From NCBI GenBank assembly GCA_028281405.1, contig JANQKA010000045.1, positions 1 to 38,609 on the forward strand: a stretch of 38,609 nucleotides of DNA, read 5' to 3'. This DNA comes from Hasllibacter sp. (GTDB lineage Bacteria > Pseudomonadota > Alphaproteobacteria > Rhodobacterales > Rhodobacteraceae). Shown piece after piece: positions 1 through 38,609 of the stretch. Position numbers and translations under genes: made by a program. Below the pieces are notes generated by a model. It did no database searches. It saw nothing but the letters and a program-made list of their open reading frames with translations, and had not been told where the DNA came from. Positions within the stretch are counted from its first letter, which is position 1. Every line of letters begins with the position of its first letter.

Positions 1-101
1 TCGGGGATTTCGGGCGCGGAACCGGAGGCGCGCGGGGCGGGGCTTGATTGCCCCCGGAGGCCCGTCAAGTTATCGGGGGACGAAACTTCGGGGGTGAGCT
101 C

Positions 102-1751
102 ATGAGCGAAGTCGAACGCGAGTCGATGGAATTCGACGTGGTGATCGTGGGAGCCGGCCCGGCGGGCCTCTCCGCCGCGATCCGCCTGAAGCAACTCGAC
201 GCCGACCTGAGTGTCGTGGTGCTTGAAAAGGGATCGGAAGTCGGGGCGCACATCCTGTCCGGCGCGGTGCTGGATCCTTCCGGCCTTGACGCGCTCATTC
301 CCGATTGGAGGGACAAGGACGCGCCGATAACCGTCCCGGTGAGGAAGGACGAATTCTGGATGCTGCGCGAGGGAGGCCGCGTCCGCATCCCCAACGTCAT
401 CATGCCGCCGCTGATGAACAATCACGGGAACTACATAGTCTCGATGGGCAATGTTTGCCGCTGGATGGCGCGGCAGGCCGAGGACGCCGGCGTGGAGATA
501 TTTCCCGGCATGTCGTGTTCCGAACTCGTCCGCCGCGGAGACGGCTCCGTGGCCGGCGTGGTCGCCGGGGAATTCGGCAGGGGGCCCGACGGCTCCCCCG
601 GTGACGGATACGAGCCGGGAATGGAACTGCGCGGCAAGTACGTGTTCCTGGCCGAGGGAGTCCGGGGGTCTCTGTCCAAACAGGTCATCGCCGAATACGG
701 GCTCGACGATCGCGGCGACACGCCGAAGTTCGGCATCGGCATGAAGGAAATCTGGGAAATCGACCCGGAGCGGCACGAAGAGGGCAAGGCCATCCACACC
801 ATGGGGTGGCCGCTGAACGGGAACGCGGGCGGAGGCGGCTTCATTTATCAACTGGATGGCAACCAAGCCTACGTCGGCTTCGTGGTGCACCTGAACTACA
901 GGAATCCGCACCTCTTCCCATACATGGAATTCCAGCGGTTCAAGCACCACGGCATGGTGGCCGGCCTGCTGGAGGGCGGCAAGCGCGTGGCCTACGGCGC
1001 GCGCGCGGTCGCCGAGGGAGGTTGGCAGTCCATACCAAGGGTCGCCTTCCCCGGCGGAGCGCTGCTGGGATGTTCGGCCGGCCTCGTCAACGTCCCGCGC
1101 ATCAAGGGAAACCACAACGCCATGCGCTCCGGCATCCACGCCGCCGAGGCGGCGTTCGAGGCCATCGGGGAGGGTCGTTCCGGCGACACGCTGACCGCCT
1201 ACGAGACGGCTTTGAAATCCGGCCCGGTCGCGAAAGACCTCAAGCGCGTCCGCAACGTCAAGCCGCTGTGGTCGCGCTTCGGCACGGCGGCGTCCCTGAC
1301 GCTCGGTGGCTTCGACATGTGGGTGGCCAACCTGACCGGGTGGAACCCGCTCGGCACCCTGCGGCACGGCAAATCCGACGCCGAGGCCACGGAACCCGCC
1401 TCGAAGCACCGCCCGATCGAATATCCCAAGCCCGACGGGAAACTCTCCTTCGACCGGCTGACCAACGTGAGCTTCTCATTCACCAACCACGCCGAAAGCC
1501 AACCCGCCCATCTGACGCTCAAGGATCCCGCCGTCCCCGTGGAGGTCGACCACAACGTGTACGCGGGCCCGTCCCAACGCTACTGCCCGGCGGGCGTCTA
1601 CGAGTTCGTGGGCGACGGCCCGGACGTCAGGTTTCAGATCAACTTCCAGAACTGCGTCCACTGCAAGACCTGCGACATCAAGGATCCTGCGCAGAACATC
1701 GTCTGGACCACGCCGCAGGGCGGCGACGGGCCGAATTACCCCAACATGTGA
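102..1751 (+). CDS. Electron-transfer flavoprotein:ubiquinone oxidoreductase (ETF-QO)
   Basis: This membrane-associated flavoprotein passes electrons from reduced ETF (fatty-acid and amino-acid oxidation) to ubiquinone. The 549-residue product is full length for the family. A Rossmann FAD motif GAGPAG lies at residues 17-22. The C-terminal ferredoxin-like part holds the 4Fe-4S ligands, with one Cys in RYCPAGVYEF followed by the trio in NCVHCKTCDIKDP. The reading frame is open upstream to position 48, but the ATG at 102 follows a purine-rich stretch (gggggtgag) and leaves the usual short N-terminus before the FAD motif. An ATG at 126 is a possible alternative. It is the first of a forward run with the TPR protein and ispE, an order I recall from Rhodobacterales-type genomes. 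No ETF subunit genes are in the window. Confidence 0.95.
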   Translation: MSEVERESMEFDVVIVGAGPAGLSAAIRLKQLDADLSVVVLEKGSEVGAHILSGAVLDPSGLDALIPDWRDKDAPITVPVRKDEFWMLREGGRVRIPNVIMPPLMNNHGNYIVSMGNVCRWMARQAEDAGVEIFPGMSCSELVRRGDGSVAGVVAGEFGRGPDGSPGDGYEPGMELRGKYVFLAEGVRGSLSKQVIAEYGLDDRGDTPKFGIGMKEIWEIDPERHEEGKAIHTMGWPLNGNAGGGGFIYQLDGNQAYVGFVVHLNYRNPHLFPYMEFQRFKHHGMVAGLLEGGKRVAYGARAVAEGGWQSIPRVAFPGGALLGCSAGLVNVPRIKGNHNAMRSGIHAAEAAFEAIGEGRSGDTLTAYETALKSGPVAKDLKRVRNVKPLWSRFGTAASLTLGGFDMWVANLTGWNPLGTLRHGKSDAEATEPASKHRPIEYPKPDGKLSFDRLTNVSFSFTNHAESQPAHLTLKDPAVPVEVDHNVYAGPSQRYCPAGVYEFVGDGPDVRFQINFQNCVHCKTCDIKDPAQNIVWTTPQGGDGPNYPNM

Positions 1752-1847
1752 CGGCCCTTCCGAATCGACCCCCGGCCCGCCGGATGATTGCGGGCGCGGC
1801 GCCCGCGGACTATCCTCCGCCGTCGACCGAGGGGCGGAGGAAACCCG

Positions 1848-3671
1848 ATGAAGCACTCAGTTCGCGCCGTCGCCACGATGGCCGCGGTCGTTTCCGTGGT
1901 TTGGACGGCGTGCGCCGCCGAAACGGAAAGCGCCGCCGAGGCCGGAGACGCCGCTGAGTCGGAAGTCGCGGCGGAGTCGGAAGTCGCGGATGAGGCCGAA
2001 GGAGTACCGGTAACTCTGGGCGCCGGGGCCTACCTCGCGGGGGAGGCGGCGTTTTCCCGGAACGACTTCGCCGAGACGGCCCGCTACTTCGGCCGCTTGT
2101 TCGAGGACGGCATCGCGGACGAGGGTTTGTTGGAGGCCCTGATTTTGAGCCACGTCGGGCTCGGGCGCGTGGAAGAGGCGATTCCCGCCGCGCGGGAACT
2201 CGCGGCGGGCGGCTCGGACAGTTTGGCGGCGGACCTTGTGCTCCGGGCGCGCGCGTTGGCCGACCCGGACGTCGAGGCTCCGGAATACGCGGTTCCGGAC
2301 GACGAGAGTCTGGAGGAGCGGCCCCTTTTCGCTTTGACGCAGCGGCTTCTCCAAGCCTGGATCACGGTCGACGAGGGCAGGATGGCCGCGGCCCTCGAGC
2401 AATTCGAAGGGTTGGACGAACCGGGGGCGCAGCGGGAATTCAGCCGTTACCACAAATCGCTGGCGCTGACCCTCGCGGGCGATCTCGAGGGTGCCGCGGC
2501 CTCCCTGTCCGAGGATGGTGGAAGCGCGTTCACCCGAAGCCCGCGTGGCATATTCGTGCTCGCGTCGATCATGTCGCGGCTCGACCTGAACGACGAGGCC
2601 CTTGGCGTGATCCAAGGCCTGCCCCGCTGGCGGGACGACGTCCGCCTGCGCGGGGCGGCGGAGCGGTTGATGGCCGGAGAAGCTCTTCCCTTGGACTTCA
2701 TCCGAAGCGCCCGCGACGGCCAGGCGGAGGTTTTCTACACATTGGCGATCACGTTGATCGAAAACGATTCCACGGGCCGCGGCAGCGACCGCCGCCTGCC
2801 GCTGTTCTATTCGCGCCTCGCCGAACACCTTCGCCCGGGCCATGTGGACGCGATCCTTCTATCGGCCGAAATCCTGGAGGAGATGGGGCAGCACGGCCTC
2901 GCCATCGAGGCCTACGACAGCGTGCCGCCGGAAGATCCCATGCTTCCCCTCGCGGGGCTCGGACGCGCCGCGTCGCTCTATTCGGCGGGCCGGGTCGACG
3001 AGGCGGTGGAGGCGCTCAACCGTCTCGGCGAAACCCACCCCTCCCTTTCCGGGATCCACATGGAACTCGGAGATTTGTTGCGACGCGAAGAGCGGTTCGT
3101 GGAGGCCACGCGGGCCTACGACAAGGCCGTCGAGATCATGAAGGCCGAAGGCTCCGAAACCTGGTACATCTACTACGTCCGCGGCATAACGCAGGAGCGC
3201 TCCGGAGAATGGGACAGGGCCGAGGCGGACTTCCGCCGCGCGCTCGAACTGAATCCCGACCAGCCGAACGTCCTCAATTACCTGGGCTACTCGCTGGTGG
3301 AACTGGGGCGGGATTTGGACGAGGCCCTCGACATGATCCAGCGAGCCGCCGCGGCGGCGAGGAACAACGGCTACATCATCGATTCGCTCGGCTGGGTTCT
3401 CTACCGGCTCGGGCGGCACGAGGAGGCAGTGGAACCGATGGAGCGCGCGGTGGAGCTGCGTCCGGTCGATCCCGTGATCAACGATCATCTCGGCGACGTG
3501 CTGTGGATGGTGGGACGCAAGCGCGAGGCCGAATTCCAATGGAGGAGGGCCCTGAGTTTCGAGCCCGAGGCGGTGGACGAGGCCCGCATCCGCCGCAAGC
3601 TGGAGGTCGGCCTCGACGTCGTGCTGGAGGACGAGATGTCGTCCGAGCGCGAAGCCGCCGATGAAGGTTGA
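1848..3671 (+). CDS. Tetratricopeptide-repeat protein, probably exported (possible lipoprotein)
   Basis: The 607-residue protein has an N-terminal hydrophobic signal segment ending in Cys (VVWTAC), then a Glu/Ala-rich linker and a long array of helical repeats. The clearest TPR units are in the C-terminal half, for example around GRHEEAVEPMERAVELRP and NPDQPNVLNYLGYSLVELG. The lipobox is imperfect (Trp at -3), so lipidation is uncertain. The start at 1848 follows a good Shine-Dalgarno (ggcggagg); the upstream in-frame ATG at 1788 has none. Its 3' end overlaps ispE by 11 bases, so the two are translationally coupled. TPR proteins scaffold protein-protein contacts; no specific partner can be read from the sequence. 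Confidence 0.88.
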   Translation: MKHSVRAVATMAAVVSVVWTACAAETESAAEAGDAAESEVAAESEVADEAEGVPVTLGAGAYLAGEAAFSRNDFAETARYFGRLFEDGIADEGLLEALILSHVGLGRVEEAIPAARELAAGGSDSLAADLVLRARALADPDVEAPEYAVPDDESLEERPLFALTQRLLQAWITVDEGRMAAALEQFEGLDEPGAQREFSRYHKSLALTLAGDLEGAAASLSEDGGSAFTRSPRGIFVLASIMSRLDLNDEALGVIQGLPRWRDDVRLRGAAERLMAGEALPLDFIRSARDGQAEVFYTLAITLIENDSTGRGSDRRLPLFYSRLAEHLRPGHVDAILLSAEILEEMGQHGLAIEAYDSVPPEDPMLPLAGLGRAASLYSAGRVDEAVEALNRLGETHPSLSGIHMELGDLLRREERFVEATRAYDKAVEIMKAEGSETWYIYYVRGITQERSGEWDRAEADFRRALELNPDQPNVLNYLGYSLVELGRDLDEALDMIQRAAAAARNNGYIIDSLGWVLYRLGRHEEAVEPMERAVELRPVDPVINDHLGDVLWMVGRKREAEFQWRRALSFEPEAVDEARIRRKLEVGLDVVLEDEMSSEREAADEG

Positions 3672-4524
3672 GGCGTTCGCGCCCGCCAAGGTCAACCTGA
3701 CCCTTCATGTCACGGGCCGGAGGGCCGACGGCCTTCACGAGATCGACGGCCTGACCTGCTTCGCCGGCGTCGGCGACCGGATCGCGGCGCGGGCCTCGGA
3801 TCGTCTTTCCCTTGAAATCACGGGGCCGATGGCGGGGCGGGTGAGTGCGGACGGCGGCAACCTCGTCCTGCGGGCGGCGCGTCTGCTGAAGCCGGAGGGC
3901 CGAGCGGAAATCACACTCGAAAAACATCTGCCGGTCGCGGCGGGGATCGGGGGCGGTTCGAGCGACGCCGCCGCGGCTCTGCGCGCCCTGTCGAGGCTTT
4001 GGGGGGTTCCGCTTCCGCAGGCGCCCGATTTGGCGGTCCTCGGCGCGGACGTTCCCGTCTGCCTCTCCCGCCGTCCGGCGCGGATGCGGGGCGTCGGTGA
4101 GCGGCTGGAGCCTCCGCCTCCGCTGCCGAAGGCCGGCATCGTTCTCGCCAACCCCGGAGTGGCCCTGCCGACGGAGGCGGTGTTCGCGGCGCTCGTGTCG
4201 CGGCGGAATCCTCCGATGCCCGACATCATTCCGCGGCTCGGCGACTTCGAATCGCTCTGCGGTTGGCTGTCGAATCAACGCAACGACCTGGAATCGGCGG
4301 CGCGGCGGATCGCTCCGGCCGTGACGGACGCGCTCGGGGAATTGTCGGCCCTCGACGGTTGCGGCCTCGCCCGCATGTCGGGCTCGGGCGCGACCTGCTT
4401 CGGGCTGTTCCGAACGGAGGCGGGGGCTCGGGCGGCCGCGGAGGATTTGAGGACCGCGCGCCCCGGGTGGTGGATCGCGGCCTCCACCCTTGATCCGGAA
4501 GATGTGTTCCGCGCCGCGGAGTAG
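3661..4524 (+). CDS. ispE: 4-diphosphocytidyl-2-C-methyl-D-erythritol kinase
   Basis: IspE phosphorylates the 2-hydroxyl of CDP-methylerythritol in the MEP pathway for isopentenyl diphosphate. The 287-residue product has the GHMP-kinase signatures in order: PAKVNLTLHV near the N-terminus, the glycine-rich ATP loop GIGGGSSDAAAALRAL around residues 98-113, and the C-terminal GSGATCFGLF motif. The start overlaps the preceding TPR gene. Polyprenyl synthase, which consumes the product of this pathway, lies 1 kb away on the other strand. Length and motifs look intact. Confidence 0.95.
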   Translation: MKVEAFAPAKVNLTLHVTGRRADGLHEIDGLTCFAGVGDRIAARASDRLSLEITGPMAGRVSADGGNLVLRAARLLKPEGRAEITLEKHLPVAAGIGGGSSDAAAALRALSRLWGVPLPQAPDLAVLGADVPVCLSRRPARMRGVGERLEPPPPLPKAGIVLANPGVALPTEAVFAALVSRRNPPMPDIIPRLGDFESLCGWLSNQRNDLESAARRIAPAVTDALGELSALDGCGLARMSGSGATCFGLFRTEAGARAAAEDLRTARPGWWIAASTLDPEDVFRAAE

Positions 4525-4677
4525 CGGACGCCGGGGGGAGGGAGCGGCGGATGCCGCCCCGACGAGGTGGACTCCGCGGCGCGGGCGGGCGGACAACCCG
4601 CCACTTCCGGAGGGCGGGAAACGGTTCGGGGGGGCCCGCGCCGTGACTTTCCCCGAAATTCCTGCGAGGTTGGCGGC

Positions 4678-4908
4678 ATGAAGGAACTGCTGAGGAGCAA
4701 CGATCCGACGGTGATCGCCTTCGCCTCCGCCCTGCTTGACGGGGAAGGCATCGAGTCCTTCGTCATGGATGTCCACATGAGCGTCCTCGAGGGATCGATC
4801 GGGGTGTTGCCGCGCCGCCTGATGGTCAGGTCGAAGGATCATTTTCGGGCGCGGGCGGTGTTGACGGACAACGGCATCGATCTCCCTGACGCCGAGGGCC
4901 GTGGATGA
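4678..4908 (+). CDS. DUF2007-family small protein (putative signal-transducing protein)
   Basis: The 76-residue protein starts MKELLRSNDP and contains the DUF2007 pattern: a short N-terminal strand/helix, GEGIESFVMDVHMS, then the conserved LPRRLMVRSKDHFRARAVL. The function of the family is unknown; such genes often sit beside polyprenyl synthase in alphaproteobacteria. The frame is open further upstream, but the ATG at 4678 gives the normal family length. The 40 bases up to and including this ATG are about 80% identical, without gaps, to the region at 6463-6502 upstream of the polyprenyl synthase gene, which suggests relocation or duplication (see findings). Confidence 0.82.
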   Translation: MKELLRSNDPTVIAFASALLDGEGIESFVMDVHMSVLEGSIGVLPRRLMVRSKDHFRARAVLTDNGIDLPDAEGRG

Positions 4909-5116
4909 CTGTCCGCGTTGGACCAAACGGAGCGGCGTCGGTGACGCGAATCGGGCGAATCACCGCGCCGCCGCGGATTCCGCCGCCGGGATATCCCTGA
5001 GGACCGCGGGCATTCCGGGCCGCGCGCCCGCGTCGCGCGTGGAATGGGTTCCTCCCGTCGGTTTCCCCCACCCGTCGATGGTGCATCGGCGGGTTTGACG
5101 GAATCGGTGGGGCAAG

Positions 5117-5202
5117 CCGGGTGAGGGTCAACGCGAATCGTTGGAGTGCGCCGACAACCATGGTCAACCGATGTCGTGCTCAAACCCAAGTCGCTGGTGT
5201 CC
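5117..5202 (+). repeat. Dispersed intergenic repeat, copy A
   Basis: This stretch aligns without gaps for about 85 bases, at about 73% identity by my count, to the reverse complement of 14873-14959. The best-conserved core is gtcaacgcgaatcgttg. Both copies lie in spacers, in opposite orientation. Its function is unknown. Confidence 0.6.
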
Positions 5203-5258
5203 AATGGTTCGAATAAGCGCCCATGCCCGCCGCGGTCCGCCCTCGGTTCGTTGAATCG

Positions 5259-5277
5259 AACCGATTCGAAATCGGTT
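5259..5277. repeat. Short perfect inverted repeat
   Basis: The arms AACCGATT and AATCGGTT flank CGA. It lies between the ends of two convergent genes. The stem is only moderately GC-rich and no T-run follows, so it could be a weak terminator or a protein-binding site. Confidence 0.4.
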
Positions 5278-5470
5278 TCGAACCGCCTTGTCATCGCTCG
5301 ATTTGGTCGAATCCGGGCGATCGGCCGGAGTGACGGCCCGGCCGCGGCGGCGGGCGGCGGTTATCCGCGCGGGGCCATTTCCGGACGACGGCGGTCCCGG
5401 TCGCCCGGACCCAATCGGTGCGCCTGGGCGGGGCAACCCTTTTCGCGGCGGCGGCCCGCCCGGGTCCGGC

Positions 5471-6466
5471 TCAGACGATTCGCGCCACCACGTAATCGGC
5501 CAACTCGGAAAGCATGGAGCGCAATGGATCATCCGGAAGCGCCGCGAGAGTCTCCTTGGCCTTCGCCGACCAGCCGAGCGCGGCGCTCCGGGTTTCGGCC
5601 AAGGCTCCGCGGCGTTCCAGGATCGCGCGCGCCTCGTCGACGTCGGCTTCGGCCGTCCGCGCCTTCTCGATCGTCCGCGACCAGAAGGATCTCTCCTCCA
5701 CGGTGGCGTCTCGCAGCGCCAGAATCACGGGAAATGTCACCTTTCCCTCGCGCAGGTCGTCCCCGGTGTTCTTGCCGATGTCGCGGTCGCCGTAATCAAG
5801 CAGGTCGTCGGTGAGCTGGAAGGAGATTCCGAGCGCTTCCCCGTAGGCGCGCAGCGACGCGGTCTCGGAGTCGGACCCCCCGGCGGCGACCCCGCCGGCC
5901 TCGGCGGCGGCGGAGAAGAGGGCGGCGGTCTTGCCGCGGACGACCTTCATGTAGGTCTCGACCGTCGTGCCGAGATCGCGGGTGGAGACGAGTTGCAGCA
6001 CCTCTCCCTCGGTGATGGTGGCCGCCGCGTCCGACAGGATGCCGAGCACCCGGAGCGAACCGCTTGAAACCATGAGTTGGAACGCCCGCGCGAACAGATA
6101 GTCGCCCACGAGGATCGAAGACTTGTTGTTCCACAGAAGATTGGCCGTCGGCCCTCCCCTGCGCCGTGTGCTTTCGTCGACCACGTCGTCGTGCAGGAGC
6201 GTCGCGGTGTGGATGAACTCCACCGCCGCGGCGAGCGGGACATGATGCGGCCCGCCGTTTCCGAGGAGCCGGGCCGCGGCGAGCGTCAGCATCGGCCGCA
6301 GGCGTTTGCCGCCCGCTCCGACGATGTGCGAGGTCACCTCCGGGATCCGCGAAACCTGCTCCGAGGACAGCCGCTCGGAGATCAGCGCGTTCACCTCCGC
6401 CAGATCGCCCGACAGGGCCTCGGCCAGTCGTTCGAGCGGGTTTGGCCCCGCGGCGTCAAGGCTCAT
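5471..6466 (-). CDS. Long-chain polyprenyl diphosphate synthase
   Basis: This all-trans prenyl chain elongase makes the octa/decaprenyl tail of ubiquinone. The 331-residue protein has both Asp-rich substrate motifs: LLHDDVVDESTRRRG (first DDxxD) and QLTDDLLDYGD (second). The Lys of the GDDLREGKVTFP segment follows. The start codon (complement of 6464-6466) is preceded by an excellent Shine-Dalgarno (GGAGGAAGTC), which decides it over the upstream in-frame ATG at 6586. The product could be named IspB or a decaprenyl synthase; chain length cannot be told from sequence alone. Confidence 0.93.
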   Translation of the reverse strand: MSLDAAGPNPLERLAEALSGDLAEVNALISERLSSEQVSRIPEVTSHIVGAGGKRLRPMLTLAAARLLGNGGPHHVPLAAAVEFIHTATLLHDDVVDESTRRRGGPTANLLWNNKSSILVGDYLFARAFQLMVSSGSLRVLGILSDAAATITEGEVLQLVSTRDLGTTVETYMKVVRGKTAALFSAAAEAGGVAAGGSDSETASLRAYGEALGISFQLTDDLLDYGDRDIGKNTGDDLREGKVTFPVILALRDATVEERSFWSRTIEKARTAEADVDEARAILERRGALAETRSAALGWSAKAKETLAALPDDPLRSMLSELADYVVARIV

Positions 6467-6499
6467 GACTTCCTCCGAAATTCCTGCGATGATGCCCGC

Positions 6500-6571
6500 A
6501 TGGAAAAACCGCCGAAGATCGACGATCCGGACGCGGCCGTCCCCGCCGGCGGGGCGGATATAGGAATCTAA
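6500..6571 (+). pseudogene. Possible vestige of a DUF2007 gene start (23 codons)
   Basis: A 23-codon frame starts at exactly the position equivalent to the start of the DUF2007 gene at 4678 (constant offset of 1822 bases, with 15 identical bases CCGAAATTCCTGCGA upstream in both). The peptide begins MEKPPKIDDP, against MKELLRSNDP in the intact gene, with the DP pair in register and the codons gat-ccg identical. It stops after 23 residues. It could be a decayed duplicate, a translated small peptide, or chance behind a duplicated regulatory region. Confidence 0.35.
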
Positions 6572-6696
6572 CCGATGGATGTCCACGGAACCTCGCCCTC
6601 CGGAACGCCCGGCCGTTCCGCGGTTCCGCCGGGCGGTTGTTCCTCCCGCGCCGGGCGCCCGCCCTCGGCCGCCGGCCGCCGGGCCGCTCCCGCGTG

Positions 6697-7464
6697 ATGG
6701 ATGGAATCACCGAGGACGGGTTCCTGGACGGCCGCCTGAAGCTGCTTCAGCCGCGCACCGGTTACCGCGCCTCCACCGACTCGCCGCTCCTCGCCGCGGC
6801 GGTGCCCGCGGCGGCCGGGGAAGAGGTTCTGGAACTGGGCCTCGGAGCCGGAGTCGCGGCGCTTTGCCTCGCCTGGCGGACGGGAGCGGCGGTGACCGGA
6901 GTGGAGGTTCAGCCGGACTACGCCGCGCTCGCCCGCCGGAACGCCTCGCGCTGCGGTCTTCCGCTGAGGGTCGTCGAAGGCGACGTGGCGGATTTGCCCG
7001 CCGGGATCCGGGAGCGGAGCTATGATCACGTCATGGCAAATCCCCCCTATCTGGGGCCCGGAACCGCCTCCCCGGACACCGGCCGCGAAATCGCCAACCG
7101 CGCGTCGCTGCCGATTCCCGAATGGGTCGACGCGGGTCTCCGGCGGCTCAAGCCCGGGGGAACGCTGACCCTGATTTTGCGCTCCGGGGAATTGCCCGGG
7201 GTTCTGGCGGCGATGGAGGGGCGGGGAAGCGCCGCGGTCCTGCCGATCCAATCCCGCGCCGCCCGCGCGCCGTCGCGCGTGATCGCGCGGTGCCGCAAAG
7301 GAGGGCGCGATCCCTTCGTGCTGTCCGCCCCGCTCGTCGCCCACGCGGGCGAAAGGCACGGAATGGGCGGAGGATTTTCCGAGGCCGCGGACGCGGTTCT
7401 GCGCGGTGGCGCCGCGCTTCCTCCGTTCTGGAGAACCGGTTGCCAATCCGGGCGTCCGGCTTAA
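6697..7464 (+). CDS. TrmN6-like N6-adenine methyltransferase (class I SAM-dependent)
   Basis: The 255-residue protein has a SAM-binding motif I ELGLGAGVAALCLAW, the acidic motif II GVEVQPDYAALARRN, and the catalytic NPPY tetrapeptide of N6-adenine amino methyltransferases (HVMANPPYLGPG). It resembles the tRNA1(Val) A37 N6-methyltransferase group (TrmN6/YfiC), whose members start with a DGxLdGrlkLlQpr-type segment, seen here as DGFLDGRLKLLQPRTGYR. The start at 6697 gives that canonical N-terminus; the open frame continues upstream without family resemblance. The exact RNA substrate is inferred from the family. Confidence 0.85.
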   Translation: MDGITEDGFLDGRLKLLQPRTGYRASTDSPLLAAAVPAAAGEEVLELGLGAGVAALCLAWRTGAAVTGVEVQPDYAALARRNASRCGLPLRVVEGDVADLPAGIRERSYDHVMANPPYLGPGTASPDTGREIANRASLPIPEWVDAGLRRLKPGGTLTLILRSGELPGVLAAMEGRGSAAVLPIQSRAARAPSRVIARCRKGGRDPFVLSAPLVAHAGERHGMGGGFSEAADAVLRGGAALPPFWRTGCQSGRPA

Positions 7465-7555
7465 ACCGAAAGAGGGGATCAGGCCGGGCTCCGGGCGGAT
7501 TTTCCCCTCAACCGCGGCGGGCTCCGGACCGTCCGATCAGAGATGGAGGAAATGA

Positions 7556-7720
7556 ATGACTCTCAGTTCGCATGTCGAGCAACTGCGGAAGCGTCACCGC
7601 GAACTCGGCGAACAGGTGGAAAAGGCGCAGCGCTCTCCGTCCTTCGACGAAATCCAGCTCGCGCGCATGAAGAAGGAGAAATTGCGGTTGAAGGAGGAGA
7701 TCGAGCGTCACGGGGGCTGA
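7556..7720 (+). CDS. DUF465 (YdcH-like) small coiled-coil protein
   Basis: The 54-residue protein begins MTLSSHVEQLRKRH and continues as one charged helical hairpin. The DUF465 pattern is LRKRHRELGEQVE, then a short turn, then FDEIQLARMKKEKLRLKEEI. A strong Shine-Dalgarno (GGAGGAAA) precedes the ATG at 7556; the overlapping ATG at 7552 is out of frame. Its stop lies 3 bases from the end of the convergent LysR gene. Function is unknown; such proteins are widespread in Proteobacteria. Confidence 0.85.
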   Translation: MTLSSHVEQLRKRHRELGEQVEKAQRSPSFDEIQLARMKKEKLRLKEEIERHGG

Positions 7721-7723
7721 TTC

Positions 7724-8701
7724 TCATTCCCCGGCCGGGCGGAGGTTTCCGGCCGCGACGAATCGGCGCCCGGCGTTGTATTCCTCCGCGCTCCTTGCCT
7801 CCGCGACGATCCAGTCGCGGAAGGCCGCGATTCGGGGCTGCTCCCTGATTCGCTCGGGGCAGACGAATCGGTAGCGCGCCCGCGTGGTCAGCGCGGTTTC
7901 GAAGGGAGCCGAGAGCCGCCCCTCGCGCAGGTCGCGCTCCGCGAGCGAAATCCGGCCCAGCACGACGCCACTCCCGGAGACCGCGGCGTCAAGGGCGTGG
8001 TCGGCTTGGTTGAAGGAAAGGCGGCGGGCGTTCTCCGGCGGCTTCATTCCGACCGCCTCGAACCACTGGCGCCATCCCACGGGCGGGTCGAGGAAGTCGA
8101 GGTCGGCCTGATCCAGAAGCGCCGACCCGCCCTCGACCAGCCCGGGCAGATCCTCCGGCCGGGAGACGCGCCGGGCCAATCCGGGGCTCATCATCGGGGT
8201 CACCCATTCGCGCAGGATGGTTTCCGCGTGAAGCCCTTCTCCGGGCGGCCCTCCCATCCCGAACCTGACCGCGGCGTCGACCTCGTCGCGGTCGAAGTCC
8301 AAAATCCTGAGCGAGGCGATGAACCGCAATTCGATGTCGGGATGACGCCCGGCGAAGTCGAACAGCCTCGGCGCCAGCCACTTCGCCGTGAATGCCGGTC
8401 CCGCGGTCACGGTGAGCCCGCGCCGGTCGCCGAACCGCCGCGCCGTCCGCCAGCCCGCGTCCAGCGTTTGAAATCCGAGCGTCGCCGAGGGCAGCAGCGT
8501 CCTTCCGGCCTCGGTCAGTTCCACGGCGCGGTTCAGCCTGCGGAACAGCGGAACACCGAGATTCTCCTCGAGCGACTTGATCTGAAACGACAAGGCGGCG
8601 GGCGTGACGTTCAACTCCCGAGCCGCGGCGGAGAATGAGAGGTGGCGTCCGGCGGCCTCGAAGGCGCGCAGGGCGGTGAGGGGCGGTTGGACGGTGGGCA
8701 T
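7724..8701 (-). CDS. LysR-family transcriptional regulator (GcvA-like)
   Basis: The 325-residue protein has an N-terminal winged helix-turn-helix (ALRAFEAAGRHLSFSAAARE, then LNVTPAALSFQIKSLEENLG) and a C-terminal periplasmic-binding-like effector domain. The Pro-Pro-Leu start and the RHLSFSAAARELNVTPAA segment are typical of the GcvA branch. It is transcribed divergently from a 41-residue protein, and a perfect palindrome lies directly upstream of its start, as expected for an autoregulated LysR gene. The inducer and target genes are not known. Confidence 0.92.
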   Translation of the reverse strand: MPTVQPPLTALRAFEAAGRHLSFSAAARELNVTPAALSFQIKSLEENLGVPLFRRLNRAVELTEAGRTLLPSATLGFQTLDAGWRTARRFGDRRGLTVTAGPAFTAKWLAPRLFDFAGRHPDIELRFIASLRILDFDRDEVDAAVRFGMGGPPGEGLHAETILREWVTPMMSPGLARRVSRPEDLPGLVEGGSALLDQADLDFLDPPVGWRQWFEAVGMKPPENARRLSFNQADHALDAAVSGSGVVLGRISLAERDLREGRLSAPFETALTTRARYRFVCPERIREQPRIAAFRDWIVAEARSAEEYNAGRRFVAAGNLRPAGE

Positions 8702-8703
8702 GG

Positions 8704-8726
8704 TCGGTTAAGTAAATCTTAACCGA
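8704..8726. promoter_or_regulatory. Perfect palindrome, probable LysR operator
   Basis: The 9-bp arms TCGGTTAAG and CTTAACCGA flank TAAAT. It begins two bases upstream of the LysR start codon, in the region divergent from the 8811 gene. LysR regulators bind dyads of this kind (T-N11-A type), and bound protein would block its own gene. That it is the operator is inferred from position and symmetry. Confidence 0.6.
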
Positions 8727-8810
8727 TGGGTTGGAAAGTCTCGATTGTGCGCCGTCGAAATCAGGCCGATACGGGACGCGCACGCAAACAAAACTTGATG
8801 GAGCAACGCC

Positions 8811-8936
8811 ATGATGTTCGAAACGCACCCCAACGCCGCCTACCGGACCGCCATGGAGCGGGCCCGCGCCGAACGCGCGCGGGCTTTGCGCGACGGCTTC
8901 GGCCGCGTCGCCCGGCTGTTCCGCCGCCGCGGTTGA
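8811..8936 (+). CDS. Small basic protein, 41 residues
   Basis: The peptide MMFETHPNAAYRTAMERA runs into an Arg/Ala-rich amphipathic helix ending LFRRRG. Short proteins with an N-terminal (M)TFETN-like start and an Arg-rich helical tail are common in Rhodobacterales; from memory this belongs to that DUF1127-like group of uncharacterised proteins. It is divergent from the LysR regulator and ends just before a strong hairpin shared with the convergent phaB gene. A second ATG at 8814 is equally possible. No clear Shine-Dalgarno is seen. Confidence 0.6.
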   Translation: MMFETHPNAAYRTAMERARAERARALRDGFGRVARLFRRRG

Positions 8937-8953
8937 TCGGCCGCGGACGGGAA

Positions 8954-8988
8954 CCGCGCCGGCCCGGGACTTCCAGGGGCCGGCGCGG
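8954..8988. terminator. Strong GC-rich hairpin between convergent genes
   Basis: There is a perfect 12-bp stem (arms 8954-8965 and 8977-8988, CCGCGCCGGCCC with its complement) and an 11-base loop. It sits between the end of the 8811 gene and the end of phaB. It lacks a T-run on either strand, so it is a bidirectional terminator or 3'-end stabiliser by position. Confidence 0.6.
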
Positions 8989-8997
8989 ATCCGGGAA

Positions 8998-9723
8998 TCA
9001 GGCCAGATACTGGCCGCCGTTTGCCGACAGCGTCGATCCGGTGATGAACCCCGCGTCGTCGGAGGCGAGGAACACGACGCAACGCGCGATCTCCTCCGGT
9101 TCGCCCACGCGGCCCACCGGAATCGCCGGCAGGACGACCTCGTTCATCACCTTTTCGGGGACGGCCTGGACCATCTCGGTGTTGATGTATCCCGGCGCGA
9201 TCACGTTGACCGTGATGCCCGCGCGGGCGCCTTCCTGCGCCAGGGCCTTGGTGAAGCCGATGTCGCCGGCCTTGGCGGCGGAGTAGTTGACTTGGCCGAA
9301 CTGGCCCTTCTGGCCGTTGATGGACGAGATGGATATCACGCGGCCGAATTTGCGCCCGCGCATGCCGGACCAGACGTTGTGGGTCATGTTGAACAGTCCC
9401 GTCAGGTTGGTGCCGATCACCTGATTCCACTGTTCGGGCGTCATCTTGTGGAACGGGGCGTCGCGCGTGATGCCCGCGTTGTTCACCAGGATTTCCACCG
9501 GCCCGAGGTCCGCCTCGACCCGCTCGACGCCGGCTTTGCAGGCTCCGTAATCGGCCACGTCCCACTTGTAGGTCTTGATGCCGGTTTCCTTGGTGAAGGC
9601 GGCGGCTTTTTCGTCGTTGCCGGCGTAGGTCGCGGCCACGGCGCAACCCGCGTCCTTGAGCGACTTCGATATCGCGGCCCCGATGCCGCGCGATCCTCCG
9701 GTCACGATTGCGACACGTCCCAT
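8998..9723 (-). CDS. phaB: Acetoacetyl-CoA reductase (polyhydroxyalkanoate synthesis)
   Basis: PhaB reduces acetoacetyl-CoA to (R)-3-hydroxybutyryl-CoA with NADPH for PHB polymer synthesis. The 241-residue SDR protein shows TGGSRGIG (cofactor loop, residues 8-15), NNAG, the catalytic Ser region ISISSINGQKGQFGQ and YSAAK. The phrase GQFGQVNYSAAKAG is characteristic of PhaB as opposed to FabG. A Shine-Dalgarno (AGGAGAA) precedes the ATG at 9723. The usual partner phaA (thiolase) is not in the 740 bases upstream, so the gene appears to be transcribed alone. Confidence 0.92.
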   Translation of the reverse strand: MGRVAIVTGGSRGIGAAISKSLKDAGCAVAATYAGNDEKAAAFTKETGIKTYKWDVADYGACKAGVERVEADLGPVEILVNNAGITRDAPFHKMTPEQWNQVIGTNLTGLFNMTHNVWSGMRGRKFGRVISISSINGQKGQFGQVNYSAAKAGDIGFTKALAQEGARAGITVNVIAPGYINTEMVQAVPEKVMNEVVLPAIPVGRVGEPEEIARCVVFLASDDAGFITGSTLSANGGQYLA

Positions 9724-10464
9724 TGGGTTCTCCTTGTCACTGTGCGTTTCGATTCGTCGGCGCGGAAACCGCGGCCCGCCGTCCCGGGAGGTGAAACCAC
9801 GACGGCGCGGAACCGGTCCCGACTTCCGATGTTCCGTCCGGATACTGGACCGCGACGGCCGACGCCGCAAGGAGACGGGGACCGGGGGGCGGAGGATCGC
9901 CGGTTCCGTTCCGAAGGCGGCGCGGCCGATGGGAATCGGAAGCCCCCGGACGCGTGGTTCCGGGAACGCCGCCCGCCCGCGCGCCGCGCGCTCCGCTCCC
10001 GGGGTAATGATAATTGCCCAATCCATCGAAGAATCCGGCGGGTCCGTTTCCCGGCCGGTGGAGTATGGAACCGCGGGGGGTGGGGGAACGGAATCGCCGA
10101 CGCGCCCGGGGCGCGCGAACCCCACATCCGAAGCCGGCGGCGGCCCGTCCATGAACCCGGGAGCGAATCGGCGCGAAAACATGTTGACAGGTTCGGCGCG
10201 ATGGTGGATGTACGCCGCGTTGATAAACGGGAACCGACAATGGGAAGTGATTCGGCCGCGGTCGCGGACGGCGCTTGGATGGCGAGCGACGGAATCGGAA
10301 CGACGGCGGTCGGAGCTGCGACGGGTCGTCGCGCGGGAAAGACGCGATGCGCCGCCGGCGCTCCGGGAGTCCAGATCCGCGCCGTGGGGTTCCCGACACG
10401 AAACTCAGCGGGATTGAACCCACGCCGCACGGCGTGACGACCGCGATCAAATCAGGCGAAGATC
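9724..10464. other. Gene-free spacer upstream of phaB and the secretion locus
   Basis: This 741-base divergent spacer holds no supported gene. Promoters for phaB (reverse) and for the 10465 gene (forward) must lie here, but I could not identify convincing boxes. A lone TTGACA at 10184-10189 has no good -10 partner. Confidence 0.6.
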
Positions 10465-10932
10465 ATGTATTCTCACCGGCTCTCACCCAAGGTGATCCAA
10501 GGACTTGCCCTCGCGGGTATTCTCGCGTGCCTGGCCACGTCCGCGTCGGCGCTCAGTTGCGCCCGACCGGACTTGGCGGCGGCCCTCGAGCAACATTCGA
10601 CGCAGCCGGGAGCCGAAGTGCTCGTCGGCGCGTTGAACGACCTGCGCCGCCGCGCCGACGGGGATTACGTCGCGCGGTTGGACGCCGGGCCAACCAATGT
10701 GGTCGTGCCCGACCCGTCGGGTTGGGCGGGAATCGCGGGAGCGCCCGATCCCGCCGCCCGGACCGCGTGGGTCGCCGACGGGCGCGAGCACATCCTGCTC
10801 GTCAACCGTTCGGGGCCGGACGAGGTAATCCTGTGGCTCGGCCCCTGCGCCGGGTCGGTCGCGTTCGTCGCATCGGCGGACAATCTGACAACGCTCGGCT
10901 CCTGCGCCGAAGCCATTTGCGGACGGTTTTGA
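10465..10932 (+). CDS. Small secreted protein of unknown function at the type I secretion locus
   Basis: The 155-residue product has a Sec signal peptide (hydrophobic core GLALAGILACLAT, likely cleavage after SASA). The mature part has Cys residues near the N-terminus (LSCARPD), in WLGPCAG and in the C-terminal GSCAEAICGRF, so disulfides are likely in the periplasm. It ends one base before the ABC exporter gene begins and is therefore probably co-transcribed with it. It carries no RTX repeats. It may be an accessory factor of the export system; I do not recognise the family. Confidence 0.7.
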   Translation: MYSHRLSPKVIQGLALAGILACLATSASALSCARPDLAAALEQHSTQPGAEVLVGALNDLRRRADGDYVARLDAGPTNVVVPDPSGWAGIAGAPDPAARTAWVADGREHILLVNRSGPDEVILWLGPCAGSVAFVASADNLTTLGSCAEAICGRF

Positions 10933-10933
10933 C

Positions 10934-12697
10934 ATGTTGCGACTTTTGCGGAGATGTGGACGGGGCGTCGTGCTTTTGGCGCTCCTGTCGGTGGTGGTGG
11001 CGTCGTTGCAGTTCGTCGTGCCGCTCTACATGATGGCGATCTACAACCGGATCCTTCAGACCTACTCGCTCGAGACACTGCAGTTGATCACGTTGATCGC
11101 GGGGGTGCTGCTGATCGCGCTCGGGGTCGCGGAGATGACGCGATCGCGCATCCTCGCGCTGATGTCGCGGAGGGTCGGCGAATATCTCAACAACGACGTC
11201 TACAAAGGCGTGCTGGCCGGACCCGGATCGGATCTCGCCAAGGCCATGGAGGACAAGGGGGCGACCGACGTCGAGGGCCGCGCCGCGCGGACGCAGGCGC
11301 TGACCGATCTTCGGCAGGTTTCCGCCTTCATGTCGTCGGGCGCGCTCAACACGTTCTTCGACGCCATGCTGTCGCCCATCTTCATCGGCGCCATGTTCAT
11401 TCTGGATCCCCTGCTGGGGTGGATCGGCGTCGGCGCGGGAACGGTCATTTTCTGCATCGCGATCTGCGTGGAACTCCTGGCGCGGCGCGCGAACCGCAAG
11501 ATCGGCGAGAAAGAAGGACAGGCGCAGGGACGGCTGGAGCGGTCCCTGGACCAGCATGACGCGATCGCCAGCATGGGAATGGCCGGGCCGCTCTACCAGC
11601 ACTGGGAGCGCGACCGAGCCGAGGCGATGGAATTGTCGCAATCCAACCAGTCCCTCATCGGCATCCTGTCGGGCCTGGCCAAGGCCATCAGGCTGGTGGT
11701 GCAGATGGGCGTGCTTGGCGTCGGAGCCTACCTCGTCATCACCACCAACAGCTTCCTTCCTGGCGCCATCATCGCGGCCTCGATCATCCTCGGCCGGGCG
11801 CTGGCCCCCATCGATCAATCGATCAGCCTGTGGCGGACCTTCATGCAGGCGCGCGGCGGCGCGAAGCGGCTGATGGGGTTGATGGACGCGGTGGACTCCC
11901 AACCGGAGCGCATGGACGGACCGCCGCCGAAGGTCGAACTCGCTTTGCGGCGGGTGACCATATCCTTCCCAATCCATCCACAGCCGCTGATCCAAGGCAT
12001 GGATTTCGCGTTGTCCGAGGGCGACGCCCTGGGGATCTTCGGGCCCAATGGAGCCGGCAAGACGACGCTGCTGCGCGCGATGGGGGGGCTTCATCATCCC
12101 GCCCGCGGCAGCGTCCTGCTGGGAGGAACCCCGACCGAGGCGCTGTCCGACAACGCCCGCCATCAAAATCTGGGCTATCTGCCGCAGGACGTGCAGCTGC
12201 TGCCCGGCTCAATCGCCGACAACATCGCGCGGTTCCGATTCAATCCGCTCGATCCCAAAAGCGCCGAGGCGGTGTTCGCCGCCGCGGAGCAGTCGGGTGC
12301 GGCTCCGATGATTCAATCGTTGCCCGAAGGCTATGGCACGGCGCTTAAGCCGGGAGTGTTCTCCGCCGGACAGACGCAGTTGCTGGGGTTGGCGCGCGCG
12401 GTGTACGGAAATCCTGTCCTCCTGCTGCTCGACGAGCCGGCCGCGAACCTCGACATCGCGTCGAAGGGAAGGGTGTCGGAGCTGATCGGCGCGCGGCGGG
12501 CGTCCGGACAAATAACGGTGTTCATCACCCATGATCAGGAACTTCTGAGGTCGGCCTCCCACCTTCTGGTGGTGGCGCCGGGCAAATCGAGCTTCGGCCC
12601 CGCCGACGAAATCATCCGCAGCTTCTCCTCGGCGCAGCAGGGCAAGCCCGCCCAGGGCGTCGACATGGCCAAACTGGAGGCGAGCACAAATGCTTGA
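10934..12697 (+). CDS. Type I secretion ABC transporter, permease/ATPase fusion (PrtD-like)
   Basis: This inner-membrane exporter powers one-step protein secretion. The 587-residue protein has about six N-terminal membrane helices (first LALLSVVVASLQFVVPLYMM) and a C-terminal ATPase domain. The Walker A is GPNGAGKTTLL, the signature FSAGQTQLLGLARA replaces the usual LSGGQ, the Walker B/D-loop is LLLDEPAANLD, and the H-loop is FITHD. No N-terminal C39 peptidase domain is present, as in exporters of unprocessed RTX-type substrates. It overlaps the HlyD-like gene by 8 bases. A substrate gene is not evident in the window. Confidence 0.93.
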   Translation: MLRLLRRCGRGVVLLALLSVVVASLQFVVPLYMMAIYNRILQTYSLETLQLITLIAGVLLIALGVAEMTRSRILALMSRRVGEYLNNDVYKGVLAGPGSDLAKAMEDKGATDVEGRAARTQALTDLRQVSAFMSSGALNTFFDAMLSPIFIGAMFILDPLLGWIGVGAGTVIFCIAICVELLARRANRKIGEKEGQAQGRLERSLDQHDAIASMGMAGPLYQHWERDRAEAMELSQSNQSLIGILSGLAKAIRLVVQMGVLGVGAYLVITTNSFLPGAIIAASIILGRALAPIDQSISLWRTFMQARGGAKRLMGLMDAVDSQPERMDGPPPKVELALRRVTISFPIHPQPLIQGMDFALSEGDALGIFGPNGAGKTTLLRAMGGLHHPARGSVLLGGTPTEALSDNARHQNLGYLPQDVQLLPGSIADNIARFRFNPLDPKSAEAVFAAAEQSGAAPMIQSLPEGYGTALKPGVFSAGQTQLLGLARAVYGNPVLLLLDEPAANLDIASKGRVSELIGARRASGQITVFITHDQELLRSASHLLVVAPGKSSFGPADEIIRSFSSAQQGKPAQGVDMAKLEASTNA

Positions 12698-14006
12698 GCC
12701 AAAACCCCGTCCCGAAGAAAAGAACTATCTGCGCGATCCGTTCATCGCGTTCTGCCTGCTCGTGGTGATCGGCGGGCTGGGATCCTTCGGCGTCTGGGCG
12801 GCGACCGCGCCGTTGGCGCAGGGCGTGACGGCGCCGGGAACTCTCGTGGTCCAGGACCGCCGCAGGACCGTGCAGCACTTGGAAGGCGGAATCATCGAGG
12901 AACTCTACATCAAGGAGGGCCAGGCCGTCCGGGCCGGGGAACCCGCGATGGTGATCTCGGACGCGAACGCCGTCGCGCGCTTCAAGCAGGCGTCGGCGGA
13001 ACGTCACCGACTGCTGGCGGAGATCGACCGGTACGACGCGCAGATAGCCGACGCGCCGGATCTGATATTCAAGCGGCTCGACGCCGAGGATGTGAATCCC
13101 GCGATGCGGGCGGAATTGGAGGCCACCAACCTTCAGCTTTTCGCCGATGAAACGGCGGCGGTCGCGGGCGAGCGGGAACTGGCTCGCGCGCGCATCGCGC
13201 GTCTCAGGGCCGAGTCCGACTCGCTGGACGTGCGGCGCTCGGGCAAGGAGCGCGAGATCGAGACGTTGCGGAACGAGCAGGCCGTGCAGACGGATGCCCT
13301 GAATCAGCGGCTTGGCAACATCAGCCGGGTCAACGAGGTCCAGCGGTTGTTGGCGATCACGGAAACGGAGCTGTCGAATCTCGACGAGCAGGAGCGGGTG
13401 ATCGAACGCAGCATCGGCGAGGCCGAGATTGAATTGCGCCAAGTCGATCTGACCAACCGCGCGCGGCTCTCGGCGGCGCGGGCGGAAGCTCTGGGCCAAC
13501 TCGCCGCGGTCACCGACGAACTCTCCGCGCTGGACGACCGGATGGCGCGGCGCCATGTGGCGGCGCCGATCGACGGCGTGGTGATCGATCTGGCCTACAC
13601 GGCGGTCGGCGGGGTGGTCGCTCCGGGCGATCCAATCTTCGATTTGGTTCCGTCCACGACGACCTTTCTGGTGGACGTGCGCTTTCAACCGCAGGACCGC
13701 GACGATCTGGCCGAGGGGCGGCCGGTGAATCTCCGCTTCGGAACCCTTGATCCGATCATCCCTCCGGAGATTCCGGGCGTTTTGGAAAGGATCGCGGCGG
13801 ACGCGACGTTCGACATACAGACGGAGACGTACTTCTACTCCGCCGAGGTGTCGATTCCCGAAGATTCCTTCAAAAGTTTGGAGGGGTTCGAAATCTCTCC
13901 CGGCATTCCGGTCGAGGTGTTTTTCGACAAGGGCTTGCCGCGCACCCCGCTGAGCTACTTCATCGAGCCGGTGATGGTCATGATCCGGCTGGGGATGCGG
14001 GCTTAG
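12690..14006 (+). CDS. HlyD-family periplasmic adaptor of type I secretion
   Basis: This membrane-fusion protein links the ABC exporter to the outer-membrane channel. The 438-residue protein has a short cytoplasmic N-terminus, one membrane helix (FIAFCLLVVIGGLGSFGVWA), a lipoyl/barrel-sandwich half (TVQHLEGGIIEELYIKEGQ), a long coiled-coil hairpin (residues about 90-280), and the second lipoyl half followed by a beta-barrel (PIDGVVIDLAYTAVGGVV). It matches the type I secretion adaptor (PrtE-like) subfamily. The start overlaps the ABC gene, indicating coupled translation. Confidence 0.93.
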   Translation: MLEPKPRPEEKNYLRDPFIAFCLLVVIGGLGSFGVWAATAPLAQGVTAPGTLVVQDRRRTVQHLEGGIIEELYIKEGQAVRAGEPAMVISDANAVARFKQASAERHRLLAEIDRYDAQIADAPDLIFKRLDAEDVNPAMRAELEATNLQLFADETAAVAGERELARARIARLRAESDSLDVRRSGKEREIETLRNEQAVQTDALNQRLGNISRVNEVQRLLAITETELSNLDEQERVIERSIGEAEIELRQVDLTNRARLSAARAEALGQLAAVTDELSALDDRMARRHVAAPIDGVVIDLAYTAVGGVVAPGDPIFDLVPSTTTFLVDVRFQPQDRDDLAEGRPVNLRFGTLDPIIPPEIPGVLERIAADATFDIQTETYFYSAEVSIPEDSFKSLEGFEISPGIPVEVFFDKGLPRTPLSYFIEPVMVMIRLGMRA

Positions 14007-14028
14007 GCCCCGACTCTTTCGGCTTCCG

Positions 14029-14053
14029 CCGCCCGCCTTTCCCGGGCGGGCGG
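14029..14053. terminator. Hairpin after the adaptor gene
   Basis: Perfect 9-bp arms CCGCCCGCC and GGCGGGCGG enclose a 7-base loop, 22 bases after the adaptor stop codon. There is no T-run. Assignment as a terminator is by position. Confidence 0.5.
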
Positions 14054-14872
14054 ACGCGCCGTCGGCCACCCCGGTCGGCGGCGCTTTCGTTTCGAAAGAC
14101 TTGCCCGATCGCGAATCCGGAGTTGGTTGAAGGGACCGCCGGTTGGGCCCTTTCCGGCCGGTGCCCGCCTTCCCGAGGTGGAAGCGGCGGTTCACCGGGT
14201 GTTGTGTCGGCTTGGATGGTTCGATGTGCCATCCGCCGCTCACGGCGAAGGCGGTCGGGTCGGGAGCGCCCACCGGTCGAATCCGCGGTGTCCGCGATCC
14301 GTTGGGAACGCTGGCGTGGACGCGGCGTCCAACCCGGGGGCGGTGTTCGGAAAACCCGCGAATCGTGGGGCCGTCGATCAGCCACGGACGCCTTTGCCGA
14401 CAGTGGAAGGACGCGATGCCGCGCGACTTAGCAGATCGGACGGCGTGGCCCCGGTGAAGGTGGAGCCGCCCGCCCGCCGGTTGGCGTTCATTGGATGGCG
14501 GGGCCGCGCCGCGTCGCGCTTTGTCCGGGCCGAGGATTCGATGGAGCGGGAAGGTGCCCGGGGTGGCCCCGGGCGCTTTCATCCGCGGTTCGCCGTCATG
14601 CGGTCCCCATGCCCGCCGCGCCGATCGACCCAATCCGGCGGAACGCCCGTCCATCGGGCGCGGAATGACGATTCGAATTCAAACCTTCGATTCCGTCGGA
14701 AACGCCCGGGTGTCCGGGAAGCCGCGCCCGCCGATTGGAGCTCCGGCCGATTTCCCACTCCGATTCCAACCGGAGCGTCCCGGGGCCGCGGCGTCGACCT
14801 TCGCCGCCCCATGGCGAATCCCACGCGGTCGCGACCGGCCGCCCTCCCGGATGACCATCTCCTTCTCCGCCT

Positions 14873-14959
14873 GGAGCGCCGGCGACTTTTGCGTGAACAC
14901 AACAACGGTTGACGGGAGTGTTCGGCGCCCTTCAACGATTCGCGTTGACCAATTCCCGG
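14873..14959 (-). repeat. Dispersed intergenic repeat, copy B
   Basis: This is the reverse-complement counterpart of 5117-5202, sharing the core gtcaacgcgaatcgttg on the minus strand. It ends about 50 bases from the 3' end of the TolC-like gene. Confidence 0.6.
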
Positions 14960-15008
14960 GACGCGCAACCGATTCCATCAAAACCGACGGCGCCGCTCAA
15001 ACGGGAGT

Positions 15009-16574
15009 TCAGGGCACGAGAACCCCGGTGAGAAGAATGATGTCGGCGTCCGCCCGGGCGGCGCGGTTCAGGCTGGTCAGCGCGGAAAGCTCCGCCTCGA
15101 ACACGTCGGCTTGGGCTTCGATGACGTTCGTGTAGAGGACGAGGCCGGTTTCCAACTGACGCTCGAGATCCCTGACGCGGGCCTCCAAGAGCGCGATTGA
15201 CGCGCTCTCGCGCTCGGCCAGCTCCAATTCGGCCTCCGCAATCCGGGCCGCGTCGTTGATCTCGAACACCAGATCCTCGGTCAGCGCGTCCCGCTCCGAG
15301 GCCAAGGACACGAGCTGACCGTCGAGCTGCGCGACCTGCGCCCGCTGCTGCCCTTGGAACAGGGTGTAGTTCAACTGCAGGCCGACATTGTCTTCGAAGT
15401 CGCCCTGCGAGTTGAGCGTTCCTTCCGCGACGGCGTTGACCGTGGGAGTGTTCGAGCGTTCCAGGACTTTCTGGTTGGCGATGATCAGCACCTCTTGCCG
15501 GGCGAGGCGGCGCAGGGCGAGGTTGTTGATGAGCGCCTGGGAGTAGGCGACGTCCTGATTCTCGATTCCGGCGTCGATGCGCAGCGAGAAGGTATCGATG
15601 CGTGGAGGAAGTTCATTGCTGTTCGAGAGCCGTCCCCAGAGTCTCTGGGCGGCGGCCAGGTCGCGCTCGGCGGCGGCCAAGTCGGCCTCGGCCCTCTGGT
15701 ACTGGACGCCGGCGAGTCGCACGTCGCTTTCGGTGAGGAGGTTGAGTTCGGCCAAGCGGTTTGCGGCGGCCTCGGCCTCCAGGAACGCGGTGATCTGGCG
15801 ATTGTGAAGCTCAATGCGCGCTTGAGCGAATTCGGCCTGCAGCGACGCGGTCAGAGCGCTTTGAAGGAGCGACTCGCGGGCGCGGGCGAGCTCATACTCT
15901 TCCACCCCGCCTTCCGCGCGGACGCGGTCGGCGCGGGTCCGGCGCTTGCCGAAGTCGTAGATGGGATGGGTCGCCGTGAGGGTCACGCCGTCCGTGAATG
16001 TCGACGCGCCGAGCGTCAAGTTCGGTTGAAAGAGATCCCCGGTCAATCGCGTTTCGATCACCTTGGCGTCCACGCGCAACAGCGCGGCGCTCAGCCGCGG
16101 GTCGTTCTGGTAGGCCTCGCGCAGGGTAGCGAAAAAGACGCGCGCGCCCTCGGAGCCGCCTTCGGGAAGGATGATTGGCGGCTCGTCCCCGTCGGGGCCG
16201 CCGGATGGGTCGCGGAGCTTGGACACCGTTAGGGATCCGTTGCTCTCTTGAGTCAGCAATGCTCCAGTGGTGTCGACAGCCACGAAATCCAAGAACTCCC
16301 CAACCGCGCCGTCGGCGCCCGTGGAGTCGGGGAGGGTGGCGTCCGTCGGGGTGAAGCCGAATTGGGGAACCAGGTCCGGGGAAACCCAAAGGACGCCGTT
16401 CAAGAGTTGGTACGAGCCGGAAGGCAGCCGCACGGGCCCTTCATCCCGCGCGGATTCCGTTTCGGCGGTGTCCGTCGCTTCGGCCGCGTCCGTCGACCAG
16501 GGCGCAACCGCCTCACAACCGGCAAGCAGAAGGGCGGCCAGGATGGCCGCCGACGTGGCGATAATTTTTCGCAT
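15009..16574 (-). CDS. TolC-family outer-membrane channel lipoprotein with extended N-terminus
   Basis: The 521-residue protein starts with a lipoprotein signal (AALLLAGC, Cys20), then about 130 residues of linker/domain rich in Asp, Glu, Gly and Pro that I do not recognise. The outer-membrane-efflux domain begins near residue 150 (FFATLREAYQNDPRLSAALL). Two long helical hairpins and strands follow, as in TolC. It would be the outer-membrane exit duct for the type I exporter and adaptor encoded convergently 1 kb away. The ATG at 16574 is preceded by GGGGAAC and places the lipobox correctly; an upstream ATG at 16643 would bury the signal peptide. Confidence 0.87.
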   Translation of the reverse strand: MRKIIATSAAILAALLLAGCEAVAPWSTDAAEATDTAETESARDEGPVRLPSGSYQLLNGVLWVSPDLVPQFGFTPTDATLPDSTGADGAVGEFLDFVAVDTTGALLTQESNGSLTVSKLRDPSGGPDGDEPPIILPEGGSEGARVFFATLREAYQNDPRLSAALLRVDAKVIETRLTGDLFQPNLTLGASTFTDGVTLTATHPIYDFGKRRTRADRVRAEGGVEEYELARARESLLQSALTASLQAEFAQARIELHNRQITAFLEAEAAANRLAELNLLTESDVRLAGVQYQRAEADLAAAERDLAAAQRLWGRLSNSNELPPRIDTFSLRIDAGIENQDVAYSQALINNLALRRLARQEVLIIANQKVLERSNTPTVNAVAEGTLNSQGDFEDNVGLQLNYTLFQGQQRAQVAQLDGQLVSLASERDALTEDLVFEINDAARIAEAELELAERESASIALLEARVRDLERQLETGLVLYTNVIEAQADVFEAELSALTSLNRAARADADIILLTGVLVP

Positions 16575-17721
16575 TAGTTCCCCACTTTTGGCTCGGCGCG
16601 GGTCTTGGCCCAAAGACGCCCCGTACGCACGATCCCTGTTCAAGGCAATGGCGTGTCTTTGGACTTTTTTTTGCGTTTTGGCAAGACCTAATCGCGCGGC
16701 GATGGTGTGGGCGTTTGGGAGCGGCGATTCGCCGAATGCGGAGACGTGGCGCGGATGGGGCGGGGCCGGCGGTCGATTGGGGTTGGGGGCATCGTGGGGG
16801 TGACGCCCAAGCGGATGCCCACCTCAGGCGGAGGAGCGACCGGTGGTATGGCGTCGGCGGACTTTCCCAACCCGCCCGCCGCCCGGCGGCGTGTTCCGCC
16901 GTTTCGGCGGGACAGGGCGGGACGGATGCCCATCGGAGATTCGCCGGCGCGGGGGAAGCGGAAGGATCCGCGTGGCCCGGTTCGCGGCGTCGCCGGTACC
17001 TCCCCGCGGGCGGCGCCCCCCGCCAAACCGATCCTGGATATCCCGGTTGCCGCGTTTGGGCGGAGCGCTTTGTCCGGATTCCCGGATTTGAATGGTTTGG
17101 CGGTTCCGGACTGGGGAACGCCTCAGGGCGGCCGGGAAGCGTCCGCGCTCCGCCGCATCAGTGGCTCCCCGACGGCGAAGGAGGTCTTCTCCGTTCGAGC
17201 GGGCGGCCCGGGCCGATTCGACGCCGCGCCGGGAAAGGCGTGGCGGACACGATAGGCGTGAGGGGACGGCGGCGATCGATTCCCGCCGGCGCGCTCGTGC
17301 GATTTCGGGCACCCCGCCTTCTTTTGAACAATCGGGCTGCATGGCGTGGGCATCGGCTATTCGGGGAAGTCATCCACATGTTTCGGAGTCCGGAAGATGT
17401 CCGTGCGGAGAAAGTCCAGAGTCCGCGGGCCGAGCCTCGCGGCGCCCGGGATCACCCGCGGCGGCTTTCGCGAATTGGTCGGATACTTGGATGAATTGAA
17501 GCGATCCGGCGCGTCCGAAGCCTGACCGGAGCGGGATCGAATCACCGGTCTCGAGCGTTCGATATCTCATGTGGACAAGGTGTCGGCGGCCGTCGACACC
17601 CTCCCGCCGCATCCTGGAAACAAGGGCCACCGTTCCGCGTGTTCGCCTCCAAGCGAATTTCGCGGGTTTCGAATTTCACAGTCCCGTCGGCGACGATCGG
17701 ACCTGCATCCAGGGAGTTTCC
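16575..17721. other. Gene-free divergent spacer of 1.15 kb
   Basis: Open frames exist on both strands but are Arg/Gly/Pro-rich composition artefacts with no start signal or domain. The left end holds an inverted repeat followed by eight T (16610-16672). A 7-bp inverted repeat (GGTGTCG...CGACACC) lies near 17577. The promoters of the TolC-like and 17722 genes must lie here. Confidence 0.6.
16610..16672 (+). terminator. Long-loop inverted repeat followed by T8
   Basis: CCAAAGACGCC (16610-16620) pairs with GGCGTGTCTTTGG (16650-16662, one or two bulged bases), and ACTTTTTTTT follows. On the plus strand this resembles an intrinsic terminator, although no gene ends here. It could instead end a small RNA, or form a structured leader of the TolC-like gene on the minus strand. 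Confidence 0.35.
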
Positions 17722-18987
17722 ATGTCCATCTCCATCAAGGAAGCCTTCATGTCGCGGGGGATCCGCGCCGAATTCGAAGGCAAGCCCGCCACGATCGTTC
17801 CGGTCACCGCCGAAACCGTCGGGGATTTCGATCAATCCGAGTTCAAACGGGGCGTCGCCGCGGGGCAGTTGCTTTTGTCCTGGAACGACGGAGCGAAGCG
17901 GAACGGCAAGATCATCGACGCCGACGCGCGATCCGACCTGACGTTTCTGGTGGGCCGCGGCGACGGAACCGACCTCCGCGTTCCGGCTACGCGCATGACG
18001 GACGCCGTCCTCTTCCTCCTGCGCGCCGAAAGGGACGCGCGCGAGAACGCCGCGGCGGTCGACAGGGCGAACGAGGAGGCCCGCGAAATTCACCGGGCCG
18101 CCATCGACCGGGGCGAGCGGTCGGAAGAGCCCGAAATCAGACAACCGGAATTCCCGGCGGACGCCTTCGACCGGATCGGGGATTTGGTGTCCTGCGTGAA
18201 GGAAAGCCAACTCGCGATAAAGGCGGACGTTATCGCCGACATTGATGCGAAAGCCTCGGCGGACGCCTTCACGGCGAAGCTGCGTGAGGCCACCCGCGAC
18301 CCGCTTAACGCGTCGGAAAGGGCGAAGGCCGAGGAGGCGATGGCGTTGAAGGCCGAAATCGCCATGCTGAACGCGGATCATCCCGACGCGGCGGAGGCTG
18401 TGATGCCCATCGCCTACGAAGGCGACGGAGAGGCGGCGCGGGAGGTCATGGCCGGCTTGCCGGATGATCCGGACGACATCTCCGCCGCCCGGATTTCGGC
18501 CATGGCCGCGAATCCCGACATGGATCTGGCGCGGCGCCTTTTTTCGGTCGCGACCACGACCCCCACCATGGAGATCGAGTGCCGAGCGCTCTCCCACGCG
18601 GGCTTCAGGACATGCGCCCAGGAACTGTCGAAGGACGAGAACCGCGAAGCGTCGGACGCCATCCTGCCACGCATGGCCGCCGTAACCGGCGACGCCATGG
18701 AAAGCTACAAATGGCAGGGCAAAATCTACACCAAGGACGGAGCGGACATCCTGCTGATGCGCGACGAATACGCCGCCTTCGCCTACGCTTGGGACAGCGC
18801 GAGCCGTGTCGGGGAAATCGATCCGCGTGAGACCGTCCTGCGGACTTTCGGCCGGGACGACGTACCGTCCGAAGGGCGTCTGGAACACTTGCGGTCGACC
18901 CTCGCCGGGTTGCGGCACGACAACGGGGCCGAAATCAACTTCGACTGGGAGGACGCTCCCGAAGAAGGAGCCGCCTTCGAAGCGTGA
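17722..18987 (+). CDS. Unrecognised 421-residue soluble protein
   Basis: The protein begins MSISIKEAFMSRG and is acidic, rich in Ala, Asp, Glu and Arg. There is no signal peptide or membrane helix. A short beta-rich N-terminal region (residues 1-100) precedes a predicted helical, coiled-coil-prone stretch (residues about 105-260) and an alpha/beta C-terminal part with a few Cys. The start is supported by AGGGAG just upstream, and the gene is followed by a clear terminator. The reading frame is long, in character with neighbouring real genes, and not matched by a better frame, so it is probably real. I know no family for it. The neighbour downstream is a SLOG protein with phage-like ties, so a mobile-element origin is possible. 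Confidence 0.7.
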   Translation: MSISIKEAFMSRGIRAEFEGKPATIVPVTAETVGDFDQSEFKRGVAAGQLLLSWNDGAKRNGKIIDADARSDLTFLVGRGDGTDLRVPATRMTDAVLFLLRAERDARENAAAVDRANEEAREIHRAAIDRGERSEEPEIRQPEFPADAFDRIGDLVSCVKESQLAIKADVIADIDAKASADAFTAKLREATRDPLNASERAKAEEAMALKAEIAMLNADHPDAAEAVMPIAYEGDGEAAREVMAGLPDDPDDISAARISAMAANPDMDLARRLFSVATTTPTMEIECRALSHAGFRTCAQELSKDENREASDAILPRMAAVTGDAMESYKWQGKIYTKDGADILLMRDEYAAFAYAWDSASRVGEIDPRETVLRTFGRDDVPSEGRLEHLRSTLAGLRHDNGAEINFDWEDAPEEGAAFEA

Positions 18988-19005
18988 CCGGAGAGTTCCA
19001 CGGAA

Positions 19006-19032
19006 CCGCGGCCCGGCGGGCCGCGGGATTTT
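19006..19032 (+). terminator. Rho-independent-like terminator after the 17722 gene
   Basis: A perfect 9-bp stem (arms CCGCGGCCC and GGGCCGCGG, loop GGC) is followed by GATTTT, 19 bases past the stop codon. The T-run is short but the stem is very stable. Confidence 0.6.
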
Positions 19033-19369
19033 CCGGCGGGCCTCGGAAGGGTATCCGCCCGCGCCCCGGGCGCGGGAATCGATCCGGGAAACGCCCGCCC
19101 GCGTCCGGGAGGCGCGCATCGTCGACCTCCGTTCGCCGGCGGGCCGCCGTTCCGCGCCGGTGGCTTCCCCCGTGTGCGGCCCGACGGGGGGCGGTATCTA
19201 TCGGAGCGGTGGCAATCGGCGTGGAAGCGGAGCTATCTTCCCGGGGCGGCGCGGATGGGTTGGGATAAATTCTTGTTGTCCCGTGTCCGATCGGCGAGGG
19301 TGCCCGCGGGGAACGCGGAGAGAGGCCGCTTCCGTCGAATCCCCCGCTTATTGGGGAAAGGAACCGATC

Positions 19370-20149
19370 ATGCCCATGAGACTCCATTTCGGCTACTTCA
19401 GCGTCGATGGATGCCGCGCGGTCCCCGAGGCGGTTTTCGTGTTCGGAGACAATTTGGAACGCGTCGGAAAAGGTGGACAGGCCGTGATTCGGGACTGTCC
19501 GAACGCCGTCGGCCTCGCCAGCAAGATCGCTCCCCGGGATGACGACGACGCCTTCTTTTCGGACGGCGCCGCCGCCGCCTTCGAGGATGAACTGCGCCGA
19601 TTCGACGGGATGGTCGGGTCGCGCCTGAGGGCCGGCGCGACCGTGTGGTGGCCAGCGGACGGAATCGGGACGGGCCTTTCGGCGATGCCCGAACGAGCGC
19701 CCGGGCTATACGCGCGCATGTGCCGATATTCCCGGCAACTATTCGAAGACCACGGAGATCGGCGTCACGTTTCCGCGATCGTGTGCGGCGGGCGCGGCTT
19801 TCAAGACAAAAGTGCGGCGTTCGCCGGGTTGGACGACAATTTGGGTGGGTTCGCCGGAGAGGGCTCGCTCGTCGAGGTGATCGAAGGGGGCGCGGAGGGC
19901 GCCGACCAACTCGCGGGAGACTGGGCGGATGAGAGGGGTCACGTCCACACGCGCGTCTCCGCGAATTCTGCGAGGCACGGCGCGCGCGCGGACACTCTGC
20001 GCGATGAGGAAATGGCCAATCGGCTCCAGGCGCGCCGGGATCAGGCCGGCGCGCGCGTCATGGTCGTCGGCCTGCCGGGCGGAAGCGGCGCGGAGACCAT
20101 GCTTGAGATTTCCCGCCGGCGGGGATTCGATATCACGATGGTCGGGTAA
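19370..20149 (+). CDS. DUF7831-like / SLOG (DUF2493-like) fusion protein
   Basis: The 259-residue protein has two parts. Residues 1-125 match the pattern of a domain I recall from phage proteins (DUF7831): FVFGDNLERVGKGGQAVIRD, PNAVGLASK, AFFSD and PADGIGTGLSAMPERAPGLY. Residues 134-259 form a SLOG-type Rossmann domain of the DUF2493/YspA group, with GGRGF at 140-144, GGAEGADQLAGDWA at 173-186, RDEEMA at 211-216 and PGGSGAETM at 237-245. SLOG domains bind nucleotide-derived ligands and occur in conflict and signalling systems; the ligand here is unknown. GGGGAAAGGAA precedes the ATG. The gene stands alone between two spacers. Confidence 0.8.
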   Translation: MPMRLHFGYFSVDGCRAVPEAVFVFGDNLERVGKGGQAVIRDCPNAVGLASKIAPRDDDDAFFSDGAAAAFEDELRRFDGMVGSRLRAGATVWWPADGIGTGLSAMPERAPGLYARMCRYSRQLFEDHGDRRHVSAIVCGGRGFQDKSAAFAGLDDNLGGFAGEGSLVEVIEGGAEGADQLAGDWADERGHVHTRVSANSARHGARADTLRDEEMANRLQARRDQAGARVMVVGLPGGSGAETMLEISRRRGFDITMVG

Positions 20150-20452
20150 TCACGGTCGACGCGCCGTAGGAGCGGTCGTTCCGGGGAATTGGGTTCCCTC
20201 GGCCTCGGCGGGTGCCGCCCGTTTGGCGGCTTGCCGCCAACGTGATCGGCCCCCCGGTCGACGAAACATGGACTTGGCATTGACCGGGGTCCGCGGGAGC
20301 ACACCTCGACCATTCTAACCGCCAATTCAACGGGGCCGGAGACGCTCCGTTGAAGGCGTGCCGCGGTTTGTCAAACCGGATCCCGGGGCATTTCAGGGCG
20401 CTGGATTCGATCAGTATGCCCGTGCCCGGGGTCCGGTTTCGGTGGATTCCCG
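20150..20452. other. Spacer between convergent genes, with hairpin
   Basis: No gene is seen in these 303 bases. A perfect palindrome TTGGCGGC-TT-GCCGCCAA at 20223-20240 is the only structured element and may act as a shared transcription end. Confidence 0.5.
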
Positions 20453-21241
20453 TTATCGGCCGATTCCCGAGTGGGGATCCCGGATGGCCGAGGCGATGGC
20501 TTCCGGAGTGAGGGCCTCCCTCCAGATTCGCGGACCGTCCTTGGTGTCGAAGGCGAAGAAAGGCATGCTTGGGTGTCCGAATTCGCCCATGATTTCGGAA
20601 TTGCGGCCGACCCCGTCCCTCACACGCTTGGGCAAATTGACCCACCACGCGGGCCGCAGACCCGTGTATCCTTCGGCCCACGCGTATTCGTGCTCCATGA
20701 AGGCGATCGGAGGTTCACTGGAGGAGAGGATCGCCGCGCTCAGATCGAGCGACAACTCGGTGCGCGCCGGCGCCAACGCGACGCGGAGCTGCGCGTCGCC
20801 ATCGGCGATGGCATTTCCCAAGGCGGTGACCGCTTCCGAGCAGAGGCCGCATTCCGGGTTGATGAGGGTATAGATCGTCGGAGCGCTTGGGTCGCCGACG
20901 CCGAACCAGAAGGCTTCATGGCGAATCTCTTGGAGCAATTGATCCGCGGTAAGTGTTGCCGGTCCGGTGTTGTCGGTCGAAGTCCTGCCTGAGAATATTT
21001 CGGAATCCGCGTCTCCACCCGTCAAGGTGGACTCCTTGTCCACGGCGCCGATGATCCCGCCCCTCGGAGTCGCGTGATAACATGAGTCGTTGATCGGGTC
21101 GAGATCGATTCCGCCGACATTATCCCGCTGCGCTCCCCATTCGGGGCCGTTGGGGAAAGGCAGGAAATCCGGTCCCTGAGCGGGAGCCGCGAACGCGAAA
21201 AGCGCCGCCAGGGTCGGGAGAATGGAAGTGGATGGCATCAT
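20453..21241 (-). CDS. Periplasmic thioredoxin-fold protein, DsbC/DsbG-like
   Basis: The 262-residue product has a signal peptide (MMPSTSILPTLAALFAFAA, cleavage near AQG). A C-terminal thioredoxin-like domain has the redox motif ECGLC in YTLINPECGLCSEAVTALGN, placed as in DsbC/DsbG. The N-terminal 90 residues are low in hydrophobic content and could form a dimerisation region. It presumably acts on disulfides in the periplasm; isomerase versus reductase activity cannot be told. The start pair ATG-ATG at 21241 follows AAGGAA. The frame continues upstream into repeated DNA, but that part has no signal peptide and is not conserved-looking. Confidence 0.72.
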   Translation of the reverse strand: MMPSTSILPTLAALFAFAAPAQGPDFLPFPNGPEWGAQRDNVGGIDLDPINDSCYHATPRGGIIGAVDKESTLTGGDADSEIFSGRTSTDNTGPATLTADQLLQEIRHEAFWFGVGDPSAPTIYTLINPECGLCSEAVTALGNAIADGDAQLRVALAPARTELSLDLSAAILSSSEPPIAFMEHEYAWAEGYTGLRPAWWVNLPKRVRDGVGRNSEIMGEFGHPSMPFFAFDTKDGPRIWREALTPEAIASAIRDPHSGIGR

Positions 21242-21389
21242 TGGTCGTTCCTTTCGCGCGTGCGATGTGGGTGGTGGGAAGTATTTGTCTGGAAGTGCCG
21301 GCGTGGCCCGGACATCCGCCGGACACGCCCGGAATCCATCGGATCGGGTGGAGGATCGAATCGGATGGGCACAGGGCGCGTCCGCTCCA

Positions 21390-21808
21390 ATGTCTATTCC
21401 GGCCGCCCGTCGTGTCCGGCGCTTCCCCTGGTTCGGTTCATCCGCGTTCTCATCTGGATAAATGGTGAATGCGCCGGATTTCACGTTGACCGCCGGGCAT
21501 GGCACGCGATAGGGAATTCTCGGCGGAGGTGAAGCGCGGGGCCGGAGTTATCCACGGTTTTCCGCCGCGGTATGGGAGGCGCAGGAGTCCCAAATATCCA
21601 CGAGGATCCTCCGAAAGATCCGGCACGCCGGGTCCGGTGCATTCCGGTTAGGTTCATCCGTGGTCTCATTTGGAATAATGATGAATGCGCAGGGTTTCGC
21701 GTTGACCACCAGACGCGACGCGCGATAGGGGATTTTGGCGTCGGTTAAGCGCATGGTCGGAGTCCTCCACGGCTCTCCGTTGTCGGAAGGAAAGCACGGG
21801 AATTCCGC
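21390..21808 (+). repeat. Two decayed tandem copies of a small membrane-protein gene region
   Basis: Two units of about 205 and 215 bases precede the gene at 21809. Matching anchors are ggttcatccg at 21435 and 21651, a cgttgacc word with cgcgatagggga-type sequence after it, and the coding start: ATG-TCT at 21390, ATA-TCC at 21594, ATG-TCT at 21809. The middle copy encodes STRILRKIR like the intact gene (STKILRKIR) but its start codon is ATA. Divergence is considerable, so the duplication is old. Confidence 0.65.
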
Positions 21809-21988
21809 ATGTCTACGAAGATTCTCCGAAAAATCCGTTCGTCCGGTGAGGCGAGGCCAGCGGCGGTTTCGGCCAAACTTCGCAGGAAGGCGGTGTGGGT
21901 AATCGCGTTTTTCATTGCCTTTGTGACCGCGGCCGCCCTCATGGTTCTGTTCAAAATTTGGGTGCCCGGTCTCGCCTGGGCGTGGTGA
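21809..21988 (+). CDS. Small single-span membrane protein, 59 residues
   Basis: The peptide starts MSTKILRKIRSSGE, has a basic cytoplasmic N-terminal third, and then one strong membrane helix (AVWVIAFFIAFVTAAALMVL) with an aromatic C-terminus (WVPGLAWAW). GGAAGGAAAG lies about 18 bases upstream, farther than ideal. Older copies of its 5' region lie upstream in tandem. A longer antisense frame covers it, but that frame has no domain or signal. Small one-helix proteins near defence genes can be toxins or membrane effectors; that is speculation here. Confidence 0.5.
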   Translation: MSTKILRKIRSSGEARPAAVSAKLRRKAVWVIAFFIAFVTAAALMVLFKIWVPGLAWAW

Positions 21989-22362
21989 ATTGGGTCCGGC
22001 GGGGAGCGCTTGGCCACAAAAAACAGTGTGGCCGAAATTTGTTTGGTTGCCTGCATCGATTCGAGTTCGGGGTCGTCGTTATAGTGGGATGGTGCGCGAT
22101 CCCCATCGGCGAACCGAAGGCTGCGAGCCTGGAATTCCCGCGGTGGCTTCTTTGGATCCAAGTTGATTCGAGCACTTAACCGCGTCGAGGAACGCGAATT
22201 CCAGGATCCAGAGAAAATTCGGCTGATACTCAAAGCCGTTGTGATGGATTGAGCGGGTGGCAAATCAGGAATTTCGGAGCGGCGAAGATTCGCCAATAAA
22301 TGTTCGAAGGGGCGGCGAGGGTGGATGTGGACAATATTACTTGATTGCACTCGGATCAGTGA
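21989..22362. other. Spacer after the small membrane protein
   Basis: No gene, hairpin with T-run, or repeat could be supported in these 374 bases. Base composition begins to shift towards lower GC, continuing into the adjacent ATPase-PIN operon. Confidence 0.5.
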
Positions 22363-22854
22363 TCAATTATCGAGATACCATTGGGACTTGTCTCGGCCGC
22401 AAAGGAACACGATCTCAACGCCATTTTCCTCAAGAACGCTTTCTTGCTCCACCCAGTCGGAATCCGTAGCGACGTGGATTTTCGATCCGGATTTCAGGGC
22501 CACAGCGATAAATTTCCGATCACTCCGGTCGAATCCGGAATCAATTATCGCTTGAGGGACATCCTCATATTCTCCGTCTCCACGCTTTTTTACGGAAATC
22601 CTTCGTACCTTTCCACCATAGTTGCGGGCCACTAGACGGAAGAACCTGTCACCGACCCGGGGCCGTCCGCTGAAGTTCAGCCTCTGTCGGCGATATTCTT
22701 TCAAAATTTCCCCGGCATCATCCAAGAAAATTATTCCATTGCTGATTGCCTCATGAAGAGTTATTGTGGCCGATATCACGCAGTCCGGGTTGGCCTCGCC
22801 ACTCAAATTATTGGCAATGACGGGAACATTTGTATCGATAACAAAATTTGTCAC
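22363..22854 (-). CDS. PIN-domain ribonuclease-like protein
   Basis: The 163-residue protein starts MTNFVIDTNVPVIANN, the classic PIN strand with first acidic residue Asp7. Further acidic positions fit the metal site: Glu49/Glu53 (DAGEILKEY), Asp112 (SDRKFIAVAL) and Asp131/Asp133 (ATDSDW). PIN domains usually cleave RNA with Mg or Mn, as VapC-type toxins or effector nucleases. Its ATG overlaps the stop of the upstream ATPase gene (ATGA), so the two are made together, and no small antitoxin gene is adjacent. The region is visibly richer in A and T than the rest of the window, suggesting transfer. Confidence 0.85.
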   Translation of the reverse strand: MTNFVIDTNVPVIANNLSGEANPDCVISATITLHEAISNGIIFLDDAGEILKEYRRQRLNFSGRPRVGDRFFRLVARNYGGKVRRISVKKRGDGEYEDVPQAIIDSGFDRSDRKFIAVALKSGSKIHVATDSDWVEQESVLEENGVEIVFLCGRDKSQWYLDN

Positions 22855-24215
22855 TTTATGCGCCCCTCCCTTTTGCGCTCAAGCTCCTTAATTTGAGCCA
22901 AAGCGACATCGCCGAATGCGTCTCCCATGAATTTATCCGGCCAATTGAGAATGTTTCCGTAGGGATCCATCTCGAGTTCGGTGATAGTGCTCTCTCCGTT
23001 TTGGGCATCGCAGAAATATAGTCGCACGGAATCGCTCTTGATTTCATCTTCGGCTATACGCCTCTGCAGACGAAGAAGAAGGTGTTCGGAGTGACTTTCG
23101 AATACAATTTGAACATTACGGTGGAAAGCGGCCTGTATCATGACATCCGCCAAAGCCGATTGCGCCAATGGATGCAAATGGAGTTCCGGTTGCTCGAGAA
23201 TGACCGTCGCACACTCGGGGACATATTGGAGCAAAGTAATTACGGGAAGGACTTGTGAAACTCCGAAGCCGACGTCCGGTAATAGGACTTTAGTTGATTT
23301 TTTTCGGGTTTGAACATGGACCTGCCAGAGATTGGATCCGGTTTTGATCTCCGTGACTTTGAAGCTGTGGAGCAATTCCATTTCCCTAAGCAAGTGTGAA
23401 ATCATTTCTTGAAAACTCATGTGACGCGCATTCTGTTTCAGGTTTCTTGTTTCCTTGTCTCGCGTCGCGGCAAGTATGGAATCGATGGTTTTTTCACCGC
23501 GCTGCCCAACATCGGTCGGGCGGGAACGATTCCAAATATAGGTTCGCTCTGGGTGCTGGCGGAGCGGTCCCAGGTAGAATATATTGTTCATTTCCTTTTC
23601 ATAGGCTGTTTCAAGGTCGGAAAGGAACGACGCGTTTTGAAAATTGGTTCGGACCTCATCGGGAAAGGCGTAGGATTTAATTGGACCCGGCAAGTCCCTT
23701 TCCCGTCCCCCGTTTCGCTTGAATTCGAAATTCGATATATTTGAATCAGTCGTTATGTGAGACACTTCAAATCCCGACTTTCCTTCTTTCAATGAAAATT
23801 TGGATTCACCAAGTCGATATGATAATTCGGTTGATTTGGGAGCGCCATTCCAATAGGAATTGGATGATTTTATGTTTAGGGAACTGCTATTGGAAATTAT
23901 GGAAGATGGGAATTGGGCGACGTCCATCACGGATAGTCGCTCATTAAGCTTGAAGCCCAAATTCCACTCTACGCTCCGGTCTGTTTCATGCCGGTGAAGA
24001 GCTTCCGAAAATGTGCCTAGGGAGACCACATCTCCGTTGAGTTCAAGGGAAGTCGCCCGATCTGTGGCGTCCTTGGTTTGCTTCAGCATCAGAAGGAACT
24101 GAAGTATGCTCGTCTTTCCCGACGAGTTGGTGCCGAAGAGTCCGGTGATTTGGCCAAACTCAACCCGCGCCTGTTCCCAAGCTTTGAAATTCTGAAATTC
24201 CAGCACTTTGAGCAT
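22851..24215 (-). CDS. AAA/ABC-type ATPase, OLD/DUF3696-like
   Basis: The 454-residue protein starts MLKVLEFQNFKAWEQARVEF and has a Walker A GTNSSGKTS (residues 28-36). A long helical and variable middle follows, with Walker B ILEQPELHLHPLAQSALAD near residue 330 and the H-loop FESHSEHLLLRLQRR. The C-terminal ILNWPDKFMGDAF segment is typical of DUF3696-type ATPases. Such SMC/OLD-like ATPases act as sensors or activators in many phage-defence systems (for example PARIS, Septu and Gabija components). Here the partner is a PIN nuclease. GAGG lies 8 bases before the ATG, and a dyad lies directly upstream. Low GC and AT-rich codons mark it as an island gene. Confidence 0.88.
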   Translation of the reverse strand: MLKVLEFQNFKAWEQARVEFGQITGLFGTNSSGKTSILQFLLMLKQTKDATDRATSLELNGDVVSLGTFSEALHRHETDRSVEWNLGFKLNERLSVMDVAQFPSSIISNSSSLNIKSSNSYWNGAPKSTELSYRLGESKFSLKEGKSGFEVSHITTDSNISNFEFKRNGGRERDLPGPIKSYAFPDEVRTNFQNASFLSDLETAYEKEMNNIFYLGPLRQHPERTYIWNRSRPTDVGQRGEKTIDSILAATRDKETRNLKQNARHMSFQEMISHLLREMELLHSFKVTEIKTGSNLWQVHVQTRKKSTKVLLPDVGFGVSQVLPVITLLQYVPECATVILEQPELHLHPLAQSALADVMIQAAFHRNVQIVFESHSEHLLLRLQRRIAEDEIKSDSVRLYFCDAQNGESTITELEMDPYGNILNWPDKFMGDAFGDVALAQIKELERKREGRIK

Positions 24216-24239
24216 AGGGGAGCCTCAACGGTCGGTCAA

Positions 24240-24258
24240 ACGAATCTTGACGATTCGT
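24240..24258. promoter_or_regulatory. Dyad upstream of the ATPase-PIN operon, possible operator
   Basis: The 7-bp arms ACGAATC and GATTCGT flank TTGAC, 25 bases upstream of the ATPase start codon. Its position between start codon and candidate promoter fits an operator for autoregulation or a binding site for an outside regulator. Confidence 0.45.
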
Positions 24259-24267
24259 CCGGAACCG

Positions 24268-24294
24268 CTTATGGGCGCGACTGGGCGGCGTCAA
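24268..24294 (-). promoter_or_regulatory. Candidate promoter of the ATPase-PIN operon
   Basis: On the minus strand, TTGACG (24289-24294) is followed after 15 bases by CATAAG (24268-24273). The -35 is good, the -10 fair and the spacing short. Transcription would begin in the neighbourhood of the dyad at 24240-24258. Confidence 0.3.
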
Positions 24295-24668
24295 CCGGGG
24301 AGTCGCGAAATTCACGAATTTTCACTAGTGTCGCATTTTTGCTACATCATTCATGGTGTCGGTGCTGGATGTCCTTGTTTTACAGGCTGACTCACATCCC
24401 AACTGTCCGTCGGTCCTCCCTCGCGCCAATTCAGCTGTGGGTGTTGAGCGAAGTCCGTCACTGGGTTCCGTGAGGCTGGAGATGCGACTCTTTTTCCACA
24501 AGTCGCTGATTGACCGGTTGTTCCCTTATGTGGACGGGGCCGCCGGAGGACACGTTCACGGCGCGACCCGCCCGTTCCGACGTGCCAACTCCGCCAACCT
24601 GCGGTTATCGTTGGGTTCCCGATGATCACCCACGGGATTGCCGACGAGTATTCAAGACATCAATTTCC

Positions 24669-24698
24669 TTGCCGTGGACAATTCAAATGAGTTAGCAT
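24669..24698 (+). promoter_or_regulatory. Candidate promoter of the M48 gene
   Basis: TTGCCG (24669-24674) and TAGCAT (24693-24698) are separated by 18 bases. The expected transcription start falls almost on the ATG at 24705, so the mRNA might be leaderless. Evidence is limited to box similarity. Confidence 0.3.
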
Positions 24699-24704
24699 AC
24701 GGGA

Positions 24705-25409
24705 ATGAGATTCACCGGGCTTGCATTGATTGTCGCGCTCTCGGCCGTTCTGGCCGGCTGTCAGGCCGCGCCACCGGGGACGATTCCCTCTCGGGCCGGC
24801 GTCGTGTTCCCCGCCGACCTCGATATCGCCATGATCCGATTCTTGTCGGTCGTTGAAAATGTGGAACCCGTGGCGGAGAGGGAGTGCCAGAGGCGCGCGC
24901 GCGGCGTGAACTGCGACTTTCTGATCGCCGTGGACAGCGATCCCGACGCGCCGTCCAATGCTTTTCAGACCGAGATAAACGGGCGTCCATACATCGTGTT
25001 CACCGCGGGGTTGATCGGAGAGGCGCGGAACCGCGACGAACTCGCCTTGATCCTGGGTCACGAAGCCGCCCACCACATCGAAGGACATATAGACCGCCGG
25101 CGGAGCGACGCGTTGGCCGTGGCGAAACTCGCCGGATATCTCGCGGACATCGGCGGCGCCGATGAAGTGGGCGTCGCGGAGGCGCAGCGCAGGGGCGCCT
25201 TCATCGGTGCCAGGGCGCACTCCAAGGAGGCTGAACTCGAAGCCGACGCCCTCGGAACCATAATCGCGCACCGGGCGGGATACGATCCGCTTCTGGGCGC
25301 GCGGTTCTTCACCAGGATTCCGGATCCCGGAAACGTGTTTCTCGGCACGCACCCGCCAAACTCGGAACGCATCCGGAGGGTGAGCGAGACATACGCGTTG
25401 ATCCGTTGA
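24705..25409 (+). CDS. M48-family zinc metalloprotease, lipoprotein
   Basis: The 234-residue protein has a lipoprotein signal (LSAVLAGC, Cys19) and an M48 peptidase domain. The zinc site HEAAHHIEGH contains HEXXH near residue 120, and the third ligand Glu lies in EAELEADALGTII. The C-terminal THPPNSERIRRV is the usual end of periplasmic M48 (LoiP/YggG/BepA-like) enzymes. It probably takes part in envelope protein quality control, anchored to a membrane facing the periplasm. No TPR extension is present, unlike BepA. It is convergent with rimO. Confidence 0.9.
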   Translation: MRFTGLALIVALSAVLAGCQAAPPGTIPSRAGVVFPADLDIAMIRFLSVVENVEPVAERECQRRARGVNCDFLIAVDSDPDAPSNAFQTEINGRPYIVFTAGLIGEARNRDELALILGHEAAHHIEGHIDRRRSDALAVAKLAGYLADIGGADEVGVAEAQRRGAFIGARAHSKEAELEADALGTIIAHRAGYDPLLGARFFTRIPDPGNVFLGTHPPNSERIRRVSETYALIR

Positions 25410-25434
25410 CCCGCGACGGGGCGTCGATCCGATT

Positions 25435-26811
25435 TCAGACCAACCGTCCCCAAAGATCGTATTCGCCAGCCTCGTCTACTTCGACCGTGACGAGGTCGCC
25501 GGGCGAAAGGCCTTCTAAGTTTTCGTCGATGAAGAGGTTTCCGTCGATTTCCGGGGCGTCGGCCATCGTGCGGCAGGTGGCGAGATCCTGATCGACCTCG
25601 TCGACCAAGACCTCGACCCTGCGGCCCACCTTGGCGGAGAGCTTCGCCTCCGAAATATCCCGGGCTTTCTCCATGAAGCGGTGCCAGCGATCATCCTTGA
25701 CCTCCGGCGGGACATGGTCGGGCAGGTGGTTGGACCGCGCGCCTTCCACGTCCTCGTAGCGGAAGCAACCCACGCGGTCGAGCCGCGCCTCGTCCAGCCA
25801 GTCGAGAAGCGTTTGGAATTCCTCCTCGGTCTCGCCGGGATAGCCGACGATGAAGGTGGAGCGCAGCGCGATGTCCGGGCGGATTCCGCGCCACGCGGAA
25901 ATCTCCTCGAGCGCCCTGGCCCCGGCTGCGGGGCGGGCCATGCGGCGGAGCGTGTCGGGATGGGCGTGTTGGAACGGGATGTCGAGATACGGCAGGATCT
26001 TCTCATCGGCCATCAGCGGAACCAATTCGCGCACATGCGGATAGGGATACACGTAGTGCAACCGGATCCAGACGCCGAGAGTTCCAAGGTCGCGCGCGAG
26101 ATCGAGGATCGGGGCCTTCGATCCGCGTTTTTTCCAATCGGTGCCGTAGGCGGAGGTGTCCTGGCTGATGATCAGCAATTCCTTGACCCCCGCTTCGACC
26201 AACCGCTCGGCCTCGCGCATCACCTCGTGGGTCGGACGGGAGGCGAGCCGACCGCGCATCCGGGGAATCACGCAGAAGCCGCATTTGTGATTGCAGCCCT
26301 CGGATATCTTCAAATAGCTGTAGTGGCGCGGGGTCAGGCTCACGGCCTGTTCGGGAAGAAGGTCCAGGAACGGGTCGGGTTTCGGCGGCACCGCCTCGTG
26401 GACGGCGTCCAGCACGGCCTCGTACTGGTGCGGACCCGTCACGGCGAGAACCGCGGGATGCGCCTCGGTGATCCGATCCGGCTCGGCGCCGAGGCACCCG
26501 GTCACGATCACCCGACCGTTTTCGGAAAGGGCCTCGCCGATCGCTTCGAGGCTTTCGGCCTTGGCGCTGTCGAGAAAGCCGCAGGTGTTCACGATCACCG
26601 CGTCGGCGCCCGCGTAGTCGGGCGAAATCGCGTAGCCCTCGGCCCTGAGGCGCGTGAGGATCCGCTCGCTGTCCACGAGCGCCTTCGGACACCCGAGGGA
26701 AACCATCCCGATCCTGGGCCGGCCGGGACGGTCGATTACGGAGATGCTCGCCTTTGGCGCGCGATCCGGGCGCGGAAAGACCGGAGCTTCGGGGATGGGC
26801 GGCTCACGCAT
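25435..26811 (-). CDS. rimO: Ribosomal protein S12 methylthiotransferase
   Basis: This radical-SAM enzyme adds a methylthio group to the conserved Asp of ribosomal protein S12. The 458-residue protein shows the N-terminal MTTase domain Cys residues ([33 protein letters not shown]), the radical-SAM cluster motif [13 protein letters not shown], and a C-terminal TRAM domain. The motif [12 protein letters not shown] separates RimO from MiaB. The start chosen (26811) is the ATG of [10 protein letters not shown]; an in-frame ATG at 26868 adds 19 basic residues without family resemblance. The gene follows the GcrA-like gene on the same strand after 150 bases. Confidence 0.94.
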
Positions 26812-26961
26812 GGGCGTGGGCCTGAATCGCCGGATTTCGCCGCGACGGGCCAGACAAGAGGCTTCCACCGCGTCGATGCCACGTCGCGGCGCCGATTGAC
26901 GCGGCGGGACGGGACGCCACCGGGATTCGCGCGAACGGAATCCGTGCGCGCCGGTCGGCGT

Positions 26962-29670
26962 TCACCGTCGGCGGTCCCGGCGCGGAGCGGGCACTTGGAA
27001 AGCGACGCCGGCGTGCGCCTCGCAATAGGGTTTGCCCTGCTGGGTCGGCAGTCCGCAGAACCAGAAATCCGGAGTCGCCGGATCGCCCACGGGCCATTTG
27101 CAGGTGCGTTCGGTGAGATCCATAAGGCCGATTCTGAGCGAGACTTTCTCCACCTCGCTCACCCGGGCCAGCGCTTCGGCGCTGACCTCGTTGGCGGAAG
27201 GCTGCGGCGGCAGCGGTTGACCGGCCGGCACGATGTTCTTGCGATAGGGATTCACCCTTCGGAAGGGGACGATGCGGGCCTCCTCCCGCGCTGGCTGTTC
27301 CGTGGTTTTCCCGCCGGCGGGAACCGCGGCTTTCGTTCCGCCCGCCGCCTTCTCCTCATTCGCGGTTGTTTTCTTCCGCTTTGGTTTCGCGGCCTTCGGT
27401 TTCGCGGCCTCCTTCCCGCCCGAATCCTTCGTCTTCTTCGCCGGGGCTTTTCTCCGACCCGGCTTTTTGGCTTCGGTGGCGGCGGTGTTTCCAGCGTCGG
27501 GGGAATCGACCTTTTCCGCCGCGGTCTTTTTCCCTCCGGAGGTTCCGGCTTTGGGCGCGGGAGATTTTTCCCCGCCCGCATTCCGGGAGGCCGCCGCGTC
27601 GGACTCCCCGCCCGCCGTTTCCGCGTCGTTTCCGGAGTCTGAAGCGCCGCCGCCCTTCGCGGGGGCTTCCTCTCCCCCGGTGGACTGATTCCCGGTCGCC
27701 ACGGAGGCCGAAGCGTCCGGCGTTCCGCGTTCCGCTTCCGCACCGCTTTCCATGCTGGCCGCGACGTTGTCCTGCGACGGGGCGTCTTCGCCGACAGGCG
27801 TTTCTGTGTTCGCGGAGTCGGCGATTCCGATTTCAAGCGCGGTCTCCACACCCGTCTCCGGTACATTGGCTCCGGTCGCTTGGTGTTCCATTCCACCGGA
27901 CGCCTCGGCGGTTTCCCCGCCGGACAAACCGTCATCCGACGACGCGGGGCGTTCACCCTCGGAATCCCCTCTCCCGGCCACCGGAATATCCTCACGGTTC
28001 GGCGCGCGGGCGTCCGGCGCGGCCGCGCAGCTTTCCCCGGCGACCATGGCCTGTTCCCGACCGGGCGCGTGGGCCGCCTGCTCGGCGTCGTCGTCTCGGT
28101 GGAATTCCCGGACATTGATCGTCGGGGAGTTTTCCTCCTTGGAAATTCCAGTAAGTGCGCCGGTATCCATTTCTTCTCCGTGACCCCCGTCCAACGATGA
28201 CACTTCTTCCCGACCCGGCGCGGACGGCCCGGGGGAGGCGTCGCCGCCTTCCCGTCCGGCCCCGCCGGAATCCATCGGCGCGGCTCCCGCGTCTTCGGAA
28301 GCTTTCGCCGGGGCGACCGATTCCTCTTCGCGATTCCCGTTCTCCGCCGCCTGAATTTCTTCCGGGCCGGGCGGGTGAATCTCCGCATCTCCGACGCCGT
28401 CCGCCCCGAACCGGTCCGCATCCTTCGGAGAGGCGTCCTCGGCTTCGGAGTCGCCCGCTCCGGGAATGGTTTCCGCTTCGCCTTCGGGAATCCCGTTTCT
28501 GGCCGCTTGGGCTTCTTCCGGGCCGGGCGGGTGAATCTCCGCATCGCCGACGCCGTCCGTCCCGAACCGGTCCGCCTCCTTCGGAGAGGCGTCCTCGGCT
28601 TCGGAGGCGCCCGCACCGGGAATGGTTTCCGCTTCGCCTTCGGGAATCTCGTTTCTGGCCGCTTGGGCTTTTTCCGGGGCGGGCGGGTGAATCTCCGCAT
28701 CGCCGCCGCCGTCCGTCCCGAACCGGTCCGCTTCCTTCGGAGAGGAGTCCTCGGATTCGGAGTCGCCCGCGCCGGGAATGGTTTCCGCTTCGCCTTCGGG
28801 AATCCCGTTACTGGCCGCTTGGGCTTCTTCCGGGGCGGGATCGCGGGTCGCGGCATCGCCGCCGTCCCGACCCGACCCGACCGCGTCCGTCGATGCGGCG
28901 CGTTCCTCCCGGGATGTCGCCGCTCCGGACGCGGTTTCCCCGATTTCATCCGAATTTTCGCTCACGGTCGCGGAAACCTCCATCCCTCCGGACGCCCCGC
29001 CCTTCGCATCGGCCGCGGTTTTGGCGGCGGACGCGCCCTCTTTCCCGAGGGAAATGGGCTTTCCGTCCCGCGCCGCGGCGGTCCGCCCGCCGGCATCCCC
29101 CCCGCCACGGGCGTCCGACTTCGCCGCGGTGGAGTTTTTTGGGGGGGTGGATCGACCGGCGCCGGCATTCTTTCCACCCCGCCGCTCCGCAGCCTTGCCG
29201 GACCGCTTCAACAACCCCAAACGGTTCAGCTTGCCCATGACCGAGCTGCGGGTCGCGCCCCCTTCGAGGACTTTGGCGATTTGGGACGCGCTTTTTCCCT
29301 CCATCCACATCGAACTTATCAATTCCTGTTCCCGGGACAGGCGGGGTTTCCCACCCGCGTCCGCCTTCGTCGCGCCTTCCTTCCCGGGAGCGCCGGTCTT
29401 CCTACTTTTCGTCGCGCCGTGACCGGCCCCGTCGGCATTCCCGTTCCCCCGGTGGGCGGACCGGGCCGCGCGGGCCTTCTTTCCAGAAGACGCCTCGGAA
29501 TCCGGTTCGTCCGCCTTTTCGTCCCGGTTCGAAAGGCCCAAACGGTGAATCTTGCCTATGACCGCGTTGCGGGTCGCGCCGTCGCCGAGAGCCTCGGCGA
29601 TTTTCGACGCGCTGCTTCCCTTTTTCAGCATGGAGACCAATTTCTTGACGTGTTCATCGGTCCAGCGCAT
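26962..29670 (-). CDS. Giant GcrA-like cell-cycle regulator, 902 residues
   Basis: GcrA proteins (normally about 170 residues) bind sigma70-RNA polymerase and GANTC-methylated promoters in alphaproteobacteria. Here residues 1-47 are a canonical GcrA helix-turn-helix (MRWTDEHVKKLVSMLKKG, then TRNAVIGKIHRLGLS). Residues 109-155 are a second, diverged module (ASQIAKVLEGGATRSSVMGK). Residues 160-711 are low-complexity and acidic, rich in Ala, Gly and Glu, with 52-residue tandem repeats at 285-492. Residues 712-790 are Lys/Ala/Pro-rich like histone H1 (KEAAKPKAAKPKRKKTT). Residues 836-902 are the GcrA C-terminal domain with CKWPVGDP, FWFCGLP and PYCEAH. The frame is unbroken. The start follows a strong Shine-Dalgarno (AAGGAGGG). 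It lies downstream of argDF, an order I recall for gcrA in Rhodobacterales. No normal-sized gcrA is in the window. Confidence 0.88.
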   Translation of the reverse strand: MRWTDEHVKKLVSMLKKGSSASKIAEALGDGATRNAVIGKIHRLGLSNRDEKADEPDSEASSGKKARAARSAHRGNGNADGAGHGATKSRKTGAPGKEGATKADAGGKPRLSREQELISSMWMEGKSASQIAKVLEGGATRSSVMGKLNRLGLLKRSGKAAERRGGKNAGAGRSTPPKNSTAAKSDARGGGDAGGRTAAARDGKPISLGKEGASAAKTAADAKGGASGGMEVSATVSENSDEIGETASGAATSREERAASTDAVGSGRDGGDAATRDPAPEEAQAASNGIPEGEAETIPGAGDSESEDSSPKEADRFGTDGGGDAEIHPPAPEKAQAARNEIPEGEAETIPGAGASEAEDASPKEADRFGTDGVGDAEIHPPGPEEAQAARNGIPEGEAETIPGAGDSEAEDASPKDADRFGADGVGDAEIHPPGPEEIQAAENGNREEESVAPAKASEDAGAAPMDSGGAGREGGDASPGPSAPGREEVSSLDGGHGEEMDTGALTGISKEENSPTINVREFHRDDDAEQAAHAPGREQAMVAGESCAAAPDARAPNREDIPVAGRGDSEGERPASSDDGLSGGETAEASGGMEHQATGANVPETGVETALEIGIADSANTETPVGEDAPSQDNVAASMESGAEAERGTPDASASVATGNQSTGGEEAPAKGGGASDSGNDAETAGGESDAAASRNAGGEKSPAPKAGTSGGKKTAAEKVDSPDAGNTAATEAKKPGRRKAPAKKTKDSGGKEAAKPKAAKPKRKKTTANEEKAAGGTKAAVPAGGKTTEQPAREEARIVPFRRVNPYRKNIVPAGQPLPPQPSANEVSAEALARVSEVEKVSLRIGLMDLTERTCKWPVGDPATPDFWFCGLPTQQGKPYCEAHAGVAFQVPAPRRDRRR
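28195..28818 (-). repeat. Four 156-bp in-frame repeats inside the GcrA-like gene
   Basis: The unit is 156 bp (52 residues). Three units (28351-28818) are nearly identical and the fourth (28195-28350) is degenerate. The word gggaatggt recurs at 28462, 28618 and 28774. The encoded unit contains IPEGEAETIPGAG, SPKEADRFGTDG and DAEIHPP. High DNA identity suggests recent expansion by slippage or unequal crossover. Confidence 0.85.
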
Positions 29671-29696
29671 GGCACCCTCCTTTAACGGGTCCACCA

Positions 29697-29725
29697 CATG
29701 TAAGTGCCCGCGCGGCCGATTTCAA
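29697..29725 (-). promoter_or_regulatory. Candidate sigma70-type promoter of the GcrA-like gene
   Basis: On the minus strand, TTGAAA (29720-29725) and TACATG (29697-29702) are 17 bases apart. The expected start near 29690 would give a 20-base leader carrying the Shine-Dalgarno. The -35 and spacing are good, the -10 moderate. Confidence 0.45.
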
Positions 29726-30034
29726 GTGGGCGGCCGTGTCGGACCGCGCGGCCCGTCGTTTGAACAACGGAATGGGAAGGGCCGTTCCCGCCGACACCGG
29801 GCGGTCAATCCCACGCGGCCCGGAGCGGTCCGGAGGGCTCCTCCGCGGTATCGACGGAGGCCGGATCGGGCGTCGCCGACGGGCCCGCGTCACGCGTTCA
29901 TGCGTGCCCGCGCGGGACCGCCTTCGGCAAGCCGGAGGTTCGTGTCCGCCCCGTCGGAGGCCACCGACCGCGGCCGTCGATTCCAAGGGGTTCCACCGTG
30001 ACCGGACCTGGACCGGGCGTCCCGACGGTCGCCG
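29726..30034. other. Spacer between argF and the GcrA-like gene
   Basis: No gene or convincing terminator is seen in these 309 bases. A separate promoter for the GcrA-like gene lies at its left edge, so that gene need not depend on argDF transcription. Confidence 0.5.
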
Positions 30035-30961
30035 TCACACGTTGAGGCACCAGCGCATGATCGCCTTCTGCGCGTGCAGACGGTTCTCCGCCTCGTCGAA
30101 GATCACCGAACGCGGGCCGTCCATGACCTCGCCGGTCACCTCCTCCTCGCGGTGGGCGGGCAGGCAATGCATGAACAGCGCGTCCTCCCCGGCCGCTTCC
30201 ATCACCTCGGCGTTCACCTGATAGGGGCGCAGCAGGTTGTGACGCCGTTCCCGCGTGGACTGGTTGTCATGCATCGAGACCCAGGTGTCGGCCACCACGA
30301 GATCGGCGTCCTCGACCGCCTTGCGGATGTCGCGCTCGATCGACACGCCCGCTCCCTTGCGGCGCGCGAAACCCATCGCGTCGGGGGACGGATCGAGCTC
30401 CGGCGGGCCGGCGAACACCATGTCGAAGCCGAATTGCCCCGCGGCGTGAAGGAAGGACGCGCAGACATTGTTGCCGTCGCCGGTCCAGACAACCTTCTTC
30501 CCCGCGATCGATCCCCGGCGCTCCTCGAAGGTCATCACGTCGGCCAGAATCTGACAGGGGTGGCTTTGGTTCGTCAGCCCGTTGATGACCGGAACGGTCG
30601 CGTTCTCGGCCAACTCGCGCAGCGCCGACTCCTCGAAGGTCCGGATCATGACGAGGTCCACGTAGCGGCTCAGTACGCGGGCGGTGTCCGCGATGCTCTC
30701 GCCGTGTCCCAATTGCATTTCCGACCCGCTGAGAACAAGCGTGCCTCCTCCCATCTGCCTCACGCCCACGTCGAAGGAGACGCGGGTCCGGGTCGACGGC
30801 TTCTCGAAGATCAGAGCCGCGATCCGTCCGGCCAGGGGCTGGTCGTCGTCGGGCTCGCCCTTGGGCCTTCCCGCCCGCGCGGCCTTCATGGAAACCGCGA
30901 GATCGATCATCGAGCGGAGGTCGGCGGCGTCGGTGGTGTGTATGTCGGTGAAGTGATTCAT
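30035..30961 (-). CDS. argF: Ornithine carbamoyltransferase
   Basis: The enzyme makes citrulline from ornithine and carbamoyl phosphate in arginine synthesis. The 308-residue protein has the carbamoyl-phosphate motif [14 protein letters not shown] and the ornithine-binding HCLPAH near the C-terminus. Its ATG overlaps the argD stop as ATGA, so the two are translated together. Length is normal. Confidence 0.95.
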
Positions 30962-32139
30962 TTGGCGGCCTCCTCCATCAGATTGGCGGCTTCGTCGATG
31001 AGGGCCGCGGCGGCGTCCACCTCGTCCTCGGTTATGTTGAGCGGGGGCAGCAGCCGCAGGACGTCCTCCGCGGCCGGCACGAGCATCACGCCCGCCTCGA
31101 ATCCCTTCTTCACGAAGTCGCCCGCGGGCACCCTGGACTCCAGACCGAGCATGAGACCGGAGCCGCGCACGCCCGCGAACACCTTCGGGTGGGAGGCGAC
31201 GAGTCCCTCGAGTCTCTGCCGCAGGCGTCCGCCCACGCGCCTGACATGCCCGAGGAACTCCTCGTCGTCGATGATCTCGACCACCTTGGCGCCCACGGCG
31301 CAGGCGAGGGGATTGCCGCCGTAGGTCGACCCGTGGGTGCCGACGACCATGCCCGACGCCGCGGCTTCGGTGGCCAGCACGGCGCCGATCGGAAACCCTC
31401 CGCCGATGCCCTTCGCCACCATCATCGCGTCCGGGGAAACCCCGGCCCATTCGTGGGCGAACAGTTTGCCGGTCCGCCCCACGCCGCACTGAACCTCGTC
31501 GAACACCAAAAGCGCGCCGGTTTCGTCGCAAAGGTCGCGCAGGCCCTTCAGGCAGTGATCCGGCACCACCTTTATTCCACCTTCTCCCATGACCGGCTCG
31601 ATCAGGACTGCGGCGGTTCGGTCCGTGACGGCGGCCCGCAGGGCGTCGTGGTCCGCCCACGGAACCTGGACGAATCCGCCGAGGACGGGGCCGAATCCGC
31701 CGACCATCTTCTCCGCCCCGGAGGCGGCGATGGCGGCGGAGGAGCGGCCGTGGAAACAGCCTTCGAAGGTGACGATTTCGACCCTTTCCGGCGCGCCTTT
31801 GTCGTGGTGGTGCTTGCGCGCCATCTTGACCGCGAGCTCGCAGGCTTCGGTTCCGGAATTGGTGAAGAACACCGTGTCCGCGAAGGTCGCCTCGACGAGC
31901 CTGTCCGCCAATTCCCCCTGGGGTCCGATCTCGTAGAGGTTCGACAGGTGCCAGATCTTCGAGGCCTGTTCCGTCAGGGCTTCGATCAGGACCGGATTGG
32001 CGTGGCCCAGCGAATTGACGGCGATGCCCGCGCCTAGATCCATGTATCGGCGGCCGTCGTCCGCTTCGAGCCAGACGCCTTCGCCTTTGACGAAGGACAT
32101 GGGCGCGCGGGCGTAGGTGGGCATCACGGAGGGAATCAT
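30958..32139 (-). CDS. argD: Acetylornithine aminotransferase
   Basis: This PLP enzyme transaminates N-acetylornithine semialdehyde; the product feeds the argF step after deacetylation. The 393-residue protein has the class-III signature region with [18 protein letters not shown] and the PLP lysine in [17 protein letters not shown]. The start at 32139 is preceded by AAGGTGA; a second in-frame ATG lies 15 bases inside. It is the first gene of the argDF pair. Confidence 0.94.
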
Positions 32140-32942
32140 GGGAATCACCTTGGATGGTCGGAACCCGAAAGCCGGCGAACACGGCTTCCGCGTCGATCGT
32201 TGGAATGTTCGGGCATTGCGGAGCGGCCCCGTCGCGGGGCGCGGCGGGATCAGCGTCGGCGTCGGATGGGACGGAGATCGGTCATGGGGGAGGAATAGGG
32301 GAATCCAATCCACTTGGAAACCCCGAATCGTCTCCATCCCGACGCGCGGGGCGACGGCGGTTTCCGTGCCGCGCGGAATCAACCACGGCCGTCGGATGAG
32401 CGAATCACCGGCGAATCGGAGGCGGACACGCCGCGCCGTCGGTGAAAGGCTTCAGGTCCGGGAATTCGAAGGGACACGCGCCCGCGCCTTGGACACGCCC
32501 GGACGGAATTTGGAGCGGGACGGCCCTCCCGCGCGGCCGTGGCGACGGGACGACGGGCGACGCGTACGGAAACCCAGCGGCCGCGGGGAAGGCATGGGAA
32601 CGGTCCTTCGCTCGGAGGGCCGCCCGCGGGATCCCCCCGTACGCGGGGAAAGCGGAACCGGAGAAGCCAATTCTCGAACTCGCCGCCTGGGATCCCCCGT
32701 ACGCGGGGAAGGCGGTTCGACCGGGCTTCCGGGGCGTTTGGACGGGACCGACCGGGGGAACGGAGAATCCGGGCGCGGCGTTCCGCGACCGGATGAATCG
32801 TTCGGATGATGGATGTCGGATCGTGGGGACGTCCTCGCGCTCCGCGGAGGCCGGCCGGCCCGGAGAGCGGCGCGTTCGATGGTCTATCGATGGAACCCCG
32901 CGGCCGTTCCGCCCTTCGCCGGGATTCCAGGTCCGAGGAACG
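32140..32942. other. Spacer between hrpB and argD with CRISPR-like repeats
   Basis: No gene is supported in these 803 bases; long open frames on the plus strand run on into the antisense of hrpB. The right half holds the CRISPR-like cluster at 32565-32713. The argD promoter must lie near the left end but is not recognisable. Confidence 0.55.
32565..32713. CRISPR. CRISPR-like mini-cluster (two good repeats, one decayed), type I-E-like
   Basis: Repeats end at 32593, 32653 and 32713, exactly 60 bases apart. The two better ones (32625-32653 and 32686-32713) share ATCCCCC(C)GTACGCGGGGAA, with a CCCCG-TACG-CGGGG stem-loop. Aligned to the E. coli type I-E repeat, the first matches about 19 of 29 positions. 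The intervals are 31 and 32 bases with different sequence, the normal I-E spacer size. The third repeat (32565-32593) keeps only GCGGGGAAGGC and scattered matches. There are no cas genes nearby and only 2-3 units, so a chance or unrelated tandem repeat remains possible. Confidence 0.4.
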
Positions 32943-35357
32943 TCAGCGGGGGCGTTTCCTGGTTCCGGCCGTCGGGTCGGCCTTCGTCGGATCCTCGGGC
33001 CAGGGGTGCCTGGGATACCGCCCACGCATGTCCTTTCTGACCTCGGCGTAGGAACTCGCCCAGAAGCCGGGCAGGTCGGACGTGGTTTGCAGCGGCGTGC
33101 GCGCCGGACTCAGCAGCGTGATCCGGAGCGGCGTCCTCCCGGGCCCCACGGAGGGATGATCGGCGACGCCGAACATCTCCTGCAGCGGAACCGCGATTTC
33201 CGGCGATTCGCCCGAGTAATCGATGGGCACCGCGCGCCCGAGCGGGGTCGCGAAGGACGGCGGAAACAGGCGGTCCAGTTTCCGGATGGCCTCCCGGCCC
33301 AGCCGCTGGCGCAAAGGCTCCAGAAGGTCGAGCGACCGCAAATCCCCGAGGGTCCGCAGCCCCGGAAGAAATGGCAGGAGCCAATCCTCCGCTTCGGCGA
33401 TCAGGGCGTCGTCCGACAGGGACGGCGAATCGGGGACGAGCGCGGCGCGCGTCCTGAGACGTTCGGCCTCCGGGGAGAAATTCAACGCCAGCGCGCCGCG
33501 GACGCGGAGGGCTCCGAGAAGGGCCCTTGCGATTTCTTCGGACGGCGCGCCGGGCCAGTGGCGCTCCGAGAGGACAAGCGCGCCGAGACGCTCCCGCCGC
33601 CGTGTTTCGACCCGCGCCGAGCGAGGGGACCATTCGCAGACATCCTCTTGGACGATCCGGTCGGCGAAGAGCGCGCGGACTTCCGCCTCCCCGATTTCCA
33701 CCGCCTGCCGGACCAGGCCTTCGCGCGGATGCCCGTCCGTCTCGACGGCGACGATCATGCGGGCGCCCGCCAAGCCGTCGCCCTCGTCCATGCGCACGCC
33801 CTTGCCGCCCGAAAGATGCCATCTGGGAGCGTCGCCGGGACGCCGCAGCCCGATCCTGTCGGGATAGGCGAGCGCCGCCAGGGACGCGGCCGAATGCCGG
33901 CCCGGCCCGGCGAACTTCTTCAATCTCTTCGCCTCGTCGGCGATCCGGCGCAGCGCGCCCCGGGCGTCGTCGCCGCCGCGCCGCTCCCCGCGGAGCGCCG
34001 CGAGCCTCGACCGCAGGTCGGCCCCGGCTCCCCTCAGCGGGTCGCGGTCGGACAGCAGCGCCGCCATGAGAGCCGCGTCCGGGCCGCCACGGCCGAGCAT
34101 GTGAGCGAGCCTGGGATGCAGCGGCATGCGCGCGATTTCGCGTCCGTGCGGCGTGATGGCGCCGCCGGCCATGGCTCCCAAATCCTCCAGAAGCGCCCGC
34201 GCCTCCGACAGCGCGGCCTCCGGAGGGGGCGTAGGAAAGCGCAGGTCGCCGGGCGCGGCGCCCCATTCGGCCAGGTCGAGCGCCAAGCCCGCCAGATCGG
34301 CGGCTTCGATTTCCGCCGGGGGATGGGCGGGAAGCGCTCCCGTCTGAGCTTCGGTCCAAAGCCGGTAACACACTCCCGGCCGGATCCGGCCGGCGCGCCC
34401 CCTCCGCTGCTCGGCCTCGGCGCGGCTGACCGGCTCGGTGACGAGCCGCGTCATTCCGGATCCGGGATCGAACCGCGCCCGCCGGGACTTGCCGCCATCG
34501 ATCACCACCGTCACGTCCTCGATCGTCAGCGAGGTCTCCGCGATCGCCGTGGCCAGCACCAATTTGCGACCGTCCGTCTCGGGCGCGATGGCGGCGCGCT
34601 GGTCGGCGAGCGGCATCGCCCCATAAAGCGCCCTCGGCCTGACATCGGCGGGGAGCCTGCCCTCGAGGGCGGATAGGGTGCGCCTGATTTCGCCTTCGCC
34701 GGGAAGGAACGCCAGCGCCCCGCCACCGGTTTCGCCGAGGGCGGTCAGGATCAGCTCGGCCATCTCCCGCTCCATCCGCGCGCGCGGTGGAGCGGGGCGC
34801 GGGAGGTGGCGCGTTTCCACGGGATGGGCCCGCCCCTCGGATCGCACGGCGGGGGCTCCGACGAGTTCCGCGACCGACCCCGCGTCCAGCGTCGCCGACA
34901 TCACCAGAAGCCGAAGATCCCCGCGCAGCTCTCCGCGCAGGTCGAGCGTCAGCGCGAGTCCGAGATCGGCCTGCAGCGAGCGTTCGTGGAATTCGTCGAA
35001 GATCACGCAGCCGACGCCGGACAGTTCCGGATCGGCTTGGATCATCCGCGTCAGGACGCCTTCGGTGACCACCTCGATCCGGGTGGAGGGGCCGGAACGG
35101 AACTCTCCGCGGATGCGGTAGCCGACGGTCTCCCCGACCGCTTCGCCGAGCGTGGCGGCCATGCGGTCGGCGGCGGCGCGCGCGGCGATGCGCCGGGGCT
35201 CCAGCATCACGATCCGCCCGTCGACATCGGGAAGAAGCGCGAGCGGCACCCTGGTCGTCTTTCCGGCTCCCGGCGGCGCTTCGAGCACGGCGGCCCCGTG
35301 GCGGGCCAATTCCGTCCGGAGTTCGGTCAGAACGTCGTCGATGGGGAGGTCGGTCAC
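32943..35357 (-). CDS. hrpB: ATP-dependent helicase HrpB (DEAH-box)
   Basis: The 804-residue protein has the superfamily-2 motifs in order: APPGAGKTTRVP (I), EPRRIAARAAADRM (Ia), DEFHERS (II), MSATLD (III), ATAIAETSLTI (V) and QRRGRAGRIRPGVCYRL (VI). The long C-terminal half matches the HrpB-specific region. Length is normal for HrpB. The start is GTG (complement of 35355-35357) giving MTDLPIDDVL; no Shine-Dalgarno is obvious and no closer ATG exists. HrpB is an RNA helicase of uncertain substrate. The tandem array begins about 100 bases upstream of this start, so the promoter lies in or before the array. Confidence 0.94.
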   Translation of the reverse strand: MTDLPIDDVLTELRTELARHGAAVLEAPPGAGKTTRVPLALLPDVDGRIVMLEPRRIAARAAADRMAATLGEAVGETVGYRIRGEFRSGPSTRIEVVTEGVLTRMIQADPELSGVGCVIFDEFHERSLQADLGLALTLDLRGELRGDLRLLVMSATLDAGSVAELVGAPAVRSEGRAHPVETRHLPRPAPPRARMEREMAELILTALGETGGGALAFLPGEGEIRRTLSALEGRLPADVRPRALYGAMPLADQRAAIAPETDGRKLVLATAIAETSLTIEDVTVVIDGGKSRRARFDPGSGMTRLVTEPVSRAEAEQRRGRAGRIRPGVCYRLWTEAQTGALPAHPPAEIEAADLAGLALDLAEWGAAPGDLRFPTPPPEAALSEARALLEDLGAMAGGAITPHGREIARMPLHPRLAHMLGRGGPDAALMAALLSDRDPLRGAGADLRSRLAALRGERRGGDDARGALRRIADEAKRLKKFAGPGRHSAASLAALAYPDRIGLRRPGDAPRWHLSGGKGVRMDEGDGLAGARMIVAVETDGHPREGLVRQAVEIGEAEVRALFADRIVQEDVCEWSPRSARVETRRRERLGALVLSERHWPGAPSEEIARALLGALRVRGALALNFSPEAERLRTRAALVPDSPSLSDDALIAEAEDWLLPFLPGLRTLGDLRSLDLLEPLRQRLGREAIRKLDRLFPPSFATPLGRAVPIDYSGESPEIAVPLQEMFGVADHPSVGPGRTPLRITLLSPARTPLQTTSDLPGFWASSYAEVRKDMRGRYPRHPWPEDPTKADPTAGTRKRPR

Positions 35358-35461
35358 GCGGGTCCGGTATCATGCCGGGCGGCGGGGCGGAAAGGAGCCG
35401 CGCCGGTCGGACCGATCGGGGGGATGGCGCGTCCTCCCAGGGGCGGAACGGCGCCGAGGCC

Positions 35462-37740
35462 GCCCGCGGTGAATCGACCGCTGGGGCGGTGGGACGTTCC
35501 GCGTGCGCGGTCGAAATCCCTTCGACGCGGAGGAACGGGAGTGGTTCGAGGGGTGATTCGTTCCGGTCGCGCCGGGGAAAGCTTCACGGAAGGCGCGCGG
35601 CCGAATCACAATCGAATCGGAGTGACGGAGTCGCCCGGAAGGTGATTCGCTCCGACCTCGTCTGCGCTCTCCGGAAACCGCGCATGGCCGAATCCCCAAT
35701 CGACGCGGAGGATGGGAATGGTTCGAGGGTGATTCGATCGGCCGAGTCGGAGGCTGATAAACGGATCGCGCGTGGCCGAATCCCATCGGCGCGCCAGGTT
35801 GGGAGCGGATCCCCAAAGTGATTCGCTCAGACCGCGCGGGCCGGCGCCCCATGGATCGCGCAAGGCCGAAGCCCCTTCCGTTCGGAGGATCTGAAGCGGT
35901 CGGGGGGTGATTCGTTTGGGCCGAATCGGGGCACGATTCACGGACGGGTCGTGGTCAATTCCATTCGGCGCGGCGGGTCGGGAGCGGATCCCCAAGGTGA
36001 TTCGCTCCGTCCGCGCCGTCGCTCGCCCCTCGGTTCGCGCAAGGCCGAAGCCCTTTCGATTCCGGGGGGCGGAATCGGTTCAAGGGGTGAATCGTTTGGG
36101 CCGGGCCGGGGGAGGAATCACGGACGTCTCGAGGCCGATTCCCTTCTGCGTGACCGATCGGGAGCGGATCCCCAGGGTGATTCGCCCAGACCGCGCGGGT
36201 GCCCGCCCCACGGAACGCGCATGGACGAAGTCCCTTCGGTTTGGAGGATCGGAAGCGGTTCGAGGGGTGATTCGTTTGGGCCGAATCGGGGGACGATTCA
36301 CGGACGGCTCGTTGCCGATTCCCTTCGAAGCGGCCGGTTGGGAGCGGATGCCAAGGTGATTCGCTCCGAACACGCGGGCGCCCGCCAGACGGCACGCGCA
36401 AGGACGAAGCCCCTTCGGTTTGGAGGATCGGAAGCGGTTCGAGGGGTGATTCGTTTGGGCCAAATTGGGGGACGATTCACGGACGGCTCGTTGCCGATTC
36501 CCTTCGGAGCGGCCGGTTGGGAGCGGATGCCAAGGTGATTCGCTCCGATCACGTGGGCGCCCGCCCCACGGCACGCGCGAGGACGGAGCCCCTTCGGTTT
36601 GGAGGATCGGAAGTGGTTCGAGGGGTGATTCGTTTGGGCCGAATCGGGGGAAGATTCACGGACTACTCGTGGCCGATTCCCTTCGGCGCGGCTGGTCGCG
36701 AGCGGATCCCCAAGGTAATTCGCTCCGATCACGCGGGCGCTCGCCCCACGGCACGCGCGAGGACGGAGCCCCTTCGGTTTGGAGGATCGGAAGCGGTTCG
36801 AGGGTTGATTCGTTTGGGACAAATTGGGGGACGATTCACGGACTACTCGCGGCCGATTCCCTTCGGCGCGGCTGGTCGCGAGCGGATCCCCAAGGCGATT
36901 CGCTCCGATCACGCGGGCGCCCGCCCCACGGCACGCGCGAGGACGAAGTCCCTTCGGTTTGGAGGATTGGAAGCGGTTCGAAGGGTGAATCGTTCAGGCC
37001 GAACCGGGGGACGATTCACGGACGTCTCGTTGCCGATTCCTTTGGGAGTGGCCGGTTGGGAGCGGATCCCCAAAGTGATTCGCTCCGAACGCGCGGGCGC
37101 TCGACCCACGAACCGCGCATGGCCGAAGCCCCTTCGATCCTGGTGGGCGGAATCGGCTCGAATGGTGATTCGTTTCGGACGGGCCGGGGGACGATTCACG
37201 GATGGCGCGTGGCCGAATCTCGTTCGCAAGAAGAGGTGCGGAGTGCGCCGGGCGTGTGATTCGCCCCGACGGCGCCGGCGCGTCCACCCTCCGACCTCGG
37301 ATGGCCGAATCCCCTACGATGAGGAGGATCGGAAGCTGTTCGATGGGGTGATTCGTTTGGGCCGGTTCAGGAACGATTCACCGACGGTTCGCGGCGGACT
37401 CCCATTGGCGCGTCCGCAAGGGAATGGATCCCCGAGGCGATTCGTTCCGACCGCGCCGGCGTCGCCTCGCGGGCGGGGAGGTGGATTCCCTATGGCGGGA
37501 CGGATCGGGATGGGCCGAAGGGTGATTCGTTCCTTCCACGCCGGCTGGACGCTTCGCGGGCCGCGGTCACCAAATTCCTTATCGGCGCGACGGATCGGGA
37601 AGTCCCCGAGGAGTGATTCGCACGGCCGCGACGGGGGATGCTCCGCGGATGTGGCGTGTCGGAGCCGACACCGGCGCGGCGGATCGGGAACGAGGTCCAA
37701 AGGGGAATCGTTTCAACCACGCCGATGAAATCTCCGGCCC
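35462..37740. repeat. Satellite-like tandem array, about 26 units of about 90 bp, rich in GANTC
   Basis: The core (g)tgattcg or gaatcg recurs at 35471, 35555, 35644, 35731, 35820, 35909, 35999, 36089, 36179, 36269, 36358, 36448, 36537, 36627, 36717, 36807, 36897, 36987, 37077, 37167, 37258, 37350, 37439, 37524, 37615 and 37705, with spacing of 84-92, mostly 89-90. From about 35900 to 37200 units alternate in two types, giving a 180-bp dimer (the even-numbered cores carry gtttgggccgaatcgg, the others gctccg). I count about 56 GANTC in 2.24 kb. Open frames in several phases arise because the period is near a multiple of 3; period changes break them, so coding is unlikely. Confidence 0.9.
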
Positions 37741-37962
37741 GCGGGAGCGAGCGATTGGAAATCCCCCATGGCCGCCAAGCCACCCATCGCCTCGGCTGGG
37801 CGGGTCCGGCGGTCGGTGTCCGGGTGATCGCCGGGAGTCCAAGCGTGCCGGATGCGCCTGGCGGAATCGGGAGTGCGGAGGGCCCGGTCGGGAGAGAACC
37901 GGTGTGATGACCTTTCCCGCTGGACGCTGGACAGCGTGGACGCCCGCGGGCAAGACGGCGGC

Positions 37963-38609
37963 ATGGAGGCCGCCGACGACATCGGGACGTTCGCGAAACT
38001 GGTGGCGGAAGGGGATCGCCGCGCGCTGAGCCGCGCGATCACGTTGGTCGAATCCTCGCGCGCGGATCATATGGCCAAGGCCGCGCGACTGCTGGAGGCT
38101 TTGGCCGGCGTCGGGAGGGAGGCGCTCCGGATCGGGCTTTCGGGAACGCCGGGCGTGGGCAAATCCACCTTCATCGACGCTTTCGGCACGCTTTTGACGG
38201 GCCGTGGAAAGCGGGTCGCGGTTCTCGCGGTCGACCCATCGTCGGCCCGCTCCGGCGGGTCGATCCTCGGCGACAAGACACGCATGGAGCGCCTCGGCCG
38301 CGATCCCCTGGCGTTCGTGCGGCCTTCGCCGAGCCGCGCCGCGCTCGGCGGGGTGGCGCGTCGGACGCGGGACGCGGTGGCCCTCTGCGAGGCCGCGGGC
38401 TTCGACGCGGTTCTGATCGAAACCGTCGGCGTGGGGCAATCGGAGACAATGGTCTCGGCCATGGTGGACATATTCGTTCTTCTGATCGCGCCCGCGGGCG
38501 GCGACGAGCTGCAGGGCGTCAAGCGCGGCATAATGGAAATCGCCGACCTCGTTTTGGTGAACAAGGCGGACGGGGATCTCGGGCCGGCCGCCGCGCGCAC
38601 CCAGGCCGA
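37963..38609 (+). CDS. meaB: Methylmalonyl-CoA mutase-associated GTPase MeaB (3' end outside window)
   Basis: MeaB (ArgK-like) is a G3E GTPase that guards and loads methylmalonyl-CoA mutase with adenosylcobalamin. The 215 residues present include the N-terminal helix region ([18 protein letters not shown]), the P-loop [11 protein letters not shown], the [19 protein letters not shown] segment, the ETVGVGQSE switch and NKAD. The frame is open to the window edge. An in-frame GTG at 37936 is an alternative start. No clear Shine-Dalgarno is seen. It begins about 220 bases after the tandem array. Confidence 0.92.

What the first reader, a model, noticed from the sequence alone, without database searches (positions are those of the whole stretch)
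26962..29670. A GcrA-type regulator expanded to 902 residues with duplicated DNA-binding module and histone-H1-like segment
Seen: an unbroken frame with a canonical GcrA N-terminus, a second GcrA-like helix-turn-helix at residues 109-155, a repeat-rich acidic middle, a Lys/Ala/Pro segment (712-790) and a complete GcrA C-terminal Cys/Trp domain. Known: GcrA is about 170 residues, binds sigma70 through its C-terminus and GANTC promoters through its N-terminus. Inference: two DNA-binding heads on a long flexible, partly basic tether could bridge distant sites or coat DNA, adding a chromosome-organising role to a transcription factor.
Basis: partly seen in the sequence, partly recalled or inferred. 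Interest (0 to 1): 0.9.

Follow-up and report, generated by a model that had tools for sequence, protein, structure and literature searches.

The report
Two-headed giant GcrA without its methylase
A Rhodobacteraceae bacterium carries a single, roughly five-fold enlarged version of the cell-cycle regulator GcrA with two DNA-reading heads, and its genome appears to have lost the DNA-methylating enzyme (CcrM) that GcrA normally depends on, so it offers a natural case of an epigenetic reader that has outlived its writer.

Summary
In detail: one unbroken 902-codon frame, on the MINUS strand, 26962-29670, preceded by a Shine-Dalgarno sequence. It has two GcrA DNA-binding heads (residues ~1-49 and ~113-161), about 640 residues of predicted disorder and a nearly canonical sigma70-binding C-terminus. 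It is the genome's only GcrA, beside rimO as in relatives; 294 of 296 family genera have a GcrA, and none of those inspected is two-headed or enlarged. Both heads share an extra residue and V->A absent from 140 relatives, so the second head is an internal duplication in this lineage. The 'histone-H1-like' part has the composition of the ordinary short linker; the rest is mostly acidic spacer. The new result is the context: the genome lacks CcrM (found in 281/296 family genera) and its GANTC sites are at chance frequency (observed/expected 0.96-1.02, against 0.25 in relatives). Methylated-GANTC reading, GcrA's defining mode, is therefore probably gone. Other CcrM-less genera in the family also have diverged heads. 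Best reading: a sigma70 cofactor freed from methylation, its two weakened heads perhaps compensating by avidity. Chromosome bridging is not excluded but nothing specifically supports it. New variant of a known kind.

The parts
26962..29670 (-). gcrA, 902 codons plus stop (the only gcrA of this genome)
29676..29681 (-). AGGAGG Shine-Dalgarno sequence, 5 nt spacing to the ATG
   Evidence: upstream sequence printed
29524..29670 (-). head 1, residues 1-49: GcrA DNA-binding domain; recognition helix TRNAVIGKIHRLGLSNR kept; invariant W15 is L; R7 is H; one extra residue in the turn (LGDGATR)
29188..29334 (-). head 2, residues ~113-161: second GcrA DNA-binding domain; keeps MW.EG.SASQIAK; recognition helix altered (N to S, A to S, I to M, H to N); shares the extra residue and V->A with head 1
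29335..29523 (-). basic 63-residue linker between the heads
27271..29175 (-). ~635-residue predicted disordered linker, acidic centre (residues ~230-700), basic at both ends
28357..28839 (-). 156-bp (52-residue) tandem repeat, 3.1 copies, 94% match; pS 0.05, pN 0.05-0.06 between copies
27301..27537 (-). Lys/Ala/Pro segment, residues 712-790; same composition type as the ordinary GcrA linker
26977..27258 (-). sigma70-interacting C-terminal domain, residues 805-898; 63 of 69 conserved positions kept
25435..26868 (-). rimO (downstream neighbour, linkage to gcrA shared with relatives)
30035..30961 (-). argF (upstream neighbour)
30958..32382 (-). argD (class-III aminotransferase) frame; argD-argF are divergent from gcrA in relatives but co-directional here

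Best explanation
This is the vertically inherited gcrA of a Rhodobacteraceae lineage that lost the methyltransferase CcrM. SHOWN by sequence: the sigma70-binding domain is nearly unchanged; the DNA-binding head was duplicated inside the gene in this lineage and both copies diverged; the linker grew from ~60 to ~640 residues of predicted disordered spacer; CcrM is not found and GANTC is at chance frequency. INFERRED: the protein still rides on RNA polymerase through sigma70 domain 2, but no longer reads methylated GANTC. The two heads, each missing different parts of the ancestral consensus, contact unmethylated promoter DNA weakly and together, on a tether with basic ends and an acidic middle, so that avidity and reach stand in for the lost methyl-dependent affinity.
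For: Only GcrA in the genome, at the rimO-linked locus. C-terminal domain keeps 63/69 conserved positions against 33/45 in head 1. Shared extra turn residue and V->A in both heads, absent from 140 orthologous heads. No RAMA/CcrM in the genome, against 281/296 family genera; the best full-length CcrM match is 38% over the methylase domain only, in a protein that ends without the CcrM C-terminus. GANTC observed/expected 1.02 in the window and 0.96 over 100.6 kb of other contigs, against 0.25 pooled over 73 relatives' loci, where it is the most depleted palindrome of the form XYNx'y'. The association recurs: seven further high-quality genera without RAMA have GANTC at 0.60-1.09 in the stretches sampled; six of the seven have diverged heads, including the same W15->L in G250. 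Over the family survey, weak (E >= 1e-43, unsplit) GcrA matches occur in 4/7 CcrM-less against 7/264 CcrM-bearing genera (Fisher p = 5e-5, on counts read off).
Against: The avidity step has no direct evidence. The genome is a 95.8%-complete fragmented assembly, so the missing gene alone could be a gap (the GANTC statistic argues against it). CcrM-bearing G190 and G114 also have diverged heads, so CcrM loss is not the only route. Head 1 keeps almost the entire recognition helix, so GANTC-like specificity may persist without methylation. Only one genome carries this form, so selection on the second head cannot be measured. The association treats genera as independent; three CcrM-less genera (G014, G083, G232) may share one loss.
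Confidence: 0.55

Rival explanations
1. Relaxed-constraint drift: after CcrM loss the DNA-reading half of GcrA became nearly dispensable; head duplication and linker growth are neutral slippage and recombination products, and the protein survives only as a sigma70-binding factor.
For: Linker repeats show pN about equal to pS; head 2 has lost 16 of 39 conserved positions and head 1 eight; CcrM-less relatives have altered single heads.
Against: Both heads are still predicted to fold with high pLDDT; 902 codons remain open; head 1's recognition helix is nearly intact; the long linker is an outlier in the ~139 kb of this genome sampled, so it is not a genome-wide habit.
Confidence: 0.27
2. Chromosome-organising role: two heads plus a basic segment bridge distant DNA sites or coat DNA.
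For: Two DNA-binding heads on a long flexible tether; basic segments near the heads and at 712-790.
Against: The heads are only ~63 residues apart; the long tether separates them from the sigma70 domain, not from each other. The centre is strongly acidic. No H1 or nucleoid-protein family is hit.
Confidence: 0.08
3. CcrM is present but unassembled, or another enzyme methylates GANTC, and the protein works as ordinary methylation-dependent GcrA with decoration.
For: 872-contig assembly; other N6/N4 methylases are encoded.
Against: GANTC is not depleted in the sampled contigs (0.96-1.02 against 0.25 in relatives), a slow genome-wide signal that a missing contig cannot explain.
Confidence: 0.08
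4. Assembly chimera or frame artefact.
For: Fragmented assembly with a tandem repeat in the gene.
Against: Unbroken frame with consistent codon-position composition; shared derived features in both heads; conserved rimO neighbour. Only the repeat copy number is doubtful.
Confidence: 0.02

Closest known systems
GcrA of Caulobacter crescentus (173 aa; PDB 5yiu/5yiv/5yiw, 5yix, 7ye1)
   Same: Head fold, conserved Cys/Trp sigma70-interacting domain, unstructured linker (domain borders from PMC7403470; Lys/Arg-rich centre from PMC3667746)
   Different: 902 residues; two heads; ~640-residue linker; genome without detectable CcrM
Rhodobacteraceae GcrA orthologs (176-254 aa in the sample)
   Same: C-terminal domain, rimO linkage, K/A/P linker composition
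   Different: Single head, short linker, CcrM and GANTC depletion present
Diverged GcrA of CcrM-less genera G014, G029, G083, G132, G232, G250
   Same: No RAMA/CcrM found, GANTC less depleted, altered heads
   Different: Normal length, single head
MzaA-like sigma70/GcrA-head fusion (L170, L171)
   Same: More than one GcrA head in one protein in L170
   Different: Carries ankyrin repeats and sigma70 regions 2 and 4 in a defence locus; no GcrA C-terminus found

Membership tests
GcrA (PF07750) | Pfam model above gathering score | tested here: met
   146.8 bits, cut-off 26.9, three stretches
GcrA (PF07750) | N-terminal DNA-binding domain of GcrA fold | tested here: met
   Two copies; heads modelled with high pLDDT; head 2 closest to 5yiu/5yiv
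GcrA (PF07750) | C-terminal sigma70-interacting domain | tested here: met
   63/69 conserved positions; matches 5yix by sequence
GcrA (PF07750) | Orthologous genomic position | tested here: met
   rimO downstream, argF/argD beside it, though argDF orientation differs
GcrA (NCBIfam equivalog NF050816) | Equivalog score above 280 bits | tested here: not met
   134 bits; canonical Rhodobacteraceae GcrA were not scored against this cut-off, so the test is uncalibrated
GcrA/CcrM epigenetic module | CcrM in the same genome | tested here: not met
GcrA/CcrM epigenetic module | GANTC depleted, as in the relatives sampled here | tested here: not met
GcrA/CcrM epigenetic module | m6A-dependent DNA binding | not testable with these tools
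   needs EMSA or ChIP
Histone H1-like protein | Match to an H1/HC1 family | tested here: not met
   no such hit in Pfam or NCBIfam; the segment has ordinary GcrA-linker composition

The most novel reading that the evidence does not exclude
GcrA can persist as a methylation-independent sigma70 cofactor after CcrM loss, and here it was rebuilt by tandem duplication of its DNA-binding domain and extreme linker growth: an epigenetic reader converted to an ordinary multivalent promoter reader.
Probability: 0.45. Interest if true: 0.75.

Novelty: new variant of a known kind. Interest (0 to 1): 0.6.

Why it matters
gcrA and ccrM have been described as consistently present or absent together in Alphaproteobacteria (PMC3885167), and GcrA as an m6A-dependent DNA binder (PMC3667746). 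This genome and several others in the same family appear to keep GcrA without CcrM. They make it directly testable what GcrA does without methylation, and how a reader protein changes when its writer is lost. The two-headed giant is the most extreme outcome seen.

Tried and rejected
H1 homology: no family hit; composition matches normal linkers. Second head as a generic resolvase helix-turn-helix: HTH_7 scores 17.3 bits, below its cut-off of 23.8, whereas GcrA scores 33.8 bits, over its cut-off. Two-headed GcrA elsewhere: none among 239 head-bearing frames from all loci fetched, apart from the window and the sigma70 fusion in L170 (viral loci included; that profile contained the window's heads, so its scores are partly circular); none seen in the listed matches of 385 class genomes with a double-head query; split Pfam matches in the family turned out to be normal-length genes or contig breaks. 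Genome-wide growth of low-complexity linkers: not seen in ~139 kb. Phage origin: nothing points to it. The full-length protein as a family-wide genome query failed. The head-mismatch rank test used CcrM-bearing references partly chosen as best-scoring GcrA hits, so I rely on the unselected family counts instead.

Full report
WHAT IS THERE. The frame lies on the minus strand, 26962-29670; the plus strand at the same place has stops. ATG at 29670 follows an AGGAGG. The product is 902 residues. Pfam GcrA matches three separate stretches (8.7e-43; individually 61.5, 33.8 and 65.5 bits, all above the 26.9 cut-off). AlphaFold2 folds residues ~1-49 and ~113-161 as three-helix heads with pLDDT mostly above 90 and leaves 165-800 without structure. 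Head 2 modelled alone has the Caulobacter GcrA DNA-binding domain as its best PDB match; its Foldseek E-value is weak, as expected for so short a domain. The C-terminal domain keeps 63 of 69 family-conserved positions, head 1 only 33 of 45.

HOW UNUSUAL. 294 of 296 genera of the family have a GcrA. Extracted family members are 176-254 aa; the split-match cases inspected are normal-length genes or contig breaks. A double-head query over 385 genomes of the class listed no other two-headed match, and among 239 head-bearing frames in all loci, viral ones included, only the window and a sigma70 fusion have more than one head. The own genome has no second GcrA.

ORIGIN OF THE SECOND HEAD AND THE LINKER. 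Both heads carry one extra residue in the turn (LGDGATR, LEGGATR) and A where 99% of relatives have V; neither feature occurs in 140 orthologous heads. One CcrM-bearing relative, G114, has an extra residue at the same place (LGEGVSR) but not the A. The simplest reading is duplication after these changes. The heads then lost different things: head 1 the invariant W15 and neighbours, head 2 the start of the domain and parts of the recognition helix. The linker contains a 52-residue tandem repeat in three near-identical copies with pN about equal to pS, which fits a spacer under little residue-level constraint, although the counts are small. Ordinary linkers in the family are already K/A/P-rich, so the H1-like look of 712-790 needs no special origin.

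THE MISSING WRITER. GcrA's known mode is reading CcrM-made m6A at GANTC (PMC3667746; domain layout in PMC7403470). The CcrM C-terminal RAMA domain is found in 281 of 296 family genera but not here. A full-length CcrM query finds its ortholog in four of five other genomes tested at 73-82% identity (the fifth, G083, also lacks it), but here only methylases of 42% identity or less, the two longest matches covering the catalytic domain at 38% and 32%. GANTC is the most depleted palindrome of the form XYNx'y' in relatives (observed/expected 0.25 over 905 kb) and not depleted here (1.02 in the window; 0.96 over 100.6 kb of other contigs). Together these make a gap in the assembly an unlikely explanation.

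IT RECURS. Seven other high-quality genera lack RAMA. Their GANTC ratio is 0.60-1.09 in the stretches sampled, and six of the seven have visibly diverged GcrA heads; G224 is near canonical. In the full family list, weak unsplit GcrA matches are found in 4 of 7 CcrM-less and 7 of 264 CcrM-bearing genera (Fisher p = 5e-5; counts read off). Genera are not independent: an argD tree places the window's lineage among Roseobacter-type genera, away from a G014/G083/G232 group, with G250 and G224 elsewhere. The tree is one gene with several open forks, so 'several separate losses' is likely rather than proven. G190 and G114 show that heads can also diverge with CcrM present; their GANTC ratios (0.51, 0.65) are intermediate.

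MECHANISM. Shown: family membership, two folded heads (by prediction), conserved sigma70 domain, no detected CcrM, no GANTC depletion. Inferred: it still acts through sigma70 domain 2; it binds DNA without methylation; two weakened heads act together. The acidic centre separates the head pair from the sigma70 domain and may keep the basic parts from clinging to DNA. Rivals are relaxed drift (serious), chromosome bridging (weak: the long tether is not between the heads), hidden CcrM (unlikely) and assembly artefact (only the repeat number is doubtful).

NOVELTY. A new variant of a known kind. The literature found here says gcrA and ccrM are consistently, or much more commonly, present or absent together (PMC3885167); I found no paper on GcrA retained after CcrM loss, within an open-access library that lacks most subscription journals.

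Noticed in passing
L170:3572-6856 (and L171:2825-5260): Proteins fusing ankyrin repeats, sigma70 regions 2 and 4 and GcrA DNA-binding heads (three in L170, one in L171). The L170 fusion sits between a WYL regulator and MzaB/MzaC, in the MzaA position of an Mza-type defence locus; the two genes downstream of the L171 fusion are close relatives of those in L170.
   Followed up: partly
genomes G014, G029, G083, G132, G224, G232, G250 (loci L219-L223, L226, L144): Rhodobacteraceae genera with GcrA but no detectable CcrM RAMA domain and weak or no GANTC depletion.
   Followed up: partly
window 22363-24215, minus strand: Low-GC island (about 47-51% against about 66%) encoding a HEC-03A/HEC-03B candidate anti-phage pair (PADLOC 103 and 555 bits).
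   Followed up: partly
window 30035-32382: argD-argF run co-directionally into gcrA, whereas in relatives they are transcribed divergently from it: a local inversion or rearrangement.
   Followed up: partly
L237 (G114): A CcrM-bearing but diverged GcrA with a one-residue insertion at the same turn as in the window's heads (LGEGVSR); its argF and argD are distant from the window's, so the insertion is probably convergent.
   Followed up: no
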